From positions 1-51,635 of the forward strand of contig JAFVBE010000001.1 of the NCBI GenBank assembly GCA_017480195.1: a DNA stretch of 51,635 nucleotides, written 5' to 3'. This DNA is from Lachnospiraceae bacterium (GTDB taxonomy: Bacteria; Bacillota; Clostridia; Lachnospirales; Lachnospiraceae). The translations under genes were made by a program, and so were the position numbers. The notes beneath the pieces are model-generated. The model was not told the DNA's origin, did not search any database, and was given only the letters and a program-made list of their open reading frames with translations. Positions within the stretch are counted from its first letter, which is position 1; each line of letters starts with the position of its first letter. This document shows, piece by piece, positions 1 to 51,635 of this stretch.

Positions 1-621
1 ATCAATAAAGGTCACCATATCGGCAATCTTTTCAAGGTCGGAGGTTATATGCGTGGACATAAAGATTGTATTATTCTCATCCTGAAGATACTCCATGAAA
101 ATATCCAGTATCTCATTTCTTACAACCGGATCAAGCCCTGTGGTCGCCTCATCCATGATTAAAAGCTTTGCGTGATGCGAAAGTGCCACCGCTATCTGAA
201 GTTTCATCTTAATACCCTTGGAAAACTTCTTAAATGCCTTTTTCGACGGAAGTGAAAATATATCCAGGTAATTGAAAAATACCTTCTCATCCCAATTCTT
301 GTATATGTCACTCATAACCTTTGACAGTATCTTTGCATTTAAATCCTCGTTAAACGGAAGCTCATCAAATACGGCAGCAAGATTCTCCTTAACCTCTGTC
401 TCATTTTTTATATTATCAAGTCCGAATAGCTTAATCTCGCCCTCGTCCTTCTTAACAATATTTAAAATTGCATTAATCGTGGTAGACTTACCTGCTCCGT
501 TTTGTCCGATAAAGCCCATAATGCTTCCCTTTGGAACCTTAAAGCTCACATTATCTAATGTAAATCCATCATATTTTTTAGTAAGGTTATTAACCTCAAT
601 CGCATATTCAAAATCCTGCAT
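1..621 (-). CDS. ABC transporter ATP-binding protein (YtrB-like), 3' part outside window
   Basis: Nucleotide-binding subunit of an ABC transporter, expected to drive a membrane partner encoded beyond the window edge. The first 207 residues are present: Walker A GQNGAGKST at about 39-47, a divergent signature SKGIKMKL near 134-141, Walker B LLIMDEAT at 153-160, D-loop GLDP, and the switch histidine in MSTHI near 191. The degenerate signature motif and the overall layout resemble the YtrB/EcsA-like exporters often controlled by GntR (YtrA) repressors. The start was chosen at ATG 619-621 because a GGAGG sits at 627-631. A strong palindrome lies just upstream. The transported substrate cannot be told. 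Confidence 0.9.
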   Translation of the reverse strand, partial: MQDFEYAIEVNNLTKKYDGFTLDNVSFKVPKGSIMGFIGQNGAGKSTTINAILNIVKKDEGEIKLFGLDNIKNETEVKENLAAVFDELPFNEDLNAKILSKVMSDIYKNWDEKVFFNYLDIFSLPSKKAFKKFSKGIKMKLQIAVALSHHAKLLIMDEATTGLDPVVRNEILDIFMEYLQDENNTIFMSTHITSDLEKIADMVTFID

Positions 622-660
622 ATGAACCTCCGTAAAGCTTGTTATATATCTTTGAGTTTA

Positions 661-718
661 ATATCACTGCGTTATCAAAATTGTATATATCGTATATATA
701 CAATACAACGCAATGATA
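661..718 (-). promoter_or_regulatory. Palindromic operator candidate (YtrA/GntR type) upstream of the ABC gene
   Basis: The core is a perfect inverted repeat with 11-nt arms (680-690 and 694-704, arm attgtatatat) around a 3-nt centre. An outer dyad flanks it: 661-673 and 706-718 match at 12 of 13 positions when one is reverse-complemented. TGTATA...TATACA is the kind of site bound by YtrA-type GntR repressors of ABC exporters. That assignment is inference, since no GntR gene is in the window; it may lie past the left edge. Confidence 0.6.
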
Positions 719-757
719 TATATGTCAAGCACAAATAAAACTTTTAATCAAAGAAAA

Positions 758-793
758 AGAGCTGCCTATTATGATGTGATAATAGACAACTCT
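758..793 (-). terminator. Rho-independent terminator after the Rpn nuclease gene
   Basis: Stem of 15 nt (758-772 with 779-793, two G-T/mismatch positions) and a 6-nt loop. On the minus strand it is followed by a T-rich run (TTTTTCTTT), 13 nt past the stop codon of the nuclease gene. Confidence 0.8.
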
Positions 794-806
794 TAAAATT
801 CATTTT

Positions 807-1646
807 TTAGTTTTGCTTTTGTAAATTCTCGGTTTCAAGTTTTTTAATTATCTCCGAAACCTCTTCCTCTGAAATATTAAGCTTTCCTGCAATCTCTGAG
901 ACAGAAAGGCCACAATCTAAATATGCCTCTATCTTAGCTTCTGCAATTCGATCACTCAAATAATGATCCATATATGGAGCTCCTTTCCTCTTTGCTATAC
1001 CATTATTACCCCATGCTTTATCTTTCGTAAGCACCTGCATTAGCTTTAAAACTTCGTCTACATGTTTTACAACCTCTTTCGGTGCTATGTAGTTTTTATT
1101 CTTCCTCATTTGTACAAAATAATCAGCCACAAACTTAAAGTCACTCTTGAACTTCTTAACCTGTTCATCAGTAAGATATGCAATCTCAAATACATTGATT
1201 TTGTAATCACTGACATAAGGCTTAAAATATTCAGGTATGTCAAGACAGTCATAGAGCGAAAATCTCTTCCACCTTTTCTCTCCGAAATACAATACAAGAG
1301 TCACTACAGGATAACGCTCTTTTAATTCTTCATCTAAGGTCTCACTTTTGTAAGCCGCACCATCATAGCCTATAACCCTGAATGGCATATCGCTATCCAC
1401 GTCCGTCTGATTCTCAAGACCATATAAAGCAATTCTGATTTTACCCTCCGACCAGAATTTTGATACATCCCGCTCCTGTTCGTGTAAGGTACTGTCGTCT
1501 GCTTTATATTGGCTTTTATCTTTAGTATTTGTAAGAGATTCAGGGTTTACTCTTTCTTGTCCGTCGAATAGAAGTACATTTACGATGTCAGCAAAAACAT
1601 CATTGTAATCCTCAAGTAGTTTTTCGGCAATGTCTTTCTCTGCCAT
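807..1646 (-). CDS. Rpn family recombination-promoting nuclease / putative transposase
   Basis: PD-(D/E)XK-fold protein of the Rpn (YhgA-like) family, in which members act as DNA nucleases linked to RecA-independent recombination. Visible family features are the IALYGLENQTD segment near residue 110, the YDGAAY segment, and the beta strand VVTLVLYFGEKRW near 140. A C-terminal helix-turn-helix-like segment (GLSVSEIAGKLNISEEEVSE) ends the protein. A GTG two codons upstream is open, but ATG 1644-1646 has AGGAGG (1654-1659) at ideal 7-nt spacing, so 279 aa is preferred. It is monocistronic, with its own terminator. Such genes occur in many copies in Lachnospiraceae and need not mark a mobile element. 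Confidence 0.82.
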   Translation of the reverse strand: MAEKDIAEKLLEDYNDVFADIVNVLLFDGQERVNPESLTNTKDKSQYKADDSTLHEQERDVSKFWSEGKIRIALYGLENQTDVDSDMPFRVIGYDGAAYKSETLDEELKERYPVVTLVLYFGEKRWKRFSLYDCLDIPEYFKPYVSDYKINVFEIAYLTDEQVKKFKSDFKFVADYFVQMRKNKNYIAPKEVVKHVDEVLKLMQVLTKDKAWGNNGIAKRKGAPYMDHYLSDRIAEAKIEAYLDCGLSVSEIAGKLNISEEEVSEIIKKLETENLQKQN

Positions 1647-1787
1647 TCCCACTCCTCCTTTACATTATTTAGTTTTCTCTTGCAAATACTGTATAAGAAG
1701 TATAATGTTTAATATCATACTTGCTTATGACTTTATTTTAATTTAACGAGCGAATGAAATCAATATTAAAATAACACTTACCGAAAT

Positions 1788-3716
1788 TTATTTATGGTAA
1801 ATTTTATTTTTTCCTTTTTTATTTTTTTTATAAGTTTCATAATCTTCAAGCATTTTTGCTCTATCAAACTTACCCATCTTTGTCAGCGGAATAGTATCAA
1901 CATAATATACCTCCGGTAAATAATATGATGATAAATTTTCTTCACACATTTTTTTTATTTCTTTTATATAAACCTTTTTTTCATTTGATGTTAGTTTTTC
2001 ATCATTAAATTCTATTCTAACAGCAGGCAAGTAACCTTGCTCAAATTTTATGTCTCTAATCCCAAATACCACACAATTTTTTACAGAAGAATGCTTTAAA
2101 ATAACATTTTCAATTTCTAACGGTGAAATTTTAAATCCATCATTTCTTACAATCAAATTTTTCTCACGATTAATTATAGTCAAATATCCCTCTTCGTCTA
2201 TATAACCAATATCTCCTGTATAAACATATTTTTCACCATTTATTTCAATGAAAGCATCTTGAGTTTCTTTTGGATTATTTAAGTATCCAATCATTAAATC
2301 ACCATTTACACATACAACGCCAATCTCATTATATTTTAAGGGTTTTAAAGTATTTGGATTAACAATAGCACAATTCATATCTAAAAAATTAATACCAACT
2401 GTACCACTTTTATTATAAATTCCTTGATTTGCTGTTGCTATACTTGTGTTTTCACTAAGTGCATATCCAGCTCCAAGATTCGTTTTTGAACCATGTTCAC
2501 TCAAGTATTTATTTAATTTATCATTATTAGTTTTACTTATACCATCGCCTCCACACGCAGGTGTTTTTAAAAAATCCAAATTAAAATCTTTTGGCACTTT
2601 TTTACTTGACATTAATGAAATCCAATGATTTGGAACACCTGCAATTGTATTTGGTTTTATAGATAAAATAATATCATCAAATTTAGCATTTGATGCATCT
2701 GCAATTGGATAAACATTCATATTTAATGCAAACGGCATATGAAAGCCCATAATCCCATAAAATATCCAAGGTGGCATAATTCCAAGTGATCTATACCCAG
2801 ATTTTAAATCCATTAAAGATTTTCTATATTGATTTGCAACAATATTTATACACTTATCATTCGCCATAACAGTTTTTGGAAAACCAAATGTTCCAGACGT
2901 ATGTAAAAATAAAGTTGGTTTATCATCGTCATACTTGGTTCCTTCTACATTTTTATAATTTGATTTCATTTTTTCTAAATCTTTTGGCAAAAATATAGAA
3001 TCTCCTAATTTTTTATATCCAATTTCATTAGCCCAAATCAATGTTTTACCAATATTTTTCTTAATTGAGTTTTTTAATTCATAAAAAGGTGGCGTAAATA
3101 ATTTAATCTTTTTAACACTTGTTTCATTCATGATTTCTTTAATTAATTTAGGGTTGACTGTTTCCATACAGAATAAATATTTTGATTCAGTTTCATTAAT
3201 ATATTTCTTGATACCTTCGGGCGAAGTTCTTAAATCAACTATGTTTCTACCTGCATTTATTTTTGATAGTGCATAAAAATCACTATAGGTGCTAGGCATA
3301 GATGGCAACAAAAAAGTAATTCTATCACTGCTTGAAATACCAAGTAAATCATTTACATATGCTTCTTTTTCTATTGATTCTTTAAATTGATTATAACTAA
3401 TTTCACAATCAATAGTTAACGCAGTACCATTATATCCATCAGTAATTTTCATAAAATAATCATATGCACTTTGCTTTGGATTAAGAGTTTTATTCTGTTT
3501 TCTATTTAAAACTATCATTTCATACAAATAATATATCCTATGAATTTTATCTATATGAGGATATCCAGATATTAACCCATTTTCATTCAATGTTTTTATA
3601 ATTAGTGAAATATCATATAATTTATCAGATTCATTAATTATATCTTTTTTGAATTTATTATTTTCATCAAGTTTTTTTATCACATCAATAATGTTTTCTT
3701 CTAATAAAGTTTTCAT
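1788..3716 (-). CDS. AMP-dependent acyl/aryl ligase (ANL superfamily)
   Basis: Adenylate-forming enzyme of 642 aa that should activate a carboxylic acid with ATP. Motifs seen: the P-loop LHTSGTFGFPKT near residue 270, the AMP-binding segment around GAGYALSENTS, the core YTGDIGYIDEEGYLTI with hinge NREKNLI near 510, and the C-terminal catalytic lysine region LTKMGKFDRAKM. The substrate is unknown. No carrier protein, thioesterase or biosynthetic partner is nearby. Base composition is clearly more A/T-rich than the housekeeping genes, with mostly A/T-ending codons, which suggests recent acquisition. It lies 61 nt downstream of the SIR2-like gene in the same direction and could be co-transcribed. 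No good ribosome binding site is seen at the ATG, so the start is less certain than the frame. Confidence 0.85.
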   Translation of the reverse strand: MKTLLEENIIDVIKKLDENNKFKKDIINESDKLYDISLIIKTLNENGLISGYPHIDKIHRIYYLYEMIVLNRKQNKTLNPKQSAYDYFMKITDGYNGTALTIDCEISYNQFKESIEKEAYVNDLLGISSSDRITFLLPSMPSTYSDFYALSKINAGRNIVDLRTSPEGIKKYINETESKYLFCMETVNPKLIKEIMNETSVKKIKLFTPPFYELKNSIKKNIGKTLIWANEIGYKKLGDSIFLPKDLEKMKSNYKNVEGTKYDDDKPTLFLHTSGTFGFPKTVMANDKCINIVANQYRKSLMDLKSGYRSLGIMPPWIFYGIMGFHMPFALNMNVYPIADASNAKFDDIILSIKPNTIAGVPNHWISLMSSKKVPKDFNLDFLKTPACGGDGISKTNNDKLNKYLSEHGSKTNLGAGYALSENTSIATANQGIYNKSGTVGINFLDMNCAIVNPNTLKPLKYNEIGVVCVNGDLMIGYLNNPKETQDAFIEINGEKYVYTGDIGYIDEEGYLTIINREKNLIVRNDGFKISPLEIENVILKHSSVKNCVVFGIRDIKFEQGYLPAVRIEFNDEKLTSNEKKVYIKEIKKMCEENLSSYYLPEVYYVDTIPLTKMGKFDRAKMLEDYETYKKNKKGKNKIYHK

Positions 3717-3777
3717 ACTAATATTACCATTATTTATTAATACTACAAAATAAATGATTACCTCATCCTATATATTT

Positions 3778-4707
3778 TTATGAAATATTTTCAAATATTG
3801 ATTGTATAAAATATTCATCAACATCTATCCTCTCATATTCAACACCAAATTCTTTCAGCATAACAATTTTTTCATCAAAATCGCTTTTTTCCTTATCATA
3901 ATCGCTATATAAAAATACAATTTTATTATTGATGGGAACACCCTGTTTTATCAATCTCATTCTTTTATTTAAAAGCCACCAGATATCAATTTCTGAGAAG
4001 CTTAAACCGAATCCTGCTATGTATAAATTGGAATTAAAAAATAATTCAATCCAAGACCGATTATCAAATTCATTATCATGACATTTTTGACTTATTGGAT
4101 TTAAACACTCTAATCCCGAACTTGATTTATATTTCCCTTTGATATAACTATCCATTTTTGACAATGCACCACAATATTGATCAAATCCCAGAGAAATGGA
4201 TGCAATGTTATCTACATCTCCATGTATCTTCCATAGCCGTATATTATGGGAATCTTTTTGTAATGTTGTATGCCGTCTGATGCTATATATTTTCTCTCCC
4301 AAATCTCTTCCATAATTATCAGACCATTGTTCTACATAACCATTTTTTTCACACAAAATATCCTCTATTCCCTTATCATAATTTGTTGTAATTATATCTT
4401 TTACATTATGATTTCGTAACAGCTCTCCAAATTCGTCTAAGCCTTTAACAATAATTTTAATATTACTTATTCTTACGTAATCCTTTATTTTATCCATCAA
4501 TTTATACTTAAACTGATTATCCGATCGATTATTACCTAATAAACACAATTCATATAAATATGTATAATTTTCTATCTCTACTGATGGACACCCAGCAGTA
4601 TTAAACAATTCTCTCCAATCCGGTGTATCTTTATAAATAGCCCTAGAAAAACCATTTCCTAACATTAACGTATTGCTTATCTCTTTATTATTCTGCATAC
4701 ATTCCAT
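3778..4707 (-). CDS. SIR2-like domain protein (candidate defence NADase)
   Basis: Protein of 309 aa with the SIR2-like Rossmann fold used by several anti-phage effectors as an NAD+ hydrolase. Seen: nucleotide loop MLGNGFSRAI at residues 15-24, ITTNYDKGIEDIL near 110 (the TTNYD signature), IHGDVDNIASISLG with the candidate catalytic histidine near 160, and a C-terminal AGFGLSFSEIDIWW. The longer frame beginning at 4791 is rejected because ATG 4705-4707 has a GGAGGG (4715-4720) at 7-nt spacing. A perfect inverted repeat lies 33 nt upstream of this start. Neighbours are a serine recombinase upstream and an AMP ligase downstream. Role in phage defence is inferred from family and context only. Confidence 0.8.
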   Translation of the reverse strand: MECMQNNKEISNTLMLGNGFSRAIYKDTPDWRELFNTAGCPSVEIENYTYLYELCLLGNNRSDNQFKYKLMDKIKDYVRISNIKIIVKGLDEFGELLRNHNVKDIITTNYDKGIEDILCEKNGYVEQWSDNYGRDLGEKIYSIRRHTTLQKDSHNIRLWKIHGDVDNIASISLGFDQYCGALSKMDSYIKGKYKSSSGLECLNPISQKCHDNEFDNRSWIELFFNSNLYIAGFGLSFSEIDIWWLLNKRMRLIKQGVPINNKIVFLYSDYDKEKSDFDEKIVMLKEFGVEYERIDVDEYFIQSIFENIS

Positions 4708-4739
4708 AACCTTACCCTCCATATACTTTCTCTTTCCTA

Positions 4740-4767
4740 TGTTCCACAAAGTAGACTTTGTGGAACA
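4740..4767. promoter_or_regulatory. Perfect 12-bp inverted repeat upstream of the SIR2-like gene
   Basis: Arms 4740-4751 and 4756-4767 (arm tgttccacaaag) are exactly complementary around a 4-nt loop TAGA. No T-run follows on either strand, which argues against a plain terminator. The position, between the recombinase gene and the SIR2 start, suits an operator or a recombinase binding site. No second copy was noticed in the window. Confidence 0.55.
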
Positions 4768-4893
4768 TTTGTTATATAATGGATATGTCATCTAATATGA
4801 TAGATTTTCAGATATATTTTATATGAAATATAATTGTTTCAGATTGTCTACTTAAAAAAACATTTTGTTGAAATATATAGAATGCTTAAAACC

Positions 4894-5505
4894 TCATTCT
4901 TTCCCCATATTATCCAATCTTTCCCTGCATCTTCTATAAAATGTTGTCGTACTCATACCTGATTTCTTGGCTGCTTCACGTACAGATATTTTTCCGTCAC
5001 TCCACATCTTAAAACCTTCATCAAATTCTGCCGGTGTATCTATCCGCTTATTTCCAAATCTTACGCCATTTGCCTTTGCTATTGCTATGCCCTCTGCCTG
5101 TCTTTGTCTTATAAAATCTCGTTCAGTCTCTGCAACATAAGCAAGTATCTGTAAAACCAAGTCCGATATAAATGTTCCTGTCAAATCGTTATGGCATATT
5201 CCCGTATTTAAAAGCGGCATATCAAGCACTTGTATGTCTGCTCCTATTTCTTTTGTAATTTTTCGCCATTCTTCCAATATCTCCGTATAATTTCTCCCCA
5301 GCCGGTCAATGCTTTTTATCACAAGCATATCTCCCTTTTTTATTCGCCTTAACATATTCATATATTCGGGACGAGAAAAATCTTTACCGGACATCTTATC
5401 AATGTACGTGTTTTTCAGACTAATTTTTTCCTCCTGCATAGCCAAAATCTGTCTTTCGGGATTTTGATCCTTAGACGATACCCTCACATAACCAAACTTT
5501 TTCAT
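4894..5505 (-). CDS. Small serine recombinase (resolvase/invertase family)
   Basis: Site-specific DNA recombinase of 203 aa. The N-terminal catalytic domain starts GYVRVSSKDQNPERQ, with the nucleophilic serine at residue 10 or 11. It continues with the DKMSGKDFSRPEY and IKSIDRLGRNY motifs (arginine-containing active site) and the long helix VAETERDFIRQRQAEG. The C-terminus carries a Hin-type helix-turn-helix (KISVREAAKKSGMSTTTFYRR). The size fits resolvases and invertases, not large serine integrases. The start has a GGAGG-like site in AAGGAGGCAAAG. It is the only recombinase in the window and sits at the edge of the A/T-rich patch, so it may have mobilised the SIR2/ligase genes. That is inference. 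Confidence 0.92.
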   Translation of the reverse strand: MKKFGYVRVSSKDQNPERQILAMQEEKISLKNTYIDKMSGKDFSRPEYMNMLRRIKKGDMLVIKSIDRLGRNYTEILEEWRKITKEIGADIQVLDMPLLNTGICHNDLTGTFISDLVLQILAYVAETERDFIRQRQAEGIAIAKANGVRFGNKRIDTPAEFDEGFKMWSDGKISVREAAKKSGMSTTTFYRRCRERLDNMGKE

Positions 5506-5524
5506 ATACTTTGCCTCCTTATAA

Positions 5525-5674
5525 TTTTTTCAAATTATAAAAAGCAAACAATATAAAATCCACGAAAAAAAAGCCTTATCTGATTATGAAGGTCGCTCCA
5601 TAAACGGAGAAGTACTCTATCTAATCAGACAGGCTATTAGAGAACACGAAAAAAACAATGGTGAATTAAAATAA
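5525..5674 (+). pseudogene. Truncated Arc-type ribbon-helix-helix protein remnant
   Basis: A plus-strand open frame ending at TAA 5672-5674 encodes KKALSDYEGRSINGEVLYL followed by IRQAIREHEKNNGELK. This matches the C-terminal half of Arc-like ribbon-helix-helix DNA-binding proteins. No ATG, GTG or TTG precedes it in frame after the stop at 5522-5524, and the N-terminal beta strand that contacts DNA is missing. It lies 20 nt upstream of the divergent recombinase start and probably marks a past insertion or deletion. Confidence 0.6.
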
Positions 5675-5676
5675 AA

Positions 5677-5708
5677 ATGTGCAAATGAAATATCTTTCAA
5701 ATGCACAT
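5677..5708. terminator. Hairpin terminator, probably bidirectional
   Basis: Arms 5677-5690 and 5695-5708 pair at 12 of 14 positions around a 4-nt loop. A T-rich run follows on both strands (minus TTTTATTTT; plus atacatttttt). It lies 32 nt after the stop of the 135-aa gene at 5741-6148. Confidence 0.65.
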
Positions 5709-5740
5709 ATACATTTTTTCTGACAATCTTTTAATTATAC

Positions 5741-6148
5741 TTATATATACCTATCCTGTCCCGGATTCTCCAGAAGCAGTCTGAGATACTTCTCCGGCTC
5801 CTTCTTTAATCTTACCATCATATCGAAGGTATCAAGGACTATCGTCTCCTTGTTACCATCCCATGCGCTATCTGAAGGATAATCCTTGCCCAAATCCCAG
5901 TTAATCTCTGCAACTCTTAGGTTATAAAAATAAATATCCGTAAGACCGTATTCCCTATACCTGTACTCATCCTTAAATGTATGATGGTCAAGGTAATACA
6001 TAAATTCAGCCATAAGCCCCTCATCCTTAAGAAGCTCCGACCAGAGATTTGCAGTAAAATCCTCAGACTTTCCGGTGTACTTCCCAAGTGCATAAAGCGC
6101 TTCCATAGCCTTTATTCTTCTTCCGTCCAGAATAATATTTCCGTGCAT
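5741..6148 (-). CDS. Conserved-looking hypothetical protein, 135 aa
   Basis: Not recognised. It is a soluble, acidic protein rich in aromatic residues (YRYREYGLTDIYFYNLR, the WDLGKDYPSDSAWDG segment), with no signal peptide, membrane helix or nucleotide-binding motif. ATG 6146-6148 has AAAGGAG about 8 nt upstream, so expression is plausible. It stands alone, bounded by a hairpin terminator on each side. Base composition is like the housekeeping genes, not like the A/T-rich patch next to it, so the patch probably ends before this gene. Confidence 0.6.
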   Translation of the reverse strand: MHGNIILDGRRIKAMEALYALGKYTGKSEDFTANLWSELLKDEGLMAEFMYYLDHHTFKDEYRYREYGLTDIYFYNLRVAEINWDLGKDYPSDSAWDGNKETIVLDTFDMMVRLKKEPEKYLRLLLENPGQDRYI

Positions 6149-6220
6149 AACATATCTCCTTTATAGTCTTAATCATTTGAGTCTATTTGTAAATTTATTA
6201 TAGCCTATAAAGAAAAAAGC

Positions 6221-6275
6221 GCAAGTTAACGTTGCACTTTTTTCATTTTTTTCAAAATGTGTAACGTTAACTCGC
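6221..6275 (-). terminator. Terminator after the four-helix membrane protein gene
   Basis: Arms 6221-6237 and 6259-6275 pair at 15 of 17 positions and each contains GTTAAC. On the minus strand the stem is followed by GCTTTTTTCTTT. It begins 31 nt past the stop at 6307. A T-run also follows on the plus strand. Confidence 0.75.
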
Positions 6276-6306
6276 ATTTTTTTGATTTATCAAAGTTTTT
6301 CTCTCA

Positions 6307-6804
6307 CTATTCATTATCAGGCTTCTGCCCCTGCATACCTTCCGGACCACCTATACCATTCTTCTTAAATACAAGCCTCATATAAATCGGCATAAAAATG
6401 AATATAAGAATAAATCCAACAACCATACATAATACAAGTGATTTTCCAAACATAGCAATAAATGGAATCTTCGCTCCGTGTGCTGTTGCCTTCTTATATG
6501 CCATAAATACCATAGCAAGTGTAATAATCGGAGTGTAAATCAAATCAGACATCAAGCTTTCCATACATCTTGTTCCAAGCTTTCCGGGTGTTAAATTAAG
6601 CTTGTTATTAACACTGTCCGTAACCTTCTTCATAGGTACTAAAAATCCGATAATCAAGCTGATAACAGTACTGATTAGAAAGCTGATTAACCAGCCTGCC
6701 ACATTGAATTTGCCTGATGCAAGCAGTCCTGTAAGTGATAGAAAGAAACTAAGTGTAACTCCCATCAAAATGCTCATTTGTCTGCCGATTTTTTTCATGT
6801 TCAT
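6307..6804 (-). CDS. Small integral membrane protein, four predicted helices
   Basis: Protein of 165 aa, not assigned to a known function. Hydrophobic segments lie near residues 11-30 (SILMGVTLSFFLSLTGLLAS), 33-56, 88-104 and 121-145, separated by a loop with NNKLNLTPGKLGTR. The C-terminus is a Gly/Pro-rich cytoplasmic tail (GGPEGMQGQ). AGGAG lies 7 nt before ATG 6802-6804. It is monocistronic, between a terminator and the HAD gene. The layout resembles small DUF-type membrane proteins common in Clostridia. No transport or catalytic motif is visible. Confidence 0.65.
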   Translation of the reverse strand: MNMKKIGRQMSILMGVTLSFFLSLTGLLASGKFNVAGWLISFLISTVISLIIGFLVPMKKVTDSVNNKLNLTPGKLGTRCMESLMSDLIYTPIITLAMVFMAYKKATAHGAKIPFIAMFGKSLVLCMVVGFILIFIFMPIYMRLVFKKNGIGGPEGMQGQKPDNE

Positions 6805-6868
6805 ACTTTTTCTCCTCTTCTCTTTTGCATTTATAATATTGTATATCTATTGGAGTAACATAAACTAC

Positions 6869-7615
6869 TTATATATCCCCAATCGAATTCACAACTCTGA
6901 ATTTATTTTTTATCTTATATTTCTCCGTCTGCTTCCTTATATCCTTTTTTCTGAGGTTGTCGTTATTTATCAATATCCCGTCCACACCGCACAAATCAGC
7001 AATTTTGATATCACTTCTAATCTCATTGCCAATCATAACAGATTTTGCCTTATCCAATCTTTCATCTTCAATTAATCTGTCCATAAATGATTTTTCCGGT
7101 TTCATAGTGCCATAATCCGAAGAAATATACATCTTGTCAAAATACTTATCAAGCCCCAACAGACTTATCTCAGGTCTTGTGAATATCACCTGCGCATTGG
7201 AAAGAAGATAAATCTTACAGCCCTTTTTCTTCAATCTCTTTAAGGTATCAATCGTCTCAGGATACAACCTGATATACTTCCTCGACAATGTCCGAAAGGC
7301 ATTCGCCATAAATTCAGCCCATACATCTTTATCTTCAGGGACGCGCACATTCCCCTCAGGTGCCTCTGTAAGAAGCCTTAAGAATACATACTCAAGCTTT
7401 ATCTCAGGATATTCGCAGGCTGATTTATCAGCTAAGCGCTGCCTTTCCTCTCTGTCATATCTTATATATGCTTTTCTTAATTGCTTCGGCTTATATACTG
7501 CGCCGTATGCAGCATAAAGCTTAGCAAGCTTCTTCCATAATGAAAGAGACATTTCATCAGTCTTTATATCAACCAATGTTCCATATAAATCAAAGATATA
7601 ATTCTCGTATTTCAT
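6869..7615 (-). CDS. HAD-superfamily hydrolase, YjjG-like subfamily
   Basis: Phosphatase of the haloacid dehalogenase superfamily, 248 aa. Motif I is YIFDLYGTLVDIKTD with the nucleophile at residue 9. Motif II is IYLLSNAQ, motif III lysine lies in GTMKPEKSF, and motif IV is MIGNEIRSDI, lacking the usual double Asp but keeping one. The first Asp is followed by Tyr-Gly-Thr instead of Met-Asp-Gly, as in the YjjG/YfnB nucleotide-phosphatase group. A long helical cap occupies residues 20-110. The substrate is probably a nucleoside monophosphate or sugar phosphate (inference). It is the last of three consecutive minus-strand genes that include two HAD enzymes. Confidence 0.88.
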   Translation of the reverse strand: MKYENYIFDLYGTLVDIKTDEMSLSLWKKLAKLYAAYGAVYKPKQLRKAYIRYDREERQRLADKSACEYPEIKLEYVFLRLLTEAPEGNVRVPEDKDVWAEFMANAFRTLSRKYIRLYPETIDTLKRLKKKGCKIYLLSNAQVIFTRPEISLLGLDKYFDKMYISSDYGTMKPEKSFMDRLIEDERLDKAKSVMIGNEIRSDIKIADLCGVDGILINNDNLRKKDIRKQTEKYKIKNKFRVVNSIGDI

Positions 7616-7690
7616 AATTTTAGTTCATCCTTCTGCCTATCATAAAATTTAATCGCTCTACTAATAATAGTTAATCAAATCTTATGTACA

Positions 7691-7867
7691 CTACATCTGA
7701 TGTCTTACCACCCTGTACTCGTCACCATCCTTATAATACGGACATCCCTTAAAATCACTTGACATAAGCCTGCCATAATCATCCTCGTCCATATTAACAT
7801 CACAATAATATTCCTCGTATTCTTCATCATATACAAAATAAGCACATGTATCACAGCTTGTCTGCAT
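7691..7867 (-). CDS. DUF6472-like small cysteine protein, 58 aa
   Basis: Short gene found by translating the gap after the 226-aa HAD gene. It starts at ATG 7865-7867, inside the end of that gene (17-nt overlap in another frame), and ends at TAG 7691-7693. The product begins MQTSCDTCAYFVYDEEYEEY and has four cysteines (C5, C8, C22, C42) arranged CxxC...C...CP, typical of a structural zinc site. It is very acidic. The pattern matches what I recall of the DUF6472 family in Lachnospiraceae; function is unknown. Overlap with the HAD gene implies translational coupling. Confidence 0.75.
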   Translation of the reverse strand: MQTSCDTCAYFVYDEEYEEYYCDVNMDEDDYGRLMSSDFKGCPYYKDGDEYRVVRHQM

Positions 7868-8531
7868 TATCTAACACCACCTGACTGTCGGACAGACCTA
7901 CTATCCTGTCCCAATTATCCTTCTCGCCGTCATCATATACGGCAACGACCGTAAAACCTGCCTCCTTCGCAGTTTTCACGGCATACATTGCATCTTCAAA
8001 AACCACACATTCCTCTATTGATGCATCTGCAAATTCTCCTGCCTTTATGTACACATCAGGATATTCCTTGCTTCTGCCTGCCATAGTCGAAGTCATAATA
8101 CCCGATACATATTGCATAACATTATTTCGCTCAAGTGCAGCCCTTGTCAAATCCTCCTCGTTAGAGGTAGCGATAATTATACTCTTGCCCTGCTCATACA
8201 AATACTGCATAAACTCCGCAGACCTTTCCTTAAGCGGTATCTCATTCCTGTATAAATCAGCGGACATATCAAGAATCTCCTGAGCTATAACCTCGCCTGT
8301 CTTATCCGTATTAAATAGCTCCGCCATATAATCTGCTGCCTCATATATAGTCATAGTCTTAACAGCCTCACAGAACTCAGGTGTCGCCACTTCTCCCATA
8401 GAACGAAGATATACAATATCAAGCTCGTGCCACATTCCCATACTGTCCAGTATAGTTCCATCCATATCCAAAATCACACACTTCTTATCTTCAATATATG
8501 GAGCAATCTTACTTAATATATCATCAATCAT
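7851..8531 (-). CDS. HAD-superfamily hydrolase, beta-phosphoglucomutase-like
   Basis: HAD enzyme of 226 aa with motif I VILDMDGTILDSMG (nucleophile Asp 22, general acid Asp 24), motif II IIIATSNEED, motif III lysine in SKEYPDVYIKA, and motif IV VVFEDAMYAVKTAKEAG. The DMDGT motif and cap domain between motifs I and II place it with the beta-phosphoglucomutase/sugar-phosphate phosphatase group. A true mutase usually has a conserved VDTA-like hinge, which I do not see, so phosphatase activity is more likely. It overlaps the DUF6472-like gene downstream. A long hairpin element separates it from the glycosyltransferase operon upstream. Confidence 0.87.
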   Translation of the reverse strand: MIDDILSKIAPYIEDKKCVILDMDGTILDSMGMWHELDIVYLRSMGEVATPEFCEAVKTMTIYEAADYMAELFNTDKTGEVIAQEILDMSADLYRNEIPLKERSAEFMQYLYEQGKSIIIATSNEEDLTRAALERNNVMQYVSGIMTSTMAGRSKEYPDVYIKAGEFADASIEECVVFEDAMYAVKTAKEAGFTVVAVYDDGEKDNWDRIVGLSDSQVVLDNADKL

Positions 8532-8584
8532 AACATATATCCTTAGTGATAATCATAATATAATACTCTGCTTACCAATATACA

Positions 8585-8773
8585 GGTTACGAATAATATA
8601 TAATACTATAAGCAGGTAATATGAGCCGCCGGTAGTTAGTGACTTGAGCCTATAAAATCATATAACGAACAAAGTGAGTTAATATGATTTTGTAGGCTTA
8701 AGGAGCTTAGTACCGTTGCGTGCGAATCTTAGCGAGAGCGTGCCTGCGATAGTATTATATATTATTCGTAACC
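8585..8773. repeat. Long imperfect hairpin element, about 189 nt
   Basis: Outer arms 8585-8609 and 8749-8773 are perfectly complementary over 25 nt (ggttacgaataatatataat...). Pairing continues with mismatches through gcagg/cctgc and cggta/taccg. The inner stem gcctataaaatcatat pairs with atatgattttgtaggc, giving an apical loop around 8665-8680. One arm carries an unpaired insertion with tcttagcgagagcg (8728-8741). It starts 12 nt after the stop codon of the GT8-PlsC gene on the minus strand. No transposase is inside. Confidence 0.85.
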
Positions 8774-8785
8774 GTAGCTTTATAA

Positions 8786-10588
8786 TCACTCATCACAAGT
8801 ATACTTAAGCGGTATCTCATACACCCTCTCATATATATCCTTCCACACTGCGTAGTTAGTATTCATCATATACTTCACATTCTCAGCGCGGCTCTTCTCC
8901 GGATCAGGATAAATCGGCTCAGCTATGTGTATGGTGTACTCCTGTACCGGCAGTCCTCCCTCACCCGGTACATTGCTGTCCTCCATAGTTATAAAGCACG
9001 GAAGCACAGGCACATTATTCTTCGCCGCAAAGGTAAATCCGCCCTTCTTTAAAGGCTTTGGCTTCTTATAATTCCACCACATACTCTGCTCAGGGTAAAT
9101 AAGGATAAAATGTCCCTTTTGCAGAATGGTATCCACAGCCTTGATAAACTTTTTCATAGTTTCCTTATTAGAACTTAACGGAAGCGTATTACAGTTACGC
9201 ATTAAAAGTCCGTAGAATCCCGGAAAGCTTGTATAATTACCTTCCTTTATAATTCTGAAAAACTTGCGTCTTCTCTGCCTTGACTTCTCATAGGCTATAT
9301 GCATGGCAAAGCTGTCCATTGCATTGAAATGATTACAGGTAATAATTGCACCGCTTTTTAAATTCCTGTAATTCTCTATACCCTTTATATCCTTGATGAT
9401 AAGCTGCTTCTTTCTTATCATAGTATTCATAAACCATCTTGCAAGCCTGAACGCATATCTGGTTCTCATACGATTGGACATATTCTTCCTAAGGTAATCC
9501 ACCTCATCAGGCATAAGTTCTCTTCCCGGCGGATCATCCTCCACATCCTCATCAAATCTGCCTTCCTTCTCATACTGCTCTATCTTCTTGATAATATCCT
9601 GTCTGGTAGTTCGAGGCTGGTCTATACCAAGATACTTGTGGAGATAATTATCCTCTCTCTGCATCTCATCAAGCGCAATATTCTCGAGTCTTACTCCCAC
9701 CTCGTCGAACACAGCATTATCCTCAGCAGTACGCTCATCATATTCCTTCTTAAGCATAGGATAGAACATGGTTTCCTTGGAGATATCCCAATAAACCTTA
9801 GAGTTTCTTATATCCTTACTATGCCAAGGCTTAACTGCATAGGCATAGTGTATTATGCCGACATCCTTCAAATCCCTGTCCACAGGGTCAGAGGTCTGAT
9901 AATTCCATATAGTATCAATCCATAGAATCTTATCCTGACAAATGATATTAAGATAATCCTCATCCTGCGTAACAACAAAGGTATATTGATTAATTAAATC
10001 CACGAATTTCTGCAGTATATTCTGTCTGCGGAACTGCTTGGCATTAATTAACAGCACGCCAGCATTAAAATAAGCCATTCTGCTTATTCCAAGTACCTGC
10101 TCGACATATCCGCCGAATATATCATGGTTAATCATTACCTGTTCATTTACCGCTCCCACATAATTTTTCTCAAGCTCATACTGATATAGCTCTGCAACAT
10201 CCTTAAGAATTATTGTATCAGCATCCAGATAAAGCACCTTGTCATACTGTGGGAACATATCAGCTATAAACATTCTGTAATAAGTCGTATATGAGTAATA
10301 ATCTCTGATAGAAAGCTTTTTCCTTATCTTTTCAATTCTCTTGGATACATTCTCAAAGCTTATGGATACATTTTCAGTCTCCATTTCCTTGATTCTCTCC
10401 TGATTTTGTAAGGTAATATCCTCATGCAGTATGTGTATATTATACTGATTTTCCTTGCTTGTATTATTGATAAGTGATTTTATACAGGCAGCAAAATACT
10501 TTACATATTTGTCATCAATCGCGAAAAATACAGGGATTAAATGGCTTGTCCTCTTAAGCCTTCTTGCTCCAAGATTAATATTACTCAT
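8786..10588 (-). CDS. Fusion of family 8 glycosyltransferase and PlsC-type acyltransferase
   Basis: Two-domain enzyme of 600 aa. Residues 16-280 form a GT8 glycosyltransferase: IPVFFAIDDKYVKYF at the start, the metal-binding DxD in LYLDADTI (D122, D124), FNAGVLLIN, and the C-terminal HxxxxKPW-like IIHYAYAVKPWHS. After an acidic linker (about 290-365) comes a lysophospholipid acyltransferase domain with the HX4D motif CNHFNAMDSF (H420, D425) and YPEQSMW (498-504) in place of FPEG. There is no membrane helix; basic patches near 378-395 could bind the membrane. It overlaps the upstream GT8 gene by 8 nt. A glycolipid role, adding sugar and acyl groups to one lipid, is inferred. Confidence 0.85.
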   Translation of the reverse strand: MSNINLGARRLKRTSHLIPVFFAIDDKYVKYFAACIKSLINNTSKENQYNIHILHEDITLQNQERIKEMETENVSISFENVSKRIEKIRKKLSIRDYYSYTTYYRMFIADMFPQYDKVLYLDADTIILKDVAELYQYELEKNYVGAVNEQVMINHDIFGGYVEQVLGISRMAYFNAGVLLINAKQFRRQNILQKFVDLINQYTFVVTQDEDYLNIICQDKILWIDTIWNYQTSDPVDRDLKDVGIIHYAYAVKPWHSKDIRNSKVYWDISKETMFYPMLKKEYDERTAEDNAVFDEVGVRLENIALDEMQREDNYLHKYLGIDQPRTTRQDIIKKIEQYEKEGRFDEDVEDDPPGRELMPDEVDYLRKNMSNRMRTRYAFRLARWFMNTMIRKKQLIIKDIKGIENYRNLKSGAIITCNHFNAMDSFAMHIAYEKSRQRRRKFFRIIKEGNYTSFPGFYGLLMRNCNTLPLSSNKETMKKFIKAVDTILQKGHFILIYPEQSMWWNYKKPKPLKKGGFTFAAKNNVPVLPCFITMEDSNVPGEGGLPVQEYTIHIAEPIYPDPEKSRAENVKYMMNTNYAVWKDIYERVYEIPLKYTCDE

Positions 10589-11405
10589 TTTCTAACTTCT
10601 CCTTCCAGTCTAAATATTCTTCCAATATATCATCAAATTGATTATAGCGAAAAACCTTCTTCATTCTGTCTATGTGCCACTGCTTGATATTCTCCGTATG
10701 CGGATATGGCAGATAGAATAATCTCTTAGAAAAATGTCTTACCACAGTATGTTTGTGCAGAAACTTCTGGTCATTGAACCTCTGCGGCAGCAGTTTCTTG
10801 CTCGTCGTGCTTCTTATGATGGCGCTCTGGTCCGCAAAGGTAAGCTTCTTTATCTTTATCAGCTCTCTTGCCTTCTCAAAAAGCTTCGTCTCCTTACATC
10901 TTTTCATATTGAACAGTAATACGCCCGCATTGATATAATTAGGGTTAATCAGATATTTTCCATAATGGTCCCTCGCCGCTGCATACTCATAATTCGTTAC
11001 ATCATAATTATATAATAATGCCACATCATGCTGGAACATTATATCCGCATCAAGATAAAGAATCTTGTCAGGTATGTCAGGAAGCATATCCATAAAAAGT
11101 CTTATGAGTGTATATGGCGAACAATAGCACTGTTCATTCGGACTTCCTGCAAATTCTCTGTTATATATGTCCGTTACATCTATGCATTTTATCTGATTGT
11201 CAGGATTGTATTTTTTAGCCGCCTGACTGAGTATATCAATCTGTCTGTCCGTAATCGGCGTATATTCCTCTTTGATATCCGACACATCCATAGTAAGTAT
11301 ATAGAAGCAGAACGGCTCCGTAACCTTAGTACGCTTCAATATAGAAAGCATACTCGTCATAACTCCGTCAAACACTTTATAATTTCCTGCATATAATATA
11401 TTCAT
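10581..11405 (-). CDS. Family 8 glycosyltransferase
   Basis: Retaining glycosyltransferase of 274 aa. It begins NILYAGNYKVFDGVMTSMLS, the usual UDP-sugar binding start of GT8. The metal-binding DxD is in ILYLDADIMF near residue 122, INAGVLLFNMKR near 165 is the acceptor-side motif, and HFSKRLFYLPYP closes the domain. It is the second gene of a PlsC - GT8 - GT8-PlsC set and shares 8 nt with the fusion gene after it, implying translational coupling. The donor is probably UDP-glucose or UDP-galactose by family precedent; the acceptor is unknown. Confidence 0.88.
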   Translation of the reverse strand: MNILYAGNYKVFDGVMTSMLSILKRTKVTEPFCFYILTMDVSDIKEEYTPITDRQIDILSQAAKKYNPDNQIKCIDVTDIYNREFAGSPNEQCYCSPYTLIRLFMDMLPDIPDKILYLDADIMFQHDVALLYNYDVTNYEYAAARDHYGKYLINPNYINAGVLLFNMKRCKETKLFEKARELIKIKKLTFADQSAIIRSTTSKKLLPQRFNDQKFLHKHTVVRHFSKRLFYLPYPHTENIKQWHIDRMKKVFRYNQFDDILEEYLDWKEKLENE

Positions 11406-11471
11406 AATTCTTCCCTATAATTTATTTACAAATATCAGCTCTTATGCCAAAATACTGTATACTCACAGCAT

Positions 11472-12263
11472 TTATTCCTCATCATTTTTTATATAGCGTA
11501 TCTTCTCTATGGTATTATTCCCACTGCGCTTAACCATTATATCATAGACCTTATCTCTTAATCCTTTCCTGTTCTCCACTACAGATAAACCTTCTTCAGG
11601 ATAAAATGGACCGTCTACATATGTTACCATCCTTATACCACCAAAGAAAAACCTCTTCTGATATGTGTTGGTAAAGCAGAATACGGGTGTATTGTATTTT
11701 ACCGGATAGCCAAATGACTTATCCGTAAATGGTCTAATATGCGTATAATAAGGCCATATATGCGCCTCAGGATATATAGTTATGCAATCCTTTGTATCAC
11801 ACACTCTCTTCTTAACTGACTGCATAAAGTTAATCATTGCCTTCTTGTCATCCGGCAGAGGTATCGCCCCAAGACACGGTGTTATATATCCAAATAAAGG
11901 TATAGATACATTATCAGGATGGACTATAACGGATACATATCTTGGCATAGCTACCATAGACGGAATGAGTGCATCGGCTCCCGGATTAGTATGATTTCCA
12001 TACAGAAAGAAACCTTTTTCTCTGCTTTTTCGTACAGTATCTTTAATTACATTCCTGTTAATTATCCTATGCCCATACAAAATTTTCAAATACAAAAAAG
12101 CTATAGGTCTTGCAATAACGCCATATATTATATGCCGCGCAATCCTTCTGCCCAAACCGCCGTCATAGTCGTAGTTCTCATCGATTGCTCTTGCCTTTAT
12201 CTTGGCAGTTGAGAATTCGTCCTCTAATTCATTTTGATAATAAATTACTTTTCTTCTTTCCAT
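11472..12263 (-). CDS. PlsC-like lysophospholipid acyltransferase
   Basis: Acyltransferase of 263 aa with the HX4D catalytic motif in YGNHTNPGADALI near residue 95. The substrate-binding YPEAHIWPYY near 165 replaces FPEG, just as the fusion protein two genes downstream has YPEQSMW. A single hydrophobic segment (VIARPIAFLYLKILYG) near 48-63 may associate with the membrane. It belongs with the two glycosyltransferase genes downstream, separated by a 66-nt gap that could hold a weak internal promoter. The ribosome binding site before ATG 12261-12263 is poor. The acyl acceptor is not known. Confidence 0.85.
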   Translation of the reverse strand: MERRKVIYYQNELEDEFSTAKIKARAIDENYDYDGGLGRRIARHIIYGVIARPIAFLYLKILYGHRIINRNVIKDTVRKSREKGFFLYGNHTNPGADALIPSMVAMPRYVSVIVHPDNVSIPLFGYITPCLGAIPLPDDKKAMINFMQSVKKRVCDTKDCITIYPEAHIWPYYTHIRPFTDKSFGYPVKYNTPVFCFTNTYQKRFFFGGIRMVTYVDGPFYPEEGLSVVENRKGLRDKVYDIMVKRSGNNTIEKIRYIKNDEE

Positions 12264-12299
12264 ATATCACAACTAAATCTATTATTAATAAAGCTTTTT

Positions 12300-12956
12300 C
12301 TATGACTTAATACCAACCGCTTCCTTAGCAAGTTTATCAGCTTCTTCGTTTCCATCTATGCCCGAATGTCCCTTAACCTTAATAAAATTAAGCTTGAGCC
12401 TATCCTTAATGCTCTGCATATATTCGTAGTAGGCAATAGTTCCCTTTTTGTTACGCTTCCATGCACCTGTCGCCCACATTTCAATACCCATATAATCATA
12501 ATATATGTCAAGCTCGTTTATGCCTTTTTCTATGGCAAGCTTAACCGCTGCCATACTTCCTTCTATCTCGCCCGCTACATTCCTCATTGAAGCCATATCT
12601 TCGTCATTTCCCGAACCCTGAATGATAAATTTTTCGTTGTCAATAACGAGAAAACCACCATAGCCGTAGGTATTAGTTGCTTCATTAAAGGAACCATCTA
12701 CAAAAGCATAGCAATCTGACACGCCACTTAAAAAAGGATTTTTATCACATAATTCATCTGTTACAGAAAGCTCCTTATCCACTTCCTTTAACTTTTCTGT
12801 ATCAAGCTTTATTCCTGCGTAGCTTTCCGCCTCCTCCAAGGTCTTAAAGCTCTTGTATAAAGCATTCGGATAACCATTTACATTATCCTTGCATTCTTCC
12901 CATGTAAGATATATTCCCGGTGTTTTACCCACCTTAACAGCATAATATTTAGCCAT
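12300..12956 (-). CDS. rnhA: Ribonuclease HI with N-terminal hybrid-binding domain
   Basis: Degrades the RNA strand of RNA-DNA hybrids. Residues 1-50 form the caulimovirus-VI/viroplasmin-like hybrid-binding domain (YYAVKVGKTPGIYLTWEEC, then a YKSFKTLEEAE strand). The catalytic RNase H domain follows a linker and holds the DEDD set: Asp in YAFVDGSF, Glu in AGEIEGSM, Asp in IYYDYMGIE, and Asp in GNEEADKLA, plus the basic KVKGHSG handle. ATG 12954-12956 follows AGGTGG; an in-frame GTG three codons upstream is less well placed. Length (218 aa) fits bacterial RNase HI with this extra domain. Confidence 0.95.
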   Translation of the reverse strand: MAKYYAVKVGKTPGIYLTWEECKDNVNGYPNALYKSFKTLEEAESYAGIKLDTEKLKEVDKELSVTDELCDKNPFLSGVSDCYAFVDGSFNEATNTYGYGGFLVIDNEKFIIQGSGNDEDMASMRNVAGEIEGSMAAVKLAIEKGINELDIYYDYMGIEMWATGAWKRNKKGTIAYYEYMQSIKDRLKLNFIKVKGHSGIDGNEEADKLAKEAVGIKS

Positions 12957-13045
12957 AAAAACCACCTGCTATCAGCTACATATAATAACTTTACATAACT
13001 ATTAGACATTATACCTAATTTCACCTGATTTGTCATTAAAAAATA

Positions 13046-13086
13046 CCCCTCAAGTAGATTTTTGTTTCCTTATCTACTTAAGGGGG
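13046..13086 (-). terminator. Rho-independent terminator after the sigma factor gene
   Basis: Arms 13046-13059 and 13072-13086 pair almost perfectly (cccctcaagtagat with its complement). On the minus strand the stem is followed by TATTTTTT. It lies 40 nt after the stop of the sigma gene at 13127. Confidence 0.8.
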
Positions 13087-13126
13087 AATCATATTACTTT
13101 CCTTATCTGCATATTTATTATGAGCA

Positions 13127-14446
13127 CTAATCTGATATATCCGTCCAATAGCTGTTGCCGTCCTTGTCATACAGACTGAATACACATCTTACAGAATTTA
13201 TATCAGTTATCGGTTCAACCTTAACTCCAAGCTCACCCTCTAAGGCAAAACCACCATATACCTCTGACATACCCTCCCATTCATCAAATGGTAATATGTC
13301 GCCATCCTCTCCATACGCTATTGAACGAATAAAGGCAACCGGATGTATTCCCATATCATCTGTAAACTCGTATTCTGTCTTTACATATTCGCCATCATCA
13401 TTACGACTATATGTGCCGATTATTACAGGATTATTATAATCAAGGTCTGTCTTTACCTGAAGCTTTATCCAATCCGCATTGAAATTATCATCCATAAAAT
13501 AATCTATATAAAGTGTTATCTCATAGATATAATAATCCTCGCCGATTTCCTTCTGAACTGCCGTACATTCATTTTCGTGACCGGCAGAATCGGTTATTAT
13601 GAATTGATACTCAGGCATTTTAGCACTTAAAGTATTCTTCGATTCATTATAATCTGATAAATCCATCCTGCTCATTTCCACATCTGATGAATCAATCTTT
13701 AAAGCATATGACCCTGTTTCTTCATCCACACACTCCCAGACGAATAATTTACCATTTTCAATAATCATCTCGCTTCCATCAGGCAGCACCGCAATGTATT
13801 CATCGCCCGACCTTTCAGGTACTATCGAACCTGCATCTTCCATAAGATTATCCGTTGTGTATATTATCTTGTCAGCACCAACCTTCGTATTATCTTTTAG
13901 TTGCTTATAATGATTAAATAGCCATAATAAAACAACCAATAATAATACCAATGAGGTAATAAGAGCCGCAAGCCTTAGCTTTGCACGCGCAAGCCTCGTC
14001 TTGACGGTGTTCTCATTTATATCTAAAAGCTTCGCAATCTCTTTTATGGAATAGTTTTCATAATAATAAAGAAGTACAACCTCACGATATTTCTTTGGAA
14101 GCTTTTTGACTTTCTGATATACCTCATCATCATCCAGCCTGTCCCATACCTCTTCTACGGTCTTTTCCAGATAAGCTGTATCTCCAATAGGCATTTCACG
14201 CTGCCTGTATGCAGCTCTTTTCTTAGAATTACATTCATTGATTGTAACCCTGATAAGCCACGCCTTTAAATGCTCCTCACTATTTATATGTTCTTTATTA
14301 CAAAAAAGCTTAAGAAACACCTCCTGAAACACATCCTCTGCATCCTGTAGGGTATGTGTGTTAAGGCGTGCCAGCTTATGTACCAGCTCACCATATTTAT
14401 TTATCGCATCTTCTATACTAAATTGAAAATCGTTATGTTCGTTCAT
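13127..14446 (-). CDS. ECF sigma factor fused to a membrane helix and extracytoplasmic domain
   Basis: Protein of 439 aa. Residues 10-75 are sigma region 2 (NTHTLQDAEDVFQEVFLKLF, then AWLIRVTINECNSKKR). Residues 105-157 are sigma region 4 with the helix-turn-helix YSIKEIAKLLDINENTVKTR. The usual C-terminus runs without a break into one transmembrane helix (ALITSLVLLLVVLLWLF, about 161-177), then about 260 residues of acidic, beta-rich sequence expected outside the membrane. Ordinary ECF sigma factors end after region 4 and are held by a separate anti-sigma protein; here one polypeptide combines both parts. Upstream in-frame ATGs lie inside the preceding gene and lack a ribosome site, so ATG 14444-14446 is chosen. 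The preceding membrane-protein gene ends 10 nt before it. Confidence 0.85.
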   Translation of the reverse strand: MNEHNDFQFSIEDAINKYGELVHKLARLNTHTLQDAEDVFQEVFLKLFCNKEHINSEEHLKAWLIRVTINECNSKKRAAYRQREMPIGDTAYLEKTVEEVWDRLDDDEVYQKVKKLPKKYREVVLLYYYENYSIKEIAKLLDINENTVKTRLARAKLRLAALITSLVLLLVVLLWLFNHYKQLKDNTKVGADKIIYTTDNLMEDAGSIVPERSGDEYIAVLPDGSEMIIENGKLFVWECVDEETGSYALKIDSSDVEMSRMDLSDYNESKNTLSAKMPEYQFIITDSAGHENECTAVQKEIGEDYYIYEITLYIDYFMDDNFNADWIKLQVKTDLDYNNPVIIGTYSRNDDGEYVKTEYEFTDDMGIHPVAFIRSIAYGEDGDILPFDEWEGMSEVYGGFALEGELGVKVEPITDINSVRCVFSLYDKDGNSYWTDISD

Positions 14447-14456
14447 ATTGTCTCTC

Positions 14457-15104
14457 TTATGACTGTTTTTTAAGCTTAACAAGCAGCTTGTAAAGCTCAT
14501 TATAATCATTAATACCCTTATAAATTTTGACTGTAGCCTCTGTTTCGGAATTATTTTTATCCCTGTCAAGATAGGAATATGTCAATTTAATACAGTTGGA
14601 TTTTTTTGATATGTTCCGTATGCTGTATATTCTTTTTCCGTAATCACCCTCCATTCCATTATTAATAATATTATCAAATATCTGTCTTTTATCAAGCTCT
14701 TTCAACAATATATTTTGTTTTCTCTGTTGTTTACTCTTAGCAGTGCTTATCGTAAAGTATCCTCCTTTTGCAGGATGAATTTTATAATCCCTAAGATTAC
14801 AATTCGCAAGAAATCTGTCAGCATTTACATCATAGATATAAAGTCCTTTGGACTGATTATATGTAAAAGCAAGCGTGGAATACATAGTATCGGCAGTTTT
14901 AACCCATTGCAAAATATAATTGATTACCAAATATACTAATGCAGTTATCAGCCATGCAAGTATATCCCCTTTATCATTTTCACTTATCTGCTGAGCCGTA
15001 TAAACCCATAAAACACCTATTCCCAACAGCATTAGTGCATAAACTATAGTAACAATCGTTTCGATTCCCTTAGTTCGTGGGTGTTTTTTGTACTTAAAAA
15101 TCAT
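14457..15104 (-). CDS. Membrane protein with two helices, partner of the tethered sigma factor
   Basis: Protein of 215 aa, function not recognised. Two hydrophobic helices (about residues 15-36, VTIVYALMLLGIGVLWVY, and 47-65) are followed by a soluble, mixed alpha/beta C-terminal domain rich in Lys and Tyr. The fold of that tail could be a PH-like domain (weak impression). ATG 15102-15104 is preferred over the longer frame because GGAGGAG lies at 15112-15118. It stops 10 nt before the sigma gene, so the two are almost certainly one operon and may form a signalling pair. Confidence 0.65.
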   Translation of the reverse strand: MIFKYKKHPRTKGIETIVTIVYALMLLGIGVLWVYTAQQISENDKGDILAWLITALVYLVINYILQWVKTADTMYSTLAFTYNQSKGLYIYDVNADRFLANCNLRDYKIHPAKGGYFTISTAKSKQQRKQNILLKELDKRQIFDNIINNGMEGDYGKRIYSIRNISKKSNCIKLTYSYLDRDKNNSETEATVKIYKGINDYNELYKLLVKLKKQS

Positions 15105-15161
15105 TTTTTTGCTCCTCCATAATATATACTTATGATTTATCCATAAGTAACACGCATTACA

Positions 15162-15210
15162 ATATAAAAAAGTTTCAAAAAATGTAAAAATTTTTTGAAA
15201 CTTTTTATAT
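15162..15210. terminator. Bidirectional hairpin terminator
   Basis: A long A/T-rich stem: the arm aaaaagtttcaaaaaat pairs with attttttgaaacttttt around a short loop at 15184-15189. A T-run closes the stem on both strands. It is placed 60 nt after the stop of the flavin reductase gene and upstream of the membrane-protein/sigma operon. Confidence 0.75.
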
Positions 15211-15270
15211 TCCATATTTATTTCGTCGTTTTTCTGCTTCCTTGTATACCTGTTCATCTGTTCTTGCAGG

Positions 15271-15840
15271 TTATTCTATATCAACATCCTCCAATCCCTC
15301 AAGTTCTTCTTCTTTTATCCCAAGTCTATTAATCACATTCTCCATAGGAATTGTTTTTTTGTCTCTATTCTCTATAATCTCCACAACCTCTCCTATATAC
15401 ATATCATGAGGTGCGTCGCCGGAATAAAGACCGTCCGCTATATCCTCCGGCATATTTGCTACCGCAAGTTCCTGCTTGAAAAGCTTCTTACATACAAGCG
15501 TTACCTCTGCCTCTTCAAATGTTACAGAGTTATCAAGCACTTTGGCAGTAAGACCGGAATTATTCATCTTGTCTATATCCCTGCCTGATTTTGAACCAAG
15601 TACGCCAAGCTCCTTCTTGTACTGCTCAGGATAAAAGCTTATCGTAAAATAATCATTATTATCAATAAAATCATGCGTATATCTTGAAGTTCTTACATAT
15701 ACGGTTGCCACAGGCTTATTCCACAGAGTACCAAGTCCGCCCCAGCTAATCGTCATAGTGTTAAACTTCTCCTTATCTCCTGCAGTGAGCAGTGCCCACT
15801 TCTTATCAAAGGTTTTGAAAATGTCTGTCTTAAATTCCAT
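15271..15840 (-). CDS. Flavin reductase family protein
   Basis: FMN-binding split-barrel protein of 189 aa. The start WALLTAGDKEKFNTMTISWG is the classic flavin reductase opening, and the loop with ATVYVRTSRYTHDFI continues the FMN site. GSKSGRDIDKMNNSGL is the typical central segment. A G-D-A-P-H-D-M-Y-I-G-E-V strand (near 140-155) is the last conserved element. It likely reduces or binds FMN using NAD(P)H; the electron acceptor is unknown. GGAGG precedes ATG 15838-15840. A terminator follows. It lies 34 nt after the Na/Pi cotransporter gene and could be read through from it. Confidence 0.9.
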   Translation of the reverse strand: MEFKTDIFKTFDKKWALLTAGDKEKFNTMTISWGGLGTLWNKPVATVYVRTSRYTHDFIDNNDYFTISFYPEQYKKELGVLGSKSGRDIDKMNNSGLTAKVLDNSVTFEEAEVTLVCKKLFKQELAVANMPEDIADGLYSGDAPHDMYIGEVVEIIENRDKKTIPMENVINRLGIKEEELEGLEDVDIE

Positions 15841-15874
15841 AATATACCTCCATATCCTTTTATATGCTTATTAT

Positions 15875-17842
15875 TTATTTTTTATCATTCTTTTTATCTG
15901 TTTTATTTTTAACCTTTTTTTCTTTCTTCTCCTTCTTTTTTTCTTTGCTCTTTTTATTGGATTTGTCCTTCTTTTTCTTAGATACACCATCCTCAGCCAC
16001 TTCTAAAATTATCGCATTTTCTTCTGATGCTTCACTATCCACCTTTTCTTCTTTTTCCACCTTCTTCACACTTACAGGAAGCTGATATTTGTCTTTAAGC
16101 TCATCAATCTTCTTGTAAAAGTCCTCATTATCATTGCTCATATTCTCCTGATATTCATGAGAATCAAAGCTCTCCTCCTCAGTCTGAAGAACATTGATTG
16201 CTATATTCGAGCAATGGTCGGATATACGCTCATAATTAGTGATTAAATCCGATAATACAAAACCCATTTCTACTGAGCATTTTCCCTTTCGTACCCTGTT
16301 CATATGACGTTTACGCACCTCAACAGACATATCGTCGATAAGCTCCTCCATAGGCTCGACATTTAGGGCATAGTCCATATTTCCATCCTCAAATATCTGA
16401 AAAGTCATATCAACTATATCCTTAACCGCCTGCGTGAATACAGCGAATTCCTCTGTACCCTTAGCAGAAAATTCCAGTTTTTTCTCCAGCATCTCCTTCG
16501 CTGACTCCGACAAATTAATCGCATGGTCTGATATTCTTTCAATATCCGATATACTGTGCATAAGTATGGATAACTGCTGTGATGATTTAGGACTTAAGTG
16601 TTCGGTCGAAAGCTTGACAAAATAATCATCGAGTGCATCTTCATAATGGTCTACCAAATCCTCATAATAAAATACCTCTTTCGCCTTCTCCTCATCATAG
16701 CTGCCAATCATATCAATAGATATAAAAAGACCTTTTTTCGCATACCCCGCCATCTCAAGAGCTGCCGTCTTGCACTGACTTAATGCAAATTCCGGTGTGT
16801 TTAAAAATCTTGCATCAAGCATCTTCCTTACATGATTTTTCATATCGGACTCTTCATTCTCTACCTCTGTCTTTGGTATCGTAAGGTATGCCAGCCTCTC
16901 AAATATATTTGAGAACGGAAAGAAGCATATTACCGCAGCTATGCTGAGCAAAGTATCAAACAATGCAACACCTGTACCCTTTGCCGTCTTGCTTAAGAAA
17001 CTAAAATTAACGACATTATGGAGCCCGTAAAAGATAAATAAAAATGTAAATGATTTTACGATATTGTAATAAAGATGAACCAACGCAGAGCGTCTGGCAT
17101 TTCTTTCCGCTCCTATACTTGAGAGCATTGCTGTCGCACATGTACCAATATTGGCACCAAGTACAATCGGAATTGCCGTACCATAGGTTATCATACCTGT
17201 AGAACAAAGTGTGATAAGAATACCGATTGTGGCAGATGATGACTGAATAATCGCCGTAAGCACAAATCCTACTAAAAGCCCAAGTAACGGATGAGAGAAC
17301 ATTGACATAAGGCTCTTAAACTGCGGCATCTCAGATAGTGGTGTTGCTGCCTCAGACATCATACTCATACCGAACATAATTACAGCAAATCCAATCATAA
17401 TCTGTGCCACATTCTTTTTCTTCTCATTCTTACCGAACATAAGCATAGCAACGCCGATTATAGATACAATAGGTGCAAAGGTTGTTGGTTTTAATAATTT
17501 GAAAAATGTAGTTGTACCGCTTATACTTGATAAGCTTAATATCCAAGGGGTTGCCGTCGCTCCGACAGAAGCACCGAGTATAACGCCGACTGCGTTATTA
17601 AGAGTCATGATTCCTGAATTTACAAAGCCTACTACCATAACGGTCGTTGCTGATGACGACTGCATAATAGCAGTTACCACCACACCAAGAACAACCGCCA
17701 TGAATTTGTTTGAAGTGAATTTTTGCAGAATAACTTCAAGCCTGCCTCCTGATGCCTTCTTGAGACCATCACCCATAGTAGTCATGCCATAGAGAAAAAG
17801 TGACAATCCTCCGATTAATTCGAATATACTGAAAATATCCAT
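15875..17842 (-). CDS. Na/Pi cotransporter family protein with PhoU-like C-terminal domain
   Basis: Membrane protein of 655 aa for sodium-coupled phosphate uptake or export (NptA/PF02690 type). The N-terminal half has the duplicated QSSSAT signature (TAIMQSSSATTVMVV near 60 and TAIIQSSSATIGIL near 200) within eight or so hydrophobic helices. Residues 335-560 are a soluble PhoU-like helical bundle (SISDIERISDHAINL and ITNYERISDHCSNI repeats). The last 35-40 residues are almost all Lys, Glu, Asp, Asn and Ser. GGAGG lies about 15 nt before ATG 17840-17842, wider than usual. The Lys-rich tail is unusual and may bind membrane or RNA. Confidence 0.92.
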   Translation of the reverse strand: MDIFSIFELIGGLSLFLYGMTTMGDGLKKASGGRLEVILQKFTSNKFMAVVLGVVVTAIMQSSSATTVMVVGFVNSGIMTLNNAVGVILGASVGATATPWILSLSSISGTTTFFKLLKPTTFAPIVSIIGVAMLMFGKNEKKKNVAQIMIGFAVIMFGMSMMSEAATPLSEMPQFKSLMSMFSHPLLGLLVGFVLTAIIQSSSATIGILITLCSTGMITYGTAIPIVLGANIGTCATAMLSSIGAERNARRSALVHLYYNIVKSFTFLFIFYGLHNVVNFSFLSKTAKGTGVALFDTLLSIAAVICFFPFSNIFERLAYLTIPKTEVENEESDMKNHVRKMLDARFLNTPEFALSQCKTAALEMAGYAKKGLFISIDMIGSYDEEKAKEVFYYEDLVDHYEDALDDYFVKLSTEHLSPKSSQQLSILMHSISDIERISDHAINLSESAKEMLEKKLEFSAKGTEEFAVFTQAVKDIVDMTFQIFEDGNMDYALNVEPMEELIDDMSVEVRKRHMNRVRKGKCSVEMGFVLSDLITNYERISDHCSNIAINVLQTEEESFDSHEYQENMSNDNEDFYKKIDELKDKYQLPVSVKKVEKEEKVDSEASEENAIILEVAEDGVSKKKKDKSNKKSKEKKKEKKEKKVKNKTDKKNDKK

Positions 17843-17907
17843 ATAATGCTTTCATATCCTCCGTAATAATAAAATTCTTTCCAAGTGCATTATATCAGAT
17901 ATTCATA

Positions 17908-19305
17908 CTAATGCAATACGGAAAATTCTTTTATTATTTCCTCCAACGGAGTGCCCTTCTCCCTTTCTTCAAGCAGATAAAGCGACGGATTTGTCCTGTC
18001 ATTTATCCTCTGATACAGCGGTTCAAGGAAAATCTCTTCGCCATAACCTCTTGATATAAGACCTTCCTTTGAGAGATTAAGCACAGCTTCGGCAAGTCTG
18101 TATACCTCATCCTTATCTAAGAAATGAGGAAACTCTCTCTGATTAAAAAATTTACGAAGCTCACTCGCAGTATATCCATGTCCATACAGTGCACTGTCTT
18201 CATCCAAAAGCTTGGTAAGCTCATGAAGTTTCTCCTTCAAACCTACATGAAATGCCGACATCGTCATAAAGTCCTTAATCGGTTGACAGCATACACTCCT
18301 ATATTCGATAGTACCTCTGAATGTTAAATCCTCGAACTTAAATGTACGCAGATATTTTAAGTCATCAAGTTCCGGTTCAATCTCTATAGTCTGATATTCC
18401 TTTCCGTCAAAATACTCTCCTGTAACCTTTTCCTGCTTGAAGTATTCAAGTATGGGAACAGGTGTAAAATTAATATACTTGTCCCCTCGCTCCGTACAAT
18501 ATATGCTTGTAGATTCAATATATGCCTGCAGCTCCTCAATCGTCTTAAATTCAGTATCGAACATTCCTATATTATGCGGATTAATGCCATGCGTGCTGTT
18601 CTCCCAGAACATATCACGGCAGCATATAAGCTCCTCATGCTCGTCAAGCAACACTGAATTAGCAAAGATAAGTACTTTAATTGGTTCTAATTTTGTAAAT
18701 GTATTAATCGTCTCAAGTAAATCCTCGTACGCTACATCAAGCTGCACCTGTGATGCACTGCAAAATGTACCATAGCTTGGATACTCATGGAAGTACATAG
18801 GCAAACTGTCATATTTTTTGTATGAGTGAAGATGGTGAAAGAGCATACGGTATCTTCCGTTTGGAATAGGCACATTGTTATTATAGTTCCTATATGGATT
18901 TACCCCAAAACCACTTAAGGTATAATTATATTTTTTTAGCCAATTCTGAATAAATTCATAATAGGTCTTAAATCTTTTCTCTATAGCAAATAATTCCTTC
19001 TCCTTACCCATAGAAATCTCAAGGTTGTTATAGGAACAATCATAGGAATACACATCCCCCGTCTCCTTATTCTCAGCAGAATATATATTATCATTTTCAT
19101 CATATCCGACTGCTTCAAAGGAAAACTTGTCAAGAAATTCCCCCGTAAGCTTATGTATGATATAAAAGTCAACCGCTTTTTTATCAAGATTTATAATCGG
19201 CATCTCAATTTCGATTCCAATAAAATTATCCCTTTCCTTCTTGGTTGGCTCAATGTACTTCTCATACAAACTCTTTTTTATCGTTTCTTCACTTAATACT
19301 GCCAT
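17908..19305 (-). CDS. GCS2-type glutamate-cysteine ligase-like enzyme
   Basis: Carboxylate-amine ligase of 465 aa, GCS2 family (plant/EgtA-like). Seen: FIGIEIEMPIINLDK (metal-binding Glu pair near residues 31-33), SYNNLEISMGKE, the ASQVQLDVAYED strand near 190, and the C-terminal FRGTIEYRSVCCQP with the ATP-contacting Arg. Such enzymes link the gamma-carboxyl of glutamate to cysteine or another amine. The next gene upstream is a class II amidotransferase with an N-terminal Cys, the EgtA/EgtC pairing of ergothioneine pathways, but no EgtB or EgtD gene is present. Product is therefore unknown; glutathione or a related gamma-glutamyl compound is possible. Confidence 0.85.
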   Translation of the reverse strand: MAVLSEETIKKSLYEKYIEPTKKERDNFIGIEIEMPIINLDKKAVDFYIIHKLTGEFLDKFSFEAVGYDENDNIYSAENKETGDVYSYDCSYNNLEISMGKEKELFAIEKRFKTYYEFIQNWLKKYNYTLSGFGVNPYRNYNNNVPIPNGRYRMLFHHLHSYKKYDSLPMYFHEYPSYGTFCSASQVQLDVAYEDLLETINTFTKLEPIKVLIFANSVLLDEHEELICCRDMFWENSTHGINPHNIGMFDTEFKTIEELQAYIESTSIYCTERGDKYINFTPVPILEYFKQEKVTGEYFDGKEYQTIEIEPELDDLKYLRTFKFEDLTFRGTIEYRSVCCQPIKDFMTMSAFHVGLKEKLHELTKLLDEDSALYGHGYTASELRKFFNQREFPHFLDKDEVYRLAEAVLNLSKEGLISRGYGEEIFLEPLYQRINDRTNPSLYLLEEREKGTPLEEIIKEFSVLH

Positions 19306-19397
19306 AATTGTACCCTTTTAATTAATCCCTTCTAAAACTTATAATGCTTACCCTCCCCGTAACCATATTATAATTATGTGCTTTGTTTACAGAATAT

Positions 19398-20171
19398 TTA
19401 CAACTCTGCAAATATCTGGTATAGCATCTTTACATTTTCTTCATTCTCAATATATTCATTACCATGATTTGTACCTGTAAACACAAGCTCACCATCCTTA
19501 AATGCAATCAGTTGTGTAAAAGGTACCCTCTCCCAGACTTCATCACTTACCGGTGATGTAGCAACAATCACAGCATCCTCCTTCTTAAGATAATGTAATG
19601 AGTCTGCAAAATTCGTATGCACATACATAATCTCATTATCGTACAGCATAAGGTTAAGCTTGTTATCCTTGGATATATCTACAATTATTCTGTCAATAAG
19701 ATTAAATCGTTCCTCTGCGCTCAGTCTGCGATTGGCTATACTCTCCTCTTCATTTATGACATCTATTATATACAGCAGAATTCTCTCACTGTCCGTATCG
19801 CCGTCCTGCTTGTAGACATATTTTTCCAAAGGCTTTGCTTCGAATATAGTTCCGTTGTGAATCAATGTCCATCTGCGGCCATTATTGTCCGTCATGGAAT
19901 ACGGATGACAGTTTCTATATTCGACATTTCCTATCGTCGCATAACGAATATGAGCAAACAAAGTCTTCTCGATAATTTTTTCCTTTAGACGCTCCTTCAG
20001 ATAAAAACTGTTTGATGCCTTTACCGGCTCCTTCTCAATAGACGCATCATTGCCACGCAAAATCCCCAGTCCCCATCCATGCGGATGAGCGTCGCTGTGA
20101 CTGTAGAACTCCTTCAAATATTCATTTAACTCGATATTTCTTTTTGAGCTTACTCCTAATATCTCACACAT
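19398..20171 (-). CDS. Class II glutamine amidotransferase-like hydrolase (EgtC/YafJ type)
   Basis: Ntn-hydrolase of 257 aa. After Met removal Cys2 (MCEILGVSS) would be the nucleophile. Other family signatures: HPHGWGLGIL near residue 45, LFAHIRYATIGN near 80, HPYSMTDNNGRRWTLIHNGT near 100, and GDTDSERIL near 130. EgtC-type members remove gamma-glutamyl groups; YafJ-type members are unassigned. An in-frame start 12 codons upstream exists, but ATG 20169-20171 follows AGGTGGG and gives the Cys2 needed for catalysis. It precedes the GCS2-like ligase by 92 nt on the same strand, suggesting a shared pathway. Confidence 0.87.
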   Translation of the reverse strand: MCEILGVSSKRNIELNEYLKEFYSHSDAHPHGWGLGILRGNDASIEKEPVKASNSFYLKERLKEKIIEKTLFAHIRYATIGNVEYRNCHPYSMTDNNGRRWTLIHNGTIFEAKPLEKYVYKQDGDTDSERILLYIIDVINEEESIANRRLSAEERFNLIDRIIVDISKDNKLNLMLYDNEIMYVHTNFADSLHYLKKEDAVIVATSPVSDEVWERVPFTQLIAFKDGELVFTGTNHGNEYIENEENVKMLYQIFAEL

Positions 20172-20324
20172 TTTACTTCCCACCTGTATGTAGTCCGTTA
20201 ATATCAATATATGTCATATCATTATTTCATTTAATCCTATGTATAAATCATACCATTAATATAGGTATAATGAAACTCTTAATAAACTTTAATCGGTTAT
20301 AGTTTTATCCTATAGATAAGCAGA

Positions 20325-20536
20325 CAGGGATACAGGTAAGGGCAGACAATTTAGGTAACAATTTGCACAATTTGCGTGAAATCAGAAGTGAGTGGTTCGC
20401 ATAGGATTGCTCAGAAATCGAGCTGTCTGAGCGTAGCGAGTTCTCGATTTCGTGCAAATCCTAAAGAATCCGAGCTTACTGATTTAGCAAATTGATTGCA
20501 AGTTACCAAAGTTGTCTGCCCTTACCTGTATCCCTG
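20325..20536. repeat. Long imperfect hairpin element, 212 nt
   Basis: Outer arms 20325-20349 and 20512-20536 pair perfectly over 25 nt (cagggatacaggtaagggca...). Pairing continues through ggtaac/gttacc, caatttgc/gcaaattg and aaatcag/ctgattt. The inner stem gaaatcgag pairs with ctcgatttc, leaving an apex near 20423-20442 with gagcgtagcgag. It begins 19 nt after the trkH stop. The gap from 20172 to 20555 holds nothing else that I can recognise. Confidence 0.85.
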
Positions 20537-20555
20537 CCGTAAAAGCTTATTATTC

Positions 20556-22007
20556 TTATACTACCTTCCTCTTATGCTTCCATACAGATGGGGAGAACAA
20601 AAGCAGTATCGGGAACAGCTCAAGTCTTCCTGCCAGCATATCAAACATAAATACATATTTTGAAAAGGTTGAATAACAGGTAAAGTTCTGTGTCGGACCA
20701 ACCCTGCTTAGTCCCGGACCTATGTTATTAAAAGTCGCTGCAATCGCAGTAAAATTCGATGTCATATCTTTATTTTCATAGGATATAAGAAGCAGGGACA
20801 ACGCAAATATAAATATATAGGTCATAATGTAGACATTGATTGAACGAAGTGTCTCATGTCCTATAACCTTATCTTCTATCTTAATCTTCTTGACGCTCTT
20901 AGGGAATAAGAAAGAAATGATTTCCTTCTTGACCGTCTTCGCCATAACAATTATACGCGATACCTTGATACCACCACCGGTACTGCCCGCACAGGCACCT
21001 ATAAACATCAGCATAACAAGTATGGTCTTAGAAAGCGCAGGCCATGCATCGAAGTCCGCCGTTCCATATCCGGTTGTTGTTATGATTGAACCAACCTGGA
21101 AAAATGCGTGTCTGATAGTCTCTCCTATGGTGGAAAATCTATCATAAATATTTATACAGATAACTATAACCGATACGGCAATTATGACAAAATATACCCT
21201 TACTTCTTCATACTTAAACGCCTGCTTAATCTTACCCGTTATAATCAGAAAATAAAACGAGAAATTCACGCCGAAAAGCACCATAAATATGCCTATAACC
21301 CACTGCTGATATGGAGTACAGCTCATAATACTGTCATTCCAGATACTAAGACCTCCCGTACCTGCCGTACCGAAGGATATGGTAAGTGACTCGAAGAAAT
21401 TCATACCTCCGAATGCAAGCAGTACAACCTCAGCCATAGTCATAACAAAATATATGGCATACAAATCAAAAGCCGTATCCTTCACCTTCGGAACTAGCTT
21501 ACCAACCGAAGGTCCCGGGCTTTCTGCCTTCATTAAATTCATATGTGAGCCGCCCGCCATAGGAAGTATGGCAAGCAAAAAGACAAGCACTCCCATTCCG
21601 CCTATCCAATGAGTAAAGCTTCGCCAGAATAGACTTGCATGTGATAACCCTTCGGGATTTGAAAGTATGGTTGCACCTGTTGTTGTAAAGCCTGAAATTG
21701 TTTCGAACAAGGCATTATTAAAATTAGGTATATCCTCATTTAATACAAATGGAAGCGCACCTAAGACGGATAATATTATCCAGCTAAGTGCAGTAGTTAC
21801 AAATCCTTCCCTGAGATAAAATCTCATATCCTTTGGTTTTCTTAATATTATAATAGTTCCTACGATGGCACAGCCGATTAGAACATATAAAAAGCCTAAG
21901 CCTTCTCTCTCTCCGTAACATAATGCAACTATGCAGGGTAATATCATCCCCACTGCCTCAATGTCCATAATCCAACCAAGTATGTATATTACTGCACTAT
22001 AATTCAT
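20556..22007 (-). CDS. trkH: TrkH/KtrB-type potassium uptake channel subunit
   Basis: Potassium-translocating membrane subunit, 483 aa, with the four pore loops of the Trk/Ktr family: GFTTTGATI near 120, GTAGTGGLS near 225, ITTTGYGTAD near 315, and NNIGPGLSRVG near 430. About eight to ten hydrophobic helices surround them. The length suits TrkH or KtrB; assignment follows the adjacent TrkA with two NAD-binding domains. It starts 15 nt after the trkA stop, so both are one operon, read in the order prfC, tubulin-like gene, trkA, trkH. Confidence 0.95.
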   Translation of the reverse strand: MNYSAVIYILGWIMDIEAVGMILPCIVALCYGEREGLGFLYVLIGCAIVGTIIILRKPKDMRFYLREGFVTTALSWIILSVLGALPFVLNEDIPNFNNALFETISGFTTTGATILSNPEGLSHASLFWRSFTHWIGGMGVLVFLLAILPMAGGSHMNLMKAESPGPSVGKLVPKVKDTAFDLYAIYFVMTMAEVVLLAFGGMNFFESLTISFGTAGTGGLSIWNDSIMSCTPYQQWVIGIFMVLFGVNFSFYFLIITGKIKQAFKYEEVRVYFVIIAVSVIVICINIYDRFSTIGETIRHAFFQVGSIITTTGYGTADFDAWPALSKTILVMLMFIGACAGSTGGGIKVSRIIVMAKTVKKEIISFLFPKSVKKIKIEDKVIGHETLRSINVYIMTYIFIFALSLLLISYENKDMTSNFTAIAATFNNIGPGLSRVGPTQNFTCYSTFSKYVFMFDMLAGRLELFPILLLFSPSVWKHKRKVV

Positions 22008-22022
22008 TTCCTTATCCCCTAG

Positions 22023-23405
22023 TTATCTCAGTATATCTTTTAAATCTCTAAAGCCCGTATGAGTTGTAACAATAACAACCTTATCATCTTCCTGTATATA
22101 ATCATCACCTTTAGGAATGATGATTTTACCGTTTCTGTTGATGCAGGCTATAAGCAGATTATCCTTAAGCTTAAGCTCCATGATAGGCTTGCCTACCACC
22201 GGAGAATTCTTCTCTGTATTAAACTCTATCGCCTCTGCCTTATTGTCAAATATATGATATAAAACCTCTATATTGCTGCCGATACCATTTTGCGTAGCAC
22301 GCACATGACCGATGATAGTTTCGGCAGTCATATATCTTGGATATATAATACTTCCCATATCAAGACTGTCGATAACCTCATGGAATGAGCTTCTCTTTAT
22401 CTTGGTTATAACCTTCGCTGATGTACAGCTTTTAGCAAATAAGGTTATAAGAATATTCTCCTCATCAAGTCCGGTAAGCGGCACGACTGCTTCCGCCTCT
22501 TCTATGCCTGACTCACGAAGCACCTGCTCATCCGTACCGTCTCCGCATATAACAAGCGCCTGAGGAATAAGAGCACTCAGTTCCTCACACCTCTTCATAT
22601 CAATCTCAATTATCTTGACATCAATATTCATCTCGGTAAGTTGCTTCGCAAGATAGTATGATGACTTTCCTCCACCCACTATAATACAATTCCTTACCTG
22701 ATGCGTATCAATATTAATCTTCTTAAAGAAACTCTGTGTATTAACAGGAGTTGATATAAAGGTTATATAATCCTGTCCCTTTAATTCAAAATTACCATCA
22801 GGAATAACAACCTCTCCGTTCCTTTCGACGCCACACACAAGAAGCTCTGAGTTATAATGCCTTATCTCCATGATGCGTGCACCGTCAAGTACATTTCCAT
22901 CAGGGAGCTTAAATTTAATAAGCTCTGCATGCCCCTTTGTAAATGCATTTATCTCCTGTGCTGTAGGAAGTCGGAGCAGCCTTGCAATCTCTCTCGCAGT
23001 CTCAAGCTCAGGATTAAGTATAAGTGATATACCAAGCCTTGCTCTAAGATATGTAAGCTCGGAGCTGTAGTCAGGATTTCTTACTCTCGCTATGGTTGCA
23101 CAGTTACCAAGCTGATTAGCTATCGTACAGCAGAGCATATTAAGCTCATCTGATGCGGTAACCGCTATCAGGATATCGGCGTCATTTATACCTGCATCAA
23201 GTAATACATTATAACTCGAACCATTTCCAATGATCCCCATTACATCATAGGTTTCCGACACTCTGTCTACCTCATCACTGTCAGTATCAATAACCGTTAT
23301 GTCGTGCTTTTCCTGTGAAAGACGCTCTACTAATGTCTTTCCAACCTTTCCGCAGCCTACAATTATAATCTTTAATCCTCTTGTTTTTCTAAATGGATTC
23401 TCCAT
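22023..23405 (-). CDS. trkA: TrkA potassium uptake regulatory subunit
   Basis: Cytoplasmic gating subunit of 460 aa. It has two Rossmann NAD-binding domains, opening KIIIVGCGKVGKTLVERL near residue 12 and CIIVGGGKSSYYLAKQL near 235. Each is followed by a RCK/TrkA-C lobe (LKFKLPDGNVLDGARI near 160; IEFNTEKNSPVVGKPIMEL near 395). This is the duplicated Trk form, not the single-domain KtrA. ATG 23403-23405 follows GAGGATAAGTG. It lies 25 nt after the tubulin-like gene and 15 nt before trkH. Confidence 0.95.
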   Translation of the reverse strand: MENPFRKTRGLKIIIVGCGKVGKTLVERLSQEKHDITVIDTDSDEVDRVSETYDVMGIIGNGSSYNVLLDAGINDADILIAVTASDELNMLCCTIANQLGNCATIARVRNPDYSSELTYLRARLGISLILNPELETAREIARLLRLPTAQEINAFTKGHAELIKFKLPDGNVLDGARIMEIRHYNSELLVCGVERNGEVVIPDGNFELKGQDYITFISTPVNTQSFFKKINIDTHQVRNCIIVGGGKSSYYLAKQLTEMNIDVKIIEIDMKRCEELSALIPQALVICGDGTDEQVLRESGIEEAEAVVPLTGLDEENILITLFAKSCTSAKVITKIKRSSFHEVIDSLDMGSIIYPRYMTAETIIGHVRATQNGIGSNIEVLYHIFDNKAEAIEFNTEKNSPVVGKPIMELKLKDNLLIACINRNGKIIIPKGDDYIQEDDKVVIVTTHTGFRDLKDILR

Positions 23406-23430
23406 ATCACTTATCCTCGCATAATAATAA

Positions 23431-25956
23431 TTAACATATATCAGGATATGCTACCATATCCTTGCCTACCTCGTCTGTATGAAGTCCGAAATAAGCTTCC
23501 TTATCTACAGAATCATAAGCATCCTGCATTTCCCTCGCACACTCAAGTAAAGATAACGGAACACCCGCAAGTATATCATCTATTGAAATCTCGATTTCAC
23601 CATGATTAAATGCTATGGTTTCCTCAGGTATATTATAAGGTTCATTAATAAGAGTCTCCTTAACCGCTTCTGAAAAATGCGGCATAGCGGCAGGAAGTGA
23701 GATAAATCTCTTGCTGATTACCTTTTCCTCCGAGCCTTCTCTTAAAAGACACAGCTTCTTCTTCTCAGACTTTGCGCTGAGACCTTCTGCAAATGACTTG
23801 GCAGCCCTCTCCATTATAATGTCTCTGTTCTCATTCGTTGCAGAAACGAACATAATATTAGTCTCCTGTAAGGTAGGCTTCTTCTCTGCAAATGCAACGG
23901 ACAAAAGCTTCTCAGGTGCATATACACCGACACTTACAAATATATTTTTATAAATTCTCTCCATCACATCCTTGACAGGTACAGGGCGTGAGCTGTCGAT
24001 ATCAGCTTCATGCTCAATCATAAGGTTTATAATTCCCTCTCTAATCTCATTTACCCTTGCGTCTGTTATATAATCCGAAGGTAAGAATTCATGTCTAACT
24101 GAATTCTTCAGAGTATAGTCCGTAACTCTCTTTCCTCTGTTTGCTAAGTCTTCTACTGCATTTTTCAAATCCTCACCGAACTGGGCATATATATCATTAA
24201 GTCTCTCGGATTTCTGTCTTAACATCCTGACTATATCACCGAACAAATCCTGGTCGCTCATTCCATCTATTATCATATTACGCTCTGTAGCAAGTGTCTC
24301 CTTAATACAAGCATCATAATAGCCATTTTCCGTCTCACGCTTCGCAGATGGGAATGCAAAGAACTTCTTGGCAACCATATCCCTGATGGATTCGATTATT
24401 CTGCTGAATTCTCCGGTAGGCTGATATGCGCTAAGCTTATTCTCAAGCTTTCTTATCTCGGTTATCATACCACCGTCCTCGTCTCTTCCTGCGAATCCGG
24501 CAGAACCAATCATATCTATGGTTAAGAATGGTCCATACTCTCTCATATATTTAGATAAAAGTCCCTCTATATCGCTTGTCATCTTAGCCTTGATGCCCTT
24601 GATAATATTAGGGATATTCTTCTCGACATCAGCAAGCTGTCTTGGCATGGAAGTACGAAGTGTATCCTGCTTCTTCTTAATCGAACGATAATCCGGCTTG
24701 GTAAGCTGATTAATATTTATCAAGCCCTTCACATTGAGATTAACCGCATCTCCCGGCTTGCCATCTAAGAATTCATCAACATCAATCAGGCAATTACGCA
24801 AATCCTTCTGAATTATCTCCTGCATATTGTCGAGATTATGAAGCTTCTTGTTAGCCTCATTAAATATCTCATACTCACATATATTTTCAATCTCCTTAAC
24901 GGGAACCTTGAAATCAGATTCATTAACTATCTTGTAATATCCGGAGCCCTCCTTATCGAAAAATACATCTCTAAGAAGCTTTCTATTGGCCATATCCTTC
25001 TCACTTCCGATGTATTTATTCTTGGAAAGCATAGATACAAAGTAAGCTACATCACTGCAGATAACTCCGTCAGGAAGATAGCCCTGTTCATCCTTCTTGC
25101 CGGATATGAGCATGCATGCATCAAATATATTCTCACGCATGGTAAGTCTGTGTGTCGTACTCTCAAATGAGAATGTCTCATATCTGTTGGCAAGTCTCAT
25201 ATAATAATCAATCTCTTTAAGCGTCGCACAGCCATTTGCATTAAGAAGAGTCTTCTTCTCTGCATCCTCATTAACCCATGTATTTGCGAACAATACATCC
25301 GGTGTAAGAAGACAGGCACCAAGACGATAATTATCCCATTTCTTAGACTTACCGAATGCCTTGATATTATATGCAAGGTCGGATAATATACCACTTCCGG
25401 TACCACCTGCCACACTTGATACAATAATTATATCAAGCCTTTTATTTCCTGATTTTTCATATAATTCCTCAAGCTTTTCAAAAAGAAGAATTCTTATATC
25501 CTCATAAGCATTTGAGAACATAAGTCTACCTATCTGACGATTACCCTTAGCACCATCTATACCTATGGTTATATTAGGAAAATCCTTCTTCATCCAGTTA
25601 GCAAGGTTAGGATGTACAGGATTATTGTCTATGCCCTTGGATAAAATAGTTTCAAGGTTAGGTCTGTATATACTCATAACCTCAAGCGCATTAAGACCAA
25701 GCCCCTCCTTGCTGTCCTCTATGGTCTGCTGCATATCAGAGATATCAGAATCAATATACAAAAGATTGATATTATCCTCGTCACTTACATCATCTCTAAT
25801 CATGCCCTTGAAGCTTGTCAGAACCTTGCAGCCTATACCGCCAAGACCTATTACAAGCAGGTCACTGTTGAAGCTCTCCTCCTCATCATCCTTGCCGAAC
25901 ACCCTTATATCCTTTAATTTGGCAAACTCTTCTTTTTGTGTATCAATGAAAATCAT
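23431..25956 (-). CDS. Large tubulin/FtsZ-like GTPase domain protein
   Basis: Protein of 841 aa of the bacterial tubulin-like group (Tubulin_2 type). The N-terminal GTPase domain has a Rossmann-type loop LLVIGLGGIGCKVL (33-46) and the tubulin signature SSVAGGTGSG at 180-189, matching the GGGTGS(T)G loop of FtsZ/tubulin with one Ala. The middle (about 350-560) is mostly helical. The C-terminus is acidic and ends YPDIC. No membrane segment is seen. GGAAGGAGAAG precedes ATG 25954-25956. It sits between prfC (15 nt) and trkA (25 nt). Known relatives occur with von Willebrand and phosphatase genes; those partners are absent here. Polymerisation and role are unknown. Confidence 0.82.
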   Translation of the reverse strand: MIFIDTQKEEFAKLKDIRVFGKDDEEESFNSDLLVIGLGGIGCKVLTSFKGMIRDDVSDEDNINLLYIDSDISDMQQTIEDSKEGLGLNALEVMSIYRPNLETILSKGIDNNPVHPNLANWMKKDFPNITIGIDGAKGNRQIGRLMFSNAYEDIRILLFEKLEELYEKSGNKRLDIIIVSSVAGGTGSGILSDLAYNIKAFGKSKKWDNYRLGACLLTPDVLFANTWVNEDAEKKTLLNANGCATLKEIDYYMRLANRYETFSFESTTHRLTMRENIFDACMLISGKKDEQGYLPDGVICSDVAYFVSMLSKNKYIGSEKDMANRKLLRDVFFDKEGSGYYKIVNESDFKVPVKEIENICEYEIFNEANKKLHNLDNMQEIIQKDLRNCLIDVDEFLDGKPGDAVNLNVKGLININQLTKPDYRSIKKKQDTLRTSMPRQLADVEKNIPNIIKGIKAKMTSDIEGLLSKYMREYGPFLTIDMIGSAGFAGRDEDGGMITEIRKLENKLSAYQPTGEFSRIIESIRDMVAKKFFAFPSAKRETENGYYDACIKETLATERNMIIDGMSDQDLFGDIVRMLRQKSERLNDIYAQFGEDLKNAVEDLANRGKRVTDYTLKNSVRHEFLPSDYITDARVNEIREGIINLMIEHEADIDSSRPVPVKDVMERIYKNIFVSVGVYAPEKLLSVAFAEKKPTLQETNIMFVSATNENRDIIMERAAKSFAEGLSAKSEKKKLCLLREGSEEKVISKRFISLPAAMPHFSEAVKETLINEPYNIPEETIAFNHGEIEISIDDILAGVPLSLLECAREMQDAYDSVDKEAYFGLHTDEVGKDMVAYPDIC

Positions 25957-25971
25957 TATACTTCTCCTTCC

Positions 25972-27567
25972 CTAATTTTTGCGGAACTCCTCGAGTTCCA
26001 ACCCCTCATTATGTTCTAATAAAAGTCTTATTGACCACTCATTTGCAAAAAGCAAAAGCGGATTATCCTTCATATCCTTAACCCTCTTACAGTCGCTTAT
26101 TCTGCTTATCTTATTAAGGTCTGTCGTAGGATCCTTAACCCACCTTATATAATTATATGGAAGCGGCTCCAATCTTATATCACAGCCGTATTCATTTTCC
26201 AACCTGTATTTTAACACATCAAACTGCAGTACGCCAACTACTCCAACAATTATCTCAGACATTCCAAGCGTATAATCCTGAAACATCTGTATAGCACCCT
26301 CCTGCGCAATCTGTGTGACACCCTTCATAAACTGCTTACGCTTCATCGAATCAAGATGTACCAGCCTTGCAAAATGCTCCGGAGCAAAGGTCGGTATACC
26401 CTCGTATTCGAATTTATTACCCGGCATACATATAGTATCTCCTATGGAGAATATGCCCGGATCAAATACACCTATTACATCACCTGCATACGCCTCATCT
26501 ATAACCTTCCTGTCCTGTGCCATAATCTGCTGTGGCTGTGACAGTCTCATCTTCCTGCCACTCTGCACATGATAGACCTCCTTATCCGCCTCAAACTTTC
26601 CCGAAGAAATTCTCATGAAAGCTATCCTGTCATGATGAGCCTTATTCATATTCGCCTGAATCTTGAATATAAAGCCCGAGAACACATCATTTATCGGCTC
26701 TATCATACCCTCGTTCGACATTCTAGGAAGTGGTGATTTAGTCATCTTAAGGAAATGCTCAAGGAATGTTTCCACTCCAAATGTAGTAAGTGCCGAACCG
26801 AAGAATACCGGTGTAAGCTCGCCCTTATCAACAAGTTCCTGATTAAACTCGTCACTTGCGCCGTCTAATAATTCAATCTCATCCATAAACTGACTGTATA
26901 ATTCTTCTCCGACCTCTTCCTTCAACGCCGCATCATCTATATCATAATCGGTTTCCTCCGCCCCCTTTGCACCACCTACGGATACCGCACGGAACATTGA
27001 AACCTTCTTCGTATCTCTGTCATATACGCCCTTGAATCTCTTACCTGAGCCAATCGGCCAATTAATCGGACATGTTCTTATACCGAGTACAGTCTCTATA
27101 TCATCAAGAAGCTCAAATGAATCTCTCGCCTCCAAATCCATCTTATTAATAAAAGTAAATATAGGGATATGCCTCATAACACAGACCTTGAAAAGCTTAA
27201 TCGTCTGTGCCTCAACACCCTTGGAAGCATCTATAACCATAACCGCCGAATCGGCAGCCATAAGCGTACGATAGGTGTCCTCCGAGAAATCCTGATGTCC
27301 CGGAGTATCAAGAATATTTATACAATAACCATCATAGTTAAACTGTAATACTGATGATGTAACCGATATACCTCTTTCCTTCTCAATCCCCATCCAGTCT
27401 GAGACAGCATACTTGGAATTCGCCTTGCCCTTAACCGAGCCTGCCGTATTAATCGCACCGCCATATAACAAAAACTTCTCTGTAAGAGTTGTCTTACCCG
27501 CATCAGGATGTGAAATAATCGCAAAGGTTCTTCTCTTCTCTATCTCCTGCTTAAACTTCTCGTCCAT
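25972..27567 (-). CDS. prfC: Peptide chain release factor 3
   Basis: Translational GTPase that recycles RF1/RF2 after termination, 531 aa, close to the E. coli RF3 length. Seen: G1 SHPDAGKTTLTEK near residue 19, G2 ERGISVTSSV near 64, G3 DTPGHQDF near 87, G4 NKMDLEA near 141, and the RF3-specific EFRKN-terminated domain III. A TTG four codons upstream is within the ribosome site; ATG 27565-27567 preceded by GGAGG is the real start. It is first in a run with the tubulin-like gene and trkAH. Confidence 0.96.
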   Translation of the reverse strand: MDEKFKQEIEKRRTFAIISHPDAGKTTLTEKFLLYGGAINTAGSVKGKANSKYAVSDWMGIEKERGISVTSSVLQFNYDGYCINILDTPGHQDFSEDTYRTLMAADSAVMVIDASKGVEAQTIKLFKVCVMRHIPIFTFINKMDLEARDSFELLDDIETVLGIRTCPINWPIGSGKRFKGVYDRDTKKVSMFRAVSVGGAKGAEETDYDIDDAALKEEVGEELYSQFMDEIELLDGASDEFNQELVDKGELTPVFFGSALTTFGVETFLEHFLKMTKSPLPRMSNEGMIEPINDVFSGFIFKIQANMNKAHHDRIAFMRISSGKFEADKEVYHVQSGRKMRLSQPQQIMAQDRKVIDEAYAGDVIGVFDPGIFSIGDTICMPGNKFEYEGIPTFAPEHFARLVHLDSMKRKQFMKGVTQIAQEGAIQMFQDYTLGMSEIIVGVVGVLQFDVLKYRLENEYGCDIRLEPLPYNYIRWVKDPTTDLNKISRISDCKRVKDMKDNPLLLFANEWSIRLLLEHNEGLELEEFRKN

Positions 27568-27657
27568 TCTATCCTCCAAGAAATATGTTTACATACATAT
27601 CGATATTATAACACTTTTTAGCAAATGTGGGTACATAATTTTAAATAAAACAAAAAA

Positions 27658-27693
27658 AGCCCAAAAGTATAGTGATATGTATGCTTATGGGCT
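27658..27693 (-). terminator. Rho-independent terminator after the XRE gene and VOC remnant
   Basis: Arms 27658-27671 and 27680-27693 pair at 12 of 14 positions (agccc...gggct). On the minus strand they are followed by TTTTTTTGTTTT. The terminator separates the accessory cluster from prfC. Confidence 0.85.
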
Positions 27694-27703
27694 AAAAATT
27701 ATG

Positions 27704-27754
27704 TTATTTTTCAATATCCTTAACAACAATTAAAATATTCTTTAATTTTATTAA
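27704..27754 (-). pseudogene. Remnant of a VOC/glyoxalase gene 5' end
   Basis: Immediately after the XRE stop codon the minus strand reads LIKLKNILIVVKDIEK and then stops at 27704-27706. This is nearly the same as the start of the intact VOC gene at 30951 (MKLRNILIVVKDIEK), also at the DNA level. ATA replaces the ATG. It is best explained by a past duplication of the VOC gene followed by loss. Confidence 0.7.
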
Positions 27755-28243
27755 CTAATTTTTCCTTTCAATTCTTTCTTTATTCAGTATCAATGCAACG
27801 ATATTTACTGTATTACTTATAAATGCCAACGCAACAACAAGTAATATAAGTAATAAACCAAGAGCAAAATTTGACTTATCTATAGGCATCAAGATTATAA
27901 TTAATATAGCAATAACCGTTGATAAAGCCATCATTATAAAAAGAATTTTTTCCGATTTTCTGTAATACTGCTCATTTAACTCAAGGGCCCCCTTAAGGTT
28001 ATCCTCAGCAGCATCCGCTAATTTTTCATTATCAAGTCTCTGTCCATAGACTAACTCATTAATGCTTACACCATAAATTTCTGATAATAAAGTAAGACAC
28101 TCAACCGGTGGCATATAGTTACCATTTTCCCATCTGGAAACGGTCTTGTTAGTAACACCGATTTTTTCACCAAGCTGCTCCTGCGTAAAACCTTTTTCTT
28201 TCCGAAGCTCCTTTAAAAATCTTCCTGTTTTTTGTGTATCCAT
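27755..28243 (-). CDS. XRE-family regulator with two C-terminal membrane helices
   Basis: Protein of 162 aa. Residues 8-60 form a Cro/CI helix-turn-helix (FLKELRKEKGFTQEQLGEKI, then VTNKTVSRWENGNYMPP). Two hydrophobic helices, about 97-118 and 124-152, place the protein in the membrane, so this is a membrane-bound DNA-binding regulator, a form common in Firmicutes. ATG 28241-28243 has GGAGGTG just upstream; the longer frame adds a sequence without a ribosome site. It belongs to the accessory cluster and has no obvious target, although its own upstream region has the near-palindrome acgtttcgaacgt (28424-28436). Confidence 0.85.
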   Translation of the reverse strand: MDTQKTGRFLKELRKEKGFTQEQLGEKIGVTNKTVSRWENGNYMPPVECLTLLSEIYGVSINELVYGQRLDNEKLADAAEDNLKGALELNEQYYRKSEKILFIMMALSTVIAILIIILMPIDKSNFALGLLLILLVVALAFISNTVNIVALILNKERIERKN

Positions 28244-28475
28244 ATGACACCTCCATTTTTTGATACACCAAGCATATCGAATATACTGTAAAAAGTCTTT
28301 ACCATAAACAGCGAATCCACCGAAAGCAGTAGTTTTCCGCATAAATTGAGAATATAATAAAATAAAATATTGTAAATAATAACAAAATATGATAAAGTAA
28401 TTATAGAGTAGATATATCTAATTACGTTTCGAACGTATCCTGAGGGTATTATTACATTTAACAGGGATTAGTTTT

Positions 28476-28973
28476 CTACTCTGTTTTATTTTCTTTAATA
28501 TACGCTGTAATCACATAATTTCTTTTCCTCTTAGAAGAATTTACTGCCTCGACAATATAATATGTGCCATCAATCTTTTTCTCTATTTTAATCATAGGTG
28601 ACGGTTCTCCATTTTCATCAAGATATCCTGTTGTTGTCACCCCTTCATATATTATCTTATCAAAATTCATAATTACATATCCCATTCTTGCTATATCTTC
28701 AATATTTTTCATAGAATGGTCCTGCTTTCCTTCCTTGCCGTGACGCTTTTCAATATGCTTTATTCCATTAATATCAAGCACAACTCTACTTCCCGTAACC
28801 TTTTTTCCTGTTAATCTCTCTATTTCTAATTCTGCTTTTTTCGGCAAGAAAGCTATTGTTATGTAATTTAATTTATCTTCACCATCAATAGCAGCTTTTA
28901 CAAAATCATAAACCTCTCTATCAATCGAATCATTAAAATGTCTTATAATTTCTAACTCCTTCTTAGTATGCAT
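28476..28973 (-). CDS. PBECR-type nuclease (BECR fold toxin-like)
   Basis: Protein of 165 aa. The conserved block runs VLDINGIKHIEKRHGKEG, then SMKNIEDIARMGYVIMNFD. A C-terminal pair of strands follows, KIDGTYYIVEAVNSSKRKRN with VITAYI. This arrangement (His near the HIEKRHG motif, Arg/Lys in the NSSKRKR loop) is that of phage-associated Barnase-EndoU-ColicinE5/RelE (PBECR) nucleases, usually attached to phage MuF proteins. Here it stands alone, without a phage module. Start ATG 28971-28973 has GGAGGAGG at about 11 nt, while the upstream ATG lies inside it. No immunity gene is obvious. Assignment is from motif memory. Confidence 0.6.
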   Translation of the reverse strand: MHTKKELEIIRHFNDSIDREVYDFVKAAIDGEDKLNYITIAFLPKKAELEIERLTGKKVTGSRVVLDINGIKHIEKRHGKEGKQDHSMKNIEDIARMGYVIMNFDKIIYEGVTTTGYLDENGEPSPMIKIEKKIDGTYYIVEAVNSSKRKRNYVITAYIKENKTE

Positions 28974-29158
28974 AATAACAAAGTCCTCCTCCATACATTT
29001 AATATTTTTTCATTCCTCCTGAATTACTTCTCCAACAGATGATACGACATTAACTTTTATAAAGCGGATTAATCAGAACATATAACACAGAAATCAAAAA
29101 ATCAATAGAAAAAGCAAAATGCAACAAATCGTGTCATTTTTATGTAAACAGAAATAAA

Positions 29159-29842
29159 TTATGTAAACAAAACAACCATAATATCATAAAAGGCGTGAAC
29201 AATTATAGGATTCCACAGGCTCTTTCCTTTTTTCAAAAGCATGCAGAAAACCACACCCCAAACTAATACTGAAACACTCTGTAGGGCTATGCCCATGAAG
29301 TCAAATGTTCCAAACCTGTAGAACTTTATAAAGTAAGCAGGCCAATGTAATAGTACAAATAATATAGTAGATATAATAATCGCCTGTCTATCTGATACAA
29401 TCTGAGCCAATGCATTATATCCCCATCCTCTAAAAACAGTCTCCTCAACAAAACCAACCACGATAAGTTTTATTATCTCCAATGACAGATTAACTTCCTT
29501 GTTAAACCATAAGCCACGATGATAAATCAGCATTTCAAAAAATACTAATACAATTGACACTAAAATTGTAATTATAAATAATTTATTAAATCTCGGAGCT
29601 GAAAAAAGCTGTTTCCTGCTCATATACAAGGAATTACTATATTTGACAATCAACATAAATGCCGGTATAACCCATATTAATCGGCTTATATATCCATATA
29701 TGTATTTTCCATTACTAAAATCAAATAAATCCGAGTATCCCCACGCATCTGTCACAACAGCCCACAAAATAATAAAAAAGTTAAGAGATAATACTATTTT
29801 ATTTAATGATAGATTTTTTTGTTTTGAGGGTTCTAAAATCAT
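29159..29842 (-). CDS. CPBP family intramembrane metalloprotease
   Basis: Membrane protein of 227 aa with about six or seven hydrophobic helices. The Abi/CAAX-protease signature is present: EExxFRG in VGFVEETVFRGWGYNAL near residue 130, and a histidine in FVLLHWPAYF near 165, the second metal ligand; the third His is in WNPIIVHAFYD near 215. Relatives include CAAX prenyl proteases and bacteriocin-immunity proteins (PncO, SkkI). It lies 48 nt downstream of the type III toxin gene and may be on the same transcript. Confidence 0.9.
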   Translation of the reverse strand: MILEPSKQKNLSLNKIVLSLNFFIILWAVVTDAWGYSDLFDFSNGKYIYGYISRLIWVIPAFMLIVKYSNSLYMSRKQLFSAPRFNKLFIITILVSIVLVFFEMLIYHRGLWFNKEVNLSLEIIKLIVVGFVEETVFRGWGYNALAQIVSDRQAIIISTILFVLLHWPAYFIKFYRFGTFDFMGIALQSVSVLVWGVVFCMLLKKGKSLWNPIIVHAFYDIMVVLFT

Positions 29843-29890
29843 ATTAAAATTCCTTTAAACAAAAGAGCAATAAACTCATCTGTACGAACT

Positions 29891-30370
29891 TTACTGTTGC
29901 AATTTCAATTCTTGATTGTAATTAATAAGACTTGAAACACGATACAATGGTTCTTTATTAACACGTTTTTTCTTATAAGCCTTGATATAGCCATTTAAAT
30001 ATACCTCGAATTCTTTCCTTATATGTGATATATCTCTTTCAATAGCGCGATATTGTGAACGCGGTATTTTTCGTTCGTTTTGCCATTCCAAATATTTATT
30101 ATTATTTATAACAAGGGCATATCGATAGTCCAATCCAGCCTTTCCTCTTTTTTCAGACGGAATTGAATGTCCAATTCGTCCAAATTTCCTTAAATCTTCC
30201 CCTAAATTATTTCTTAATGGTATTAGAAAGTTGTTGTCATTGCTTTCTATACACAGACATAAATGTGACCGTCTTGATTGTTTTAATGTATTACCGGCAT
30301 CAAGCATATTTATGTAATCATTATGTAGTTTAAAATACTCTTCTTTTATAAAACAATATTTTATATTCAT
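29891..30370 (-). CDS. Type III toxin-antitoxin toxin, endoribonuclease (CptN/TenpN-like)
   Basis: Protein of 159 aa resembling the ToxN/CptN/TenpN RNases that cut mRNA and their own antitoxin RNA. Visible: a basic cap near KQSRRSHLCLC, the central strand NNFLIPLRNNLGEDL (like the 'YFIPL/FAPL' strand of the family), DYRYALVINNNKYLE near 100, and a basic helix YIKAYKKKRVNK near 136-147. ATG 30368-30370 has GAGGT at 30378-30382. The decisive support is upstream: promoter, two RNA repeats and a terminator hairpin directly before the gene, the standard type III layout. Two repeats of 46-47 nt match the CptIN family best; that subfamily is inferred. Confidence 0.8.
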   Translation of the reverse strand: MNIKYCFIKEEYFKLHNDYINMLDAGNTLKQSRRSHLCLCIESNDNNFLIPLRNNLGEDLRKFGRIGHSIPSEKRGKAGLDYRYALVINNNKYLEWQNERKIPRSQYRAIERDISHIRKEFEVYLNGYIKAYKKKRVNKEPLYRVSSLINYNQELKLQQ

Positions 30371-30385
30371 AATACTTACCTCGTT

Positions 30386-30521
30386 AAAAAAGGGAGCTAA
30401 ACGCTCCCATAATATCTTCAGCTTTTTTTAGACAGGTACATCTGACAAACCCCTCACAATTTCTTCAGTTTTTTATTGCCGGATACATCTGACAAACCTC
30501 CACAATGGAAATTTAGTTTCC
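30386..30521 (-). ncRNA. Type III antitoxin RNA with two tandem repeats
   Basis: On the minus strand two direct repeats follow one another: unit A 30505-30460 (46 nt) and unit B 30459-30413 (47 nt). Shared blocks are TTGTG, GGTTTGTCAGATGTA, CC, TAAAAAA and CTGAAG. Differences include GGCAA versus TGTCT in the middle. A short third start (TTATGGGAGC) runs into a terminator: GGGAGC, loop GTTTA, GCTCCC (30392-30408) and six T. The 5' leader has a small hairpin GGAAACTAAATTTCC. The terminator would limit readthrough into the toxin, the known way type III systems keep antitoxin in excess. Confidence 0.8.
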
Positions 30522-30527
30522 AATAAT

Positions 30528-30556
30528 ATAATATTTCAATTTATACTTTTAGTCAA
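30528..30556 (-). promoter_or_regulatory. Sigma-70 type promoter of the type III toxin-antitoxin locus
   Basis: On the minus strand TTGACT (30551-30556) is followed, after exactly 17 nt, by TATTAT (30528-30533). Both boxes differ from the consensus by one base. Transcription should begin near 30521, 16 nt before the first RNA repeat. Confidence 0.75.
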
Positions 30557-30588
30557 TACTTTTTTAGATTTTTATTTATTGATAATCA

Positions 30589-30951
30589 TTACATCGGTGT
30601 TCCCACTTCAATCAAATTACCATCCAAATCATAAAATCTGACAACCTTTTGTCCCCAATCGTGAACCATAAGCCGATTAACATACTGAATTTGCGGATAT
30701 AGCTTCTCTAATTTTTCAACAAAAGTCTCTATATTATTTTCTTCAAAATAAAGCTCACAGGAATTATTTTCCGGAATTATATCCTTTTCAAGAACCTCTT
30801 TCCAAACCTTTTCATCCTGCAACACAAGACCTTCAGTTAAAATCATATTACCGTCATTATCAAGCACAACATCAAGCCCGAAAAGGTTATGATAAAACTT
30901 CTTTGATTTTTCAATATCCTTGACAACAATTAAAATGTTTCTTAATTTCAT
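30589..30951 (-). CDS. VOC/glyoxalase-like protein
   Basis: Single vicinal-oxygen-chelate domain protein of 120 aa (MKLRNILIVVKDIEKSKKFY start). The two beta-alpha-beta-beta-beta units end with the typical VRFYDLDGNLIEVGTP. The possible metal ligands are limited: His of VHDWGQKV near 102 and Glu near 115. It could be a dioxygenase, lyase or antibiotic-binding protein; no substrate can be told. ATG 30949-30951 has AGGAGA. An earlier start is rejected because it overlaps the XRE gene without a ribosome site. A broken copy of the 5' end lies at 27704-27754. Confidence 0.82.
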   Translation of the reverse strand: MKLRNILIVVKDIEKSKKFYHNLFGLDVVLDNDGNMILTEGLVLQDEKVWKEVLEKDIIPENNSCELYFEENNIETFVEKLEKLYPQIQYVNRLMVHDWGQKVVRFYDLDGNLIEVGTPM

Positions 30952-30968
30952 TAATTCAATATCTCCTG

Positions 30969-31187
30969 TCAAATACATAATTTCATTAAATCGCTACTAC
31001 ATTTTTTTAGTGGAACGATTTGCAAGGTATAACCTAATGGTGTGAGTATTCTAAGCAAACTATCAATCTGAGGCGAATGTACAGCCTTTTCCATACGTGC
31101 TATCACAGGCTGCTTAACATTACACTTTGCAGTAAGCTCAGCCTGAGACAGTCCTTGTTCCTCTCTAAATTCCTTCCATGTATTCAT
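30969..31187 (-). CDS. XRE-family HTH protein, HigA-antitoxin-like, orphan
   Basis: Small DNA-binding protein of 72 aa. The helix-turn-helix is FREEQGLSQAELTAKCNVKQ, then PVIARMEKAVHSPQ, the layout of HigA and MqsA-type antitoxins. A C-terminal strand LGYTLQIVPL is the usual antitoxin-fold ending. Such proteins nearly always follow a HigB/RelE RNase gene, but the 290 nt upstream (31188-31478) hold only a long hairpin element, so the toxin is missing. RBS GAGGAG precedes ATG 31185-31187. It lies 17 nt before the VOC gene. Confidence 0.8.
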   Translation of the reverse strand: MNTWKEFREEQGLSQAELTAKCNVKQPVIARMEKAVHSPQIDSLLRILTPLGYTLQIVPLKKCSSDLMKLCI

Positions 31188-31305
31188 TATTACCACTCCT
31201 CTTTTTATAACCATCTAATTCACGGATTGCCTTTTTAGTATAATAACAAATTTGCTATAATGTTTGTTTTAATAAAAACATATAAATCTAACATATGCGT
31301 AGCAT

Positions 31306-31471
31306 GTCGGTTAGATGGGTATGCGTTGATTTGGATGTTGCACTAAGGTGGACAGACAGAAATCAGGCAGCTATAGCAACAATTTGATTGCATGTTGCGT
31401 AGCTGCCTGCTTCTTGTCTGTCTGCCTTAGTGTGATATTCTAATCAACGCATACCACTTCATCTAACCGAC
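31306..31471. repeat. Long imperfect hairpin element, 166 nt
   Basis: Outer arms pair gtcggttagatg (31306-31317) with its complement at 31460-31471, then ggtatgcgttgatt with aatcaacgcatacc (4-nt bulge on one side). Pairing continues cactaagg/ccttagtg, gacagaca/tgtctgtc and caggcagcta/tagctgcctg to an apex near 31380-31392. It starts 7 nt after the carB stop. The gap 31188-31478 has no gene. Confidence 0.85.
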
Positions 31472-31478
31472 CTATATT

Positions 31479-34400
31479 TTATTTATCCACAATCTCACTA
31501 TGCCAAGCCTGCAAAGATTTGATACTGTTATTCTCATCCTTATGAGCCTTTACATATGCAATACCCTCTGCCGTAGCCTTGGCTGCTGCAATAGTAGTCA
31601 TATAAGGAACCCTTGCCTTGATTGCTGCCTTACGCAAATAGCTGTCGTCATGCTTGCTGTCCTTACCTACAGGTGAATTGATGATAAGGTCAATATCTCC
31701 GTTGGTAATCATATCAAGCATATTAGGTCTGCCCTCGTGAAGCTTCTTAACAACGGTTGCCTTAACGCCTGCTGCCGTTATGATATCATAGGTTCCGCTT
31801 GTTGCAAGGATATTAAATCCTGACGCTTCAAAGCTCTTAGCTACCTCGACAACCTCGTCCTTATCCTTTCTGTTTACGGAGATAAGCACAGTTCCCTCTA
31901 AAGGAAGCTTGGACTGTACAGCCTCCTGAGACTTGAAGAACGCCTCACCATAATGCTCGGATATACCGAGTACCTCGCCTGTTGAACGCATTTCCGGTCC
32001 AAGAACAGGGTCAACCTCCTGGAACATATTGAATGGGAAAGCTGCTTCCTTGACACCGTAATATGGTATGTGCTGCTCCTTAAGTGAAGGTACCGGTGAT
32101 GGTCTTCCTGTAAGTTCTGATGTGATAATATCAGTAGCAAGAGGCACCATACGGATATTACAAACCTTAGATACAAGAGGTACGGTACGGGATGCTCTTG
32201 GGTTAGCCTCAAGCACATAAACCTTGCCGTTTTCGATTGCATACTGCATGTTCATAAGACCTTTAACATGCATTTCCTCAGCAATCTTCCTTGTATATTC
32301 CTTGATAGTCTTAACATTTTCCTCTGATATATGAAGTGAAGGTATGATACAAGCCGAGTCACCTGAGTGAACACCCGCAAGCTCTATATGCTCCATAACA
32401 GCAGGAACAAATGCATGCTCACCATCACTTATAGCATCAGCCTCACATTCAAGTGCATGGTTAAGGAAACGGTCGATAAGAATAGGTCTGTCAGGAGTTA
32501 CACCGACAGCCGCATTCATATACTCAGTCATGCTCTCATCATCAAATACGACCTCCATACCACGTCCGCCAAGTACGTAAGAAGGACGAACCATAACAGG
32601 ATAACCGATTTTATTGGCAATACCGATTGCTTCATCAACAGTGGTTGCCATACCCGACTCAGGCATAGGAATCTCGAGCTTATCCATCATGGCTCTGAAC
32701 AAATCTCTGTCCTCTGCAAGGTCGATAACTGCAGGTGCAGTACCGAGAATCTTGACGCCGTTTTTCTCTAAGTCGGCAGCTAAGTTAAGCGGGGTCTGTC
32801 CACCGAACTGAGCGATTACACCAACCGGTTTTTCCTTTTTATATATACTGAGTACATCCTCAAGAGTAAGCGGTTCAAAATAAAGCTTATCAGATGTATC
32901 ATAATCTGTAGAAACTGTCTCAGGGTTACAGTTTACAATGATTGTCTCAAAACCAAGCTGCTTTAAAGCCTTTGCAGCATGTACACAACAGTAATCAAAC
33001 TCAATACCCTGTCCTATACGGTTAGGACCGCCGCCAAGTATCATAATCTTAGGCTTGTCCGTATTTATAGGGTTCTTATCCTCACCGTTATAGGTTGAAT
33101 AGTAATAAGCACTATTCTCGGTACCGCTTACGTGTACACCCTCCCAGTTTTCTTCAACTCCTAAAGAAATACGCTTATTACGTATATCCTCCTCAGGTAT
33201 TTCAAGAAGCTGGCTTATATACTTATCTGAAAATCCATCCTTCTTAGCAGTTATAAGCTTGTCATCAGGGAGCATAGAGCCCTTGAATGTAAGGATTTCC
33301 TCTTCCTCTTCTACAAGCTCCTTCATCTGCTCGATGAAATAAGTCTTAACCTTGGTTATATCAAATATCTCTTCTACTGTTGCACCCTTACGAAGTGCCT
33401 CATACATTACAAAATGTCTCTCACTTGAAGGAGTTATAAGAAGCTTAAGTAATTCATCCTTGGAAAGAGTGTCAAAATTCCTGGCATGTCCAAGACCGTA
33501 GCGTCCTGTCTCAAGGCTTCGTATAGCCTTCTGGAAAGCTTCCTTATAAGTCTTACCGATACTCATTACCTCACCTACGGCACGCATCTGAGTACCAAGT
33601 TTATCCTCAACATTCTTGAACTTCTCGAATGCCCATCTTGCAAACTTGATAACCACATAATCACCATCAGGTTTATACTTATCAAGTGTTCCGTACTTAC
33701 CGCAAGGTATATCCTTAAGTGTAAGTCCTGTTGCAAGCATAGCTGATACCAAAGCTATAGGGAAACCTGTTGCCTTGGATGCAAGTGCTGATGAACGCGA
33801 AGTTCTTGGATTAATCTCGATAACGATTATTCTGTCTGATACAGGGTCATGTGCGAACTGTACATTTGTACCACCGATAACCTGTACCTTCTCAACTATC
33901 TTATATGCCTGCTCCTGTAATTTCTTCTGACATTCCTCGGAAATTGTAAGCATAGGAGCCGAGCAGAAGGAATCTCCTGTATGTACTCCAAGAGGATCGA
34001 TATTCTCGATAAAGCAGACCGTTATAATGTTGTTATCAGCATCCCTAACAACCTCTAACTCAAGCTCCTCCCAGCCTAAGATTGATTCCTCGACAAGCAC
34101 CTGTCCAACCAAGCTCGCCTGTAAACCTCTCGCACAGACAACCTTAAGTTCTTCCTTGTTATATACGAGTCCGCCGCCGGCACCGCCCATAGTATAGGCA
34201 GGTCTTAAAACAACAGGATAGCCAAGCTTATCAGCTATGGCAAGAGCTTCATCAACTGAGTATGCAACCTCACTTCTTGCCATCTCGATGCCGATGCTGT
34301 CCATCGTCTTTTTGAACTCTATACGGTCCTCGCCACGCTCAATGGCATCAACCTGAACACCGATAACCTTAACATTATATTTGTCAAGAATACCTGCGTT

Positions 34401-34709
34401 GTTTAATTCAGCGCATAAATTAAGTCCTGACTGTCCGCCCAAATTAGGAAGTAAGGCATCAGGACGCTCTTTAGCGATAATCTGCTCCAATCTATTAACA
34501 TTTAACGGCTCAATATAAGTCACATCAGCTATCTCAGGGTCTGTCATAATAGTTGCAGGATTGGAATTAACCAAAACTATCTCATACCCTAATTTACGAA
34601 GTGCCTTACATGCCTGTGTTCCGGAATAGTCAAACTCACACGCCTGACCGATAACGATAGGACCGGAACCAATAATTAATACTTTGTTGATATCAGTTCT
34701 TTTTGGCAT
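31479..34709 (-). CDS. carB: Carbamoyl phosphate synthase large subunit
   Basis: Makes carbamoyl phosphate from bicarbonate, ammonia and two ATP for pyrimidine and arginine synthesis; 1076 aa, the usual length. Two homologous ATP-grasp halves are visible: KVLIIGSGPIVIGQACEFDY near 8 with PAYTMGGAGGG near 170, and KIMILGGGPNRIGQGIEFDY near 555 with PSYVLGGRGMEVV near 705. The C-terminal regulatory MGS-like domain follows (ILATSGTYDIITAAG near 960). A longer frame to 34778 is rejected: ATG 34707-34709 has AAGGAG. carA is not adjacent; a helicase gene lies upstream. A structured leader lies at 34754-34858 and a long hairpin after the stop. Confidence 0.97.
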   Translation of the reverse strand: MPKRTDINKVLIIGSGPIVIGQACEFDYSGTQACKALRKLGYEIVLVNSNPATIMTDPEIADVTYIEPLNVNRLEQIIAKERPDALLPNLGGQSGLNLCAELNNAGILDKYNVKVIGVQVDAIERGEDRIEFKKTMDSIGIEMARSEVAYSVDEALAIADKLGYPVVLRPAYTMGGAGGGLVYNKEELKVVCARGLQASLVGQVLVEESILGWEELELEVVRDADNNIITVCFIENIDPLGVHTGDSFCSAPMLTISEECQKKLQEQAYKIVEKVQVIGGTNVQFAHDPVSDRIIVIEINPRTSRSSALASKATGFPIALVSAMLATGLTLKDIPCGKYGTLDKYKPDGDYVVIKFARWAFEKFKNVEDKLGTQMRAVGEVMSIGKTYKEAFQKAIRSLETGRYGLGHARNFDTLSKDELLKLLITPSSERHFVMYEALRKGATVEEIFDITKVKTYFIEQMKELVEEEEEILTFKGSMLPDDKLITAKKDGFSDKYISQLLEIPEEDIRNKRISLGVEENWEGVHVSGTENSAYYYSTYNGEDKNPINTDKPKIMILGGGPNRIGQGIEFDYCCVHAAKALKQLGFETIIVNCNPETVSTDYDTSDKLYFEPLTLEDVLSIYKKEKPVGVIAQFGGQTPLNLAADLEKNGVKILGTAPAVIDLAEDRDLFRAMMDKLEIPMPESGMATTVDEAIGIANKIGYPVMVRPSYVLGGRGMEVVFDDESMTEYMNAAVGVTPDRPILIDRFLNHALECEADAISDGEHAFVPAVMEHIELAGVHSGDSACIIPSLHISEENVKTIKEYTRKIAEEMHVKGLMNMQYAIENGKVYVLEANPRASRTVPLVSKVCNIRMVPLATDIITSELTGRPSPVPSLKEQHIPYYGVKEAAFPFNMFQEVDPVLGPEMRSTGEVLGISEHYGEAFFKSQEAVQSKLPLEGTVLISVNRKDKDEVVEVAKSFEASGFNILATSGTYDIITAAGVKATVVKKLHEGRPNMLDMITNGDIDLIINSPVGKDSKHDDSYLRKAAIKARVPYMTTIAAAKATAEGIAYVKAHKDENNSIKSLQAWHSEIVDK

Positions 34710-34753
34710 AGCTTTAATCTCCTTTTCCCAGTGCATTTTTGCTCTCTTATCTC

Positions 34754-34858
34754 GCAAGCTCGCATCTTCGATGCTCAACTGTCTGCTTCGCAGACGGCTT
34801 GCTCGATAACTCGCCGCGAAAAACTCAAATGTCGACTTCGTCGCCGCTTGGTTTTCGC
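34754..34858. promoter_or_regulatory. Structured carB leader with three TTC-loop hairpins
   Basis: Three perfect hairpins share a TTC loop (GAA on the minus strand): gcatc/gatgc (34762-34774), gtctgc/gcagac (34781-34795) and cgac/gtcg (34833-34843). Stem gcaagc/gcttgc (34754-34759, 34797-34802) encloses the first two as a three-way junction. Stem gcgaaaa/ttttcgc (34816-34822, 34852-34858) encloses the third. It lies between the helicase stop and the carB start. The role is unknown: either a dispersed repeat or a pyrimidine-responsive leader. Confidence 0.55.
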
Positions 34859-34912
34859 TTTTGCTCGTTATTTTATCACAAAAGGGCTTAATATTAAAGG
34901 GTAAATTTTTAT

Positions 34913-37495
34913 TTATCTAAGCCTCTTGCCCGTACTGCTTCTTGCCGCCTTGTCCGCCTGCGACTTCTCGCGTCCTTCTGCAAGAAGTGCTTTTCCATTC
35001 TCATTTCTGGTGTAGCAAAGCTCATACTGACCTATATAGGAGCTTATGTAACTGTGAAATGCCTCCGCACTCTCCTTGTTCTTCGCAAATATATCAGGGA
35101 TGGAATAAAACGCATCATTGCCATCACGCTTACCCACCTTCGCAAGTATGTAACGCTGATTATTAATCGGTGCAAAAAACTGATTGATACAGTTTGAATA
35201 TAAAAGCTTATCTCTGCTGCTTGCACTGCTAAGATAAATAAGCTTCTTATTCCGGTTGCCCTCCTCGACTACGACCTTGCCGTCCTTTTCCTCGAATAAA
35301 TTATTATCCTTAAGCGCCTTATACATAGCCTCGCCGACTGTTTTTAATCTGTTCTGTGGAGTCTTTAGCTTCTTATTCTTACTTGAATTAGCCAGCCCGT
35401 AAGCAACAGAAAAGCCTGCCAAGCCAAGACCTATTGAACCAATAGGTGTAAATGCAAGCCCGATACCCGCCACAGTTCCAAGACCTGCAAGTATTGATTT
35501 TTTCTTATTCTTCTTAAAGGCTGTCTCTGATATGGCATCATCAGCTACAGCAGTCTCCTCCGCAACCTCCATAGTCTTAGACTTATCAAGTGCCGTATTC
35601 CACCTTTCCTTAAGATTGTCCCTCTTATTTGAAAGCTCAAGCATCTTAGCATTAATGGCACTTACATTTTCCTCATTAAACGGAGTTTTAATAATTGAAA
35701 GTCTTTCTATACCGTTTTCTATGACATCCTCCTCATAATGAAGACCTAAGAAATTATCCATACGACGCACTAAAAGCTTATAATCCGCACTGTTTTCTCC
35801 TGCTTCATCCTTATATTTTGATGGAAGCAGGCATACAAGATGCCAGATATTACTGGTCTTATCAGGCTGCGGCTTATACACTCTTATGGCACGACCACGC
35901 ATCTGATTACTGAGCATAAATGCGCCTACGAAGCTTGCAAGTATAAGTGAATTGATACAAGGTGAATCCCAGCCCTCGCCGAGCAGTGATTTCGTACCGA
36001 TGATTATCTGTATGTGTCCCTTTGTAAAAATATCCGTAACTGCCGCAGTAAGAAAATGTGCATCACCGACTGCATTTACCTTGACATAATCATTCTCATC
36101 GAGAGCACCCACCTTAGAAAATGTTATCTTGCCCGTATCTCCTACAGCTTCCACAAGTGCGTCCTTTGCCTCTGCCGGAATAATGACTATGGTTCCGCAC
36201 AAGACACCAAGCCTTACGCCGCCTATATCATCCGCTTCACGCCTTAACTGCTCGAAGAACGGAAGCACACCAAGCGAGGTTACATCCTCGTCAGTACCAA
36301 GCACCTTCTCATATTCTTTCCTTATGTAATCGGTAAGAATAAGCATACGAAGCTTATCACCGAAGCCCTTATACTCCGACTTTGCCACCTCTTTTATACT
36401 CTTACACTTACCCTTTGAAGTCATTAAAAGCTTTTCAATATTATCATTAATTGTAAGACAGACCTGCTTTTTCTCGATAAGTCCTGATTTCTTAAGCTCC
36501 GCCTCTAAGCCTTCCCGATAGCCCTCATCGCACTCATAGGCTTCCGGCTCCTCATATAAGAAATTCTGCAATATACCTTCAAGCTTCGCCTCACTGTCTA
36601 TATTTCTTTCATTGATATTCTTCTGATTTCCCGAATAGGTTCTGATAACATTTTTGAACTCAGTATCATTTTTTATTCTCTCCTGAAACTGCCTGCTTCT
36701 TTCCTTGAATTTATCTATCTCGGCAATCTCTTCCTCAGTCGGATAGTTAAAGTACACGAAATCCTGATGCGGACACAAGCTGCCCTCCTTAACTAATTCA
36801 GGGATAGCTATCTCCTCGTCGATTTCACCACACATATCCATATATCTGTTCCATAGCTCAGGCGTGGAATCATAAGGTGGAGTCGCTGTAAGCGCTATAA
36901 TCTTAGGTGCATTGAGTGATGATTTGAATTCTTCAAGTGCCTTCCACCACTCAGTACGAAGGTGATGGCACTCATCAAGACACAGCACCTTAATACCATT
37001 ATTCTTCATCTCAGCGACCACATCAAATCCAATATAATCAACCTCTTCTCTGACTGTATATGAATCTGATTCACCACTGTCGGAAATTTTTTTCTTTGAA
37101 GATGTATTCGCATTATTTGTGGAGGTTTCATCCTCCTCTAAAATCCCCTTATAGTGATTCATCGCACTGTGAAGTGCCTGATATGTTGATATGGTAATTA
37201 CTTTTGCATCCTTTAAATCCTGAGATATATAATCCTTCGGATTTAAACCGTCATTTAAAAAAGCCTCTGTAATTCTTGCCTCCCACTGCTCCCTGATTGT
37301 AATAGATGGCGTGAGAATAAGTGCAGGCTCAGATAATCTTGCTATAAGCTCTATACCAAGGGTTGTCTTGCCCGAACCGGGTGCGGCAACAATATGTATT
37401 TTTCCATCAGCAATATATTTTTGAGAATGCTCCAAAACACGGGCCTGATAATTGCGCCATGTACCCTTGAATTTCATAATATTTGAAAAGTTCAT
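34913..37495 (-). CDS. DEAD/DEAH-box superfamily II helicase with hydrophobic C-terminal segment
   Basis: ATP-dependent nucleic acid helicase of 860 aa. Motifs: Walker A AAPGSGKTTLG near 38-48, motif Ia/Ib LILTPSITIREQWEAR near 60, DECHH near 190, motif III ALTATPPYD near 225, motif V IIGTKSLLGEGWD near 500, motif VI SNQMRGRAIRVYK near 540. This is the UvrB/type III restriction-like fold. Beyond it, residues about 690-740 form a Gly/Ala-rich hydrophobic stretch (GLGTVAGIGLAFTPIGSIGL) that could insert in the membrane. No nuclease or methyltransferase gene is adjacent. ATG 37493-37495 follows GGAGG. Function is unknown; DNA repair or defence are possible. Confidence 0.85.
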   Translation of the reverse strand: MNFSNIMKFKGTWRNYQARVLEHSQKYIADGKIHIVAAPGSGKTTLGIELIARLSEPALILTPSITIREQWEARITEAFLNDGLNPKDYISQDLKDAKVITISTYQALHSAMNHYKGILEEDETSTNNANTSSKKKISDSGESDSYTVREEVDYIGFDVVAEMKNNGIKVLCLDECHHLRTEWWKALEEFKSSLNAPKIIALTATPPYDSTPELWNRYMDMCGEIDEEIAIPELVKEGSLCPHQDFVYFNYPTEEEIAEIDKFKERSRQFQERIKNDTEFKNVIRTYSGNQKNINERNIDSEAKLEGILQNFLYEEPEAYECDEGYREGLEAELKKSGLIEKKQVCLTINDNIEKLLMTSKGKCKSIKEVAKSEYKGFGDKLRMLILTDYIRKEYEKVLGTDEDVTSLGVLPFFEQLRREADDIGGVRLGVLCGTIVIIPAEAKDALVEAVGDTGKITFSKVGALDENDYVKVNAVGDAHFLTAAVTDIFTKGHIQIIIGTKSLLGEGWDSPCINSLILASFVGAFMLSNQMRGRAIRVYKPQPDKTSNIWHLVCLLPSKYKDEAGENSADYKLLVRRMDNFLGLHYEEDVIENGIERLSIIKTPFNEENVSAINAKMLELSNKRDNLKERWNTALDKSKTMEVAEETAVADDAISETAFKKNKKKSILAGLGTVAGIGLAFTPIGSIGLGLAGFSVAYGLANSSKNKKLKTPQNRLKTVGEAMYKALKDNNLFEEKDGKVVVEEGNRNKKLIYLSSASSRDKLLYSNCINQFFAPINNQRYILAKVGKRDGNDAFYSIPDIFAKNKESAEAFHSYISSYIGQYELCYTRNENGKALLAEGREKSQADKAARSSTGKRLR

Positions 37496-37570
37496 ATTTC
37501 CTCCAAAATCCCATAACAACATTTATAATAAAAATGTCGAATCACTAAATATAATTATTAAACCTGTTTA

Positions 37571-38494
37571 TTATTTGGACAAGAAATCTCTGATTTCCCC
37601 GATATGCTCCTTAGTTATCTTATACCCCAGATAATAAAGATGTCCAAGCTTCTCCATATCACCCTCGAGGCGTCCGACTTCATTTATGAATTCATCAGGA
37701 TAGATAACATATATCTTTCCCTCATCAGCTAATCTCTCCATCTCTTCACGCTGGGTATTCTCAAAATGATTGACATTTACAAGTCCCTCTGCGAACTCCG
37801 GATATCTGCTGTAGAAGCGTCTTACCCTGTCTGCATTCTTAGTGCTCTCGTCCTTGCGATAGCCCTTCGACCTTGTTGAGACAACTATTACCTTGTCATA
37901 GCCCTGGTCTAATGCCCATTGAAACGGAATTTTATCTCCGCTTCCACCATCAAGATATTTCTCTCCCTCTACGATAACAGGCTTTGACACAAACGGCATG
38001 GAAGCAGAAGCCCTAACCGCCTGATATATATCAGGGGTTTTACCAAGTTCAAAATAAGCAGGCTTTCCGTCCTTCATAGCTGTAGCAACTGCCACAAGGC
38101 GCTGTCTGCCGCTGTTTAATCTCTCCTCATTCAAAGGCTCTATCTCATTGAACTCGTTAAATACAAAGTCAAAGCCGTATACTCCCTTGCTTGACCTTGC
38201 TGCCTTAAGTCCGACATATCTTGAATCATGTCTGTAGGTAAGATTAACTCTTCCACCTCTTCCAATCTGTCCGGCTGTGTAATTAAGACCATTCAAAGCC
38301 CCTGCGGATACTCCGATTACACATTCCAAATTAATATCCGAATACATAAGATAGTCTACAACTGCATTCGTAAAGACTCCTCTGAATGCACCGCCCTCTA
38401 ATACAAGACAGCCCTTAGTTATATTGTCACTTGCGTATTTTTTAGGTATCTTGCCTACCTTAGACCAAACCTTATTCTCTTTCTTACCAGCCAT
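37571..38494 (-). CDS. Patatin-like phospholipase
   Basis: Ser-Asp dyad lipid acyl hydrolase of 307 aa. The oxyanion loop is LVLEGGAFRGVFTNAVVDYL near 33, the nucleophile is in GVSAGALNG near 65, and the Asp is in KYLDGGSGDKIPF near 190. This is the YjjU/RssA-like cytosolic group with no signal peptide. ATG 38492-38494 has AGGAGG at 7 nt; the longer frame is rejected. Substrates are probably phospholipids or lysophospholipids. It lies about 75 nt upstream of the helicase gene, on the same strand. Confidence 0.92.
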   Translation of the reverse strand: MAGKKENKVWSKVGKIPKKYASDNITKGCLVLEGGAFRGVFTNAVVDYLMYSDINLECVIGVSAGALNGLNYTAGQIGRGGRVNLTYRHDSRYVGLKAARSSKGVYGFDFVFNEFNEIEPLNEERLNSGRQRLVAVATAMKDGKPAYFELGKTPDIYQAVRASASMPFVSKPVIVEGEKYLDGGSGDKIPFQWALDQGYDKVIVVSTRSKGYRKDESTKNADRVRRFYSRYPEFAEGLVNVNHFENTQREEMERLADEGKIYVIYPDEFINEVGRLEGDMEKLGHLYYLGYKITKEHIGEIRDFLSK

Positions 38495-38578
38495 TTTAAA
38501 ACCTCCTGTTATCCCGTCACATAGAGACACTTGCTATCTCTATTACAACATTATATATCGTTGCTTGTCTGCATCATA

Positions 38579-39181
38579 TCAGGCGATAACCTTCTTTATG
38601 GCATCAAGCAGCTCTGAATACTCTTCAAAAGCAGGATATTCAGGATAATCCTTCTTAATCTGCTCTGTACTCTTGAATAAAAATCCTGCCTTGCTCGCCT
38701 GAATCATACCCAAATCATTGAAACTATCACCACTTGCTATAGTCTCATATCCTATAGACTGCAAAGCCTTAACCGTAGTAAGCTTAGACTTCTCACAGCG
38801 CATCTTATAGCCTGTAATCTCACCATTTTCTGCAACCTCAAGTGAGTTACAGAATATGGTCGGCCAGCCAAGCTTCTCCATAAGCGGCTTTGCGAACTCC
38901 TCAAAGGTATCACTTAAGATTATAACCTGACACATAGAACGCAATTCATCTAAGAACTCCTTTGCTCCCGGCATCGGATCAATCTTCGCGATAGTCGCCT
39001 GAATCTCCTTTAAGCCAAGCCCATGCTCCTTAAGTATCTTTAGTCTGTAATTCATCAATTTATCATAATCCGGTTCGTCCCTCGTGGTCTTCTTAAGCTC
39101 GGGAATTCCACTCTCCTTTGCAAAAGCAATCCATATCTCCGGAACCAATACACCTTCCATGTCCAAACAAGTAATATACAT
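38579..39181 (-). CDS. thrH: Phosphoserine phosphatase / homoserine phosphotransferase (ThrH)
   Basis: HAD-family enzyme of 200 aa, close to the Pseudomonas ThrH length. Motif I ITCLDMEGVLVPEIW with DxE in place of DxD (D8, E10) is characteristic of ThrH. Motif II is VIILSDTFEEF near 92, motif III lysine is in KMRCEKSKL near 132, motif IV is ASGDSFNDLGMIQ near 152. It dephosphorylates phosphoserine and can move the phosphate to homoserine. ATG 39179-39181 follows GGAGG. Confidence 0.88.
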   Translation of the reverse strand: MYITCLDMEGVLVPEIWIAFAKESGIPELKKTTRDEPDYDKLMNYRLKILKEHGLGLKEIQATIAKIDPMPGAKEFLDELRSMCQVIILSDTFEEFAKPLMEKLGWPTIFCNSLEVAENGEITGYKMRCEKSKLTTVKALQSIGYETIASGDSFNDLGMIQASKAGFLFKSTEQIKKDYPEYPAFEEYSELLDAIKKVIA

Positions 39182-39304
39182 AATATAATCCTCCGTAATC
39201 AAAATTATTCCGTATAATTATATACAAATTTACATTTTTAATCAATGCCATAGCTCATAGTTTTAACTTTATTTTCCATCTTTTAATTTCATCTTTATTT
39301 AAAA

Positions 39305-40036
39305 TTATTTAACCTTAATAATCTCTGCCACACTTATATCATATCCCATATCCTTAATCACACCAAATAATGAAGACTCTATATCTTCCGTACTTTCTGT
39401 CTTAAAATCATCTATTAATATGAATTTCCCTTCTGCCTCTACTGCTCCATCCTTACCCACGCTAAAGGTTACGGCTATCGGATAAGCATCACCATAGGTA
39501 TATATACACATCATATTTTTACCTTCCAAGGAAGCATCCACGAAAAGATATTTTGTATTAAATGTGGCTGATAACGCAAGTGCCTCAACTCCGGAATATC
39601 TGCTCATCAAAATAGTTATATAAGATGCTGCCGCCTGATATGAAAGGCTTTCCTTTAGCTCCTCTGACATATCTCCCGCATCACTTACAGAGAATCCGTC
39701 GTTTACTCCTACAATAGCTGCCAAATCAACTATACCTGTTGGAAATTCCACAGTATATATACCGGCAGGCTCGGAATAATCAGCATTTATAAGCTTCGAA
39801 TAATATTCCGTATCAGTCAGGCTTCCTGTAAGCATATATCCTGAGATTTTTTCATTATGAAGCTTCTCGTCCATAAGTTTTACTACATTCAAACCCTCTT
39901 CATAAAATGGTATATCATCAGCAGCAGATTCCTTTTCCGAAGCATTACACGCAGAAACAAACACAATTATACAAATATACATTAAAGCAATGACAGTTTT
40001 TCTTTTGTTGTTTAATATTATTTTTAAAGCTTTCAT
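39305..40036 (-). CDS. Putative lipoprotein, 243 aa
   Basis: Begins with a lipoprotein signal peptide: basic start (KALKIILNNKRK), hydrophobic core VIALMYICIIVFV and lipobox VSAC (Cys 30), then an acidic linker. The mature part has no recognised domain; it resembles the DUF4358-type lipoproteins of Firmicutes (mixed alpha/beta, with a GVEALALSATFN segment). It should sit on the outer face of the membrane. ATG 40034-40036 has AAGGTG; the longer frame adds no signal feature. The next gene is divergent, and a perfect 6-bp inverted repeat lies between. Confidence 0.75.
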   Translation of the reverse strand: MKALKIILNNKRKTVIALMYICIIVFVSACNASEKESAADDIPFYEEGLNVVKLMDEKLHNEKISGYMLTGSLTDTEYYSKLINADYSEPAGIYTVEFPTGIVDLAAIVGVNDGFSVSDAGDMSEELKESLSYQAAASYITILMSRYSGVEALALSATFNTKYLFVDASLEGKNMMCIYTYGDAYPIAVTFSVGKDGAVEAEGKFILIDDFKTESTEDIESSLFGVIKDMGYDISVAEIIKVK

Positions 40037-40120
40037 ATTCGACACCTTATTCTCTTTCCTATATACAAATTTTATATTATCATAGTAGACAAACAAAAAA
40101 ATATTTGCTATTCTGTCAAC

Positions 40121-40136
40121 GCATGGCAGACCATGC
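40121..40136. promoter_or_regulatory. Inverted repeat in the divergent lipoprotein/methyltransferase gap
   Basis: Arms gcatgg (40121-40126) and ccatgc (40131-40136) are perfectly complementary around CAGA. It overlaps a likely promoter area for the plus-strand methyltransferase (TATTAT at 40138-40143). An operator role is a guess from position. Confidence 0.35.
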
Positions 40137-40180
40137 TTATTATATCACAGCGACCCTAAAATAAAAAAGGTAATTATAAT

Positions 40181-40825
40181 ATGTTTAACAAATCTGATAA
40201 AAATCCCAAACTAAATATGTCCTTTGACTTTAATGAAATTTTTCAGGACGAATTATTACATATAGATACCCTCGGCAGAGACGAAAGATATTCCAATATT
40301 AACCGCTATCCATATCAGCCCACGCCGTATGTCATATTAGACAAGATAATTGAAAGCGGAACGCTTGATAATTCAAGACATCTTGTAGATTTCGGTTGTG
40401 GAAAAGGCAGAGTTGCTTTTTACCTTGCAGACAGATTTGACAATATCGAGATAACAGGGATAGAGGAAGTAAAGGAATTTTATCATGATGCTATAAAGAA
40501 CAGGAATAAATTCGCCAAAAAGGATATGGTTCATTTTATTAATAAAAGTGCTGAACACTATACTGTCCCAACCAATGCGGACACATTCTTTTTCTTTCGC
40601 CCGTTCTCCATATCCACTATGAAGCAGGTGATTGATAATATATTTTCCTCATATATAAAAAATCCAAGAAGCATTAAACTTATATTCTACTATCTTACCG
40701 AAGAATACATTATGTTTTTATCTTCCATAGCCGGCATGACTTTAACTGCCGATATTGACTGTCGTGACATAATGCAAAAGGACGACAAAAGATTCCGCAT
40801 TTTTGTATATGAGTCTTCAAGCTGA
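40181..40825 (+). CDS. Class I SAM-dependent methyltransferase
   Basis: Enzyme of 214 aa with the SAM-binding motif I LVDFGCGKGRVAFYLAD near residue 68, motif II acid in ITGIEEVKEF near 90, and the aromatic motif IV TFFFFRPFSIS near 135. Substrate is unknown; the FFF(R/N)PF motif appears in small-molecule and RNA methyltransferases alike. ATG 40181-40183 follows AAAGGTAATTATAAT. One of the only three plus-strand genes in the window. A long hairpin begins 4 nt after its stop. Confidence 0.85.
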   Translation: MFNKSDKNPKLNMSFDFNEIFQDELLHIDTLGRDERYSNINRYPYQPTPYVILDKIIESGTLDNSRHLVDFGCGKGRVAFYLADRFDNIEITGIEEVKEFYHDAIKNRNKFAKKDMVHFINKSAEHYTVPTNADTFFFFRPFSISTMKQVIDNIFSSYIKNPRSIKLIFYYLTEEYIMFLSSIAGMTLTADIDCRDIMQKDDKRFRIFVYESSS

Positions 40826-40829
40826 CCGT

Positions 40830-40954
40830 TGTTTGATGTGTCTACTTAGCGAATAAAGTAGAAGAAATAGAAATATGGAGATTTACATTCATGTAAAAAT
40901 CTCCATATTTCTATTTCTGAAGGATTTATGAGGTTAGTAGGCCGACATCAAACA
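40830..40954. repeat. Long imperfect hairpin element, 125 nt
   Basis: Outer arms tgtttgatgt (40830-40839) and acatcaaaca (40945-40954) pair perfectly. The inner stem pairs agaaatagaaatatggagat (40863-40882) plus ttacat with their complements to 40918, around a 2-nt tip, with one extra A. The left side bulge carries acttagcgaataaagta. It lies between convergent genes, 4 nt after the methyltransferase stop. The rest of the gap to 41052 holds nothing recognised. Confidence 0.85.
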
Positions 40955-41052
40955 TAGAGTGCGAACATGTCAGCGGAAGACTTCATATAGAGCCTGAATA
41001 TCCGGTAATCAAGGCATACCATACATCTGACCGACCATACTCCTATAAACTA

Positions 41053-42360
41053 TTACTGTATAGCCTTGAATGCCTCGTCAAGGTCTTCGATAATATCATC
41101 AATATTCTCAGTACCGATTGAAAGACGAATTGTATTAGGCTTAATTCCCTGATCAAGAAGCTCAGCTTCATTACACTCTGAATGAGTAGTTGATGCAGGA
41201 TGGATAGCCAAAGACTTAACATCTGCTACATTTGCAAGGAGAGAGAATAACTCAAGCTGGTCAATGAAGTCCTGAGCCTTCTTAGCGTCGCCCTTGATTT
41301 CAAATGTGAAGATAGAACCGCCGCCGTTAGGGAAATACTTCTTGTATAATTCCTGCTGCTCTGCATCCTCTGAAATAGAAGGATGATTAACCTTCTCAAC
41401 CAATGGCTGATTCTTAAGATACTGAACAACCTTAAGAGCATTCTCTACATGACGCTCTACTCTAAGTGATAAAGTCTCAAGTCCCTGTAAGAAGATAAAT
41501 GCATGCACAGGAGAGAGTGTTGAGCCTGTATCACGAAGAAGAATTGCTCTTATGTAAGTTGCAAATGCTGCAGGTGCAGTATCCTTTGCAAAGCTTACAC
41601 CGTGATAGGATACATTTGGCTCGATAAGCCATGGGTGCTTGCCGCTTGCAATCCAGTCGAACTTTCCGCTGTCTACGATTACACCACCGATTGTAGTACC
41701 ATGTCCACCGATAAACTTAGTTGCCGAATGAACTACTATATCAGCACCGTATTCGATAGGTCTTACAAGATAAGGAGTTGCAAATGTATTATCTACGATA
41801 AGAGGAATCTTATGTGCATGTGCGATATTTGCAATTCTTTCAATATCAACAACCTCAGAATTAGGATTACCCAGAGTCTCAATTTCAATTGCAGTTGTAT
41901 TATCCTTGATAGCAGCCTCGATACCATCATAATCAAACGGGTCTACGAAGGTTGTATCAATTCCGTATTCAGGTAATGTATGAGCCAAAAGATTATATGT
42001 ACCACCATATATATTCTTAGCTGCTACGATATGATTGCCTGCATGAGCAACTGCCTGAATGGCATATGTAAGTGCTGCTGCTCCTGAGCCGACTGCCAAT
42101 GCTGCTACACCGCCCTCAAGAGCAGCTATACGTGCTTCGAAGGTACCCTGAGTAGGATTTGTTAATCTTCCATAGATGTTACCTGCATCCCTTAAACCAA
42201 AACGGTCTGCCGCATGCTGGCTGTTATGGAATACATATGATGATGTCAGATAGATAGGCACTGCTCTTGCGTCGGTAACCGCATCAGGTACCTCCTGTCC
42301 AACATGTAACTGCTTTGTCTCGAATTTAAACTCTCTCTGTTCTCTTGTTTTCTTTGCCAT
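41053..42360 (-). CDS. metY: O-acetylhomoserine (thiol)-lyase
   Basis: PLP-dependent enzyme that forms homocysteine from O-acetylhomoserine and sulfide, 435 aa. Seen: TKQLHVGQEVPDAVTDARAV at the start, NPTQGTFEARIAALEGG near 75, DNTFATPYL near 195 and the PLP lysine in VHSATKFIGGHGTT near 215. The long ending (SIGTENIDDIIEDLDEAFKA) is typical of MetY. The 50-residue upstream extension is rejected because it lies in the promoter; ATG 42358-42360 follows TGAGGAAA. No SAM riboswitch or other S-box-like fold was found in the leader. Confidence 0.96.
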   Translation of the reverse strand: MAKKTREQREFKFETKQLHVGQEVPDAVTDARAVPIYLTSSYVFHNSQHAADRFGLRDAGNIYGRLTNPTQGTFEARIAALEGGVAALAVGSGAAALTYAIQAVAHAGNHIVAAKNIYGGTYNLLAHTLPEYGIDTTFVDPFDYDGIEAAIKDNTTAIEIETLGNPNSEVVDIERIANIAHAHKIPLIVDNTFATPYLVRPIEYGADIVVHSATKFIGGHGTTIGGVIVDSGKFDWIASGKHPWLIEPNVSYHGVSFAKDTAPAAFATYIRAILLRDTGSTLSPVHAFIFLQGLETLSLRVERHVENALKVVQYLKNQPLVEKVNHPSISEDAEQQELYKKYFPNGGGSIFTFEIKGDAKKAQDFIDQLELFSLLANVADVKSLAIHPASTTHSECNEAELLDQGIKPNTIRLSIGTENIDDIIEDLDEAFKAIQ

Positions 42361-42427
42361 AATTATTTCCTCACTTTCATTTATTCTAATCAATAATTTA
42401 ATCTGTTGACTATGTGCAAATAATAGC

Positions 42428-42456
42428 ATTATAAAAAAAATCTGTCTAATATGTAA
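42428..42456 (-). promoter_or_regulatory. Candidate metY promoter
   Basis: On the minus strand a perfect -10 box TATAAT (42428-42433) lies 17 nt from a weak -35 TTACAT (42451-42456). The resulting leader of about 60 nt has no strong structure. Confidence 0.45.
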
Positions 42457-42556
42457 AAAAAATATCAGGTTATAGGCAAAAGCTATAACATTCGTGTATA
42501 GCTTTAGCAATAACTGGTAATACTGTTATCATAAAAACAAAAAAGGAGTTTTAAAT

Positions 42557-42742
42557 ATGAGTAATTTATCAGAACTTGAGTTACAAAATCTCCGTCATTT
42601 AATCGGAGGCTTTGAAACTACACGCTGCAAGATGACAGCTTATGCTAATGAGGCACAGGATCCACAGATTAAAGCTTTCTTTCAGGAAGCCATAACCTCT
42701 TCAAATGAGAATAAACAGAAGCTTATGCAGTTTCTTCAGTAA
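42557..42742 (+). CDS. CotF-like spore-coat family protein, 61 aa
   Basis: Short helical protein (NLSELELQNLRHLIGGFETT..., ending KQKLMQFLQ), resembling one half of the ferritin-like CotF/coat protein fold. It precedes an 80-aa relative by 24 nt, and both have good ribosome sites (AAAGGAG before this ATG). Together they equal a full CotF domain, as seen in many Clostridia including non-sporulating ones. The role may be coat-related or unrelated to spores. Confidence 0.65.
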   Translation: MSNLSELELQNLRHLIGGFETTRCKMTAYANEAQDPQIKAFFQEAITSSNENKQKLMQFLQ

Positions 42743-42766
42743 ATCAAAGCAGAAAGGAAGATTAAT

Positions 42767-43009
42767 ATGGAAGAAAAGACAATGGTTGCTGATACCTTAG
42801 ACAGCATCAATTCAGAATTAAAGAAATATGCTGATATGATTCCTCAGACAGAGAACAAGGAGCTTAAAACCACTTTAAAGCAGTTTAGAAACGCTGCAGA
42901 AATGTCACAGGAAAACATCTACTCTCTTGCAAGAGAGCGTCAGTATTATGTTCCTGCTGCCAAGGCTACAGAGGAAGAGGTTTCACATGTAAGAAGCTTA
43001 TTCTGTTAA
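42767..43009 (+). CDS. CotF-like spore-coat family protein, 80 aa
   Basis: Helical protein (NSELKKYADMIPQTENKELK, then LKQFRNAAEMSQENIYSLA), ending in the tail ERQYYVPAAKATEEEVSHVR. The YYVPAAKA ending is the pattern of CotF-family C-termini. AAAGGAAG precedes ATG 42767-42769. It forms a two-gene unit with the 61-aa protein and may dimerise with it. A terminator hairpin follows at 43078. Confidence 0.7.
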   Translation: MEEKTMVADTLDSINSELKKYADMIPQTENKELKTTLKQFRNAAEMSQENIYSLARERQYYVPAAKATEEEVSHVRSLFC

Positions 43010-43077
43010 TTACGAAAATACTACCACAAATAAGAATATAAATTACATGCAACACTTCATATTCGAGTGATTGCTAA

Positions 43078-43124
43078 AAACGGCTTACAATTCTGATGAT
43101 TAATCATCTGAAAGTAAGCCGTTT
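43078..43124. terminator. Terminator between convergent CotF-like and FIST-GGDEF genes
   Basis: Stem aaacggcttac (43078-43088) with gtaagccgttt (43114-43124), enclosing the inner palindrome gatgattaatcatc. A T-run follows on the minus strand (TTTTT), only a partial one on the plus strand. Confidence 0.7.
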
Positions 43125-43132
43125 AATTCTTG

Positions 43133-44908
43133 CTAAGCTGTAACAACTCGGTTTCGTCCCGAATTCTTCGCCTTATATAAGGCATCATCCACTCTGGTAT
43201 ATATATTTTTAATCTCATCATCATTATCTGCGGAGGCAACACCCATACTGACTGTCAGGTGCCCAACCGCTTCAAAGCTGTAAAACTCAACACATTTTCT
43301 TAAGTTTTCTGCAAACGCTTCGGCATCCTTAAGAGATGTCTTGGGAAGTAACATCATAAATTCTTCTCCGCCCCATCTGCCGACTGCACCGCCATCTATT
43401 CTGGCTATGGCATCGCTCATCAGATTGGATACAAGCTTAAGTGTTACATCTCCTACCTCATGTCCGTACACATCATTTACCTGCTTAAAATGATCTATAT
43501 CAAGCATTACGAGACTCGTAGTATCGTTATTCTTTTGGGATTTTTCAAATTCTGCGTTGATTATCTGCTCAATTTTTCTTCTGTTGTATATGCCTGTCAG
43601 GCCATCGTGCTCTGCCATCTTTACCAGCATATCATTCATATCGCTAAGGTCATTATACGCCTTCTGAAGCTCTGTGGTTGTTGCCGAAACAAGCTTAGTA
43701 AGTCGCTTGATAAGCGACGCCTGTCCCTTGAGTACAGAATCATCTACACATACAATTTCCGGTTTTATCTGTGCCGGCTCGCCCTCTCTCATAGCTATGG
43801 ACAAAAGTGTTATGTTGTATTCCAACACGCTGCCTGTCGCAAGGTCTCTGCTTACCTCGCCCCATGTATGGAAGCCCGCTGTCTCTGCCACCTTCTGAAA
43901 CGGCATCATCTCTATATCGACAAAATCCTCCCAAAAGGACTTTCGTACCGAGCAAGAATATAAGAGTACGGCTTCCGGCTGAAATTCGCATACTGTCTTA
44001 AGTCTGACATCCACCTTTTTAACTATGTCTGCCGGTGCACCATAGCATAGATAAATATCCATACCCTCTGTTACATATCCGGCTAAAAGCAAGGTTCCAT
44101 CTTCCTCCACAAGTATGGTATGTCTTAGAAGCTCCTCACCATCCACCTCAGCCATAAGCGGAAACTCAAAGGTCTCCTCGGCAAAATTATCATCCGCCTC
44201 AATCTGCATATATTTCTCATATAATTCAACAGCCGGTCTGTGATTAACTTCTATAAGTCTGTTATCATCTGCCTTTGTAACCTTAAACGGCATACCAAGC
44301 GTCTGCCAGCCTACAGATTTATCTATAGAAATATGAAAATCCGCACCTGCATATGTAACCACGAATACCATCTGGTCATACAATCCATTATGGTCAAATA
44401 CATAGTGCTCATTTGTTTCCATAGCATGACCGCCTGCATACCCTCCGAATATCTGCACATCAGGATTACATTTACTTAATTCTTCAAATAATACTCTGGT
44501 GTTCAGATTCGTACCCGGAAGCATAAGCTCTGCAGCCTTGATGTCCTCTATGCCGTCTATAAGCTCACATATGTTTTTACCAATCTCCCGTTCATTTCCT
44601 ATGCTTTTTTCAAACCTGAGAACCTGTATATCCGCCGACTCAAAAAGCATAGCTGATATCAGCACGCCCCTGTCCATCAGTCTGCCTTCCTTTATCTCAC
44701 CGGCTGATATAGAACCCACAATCATATCTGTATCAAAAGCGGAATTTATCTTCTTAGTAATATCAAGTACAAGCTTTTCATCTAATATACCACTATATAC
44801 ATGAAACAGAATTTTTTTATAACTGCCTTCTGTAAATTCTTTCTTAATTTCGTTAAGCTGCTCATCCAAATTTGAACAGTCTTTATATTCTACTGTGATT
44901 TGTTTCAT
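43133..44908 (-). CDS. FIST sensor - diguanylate cyclase (GGDEF)
   Basis: Cytoplasmic signalling protein of 591 aa. Residues about 20-220 are a FIST N domain (SAGEIKEGRLMDRGVLISAM near 70; QIFGGYAGGHAME near 150), and 225-375 a FIST C domain, a pair thought to bind small ligands such as amino acids. A coiled coil (about 395-425) leads into GGDEF: HDGLTGIYNRRK near 433 and the active-site RWGGEEFMMLLP near 510 (GGEEF, competent). It should make cyclic di-GMP in response to a metabolite. Starts at ATG 44906-44908, 22 nt after the response-regulator gene; last of a four-gene operon. Confidence 0.92.
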   Translation of the reverse strand: MKQITVEYKDCSNLDEQLNEIKKEFTEGSYKKILFHVYSGILDEKLVLDITKKINSAFDTDMIVGSISAGEIKEGRLMDRGVLISAMLFESADIQVLRFEKSIGNEREIGKNICELIDGIEDIKAAELMLPGTNLNTRVLFEELSKCNPDVQIFGGYAGGHAMETNEHYVFDHNGLYDQMVFVVTYAGADFHISIDKSVGWQTLGMPFKVTKADDNRLIEVNHRPAVELYEKYMQIEADDNFAEETFEFPLMAEVDGEELLRHTILVEEDGTLLLAGYVTEGMDIYLCYGAPADIVKKVDVRLKTVCEFQPEAVLLYSCSVRKSFWEDFVDIEMMPFQKVAETAGFHTWGEVSRDLATGSVLEYNITLLSIAMREGEPAQIKPEIVCVDDSVLKGQASLIKRLTKLVSATTTELQKAYNDLSDMNDMLVKMAEHDGLTGIYNRRKIEQIINAEFEKSQKNNDTTSLVMLDIDHFKQVNDVYGHEVGDVTLKLVSNLMSDAIARIDGGAVGRWGGEEFMMLLPKTSLKDAEAFAENLRKCVEFYSFEAVGHLTVSMGVASADNDDEIKNIYTRVDDALYKAKNSGRNRVVTA

Positions 44909-44930
44909 TAGCATTTCCCCCTAACTGCTA

Positions 44931-45803
44931 CTACTTACCTATCACTGCTTCCGCCTTCTTAAGCAAATCATCTTTATTTACAGGCTTCAACATATATCCC
45001 GATGGCTTAAGTGCCAATACCGCTTTGATATGTGTCGCGTCGCTGACACCGGTCAGGAATACAACCGGAATATCCTTAATGTCTTCATCAGCCCGTATCA
45101 TCTCAAGTGTCTGCTTGCCATTGCATACAGGCATCTCATAGTCTAAGAAAATCAAATCAGGACGCTTCTTGGCTATGGACGCAAGGGCCTTTGTTCCCGA
45201 TACAGCAAGCATAACCTCATACTGCCGGTCTAATATTGTCTTAACATTACGAAGCATAATCGGATCGTCATCCACGACGAGAATTTTCTTTTTTCCGCCT
45301 ATCTCTGCTGACGCAAAAGGTGTACCGGATAAAACCGCTCCTGTATCAACCGAAGCAGCGCTTGTCGAAGCATTATTTGCTGCTGATGAAACTGACGAAG
45401 CATTATTCTCCGAATTAATGCTGAATGCATTCCTGCCTGTAGCTGCATTAATCCTTCTTTCGCACGCCTCAAGGAGCTTCCTGCTTTCAACAGGCTTAGC
45501 CAAATTCTCAAACTGATTATCATAATAAAACACATCAAAGTTTACTCTCTCAGCCTCAGTTCCAATCGTAATTACAGGAATTTTCTTAAAGTCCGAAAAA
45601 ATCTCCCAGCAAATCGCCGTATATTTTTCTACTGCTCCCGGAATAAGATGAACTATAATAATATCCGGATTTACACTTCTGACTAAAGCTCCAAGCGATG
45701 GTGAGCTGTCCGGACAGACTGTCACATCAAAATGAGTTGACAGAAAACTATGTATTTCATTAAATGTACCTACACTTCTTCCGATAAGCACTATCTTATC
45801 CAT
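44931..45803 (-). CDS. Response regulator with degenerate and intact receiver domains
   Basis: Protein of 290 aa. Residues 1-118 resemble a receiver (MDKIVLIGRSVGTF), but the phospho-acceptor strand reads PDIIIVHLIPG with His in place of Asp, so this copy should not be phosphorylated. A Ser/Ala/Asn linker (about 125-165) follows. Residues 170-290 are an intact receiver: ILVVDDDP, acceptor Asp in LIFLDYEMPVCNG, Thr in FLTGVSD, Lys in YMLKPVNK. No output domain; it probably relays between the hybrid kinase and the cyclase. It lies 20 nt after the kinase. Confidence 0.9.
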   Translation of the reverse strand: MDKIVLIGRSVGTFNEIHSFLSTHFDVTVCPDSSPSLGALVRSVNPDIIIVHLIPGAVEKYTAICWEIFSDFKKIPVITIGTEAERVNFDVFYYDNQFENLAKPVESRKLLEACERRINAATGRNAFSINSENNASSVSSAANNASTSAASVDTGAVLSGTPFASAEIGGKKKILVVDDDPIMLRNVKTILDRQYEVMLAVSGTKALASIAKKRPDLIFLDYEMPVCNGKQTLEMIRADEDIKDIPVVFLTGVSDATHIKAVLALKPSGYMLKPVNKDDLLKKAEAVIGK

Positions 45804-45823
45804 ATATGCTTCCTACCTTTCAT

Positions 45824-48697
45824 TTACAGGCTTTTTATCAGCTCATCTGCCAGCCTTGCTGACTCTTCACTCTCCAATGAGGTAACGGCTGCTTCCAATT
45901 CCTTAAATATGCCCTCCTGCTCAGGCGTATACTTATACTGCGCCAATTCCTCAACTATGGAATCCGCTGTATCAATATCAAGGTCTTCCATACTCTCCTT
46001 AAGAAGCTTGAGCTTTTCCTTAAGTGCATCAGCATCCTCTATCTCTAAATCACCACTTTCTTCGCCAAATGCTTCCGAAAGCTGCTCACCATAATCCGTA
46101 TAAACCCGATTGAACACGGGATGAACTGCCTTTATATCATCAATTTTCTCGTCACGCGCTGCATATTCGAGAATATTTGCCATACCCGCGACAGGGATAA
46201 TGCCCAAGGTTGCAGCCACGCTCTTCATACTGTGCACCTGAATACGATAATCATCACATACTCCGGTATCACATACCTTATCAAATGCGCTGTCAAGCTT
46301 CTTAAGATTAGACGGCAAAAGACTCAAAAATTCTTTGATTGTTGTAACTACAAGCTCCTCATCATTAAGATGTGACATTGCATATTTCCAATCTATACCG
46401 CCTATCATCGGAAAATCTTCCATATTCATTACACCTTTCGCTGCGGCGTTACCGCCCTCCGTACTCTGAGAATCAGATAAATGCTCGTGATTATCAGGTA
46501 TCGGTTCAAAAAGGTTCTTCGCCAGATTATCTGCAATTACCCTCTCTAATCTGTCCGCATCAATAGGCTTGGATAAAAATCCGGTGAAGCCTTCATTAAT
46601 ATACATTTCCTTTGCTCCGGCTACTGCATTTGCGGTGAGAACATACACAGGAGTCCTCTTGTTCGGTCCCTGCAGATTCTCTTTCATATGATGCAGGGTC
46701 TCTATTCCGTCCATCTCAGGCATCATATGATCCAAGAAAATTATATCGAAATAATTCGCCGCTGCAATATCAAGACACTCCTGACCTGAGGATGCTGTCG
46801 TAATCTTGACACCAGTATGCTTAAGCAAGCTGACAAACACCTTCAGATTAAGCTCATTATCATCTACCACCAATACACGTGCATTCGGAGCATAGAATAT
46901 CTGCTTGAATTCATATTCACTGGTAGATTTGTTGACACGTTCTTCAAATTTACCTATAGGCTTTTTATCAACAATTTCCTGCTTTATCTCGAAATAAAAC
47001 TTACTGCCCTTGCCATATTCACTCTCCACATGCAGACTGCTGTCCATAAGCTTAAGCAGCCTCTGTGTAATGTGCATTCCAAGACCTGTACCCTCGATAT
47101 TACGATTGTGCTTCTCATCAATACGCTCAAAAGCAGAGAAAAGCTTGGATAAATCCTCTTCCTTAATACCAATTCCCGTATCCTCAACCTCTACATAGAG
47201 AGTTTCAGTATTGTAATCCTGACTGCCCTTAACTCTAAGCCATATCGTACCCTCGTGAGTATATTTTACGGCATTTGTCAGAATATTCGTAATAACCTGT
47301 TTAACTCTTGCCTCATCACCGCGAAGAACTGACGGAAGCTTCTCATCGACCTCAACGACAAATGAAAGCTTCTTAGCTTCCGCACGGAATCTTATCATAT
47401 TAATCAAATCGTACAGCATACTTGATACATCATATTTAACCGGAACTATGGTAAGCTTGCCCGATTCAATCTTAGACATATCCAGTATATCATTTACTAT
47501 CGAAAGTAAAGAATTTCCCGCAGAGCGTATGTCATCAGCATACCCCTTGATGACCTCCTCACTGCTGTCTCGCAAAATCATCTCGTCCATACCGAGCACG
47601 GCATTAATAGGGGTTCTTATCTCATGTGACATATGGGCTAAGAACTCTGTCTTTGCCTCACCTGCCCTGACTGCTTCTTCCACTGACTCCTGAAGAATTT
47701 TATTGGCTCTGTTGGACCATCTGATCAAACGATAAATCAGATACAGAATTATCGCTATACAAACACCAAATAAAACTACAAATAAAATATCATATTTTAC
47801 GGCATTTCCATATATGACATTCCAGTTCTTGACACTGACTATATAATAACCGGAGTTTTCGTCTAAAGCGGCATATGCCACCTTCTTCTTACCATCATAA
47901 TCCTTAAATAATACAGGTCTGCTGCTCTCTAATATATCTACATACTCATCGACTTCATCTACGGATTTCTTACCTAACTCACTGAATCTAAAGTCCTTAT
48001 TCGGATGACGGATAATATACCCTTCCTTATCAATTAAGAATGAATATCCCACATCCTTGCTCGTATTATCGATTATGCGTGTAAGTCTCTCTAAATAAAA
48101 ATCAATGCAGAATATTCCCAGATAATTACCCTTAGTATCATATACACGCTCAGAAAAAGTAAAGCAGTACTCACCTGTATTCGCATCAAGATAAGGTGCA
48201 GATATATTAAAGCCTTTCTCGTTATTTTCATCTATGGTATCTATATACCAATGTCTTTCTTCTATATTATAATCTGTATCCGGCTGCCAACTTCCGCTTG
48301 ATATGAAGCTATGTTCCTCATCAGACAAGACAATATATGTAGAAGATATTTCCTCGTGCAGCTCATCTATCTCATCCAGCCAGCTTACAGTCTCATCATA
48401 GTCATCAAGCATAGAGGGATTGATACGTATATTGCTTACTGATACATCCATTAAGCCCTTCTGCTCACTAATCCATGTATCCAATTCATATATGTAACCA
48501 TTGACCTCGCTCTCAATATTGTTCCTTCCACCTGATGAAATGGCTCTTGTAGAGATAACAATAGATAAAATCAAGGTGAAAAATAATACCAAAAAAACTA
48601 TCGTAATTATTAATTGATTTCTTTTTCCGGACAGTACATTTCCTAGTGTATTTTCCTGTTCAAATTCATTTGTATTATTCTTACTCATTTTGCTCAT
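45824..48697 (-). CDS. Hybrid sensor histidine kinase with Cache sensor, REC and Hpt domains
   Basis: Multi-domain kinase of 957 aa. Helix TM1 (about 29-52) is followed by an extracellular Cache-type sensor, then TM2 (about 303-325). HisKA has FLAHMSHEIRTPINAVLGMD near 355 (phospho-His). The ATPase shows NILTNAVKYTHEG, VEDTGIGIKEED and GTGLGMHIT. A receiver domain has RVLVVDDNELNLKV and FLDHMMPEMDG (about 613-660), and an Hpt domain near 770-860 has the phospho-His in VHSMKSVAATLG. It starts with ATGA overlapping the fapA stop. Phosphate can travel His-Asp-His within the protein and out to the next gene's receiver. Confidence 0.94.
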   Translation of the reverse strand: MSKMSKNNTNEFEQENTLGNVLSGKRNQLIITIVFLVLFFTLILSIVISTRAISSGGRNNIESEVNGYIYELDTWISEQKGLMDVSVSNIRINPSMLDDYDETVSWLDEIDELHEEISSTYIVLSDEEHSFISSGSWQPDTDYNIEERHWYIDTIDENNEKGFNISAPYLDANTGEYCFTFSERVYDTKGNYLGIFCIDFYLERLTRIIDNTSKDVGYSFLIDKEGYIIRHPNKDFRFSELGKKSVDEVDEYVDILESSRPVLFKDYDGKKKVAYAALDENSGYYIVSVKNWNVIYGNAVKYDILFVVLFGVCIAIILYLIYRLIRWSNRANKILQESVEEAVRAGEAKTEFLAHMSHEIRTPINAVLGMDEMILRDSSEEVIKGYADDIRSAGNSLLSIVNDILDMSKIESGKLTIVPVKYDVSSMLYDLINMIRFRAEAKKLSFVVEVDEKLPSVLRGDEARVKQVITNILTNAVKYTHEGTIWLRVKGSQDYNTETLYVEVEDTGIGIKEEDLSKLFSAFERIDEKHNRNIEGTGLGMHITQRLLKLMDSSLHVESEYGKGSKFYFEIKQEIVDKKPIGKFEERVNKSTSEYEFKQIFYAPNARVLVVDDNELNLKVFVSLLKHTGVKITTASSGQECLDIAAANYFDIIFLDHMMPEMDGIETLHHMKENLQGPNKRTPVYVLTANAVAGAKEMYINEGFTGFLSKPIDADRLERVIADNLAKNLFEPIPDNHEHLSDSQSTEGGNAAAKGVMNMEDFPMIGGIDWKYAMSHLNDEELVVTTIKEFLSLLPSNLKKLDSAFDKVCDTGVCDDYRIQVHSMKSVAATLGIIPVAGMANILEYAARDEKIDDIKAVHPVFNRVYTDYGEQLSEAFGEESGDLEIEDADALKEKLKLLKESMEDLDIDTADSIVEELAQYKYTPEQEGIFKELEAAVTSLESEESARLADELIKSL

Positions 48698-50097
48698 TGT
48701 ACCATATATATTCCATCCTCATTTCTCAAGAAGGTGACACGGGTTATATCGCTCTCTATCTCCTTCTCCTTCATATCAATGGAAACGGTAACTCCTGTAA
48801 AAAATTTTGTTCCTGTAATTGAAGCACTAAAGCTTTCTCCTGCGAATAGGCGGTTAATAGCATTCAACACTTCTTCTTTCTGCTTCTTCTCTGCTAAAAT
48901 CCTTGCTTTATCCTTCCTTATGACATGCAACGCATTCTCAAGCACGGATGAAGGAGCTTCCTTAATCTTTCTTGAGAGTGCAAGCTCCCTACTGTTAATA
49001 CCCTTACTCTTGCTGCTAAGCTCCTCAATCTCTTTTAGCAGCGACATCCTGTCTGTCAGAAGCTCGCTTCTTTTTCCTGCCGACACATAGGTTATAATAC
49101 CCTTTTCATTACCAAACACATGACCTTCTATGCCATGCATGCTGTATATTTTTCCGGCATATATACTACCCTTTGAGCCTGCTACTTTAAGTGTTCCACC
49201 ACAATATATATTACATCCAAATGTGGAACCAGTGGTAATATTTCCTCCAACCTGCACATTTACATTCTGCATAAATCCTACTGTTAAATTTCCACCACAG
49301 TCGATATGAATATCCTTCTTGCCGATTATTCCGCCGCCTATCGTGACATTTTCACCCGCAACTATGCTTGAACCCTGTACGGTTCCATTGATTTTAACAC
49401 TTCCTGTAGCGTAGATTTCAACACCCGAATCAACATCGCCCTTTATCTCCACATCACCGATGAAACAGATATTTCCATAAGCTATGCTGACATTCTTCCT
49501 TATCTCTAAGGTACCTTCGACTACAATTTTGGAAAATGTTGCCTCAACCTTTCCATCTATAGTAGCATAATAAGAATAAGTATCCTGGTCATATCTTACA
49601 CCCATAAGCTGCGGTACAGGATAGGCTCTCGGCTGCTCCGGCTTAAGCAGCTCACCTCTTACATTATATCCAAAATGTCCCGGCACCGACGGATGATATT
49701 TCGCAATCAGGTCTCCTTCCGAGACTGTACCAACCGTATGAACACTGGTATAATCCACTGAACCGTCATCTAATATTCTTGGCTTTCCCTCTTTGTCCTG
49801 CTCATGAAAGAAATATTCAAAATACGCATCAATACCATTCTGCATAGGGTGTCCCTGAACAAATAACCGCTTCTCATCATAGACACCGTTAATAATCATG
49901 TACTGAATTAATTCCTTGTCAATCTCGCCCTTGATTCCGTTTGCAGTGATAACATTCATTACCTCTTCCAATGTATAACCCGGTGCATTCTCCTCAGGCT
50001 TTTTCAGCAAAAGAAATGCTTCCATAACATCCTCGGAAACAAAAATCTGTATGTTGTTATTCTCAATATTATTTACTTCCTTTGCCTCATCACTCAT
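48694..50097 (-). CDS. FapA/DUF342 family protein
   Basis: Protein of 467 aa with the DUF342 layout: a helical N-terminal part (about 20-150), an SVPGHFGYNVRGELL segment near 150, and a right-handed beta-helix made of repeated GDVEIKG/GSVKINGTVQG/GGNLTVG strands (about 205-345). A charged coiled coil follows (MSLLKEIEELSSKS, 350-430). Relatives are polymer-binding or signalling scaffold proteins in many Firmicutes; function is unsettled. ATG 50095-50097 follows GAGGAG, and the longer frame crosses the G10 tract. First gene of the operon. Confidence 0.88.
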   Translation of the reverse strand: MSDEAKEVNNIENNNIQIFVSEDVMEAFLLLKKPEENAPGYTLEEVMNVITANGIKGEIDKELIQYMIINGVYDEKRLFVQGHPMQNGIDAYFEYFFHEQDKEGKPRILDDGSVDYTSVHTVGTVSEGDLIAKYHPSVPGHFGYNVRGELLKPEQPRAYPVPQLMGVRYDQDTYSYYATIDGKVEATFSKIVVEGTLEIRKNVSIAYGNICFIGDVEIKGDVDSGVEIYATGSVKINGTVQGSSIVAGENVTIGGGIIGKKDIHIDCGGNLTVGFMQNVNVQVGGNITTGSTFGCNIYCGGTLKVAGSKGSIYAGKIYSMHGIEGHVFGNEKGIITYVSAGKRSELLTDRMSLLKEIEELSSKSKGINSRELALSRKIKEAPSSVLENALHVIRKDKARILAEKKQKEEVLNAINRLFAGESFSASITGTKFFTGVTVSIDMKEKEIESDITRVTFLRNEDGIYMVQ

Positions 50098-50121
50098 ATG
50101 TAAATTCTCCTCTAAATTATT

Positions 50122-50148
50122 GGGGGTAACAAAAACTACCCCCCCCCC
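50122..50148. promoter_or_regulatory. Ten-C homopolymer with hairpin in the fapA leader
   Basis: The plus strand has ten consecutive C (50139-50148), read as G10 on the transcribed strand, 41-50 nt before the fapA start. The tract also forms the right arm of a hairpin (gggggta 50122-50128 with taccccc 50137-50143). Such runs slip during replication; here length changes would alter the leader, not the protein. Confidence 0.6.
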
Positions 50149-50350
50149 TATAAAAATGGAGCGGGTTATTTTATATGCCGCCAAAATCGATTGCTCACTT
50201 TACATAGTCAGTCTTATATATCCTATCATATTTTTTATTATTTGTATAATACTTTTTTACACATTTTCGAAATTTTTTCAAAATATAATGCTTTATTAAT
50301 TCAATCTTAATTCATTATCATTCGGTTTCTTAAATTCATAATCACTACCA

Positions 50351-50587
50351 CTACTGCGGATTAGCCCTAAGCCACTCCACTATATCATCACTCTCATACA
50401 TAGGCTTACCATCTATAAATAAGCATGGAACCTGCTGTTTACCACCTACTCTTATAAGCTCCAACCTATCTTCCTCGTTCTTGTGAATGTTATGATACTC
50501 AATGTCTGTACGACCACTTGATTCAATCTCGTTTATTACCTTACGACAATACGGACAAGTTTCAAACATGTATAGCTTTAGCTTCAT
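50351..50587 (-). CDS. Glutaredoxin family protein
   Basis: Thioredoxin-fold protein of 78 aa with redox motif CPYC in FETCPYCRKVI near residue 9, cis-Pro loop KQQVPCLFIDG near 50 (Cys after the Pro is unusual but seen in some members) and the C-terminal YESDDIVEWL helix. It would reduce disulfides using a thiol or thioredoxin reductase. GGAGG precedes ATG 50585-50587. Monocistronic; the upstream ppdK terminator lies just before it. The region between this gene and fapA, 50098-50350, is A/T-rich with only the G10 leader noted. Confidence 0.92.
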   Translation of the reverse strand: MKLKLYMFETCPYCRKVINEIESSGRTDIEYHNIHKNEEDRLELIRVGGKQQVPCLFIDGKPMYESDDIVEWLRANPQ

Positions 50588-50637
50588 CTCAAAGTCCTCC
50601 ATTAACTTTTATCTATTAAAAAATCGACTTTTAAAAA

Positions 50638-50664
50638 TCAGCCCCGAATTAGATTCGGGGCTGA
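50638..50664 (-). terminator. Rho-independent terminator of ppdK
   Basis: Perfect 12-bp stem (tcagccccgaat with attcggggctga, loop TAG), followed on the minus strand by TTTTTAAAAG. It lies 40 nt after the ppdK stop. Confidence 0.9.
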
Positions 50665-50704
50665 CACATAAAGAATTAATTATTTAGTTTACATGCAATT
50701 AATC

Positions 50705-51635
50705 CTACTTATCCGCAATAGCAGCCTGTGCTGCAGCAAGTCTTGCTACAGGTACACGGAATGGTGAACATGATACATAATCAAGTCCAATCTTGTGGCA
50801 GAACTCAACTGATGAAGGATCTCCACCGTGCTCTCCACAGATACCAACATGAAGACTTGGATTAACCGGCTTACCAAGCTTGATAGCCATATCCATAAGC
50901 TTACCAACACCAACCTGATCAAGCTTAGCAAATGGGTCATTCTCAAGAATCTTAGCATCATAGTAAGCATCTAAGAACTTACCTGCGTCATCACGTGAGA
51001 AGCCATAAGTCATCTGAGTAAGGTCGTTAGTACCGAAGCAGAAGAAGTCAGCTTCCTTAGCGATTTCATCGGCTGTAAGAGCAGCTCTTGGAATCTCTAT
51101 CATAGTACCTACTTCATACTCAAGCTTAACGCCTGCAGCAGCGATTTCAGCATCAGCAGTATCTACTACAAACTTCTTAACATACTTAAGCTCTTTAACT
51201 TCACTGGTAAGAGGAATCATAATCTCAGGTTTAACATTCCAATCAGGATGAGCCTTCTGAACCTCTATAGCAGCTCTGATAACTGCCTTAGTCTGCATTA
51301 CAGCGATTTCAGGATAAGTTACAGCAAGACGAAGTCCTCTGTGACCCATCATAGGGTTGAACTCAACAAGTGACTCAACGATTGCCTTAACTTCATCAAG
51401 AGTCTTTCCTGTAGCATCAGCAAGCTTCTGCTGCTCTGCTTCCTCATGTGGAACGAACTCATGAAGAGGTGGATCAAGGAATCTGATTGTAACTGGATTT
51501 CCTTCAAGTGCCTCATAGAGTGCCTTAAAGTCTGACTGCTGATATGGAAGAATCTTATCAAGAGCTTTCTCTCTTGCTTCTACTGTATCAGCACAAATCA
51601 TCTCTCTGAATGCTGCAATTCTATCTTCTTCAAAG
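50705..51635 (-). CDS. ppdK: Pyruvate, phosphate dikinase, C-terminal part
   Basis: The open frame continues past the right window edge. About 310 residues of the C-terminal PEP/pyruvate barrel are present: FLDPPLHEFVP near the start, MMGHRGLRLAVTYPEI, EIMIPLTSEVKEL, YEVGTMIEIPRAALTADEI, FFCFGTNDLTQMTYG, and the catalytic Cys in VGICGEHGGDPSS. PPDK reversibly converts pyruvate, ATP and phosphate to PEP, AMP and PPi; in anaerobes it serves glycolysis. Ends YV(S)CSPFRVPVARLAAAQA, the usual terminus. Confidence 0.96.
   Translation of the reverse strand, partial: FEEDRIAAFREMICADTVEAREKALDKILPYQQSDFKALYEALEGNPVTIRFLDPPLHEFVPHEEAEQQKLADATGKTLDEVKAIVESLVEFNPMMGHRGLRLAVTYPEIAVMQTKAVIRAAIEVQKAHPDWNVKPEIMIPLTSEVKELKYVKKFVVDTADAEIAAAGVKLEYEVGTMIEIPRAALTADEIAKEADFFCFGTNDLTQMTYGFSRDDAGKFLDAYYDAKILENDPFAKLDQVGVGKLMDMAIKLGKPVNPSLHVGICGEHGGDPSSVEFCHKIGLDYVSCSPFRVPVARLAAAQAAIADK

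Follow-up and report, generated by a model that had tools for sequence, protein, structure and literature searches.

Does the block at 29891..30556 of the window (the whole stretch of DNA analysed, 51,635 nucleotides of the Lachnospiraceae bacterium contig JAFVBE010000001.1) encode an RNA-protein toxin–antitoxin system, and if so, of which family and with what kind of antitoxin? An earlier note had read it as a complete type III locus of the CptIN family. We conclude, with a probability of about 0.93, that the block is a type III module on the chromosome, belongs to a TenpIN-like branch, and works as proposed below. Type III systems as such are already known; the identity of this one is supported by its layout, by the fold of its toxin, by covariation in its RNA, and by the co-occurrence of RNA and toxin.

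The locus has the layout of a type III module

All parts of the module lie on the minus strand in the order promoter, tandem repeats, terminator, and toxin open reading frame, which is the type III layout (Table 1), and both the coordinates and the element order given in the earlier note hold. A repeat search of the window returned three arrays, of which the antitoxin array ranked highest (30406-30506, period 47, 2.2 copies, score 130). The terminator hairpin with its six T was the single one in the 901-base stretch scanned (shuffled mean 0.4). Promoter-like sites in the stretch scanned were not clearly above shuffles (8 versus 5.4, sd 2.2), so the argument for the near-consensus promoter is its position. 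Rfam gave no match in the window at gathering scores, and a permissive search of 351 bases gave two matches far below threshold. The locus is more than a chance assembly because other genomes carry homologous arrays, with covarying stems, ahead of homologous toxins, and because the toxin gene differs from that of L003, a near copy, at 16 synonymous codons and 1 non-synonymous codon (dN/dS 0.03).

The neighbours of the module are a glyoxalase-like gene (30589-30978) on one side and an Rce1/CPBP-type protease gene (29159-29842) on the other. Nearby, an HTH gene (Pfam HTH_3) at 30969-31214 resembles one in genome G013 (L097), where it adjoins a RelE-like gene that is absent in the window; a gene with a PBECR3-type nuclease domain (28476-28994, E 3.7e-16) lies in the same prfC-carB stretch. 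The names carB, prfC, RelE, and tail protein were read from the sequences except where a profile match is given.

Table 1. Features of the module, in window coordinates
Feature	Position	Strand	Basis or remark
Sigma-70-type promoter, TTGACT-17-TATTAT	30528..30556	-	10/12 consensus matches
5′ leader hairpin, GGAAA-CUAAA-UUUCC, 15 nt	30507..30521	-	at expected transcript start
Antitoxin unit 1, 47 nt measured from stem 1	30455..30501	-	repeat search, alignment, covariation
Unit 1 S1	30501-30497 with 30485-30481	-	
Unit 1 S2	30492-30489 with 30468-30465	-	A-rich loop between
Antitoxin unit 2, 47 nt	30408..30454	-	repeat search, alignment, covariation, covariance-model match
Unit 2 S1	30454-30450 with 30438-30434	-	
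Unit 2 S2	30445-30442 with 30421-30418	-	A-rich loop between
Intrinsic terminator, 6-bp stem and six T	30386..30408	-	hairpin 30408-30392, between antitoxin and toxin
GAGG, presumed ribosome-binding site ahead of ATG at 30370	30379..30382	-	sequence
Toxin gene, 159 aa, TenpIN-like, ToxN/MazF-type fold	29891..30370	-	putative ribonuclease
Whole module as single block	29859..30574	-	alignment to L003

The toxin is TenpIN-like with a predicted ToxN/MazF-type fold

The toxin matched the TenpIN profile NF047358 (E 1.1e-23) over residues 13-155 of 159 and profile positions 6-141 of 141. Because its score of 84 bits lies under the curated 90-bit cut-off, we name it TenpIN-like rather than a full TenpIN member. 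Eight other scored members of the branch also fall below this cut-off (L010 84.7 bits, L011 84.0, L012 78.2, L013 74.7, L014 68.8, L032 77.9, L033 62.8, and L048 88.6), and an alignment of 11 members contains 30 invariant columns. There was no Pfam match above cut-off, no PADLOC match, and no meaningful PDB sequence match to the toxin, and PDB searches found no solved structure on the TenpIN side. For the predicted toxin model, the five best structural entries were all type III toxins of the ToxN/CptN (Kid/MazF-like) fold, in agreement with the ToxN/CptN-like gene noted earlier. From this model, the toxin is likely an endoribonuclease of the ToxN/MazF fold.

The order of repeats, terminator, and toxin is common to the window and TenpIN (type locus tenpIN, Photorhabdus luminescens), whereas the TenpIN loci over the cut-off in our comparison bear other antitoxin units, for example with a 7-bp S1 with CGGT/ACCG (pairing by eye). 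ToxIN/AbiQ systems (2XD0, 4ATO, 7D8O, 4GLK) have 34-36-nt units in 2.8-5.5 copies, values given for three loci in the available text of PMC5086642, in contrast to the two 47-nt units of the window.

Both antitoxin units are predicted to form the same pseudoknot

We modelled each unit as an H-type pseudoknot comprising S1 (3-5 pairs), a loop of about 4 nt (UUUG), S2 (UCAG/CUGA), and an A-rich loop. For the covariation test, 28 units were cut from 15 loci and aligned, and two crossing helices were tested, S1 with 5 pairs and S2 with 5 pairs, 4 of them core; unit borders and the tested structure were chosen by eye. Near copies of the window (L003/L011) and of L013 (L012) and the identical second L064 unit were omitted, and L105 and L129, added later, enter the unit-identity comparison only. 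We found that 87.1% of 280 cells were paired, compared to 74.1% in shuffles; 7 of the 10 pairs change on both sides, in 39 cells versus 9.5 shuffled; and covariation was 0.398 versus 0.193 shuffled, with slid structures reaching at most 0.127. Further pair types were not above shuffles (471 of 500 shuffles were as high). The four core S2 pairs were intact in all 28 units, and S1 pair 4 was C-G in 10 and G-A in 18 with no other combination; G-A is the form in 12 of the 13 units at the second position and in 6 of the 15 at the first. S1 pair 5 was unpaired in 4 of the 28 units and the outer S2 pair (18:39) in 14. RNAalifold, which cannot draw pseudoknots, yields S2 alone (-2.17 kcal/mol). Both crossing helices covary over the 28 units, and the pseudoknot is a covariation-based prediction. 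The long A-rich loop resembles that of CptI, which sits in the S1 minor groove according to the available text of PMC4627078.

The two units of the window differ in a 5-nt block (GGCAA in unit 1, TGTCT in unit 2) that had been suggested to tune either folding or toxin choice. This block touches a stem end, and its partner strand differs likewise (GGAGG and AGGGG), so that the sequence comparison supports a change of folding letters with compensation. Toxin choice gained no support: a lossy search found no third unit of this class in the genome, and the second TenpIN locus of the genome (L001, G000:C29:40831-41265; 168.5 bits, over the cut-off) has a different antitoxin class.

The leader hairpin has p 0.088 in the window alone. 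Among the 15 leaders of this antitoxin class, 4 singly reach p < 0.05 (Fisher 3e-5), compared to 11 of 17 in the other TenpIN class (Fisher 5e-12), with p-values from mononucleotide shuffles and Fisher values that are too good because the leaders are related. In 11 of the 15, the RNAfold structure has a hairpin of at least 5 pairs whose loop is no longer than 8 nt. The stem letters differ between loci, which speaks for structure, and it is plausible that the hairpin shields the antitoxin precursor against 5′ decay. In the other TenpIN class (L001, L005, L018, L020, L024, L029, and others), the leader, for example TCTTCATC, looks by eye complementary to the post-array GATGAAGA, and in L020 and L029 letters are altered on both the leader and trailer sides; in this class the array may be enclosed by a helix between leader and trailer.

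Unequal units are kept by position in some branches

The available text of PMC5086642 describes a type III antitoxin as one RNA repeated in tandem. Across 16 two-unit loci, identity between loci was 0.716 for units at the same position versus 0.671 across positions, a difference reached by 10 of 5000 random label swaps, which ignore kinship between loci. In the group of L033, L082, L083, L084, and L129, units were 0.473 identical within a locus, compared to 0.889 (same position) and 0.476 (cross) between loci, and 313 of 5000 swaps reached the difference, the floor for five loci being 1 in 16; the toxins of L083, L084, and L033 are only 59-62% identical to that of L082, and that of L129 54%. 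The six-locus group of the window gave 0.811 within loci, 0.837 at the same position, and 0.771 across positions (178 of 5000 swaps). L010, L048, L049, L064, and L105 showed no position effect (5000 of 5000 swaps); their units are on average 92% alike within a locus (76-100% for the first four). In six two-unit loci of the full-score TenpIN class (L020, L021, L024, L029, L060, and L074), S1 differs at 2-6 of 14 places and the rest at 1-3 of 28. Because the effect is uneven across groups, unequal units are a trait of some branches, and the window lies in the middle. We rejected a rule that the stems of neighbouring units always differ, preventing cross-folding, since S1 stems are identical in the other 10 of the 16 two-unit loci of the full-score TenpIN class, some of these 16 being close relatives.

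It is conceivable, although we consider it doubtful, that the units are two dedicated RNAs with separate roles, kept by position over long divergence and not interchangeable. For example, an asymmetric toxin-RNA ring could take a different one of them at each of its sites, or one could serve processing and the other inhibition.

Relatives occur on chromosomes, plasmids, and phage-like contigs

A covariance model of the unit, run on 99 relatives, found 16 units in 8 genomes, two in each, and in all 8 the units lie just upstream of a toxin match. The toxin is intact in G000, G003, G012, G013, G052, G056, and G457 and broken in G019. The model is lossy (19 matches on 21 loci) and missed known units, including unit 1 of the window; L068 has a single unit. 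The TenpIN profile matched in 11 of 61 genomes and in 28 of 397 in the family, and branch profiles in 19 of 392 in the order and 15 of 391 in the class, including weak matches to other TenpIN branches. Many Clostridia have related toxins, as do plasmids (40 of 72,556 plasmid records, of which Listeria accounts for 27), and the annotation is 'hypothetical protein' at 29 of the 30 places listed. On plasmids L086 (pLI100), L087 (pBS72), and L088 (pUCD5000), two unequal repeats stand before the toxin, with similar stems possible by eye.

The module aligns to L003 at 96.1% identity over 717 columns, and the alignment ends just outside the promoter and stop codon. L003 is the G013 copy and lies at a different genomic place; in G013, carB (90%) and prfC (94.8%) flank an interval without the module. 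This implies that the module moves as a bare cassette or was relocated; no transposase was noticed next to it. In L004 (2178-2713, on the same contig as L015, in G019), both units and the promoter region are kept and the toxin is broken by internal loss, making it a candidate stand-alone antitoxin by sequence; intact copies of the L004/L015 module are present in relatives.

An initial IMG/VR scan with the toxin gave no relatives, and alignments placed related proteins on 3, then 4 contigs. In L082 (IMGVR_UViG_2854395284_000001, 2243-3650), a relative of the module lies between two group I intron family matches (5′ weak, 18.9 bits, E 0.047; 3′ 33.1 bits, E 2.7e-6; gathering score 50). It seems to split a phage structural gene, with an ORF at 109-2271 and the frame picked up again, by eye, near 3650; of this gene, the 3′ part alone matches PHROGs tail/structural families. 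The intron matches were absent from scans of longer stretches, and we found no intron-free homologue. The cargo site of introns is often occupied by homing endonucleases; in L082 it is probably the toxin–antitoxin module that is the cargo, an arrangement for which the titles and abstract openings listed by one literature search showed no precedent. In L083 (538-3492), the same module has an HNH homing endonuclease (phrog_559) and a tape-measure fragment (phrog_4211) in its vicinity; Rfam gave no intron match there. A copy 98.2% identical to the L033 toxin lies amid chromosome-like genes in MT835727.1 (L085), named Bacteriophage sp.; we rejected this record as a phage home because its flanks look chromosomal by eye, and it is probably bacterial DNA.

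Alternative readings of the locus

Assignment to the CptIN family, as in the earlier note, is highly improbable. The CptIN profile NF047359 gave no match to the toxin at E ≤ 1 and 175.8 bits for the CptIN relative L044, and the toxin is matched by the TenpIN profile instead. Among the five type III folds, CptN is the lowest by Z, in a small spread of 2.4 for a predicted model. The CptIN relative lies behind two identical repeats, unlike the differing units of the window, and the first loop in CptIN of Eubacterium rectale (4RMO) is 1 nt, against about 4 nt in the window. The repeat number and length that had suggested CptIN do fit (two repeats of about 45 nt), but this trait is not specific to that family.

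We regard a relic locus with a decayed or inactive toxin as very unlikely. The broken toxin of L004/L015, behind two retained units, tells us that decay occurs in this genus, and the window toxin shows no evident counterpart of the CptN Ser pair, in that a very weak profile alignment to a CptN relative (probability 8.8%) places PLRNN opposite PLSS; the intact reading frame, the low dN/dS, the invariant columns, and the covarying antitoxin all argue against a relic. It is scarcely credible that the repeats act at the DNA level, as an operator or iteron, and not as an RNA antitoxin: operators, too, can show short tandem repeats between promoter and gene, but here stem letters co-change between units and loci, the terminator comes after the repeats, and homologous arrays precede toxins of the same fold in other genomes.

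Proposed mechanism

In ToxIN and CptIN, the antitoxin precursor is processed by the toxin itself, which then keeps hold of the unit and is silenced in a closed ring (PMC5086642 and PMC4627078, available text). By analogy, a single promoter would drive a short RNA consisting of the 5′ hairpin and the two units. The terminator would halt most transcripts, with read-through as in ToxIN and CptIN, and because most transcripts would end there, antitoxin RNA would outnumber toxin mRNA. In each folded unit, the A-rich loop would most likely run along S1. Cleavage of the precursor by the toxin would fall in the linker that follows each S2, probably at A^UUG; each unit would remain bound across the toxin active site, and a closed toxin-RNA ring would silence the toxin. 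Upon failure of transcription, for example in phage infection, the RNA would be lost first, and the freed toxin would cut cellular and phage RNA. We infer the toxicity and trigger of the window toxin from ToxIN and CptIN, and a defence role of the locus is likewise presumed by analogy; abortive infection is possible. The available text of PMC5377504 reports abortive infection of phages by TenpIN of Photorhabdus, and according to that of PMC4627078, none was seen with E. rectale CptIN in E. coli challenged with more than 200 coliphages. One narrow 23-letter pattern found no antitoxin decoys in phages of IMG/VR.

Implications for type III antitoxins

The literature searched, covered in part, yielded no description of the TenpIN-like branch, its RNA fold, or its unequal units, and the available portions of PMC5086642, PMC4627078, PMC5377504, PMC8860590, and PMC12804078 contain no TenpI pseudoknot model or position-specific units; the original classification lies outside this scope. 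The predicted pseudoknot, with C-G or G-A at one pair, gives the TenpIN side a concrete structural model. In the TenpIN-like branch, the two units are common in pseudoknot and unlike in stems, and in one group they differ by half their letters, yet each is conserved by position; repeat finders could overlook such arrays. If the units do have separate roles, this would break the rule that a type III antitoxin repeats one unit, and the ring model of type III inhibition would need an asymmetric version.
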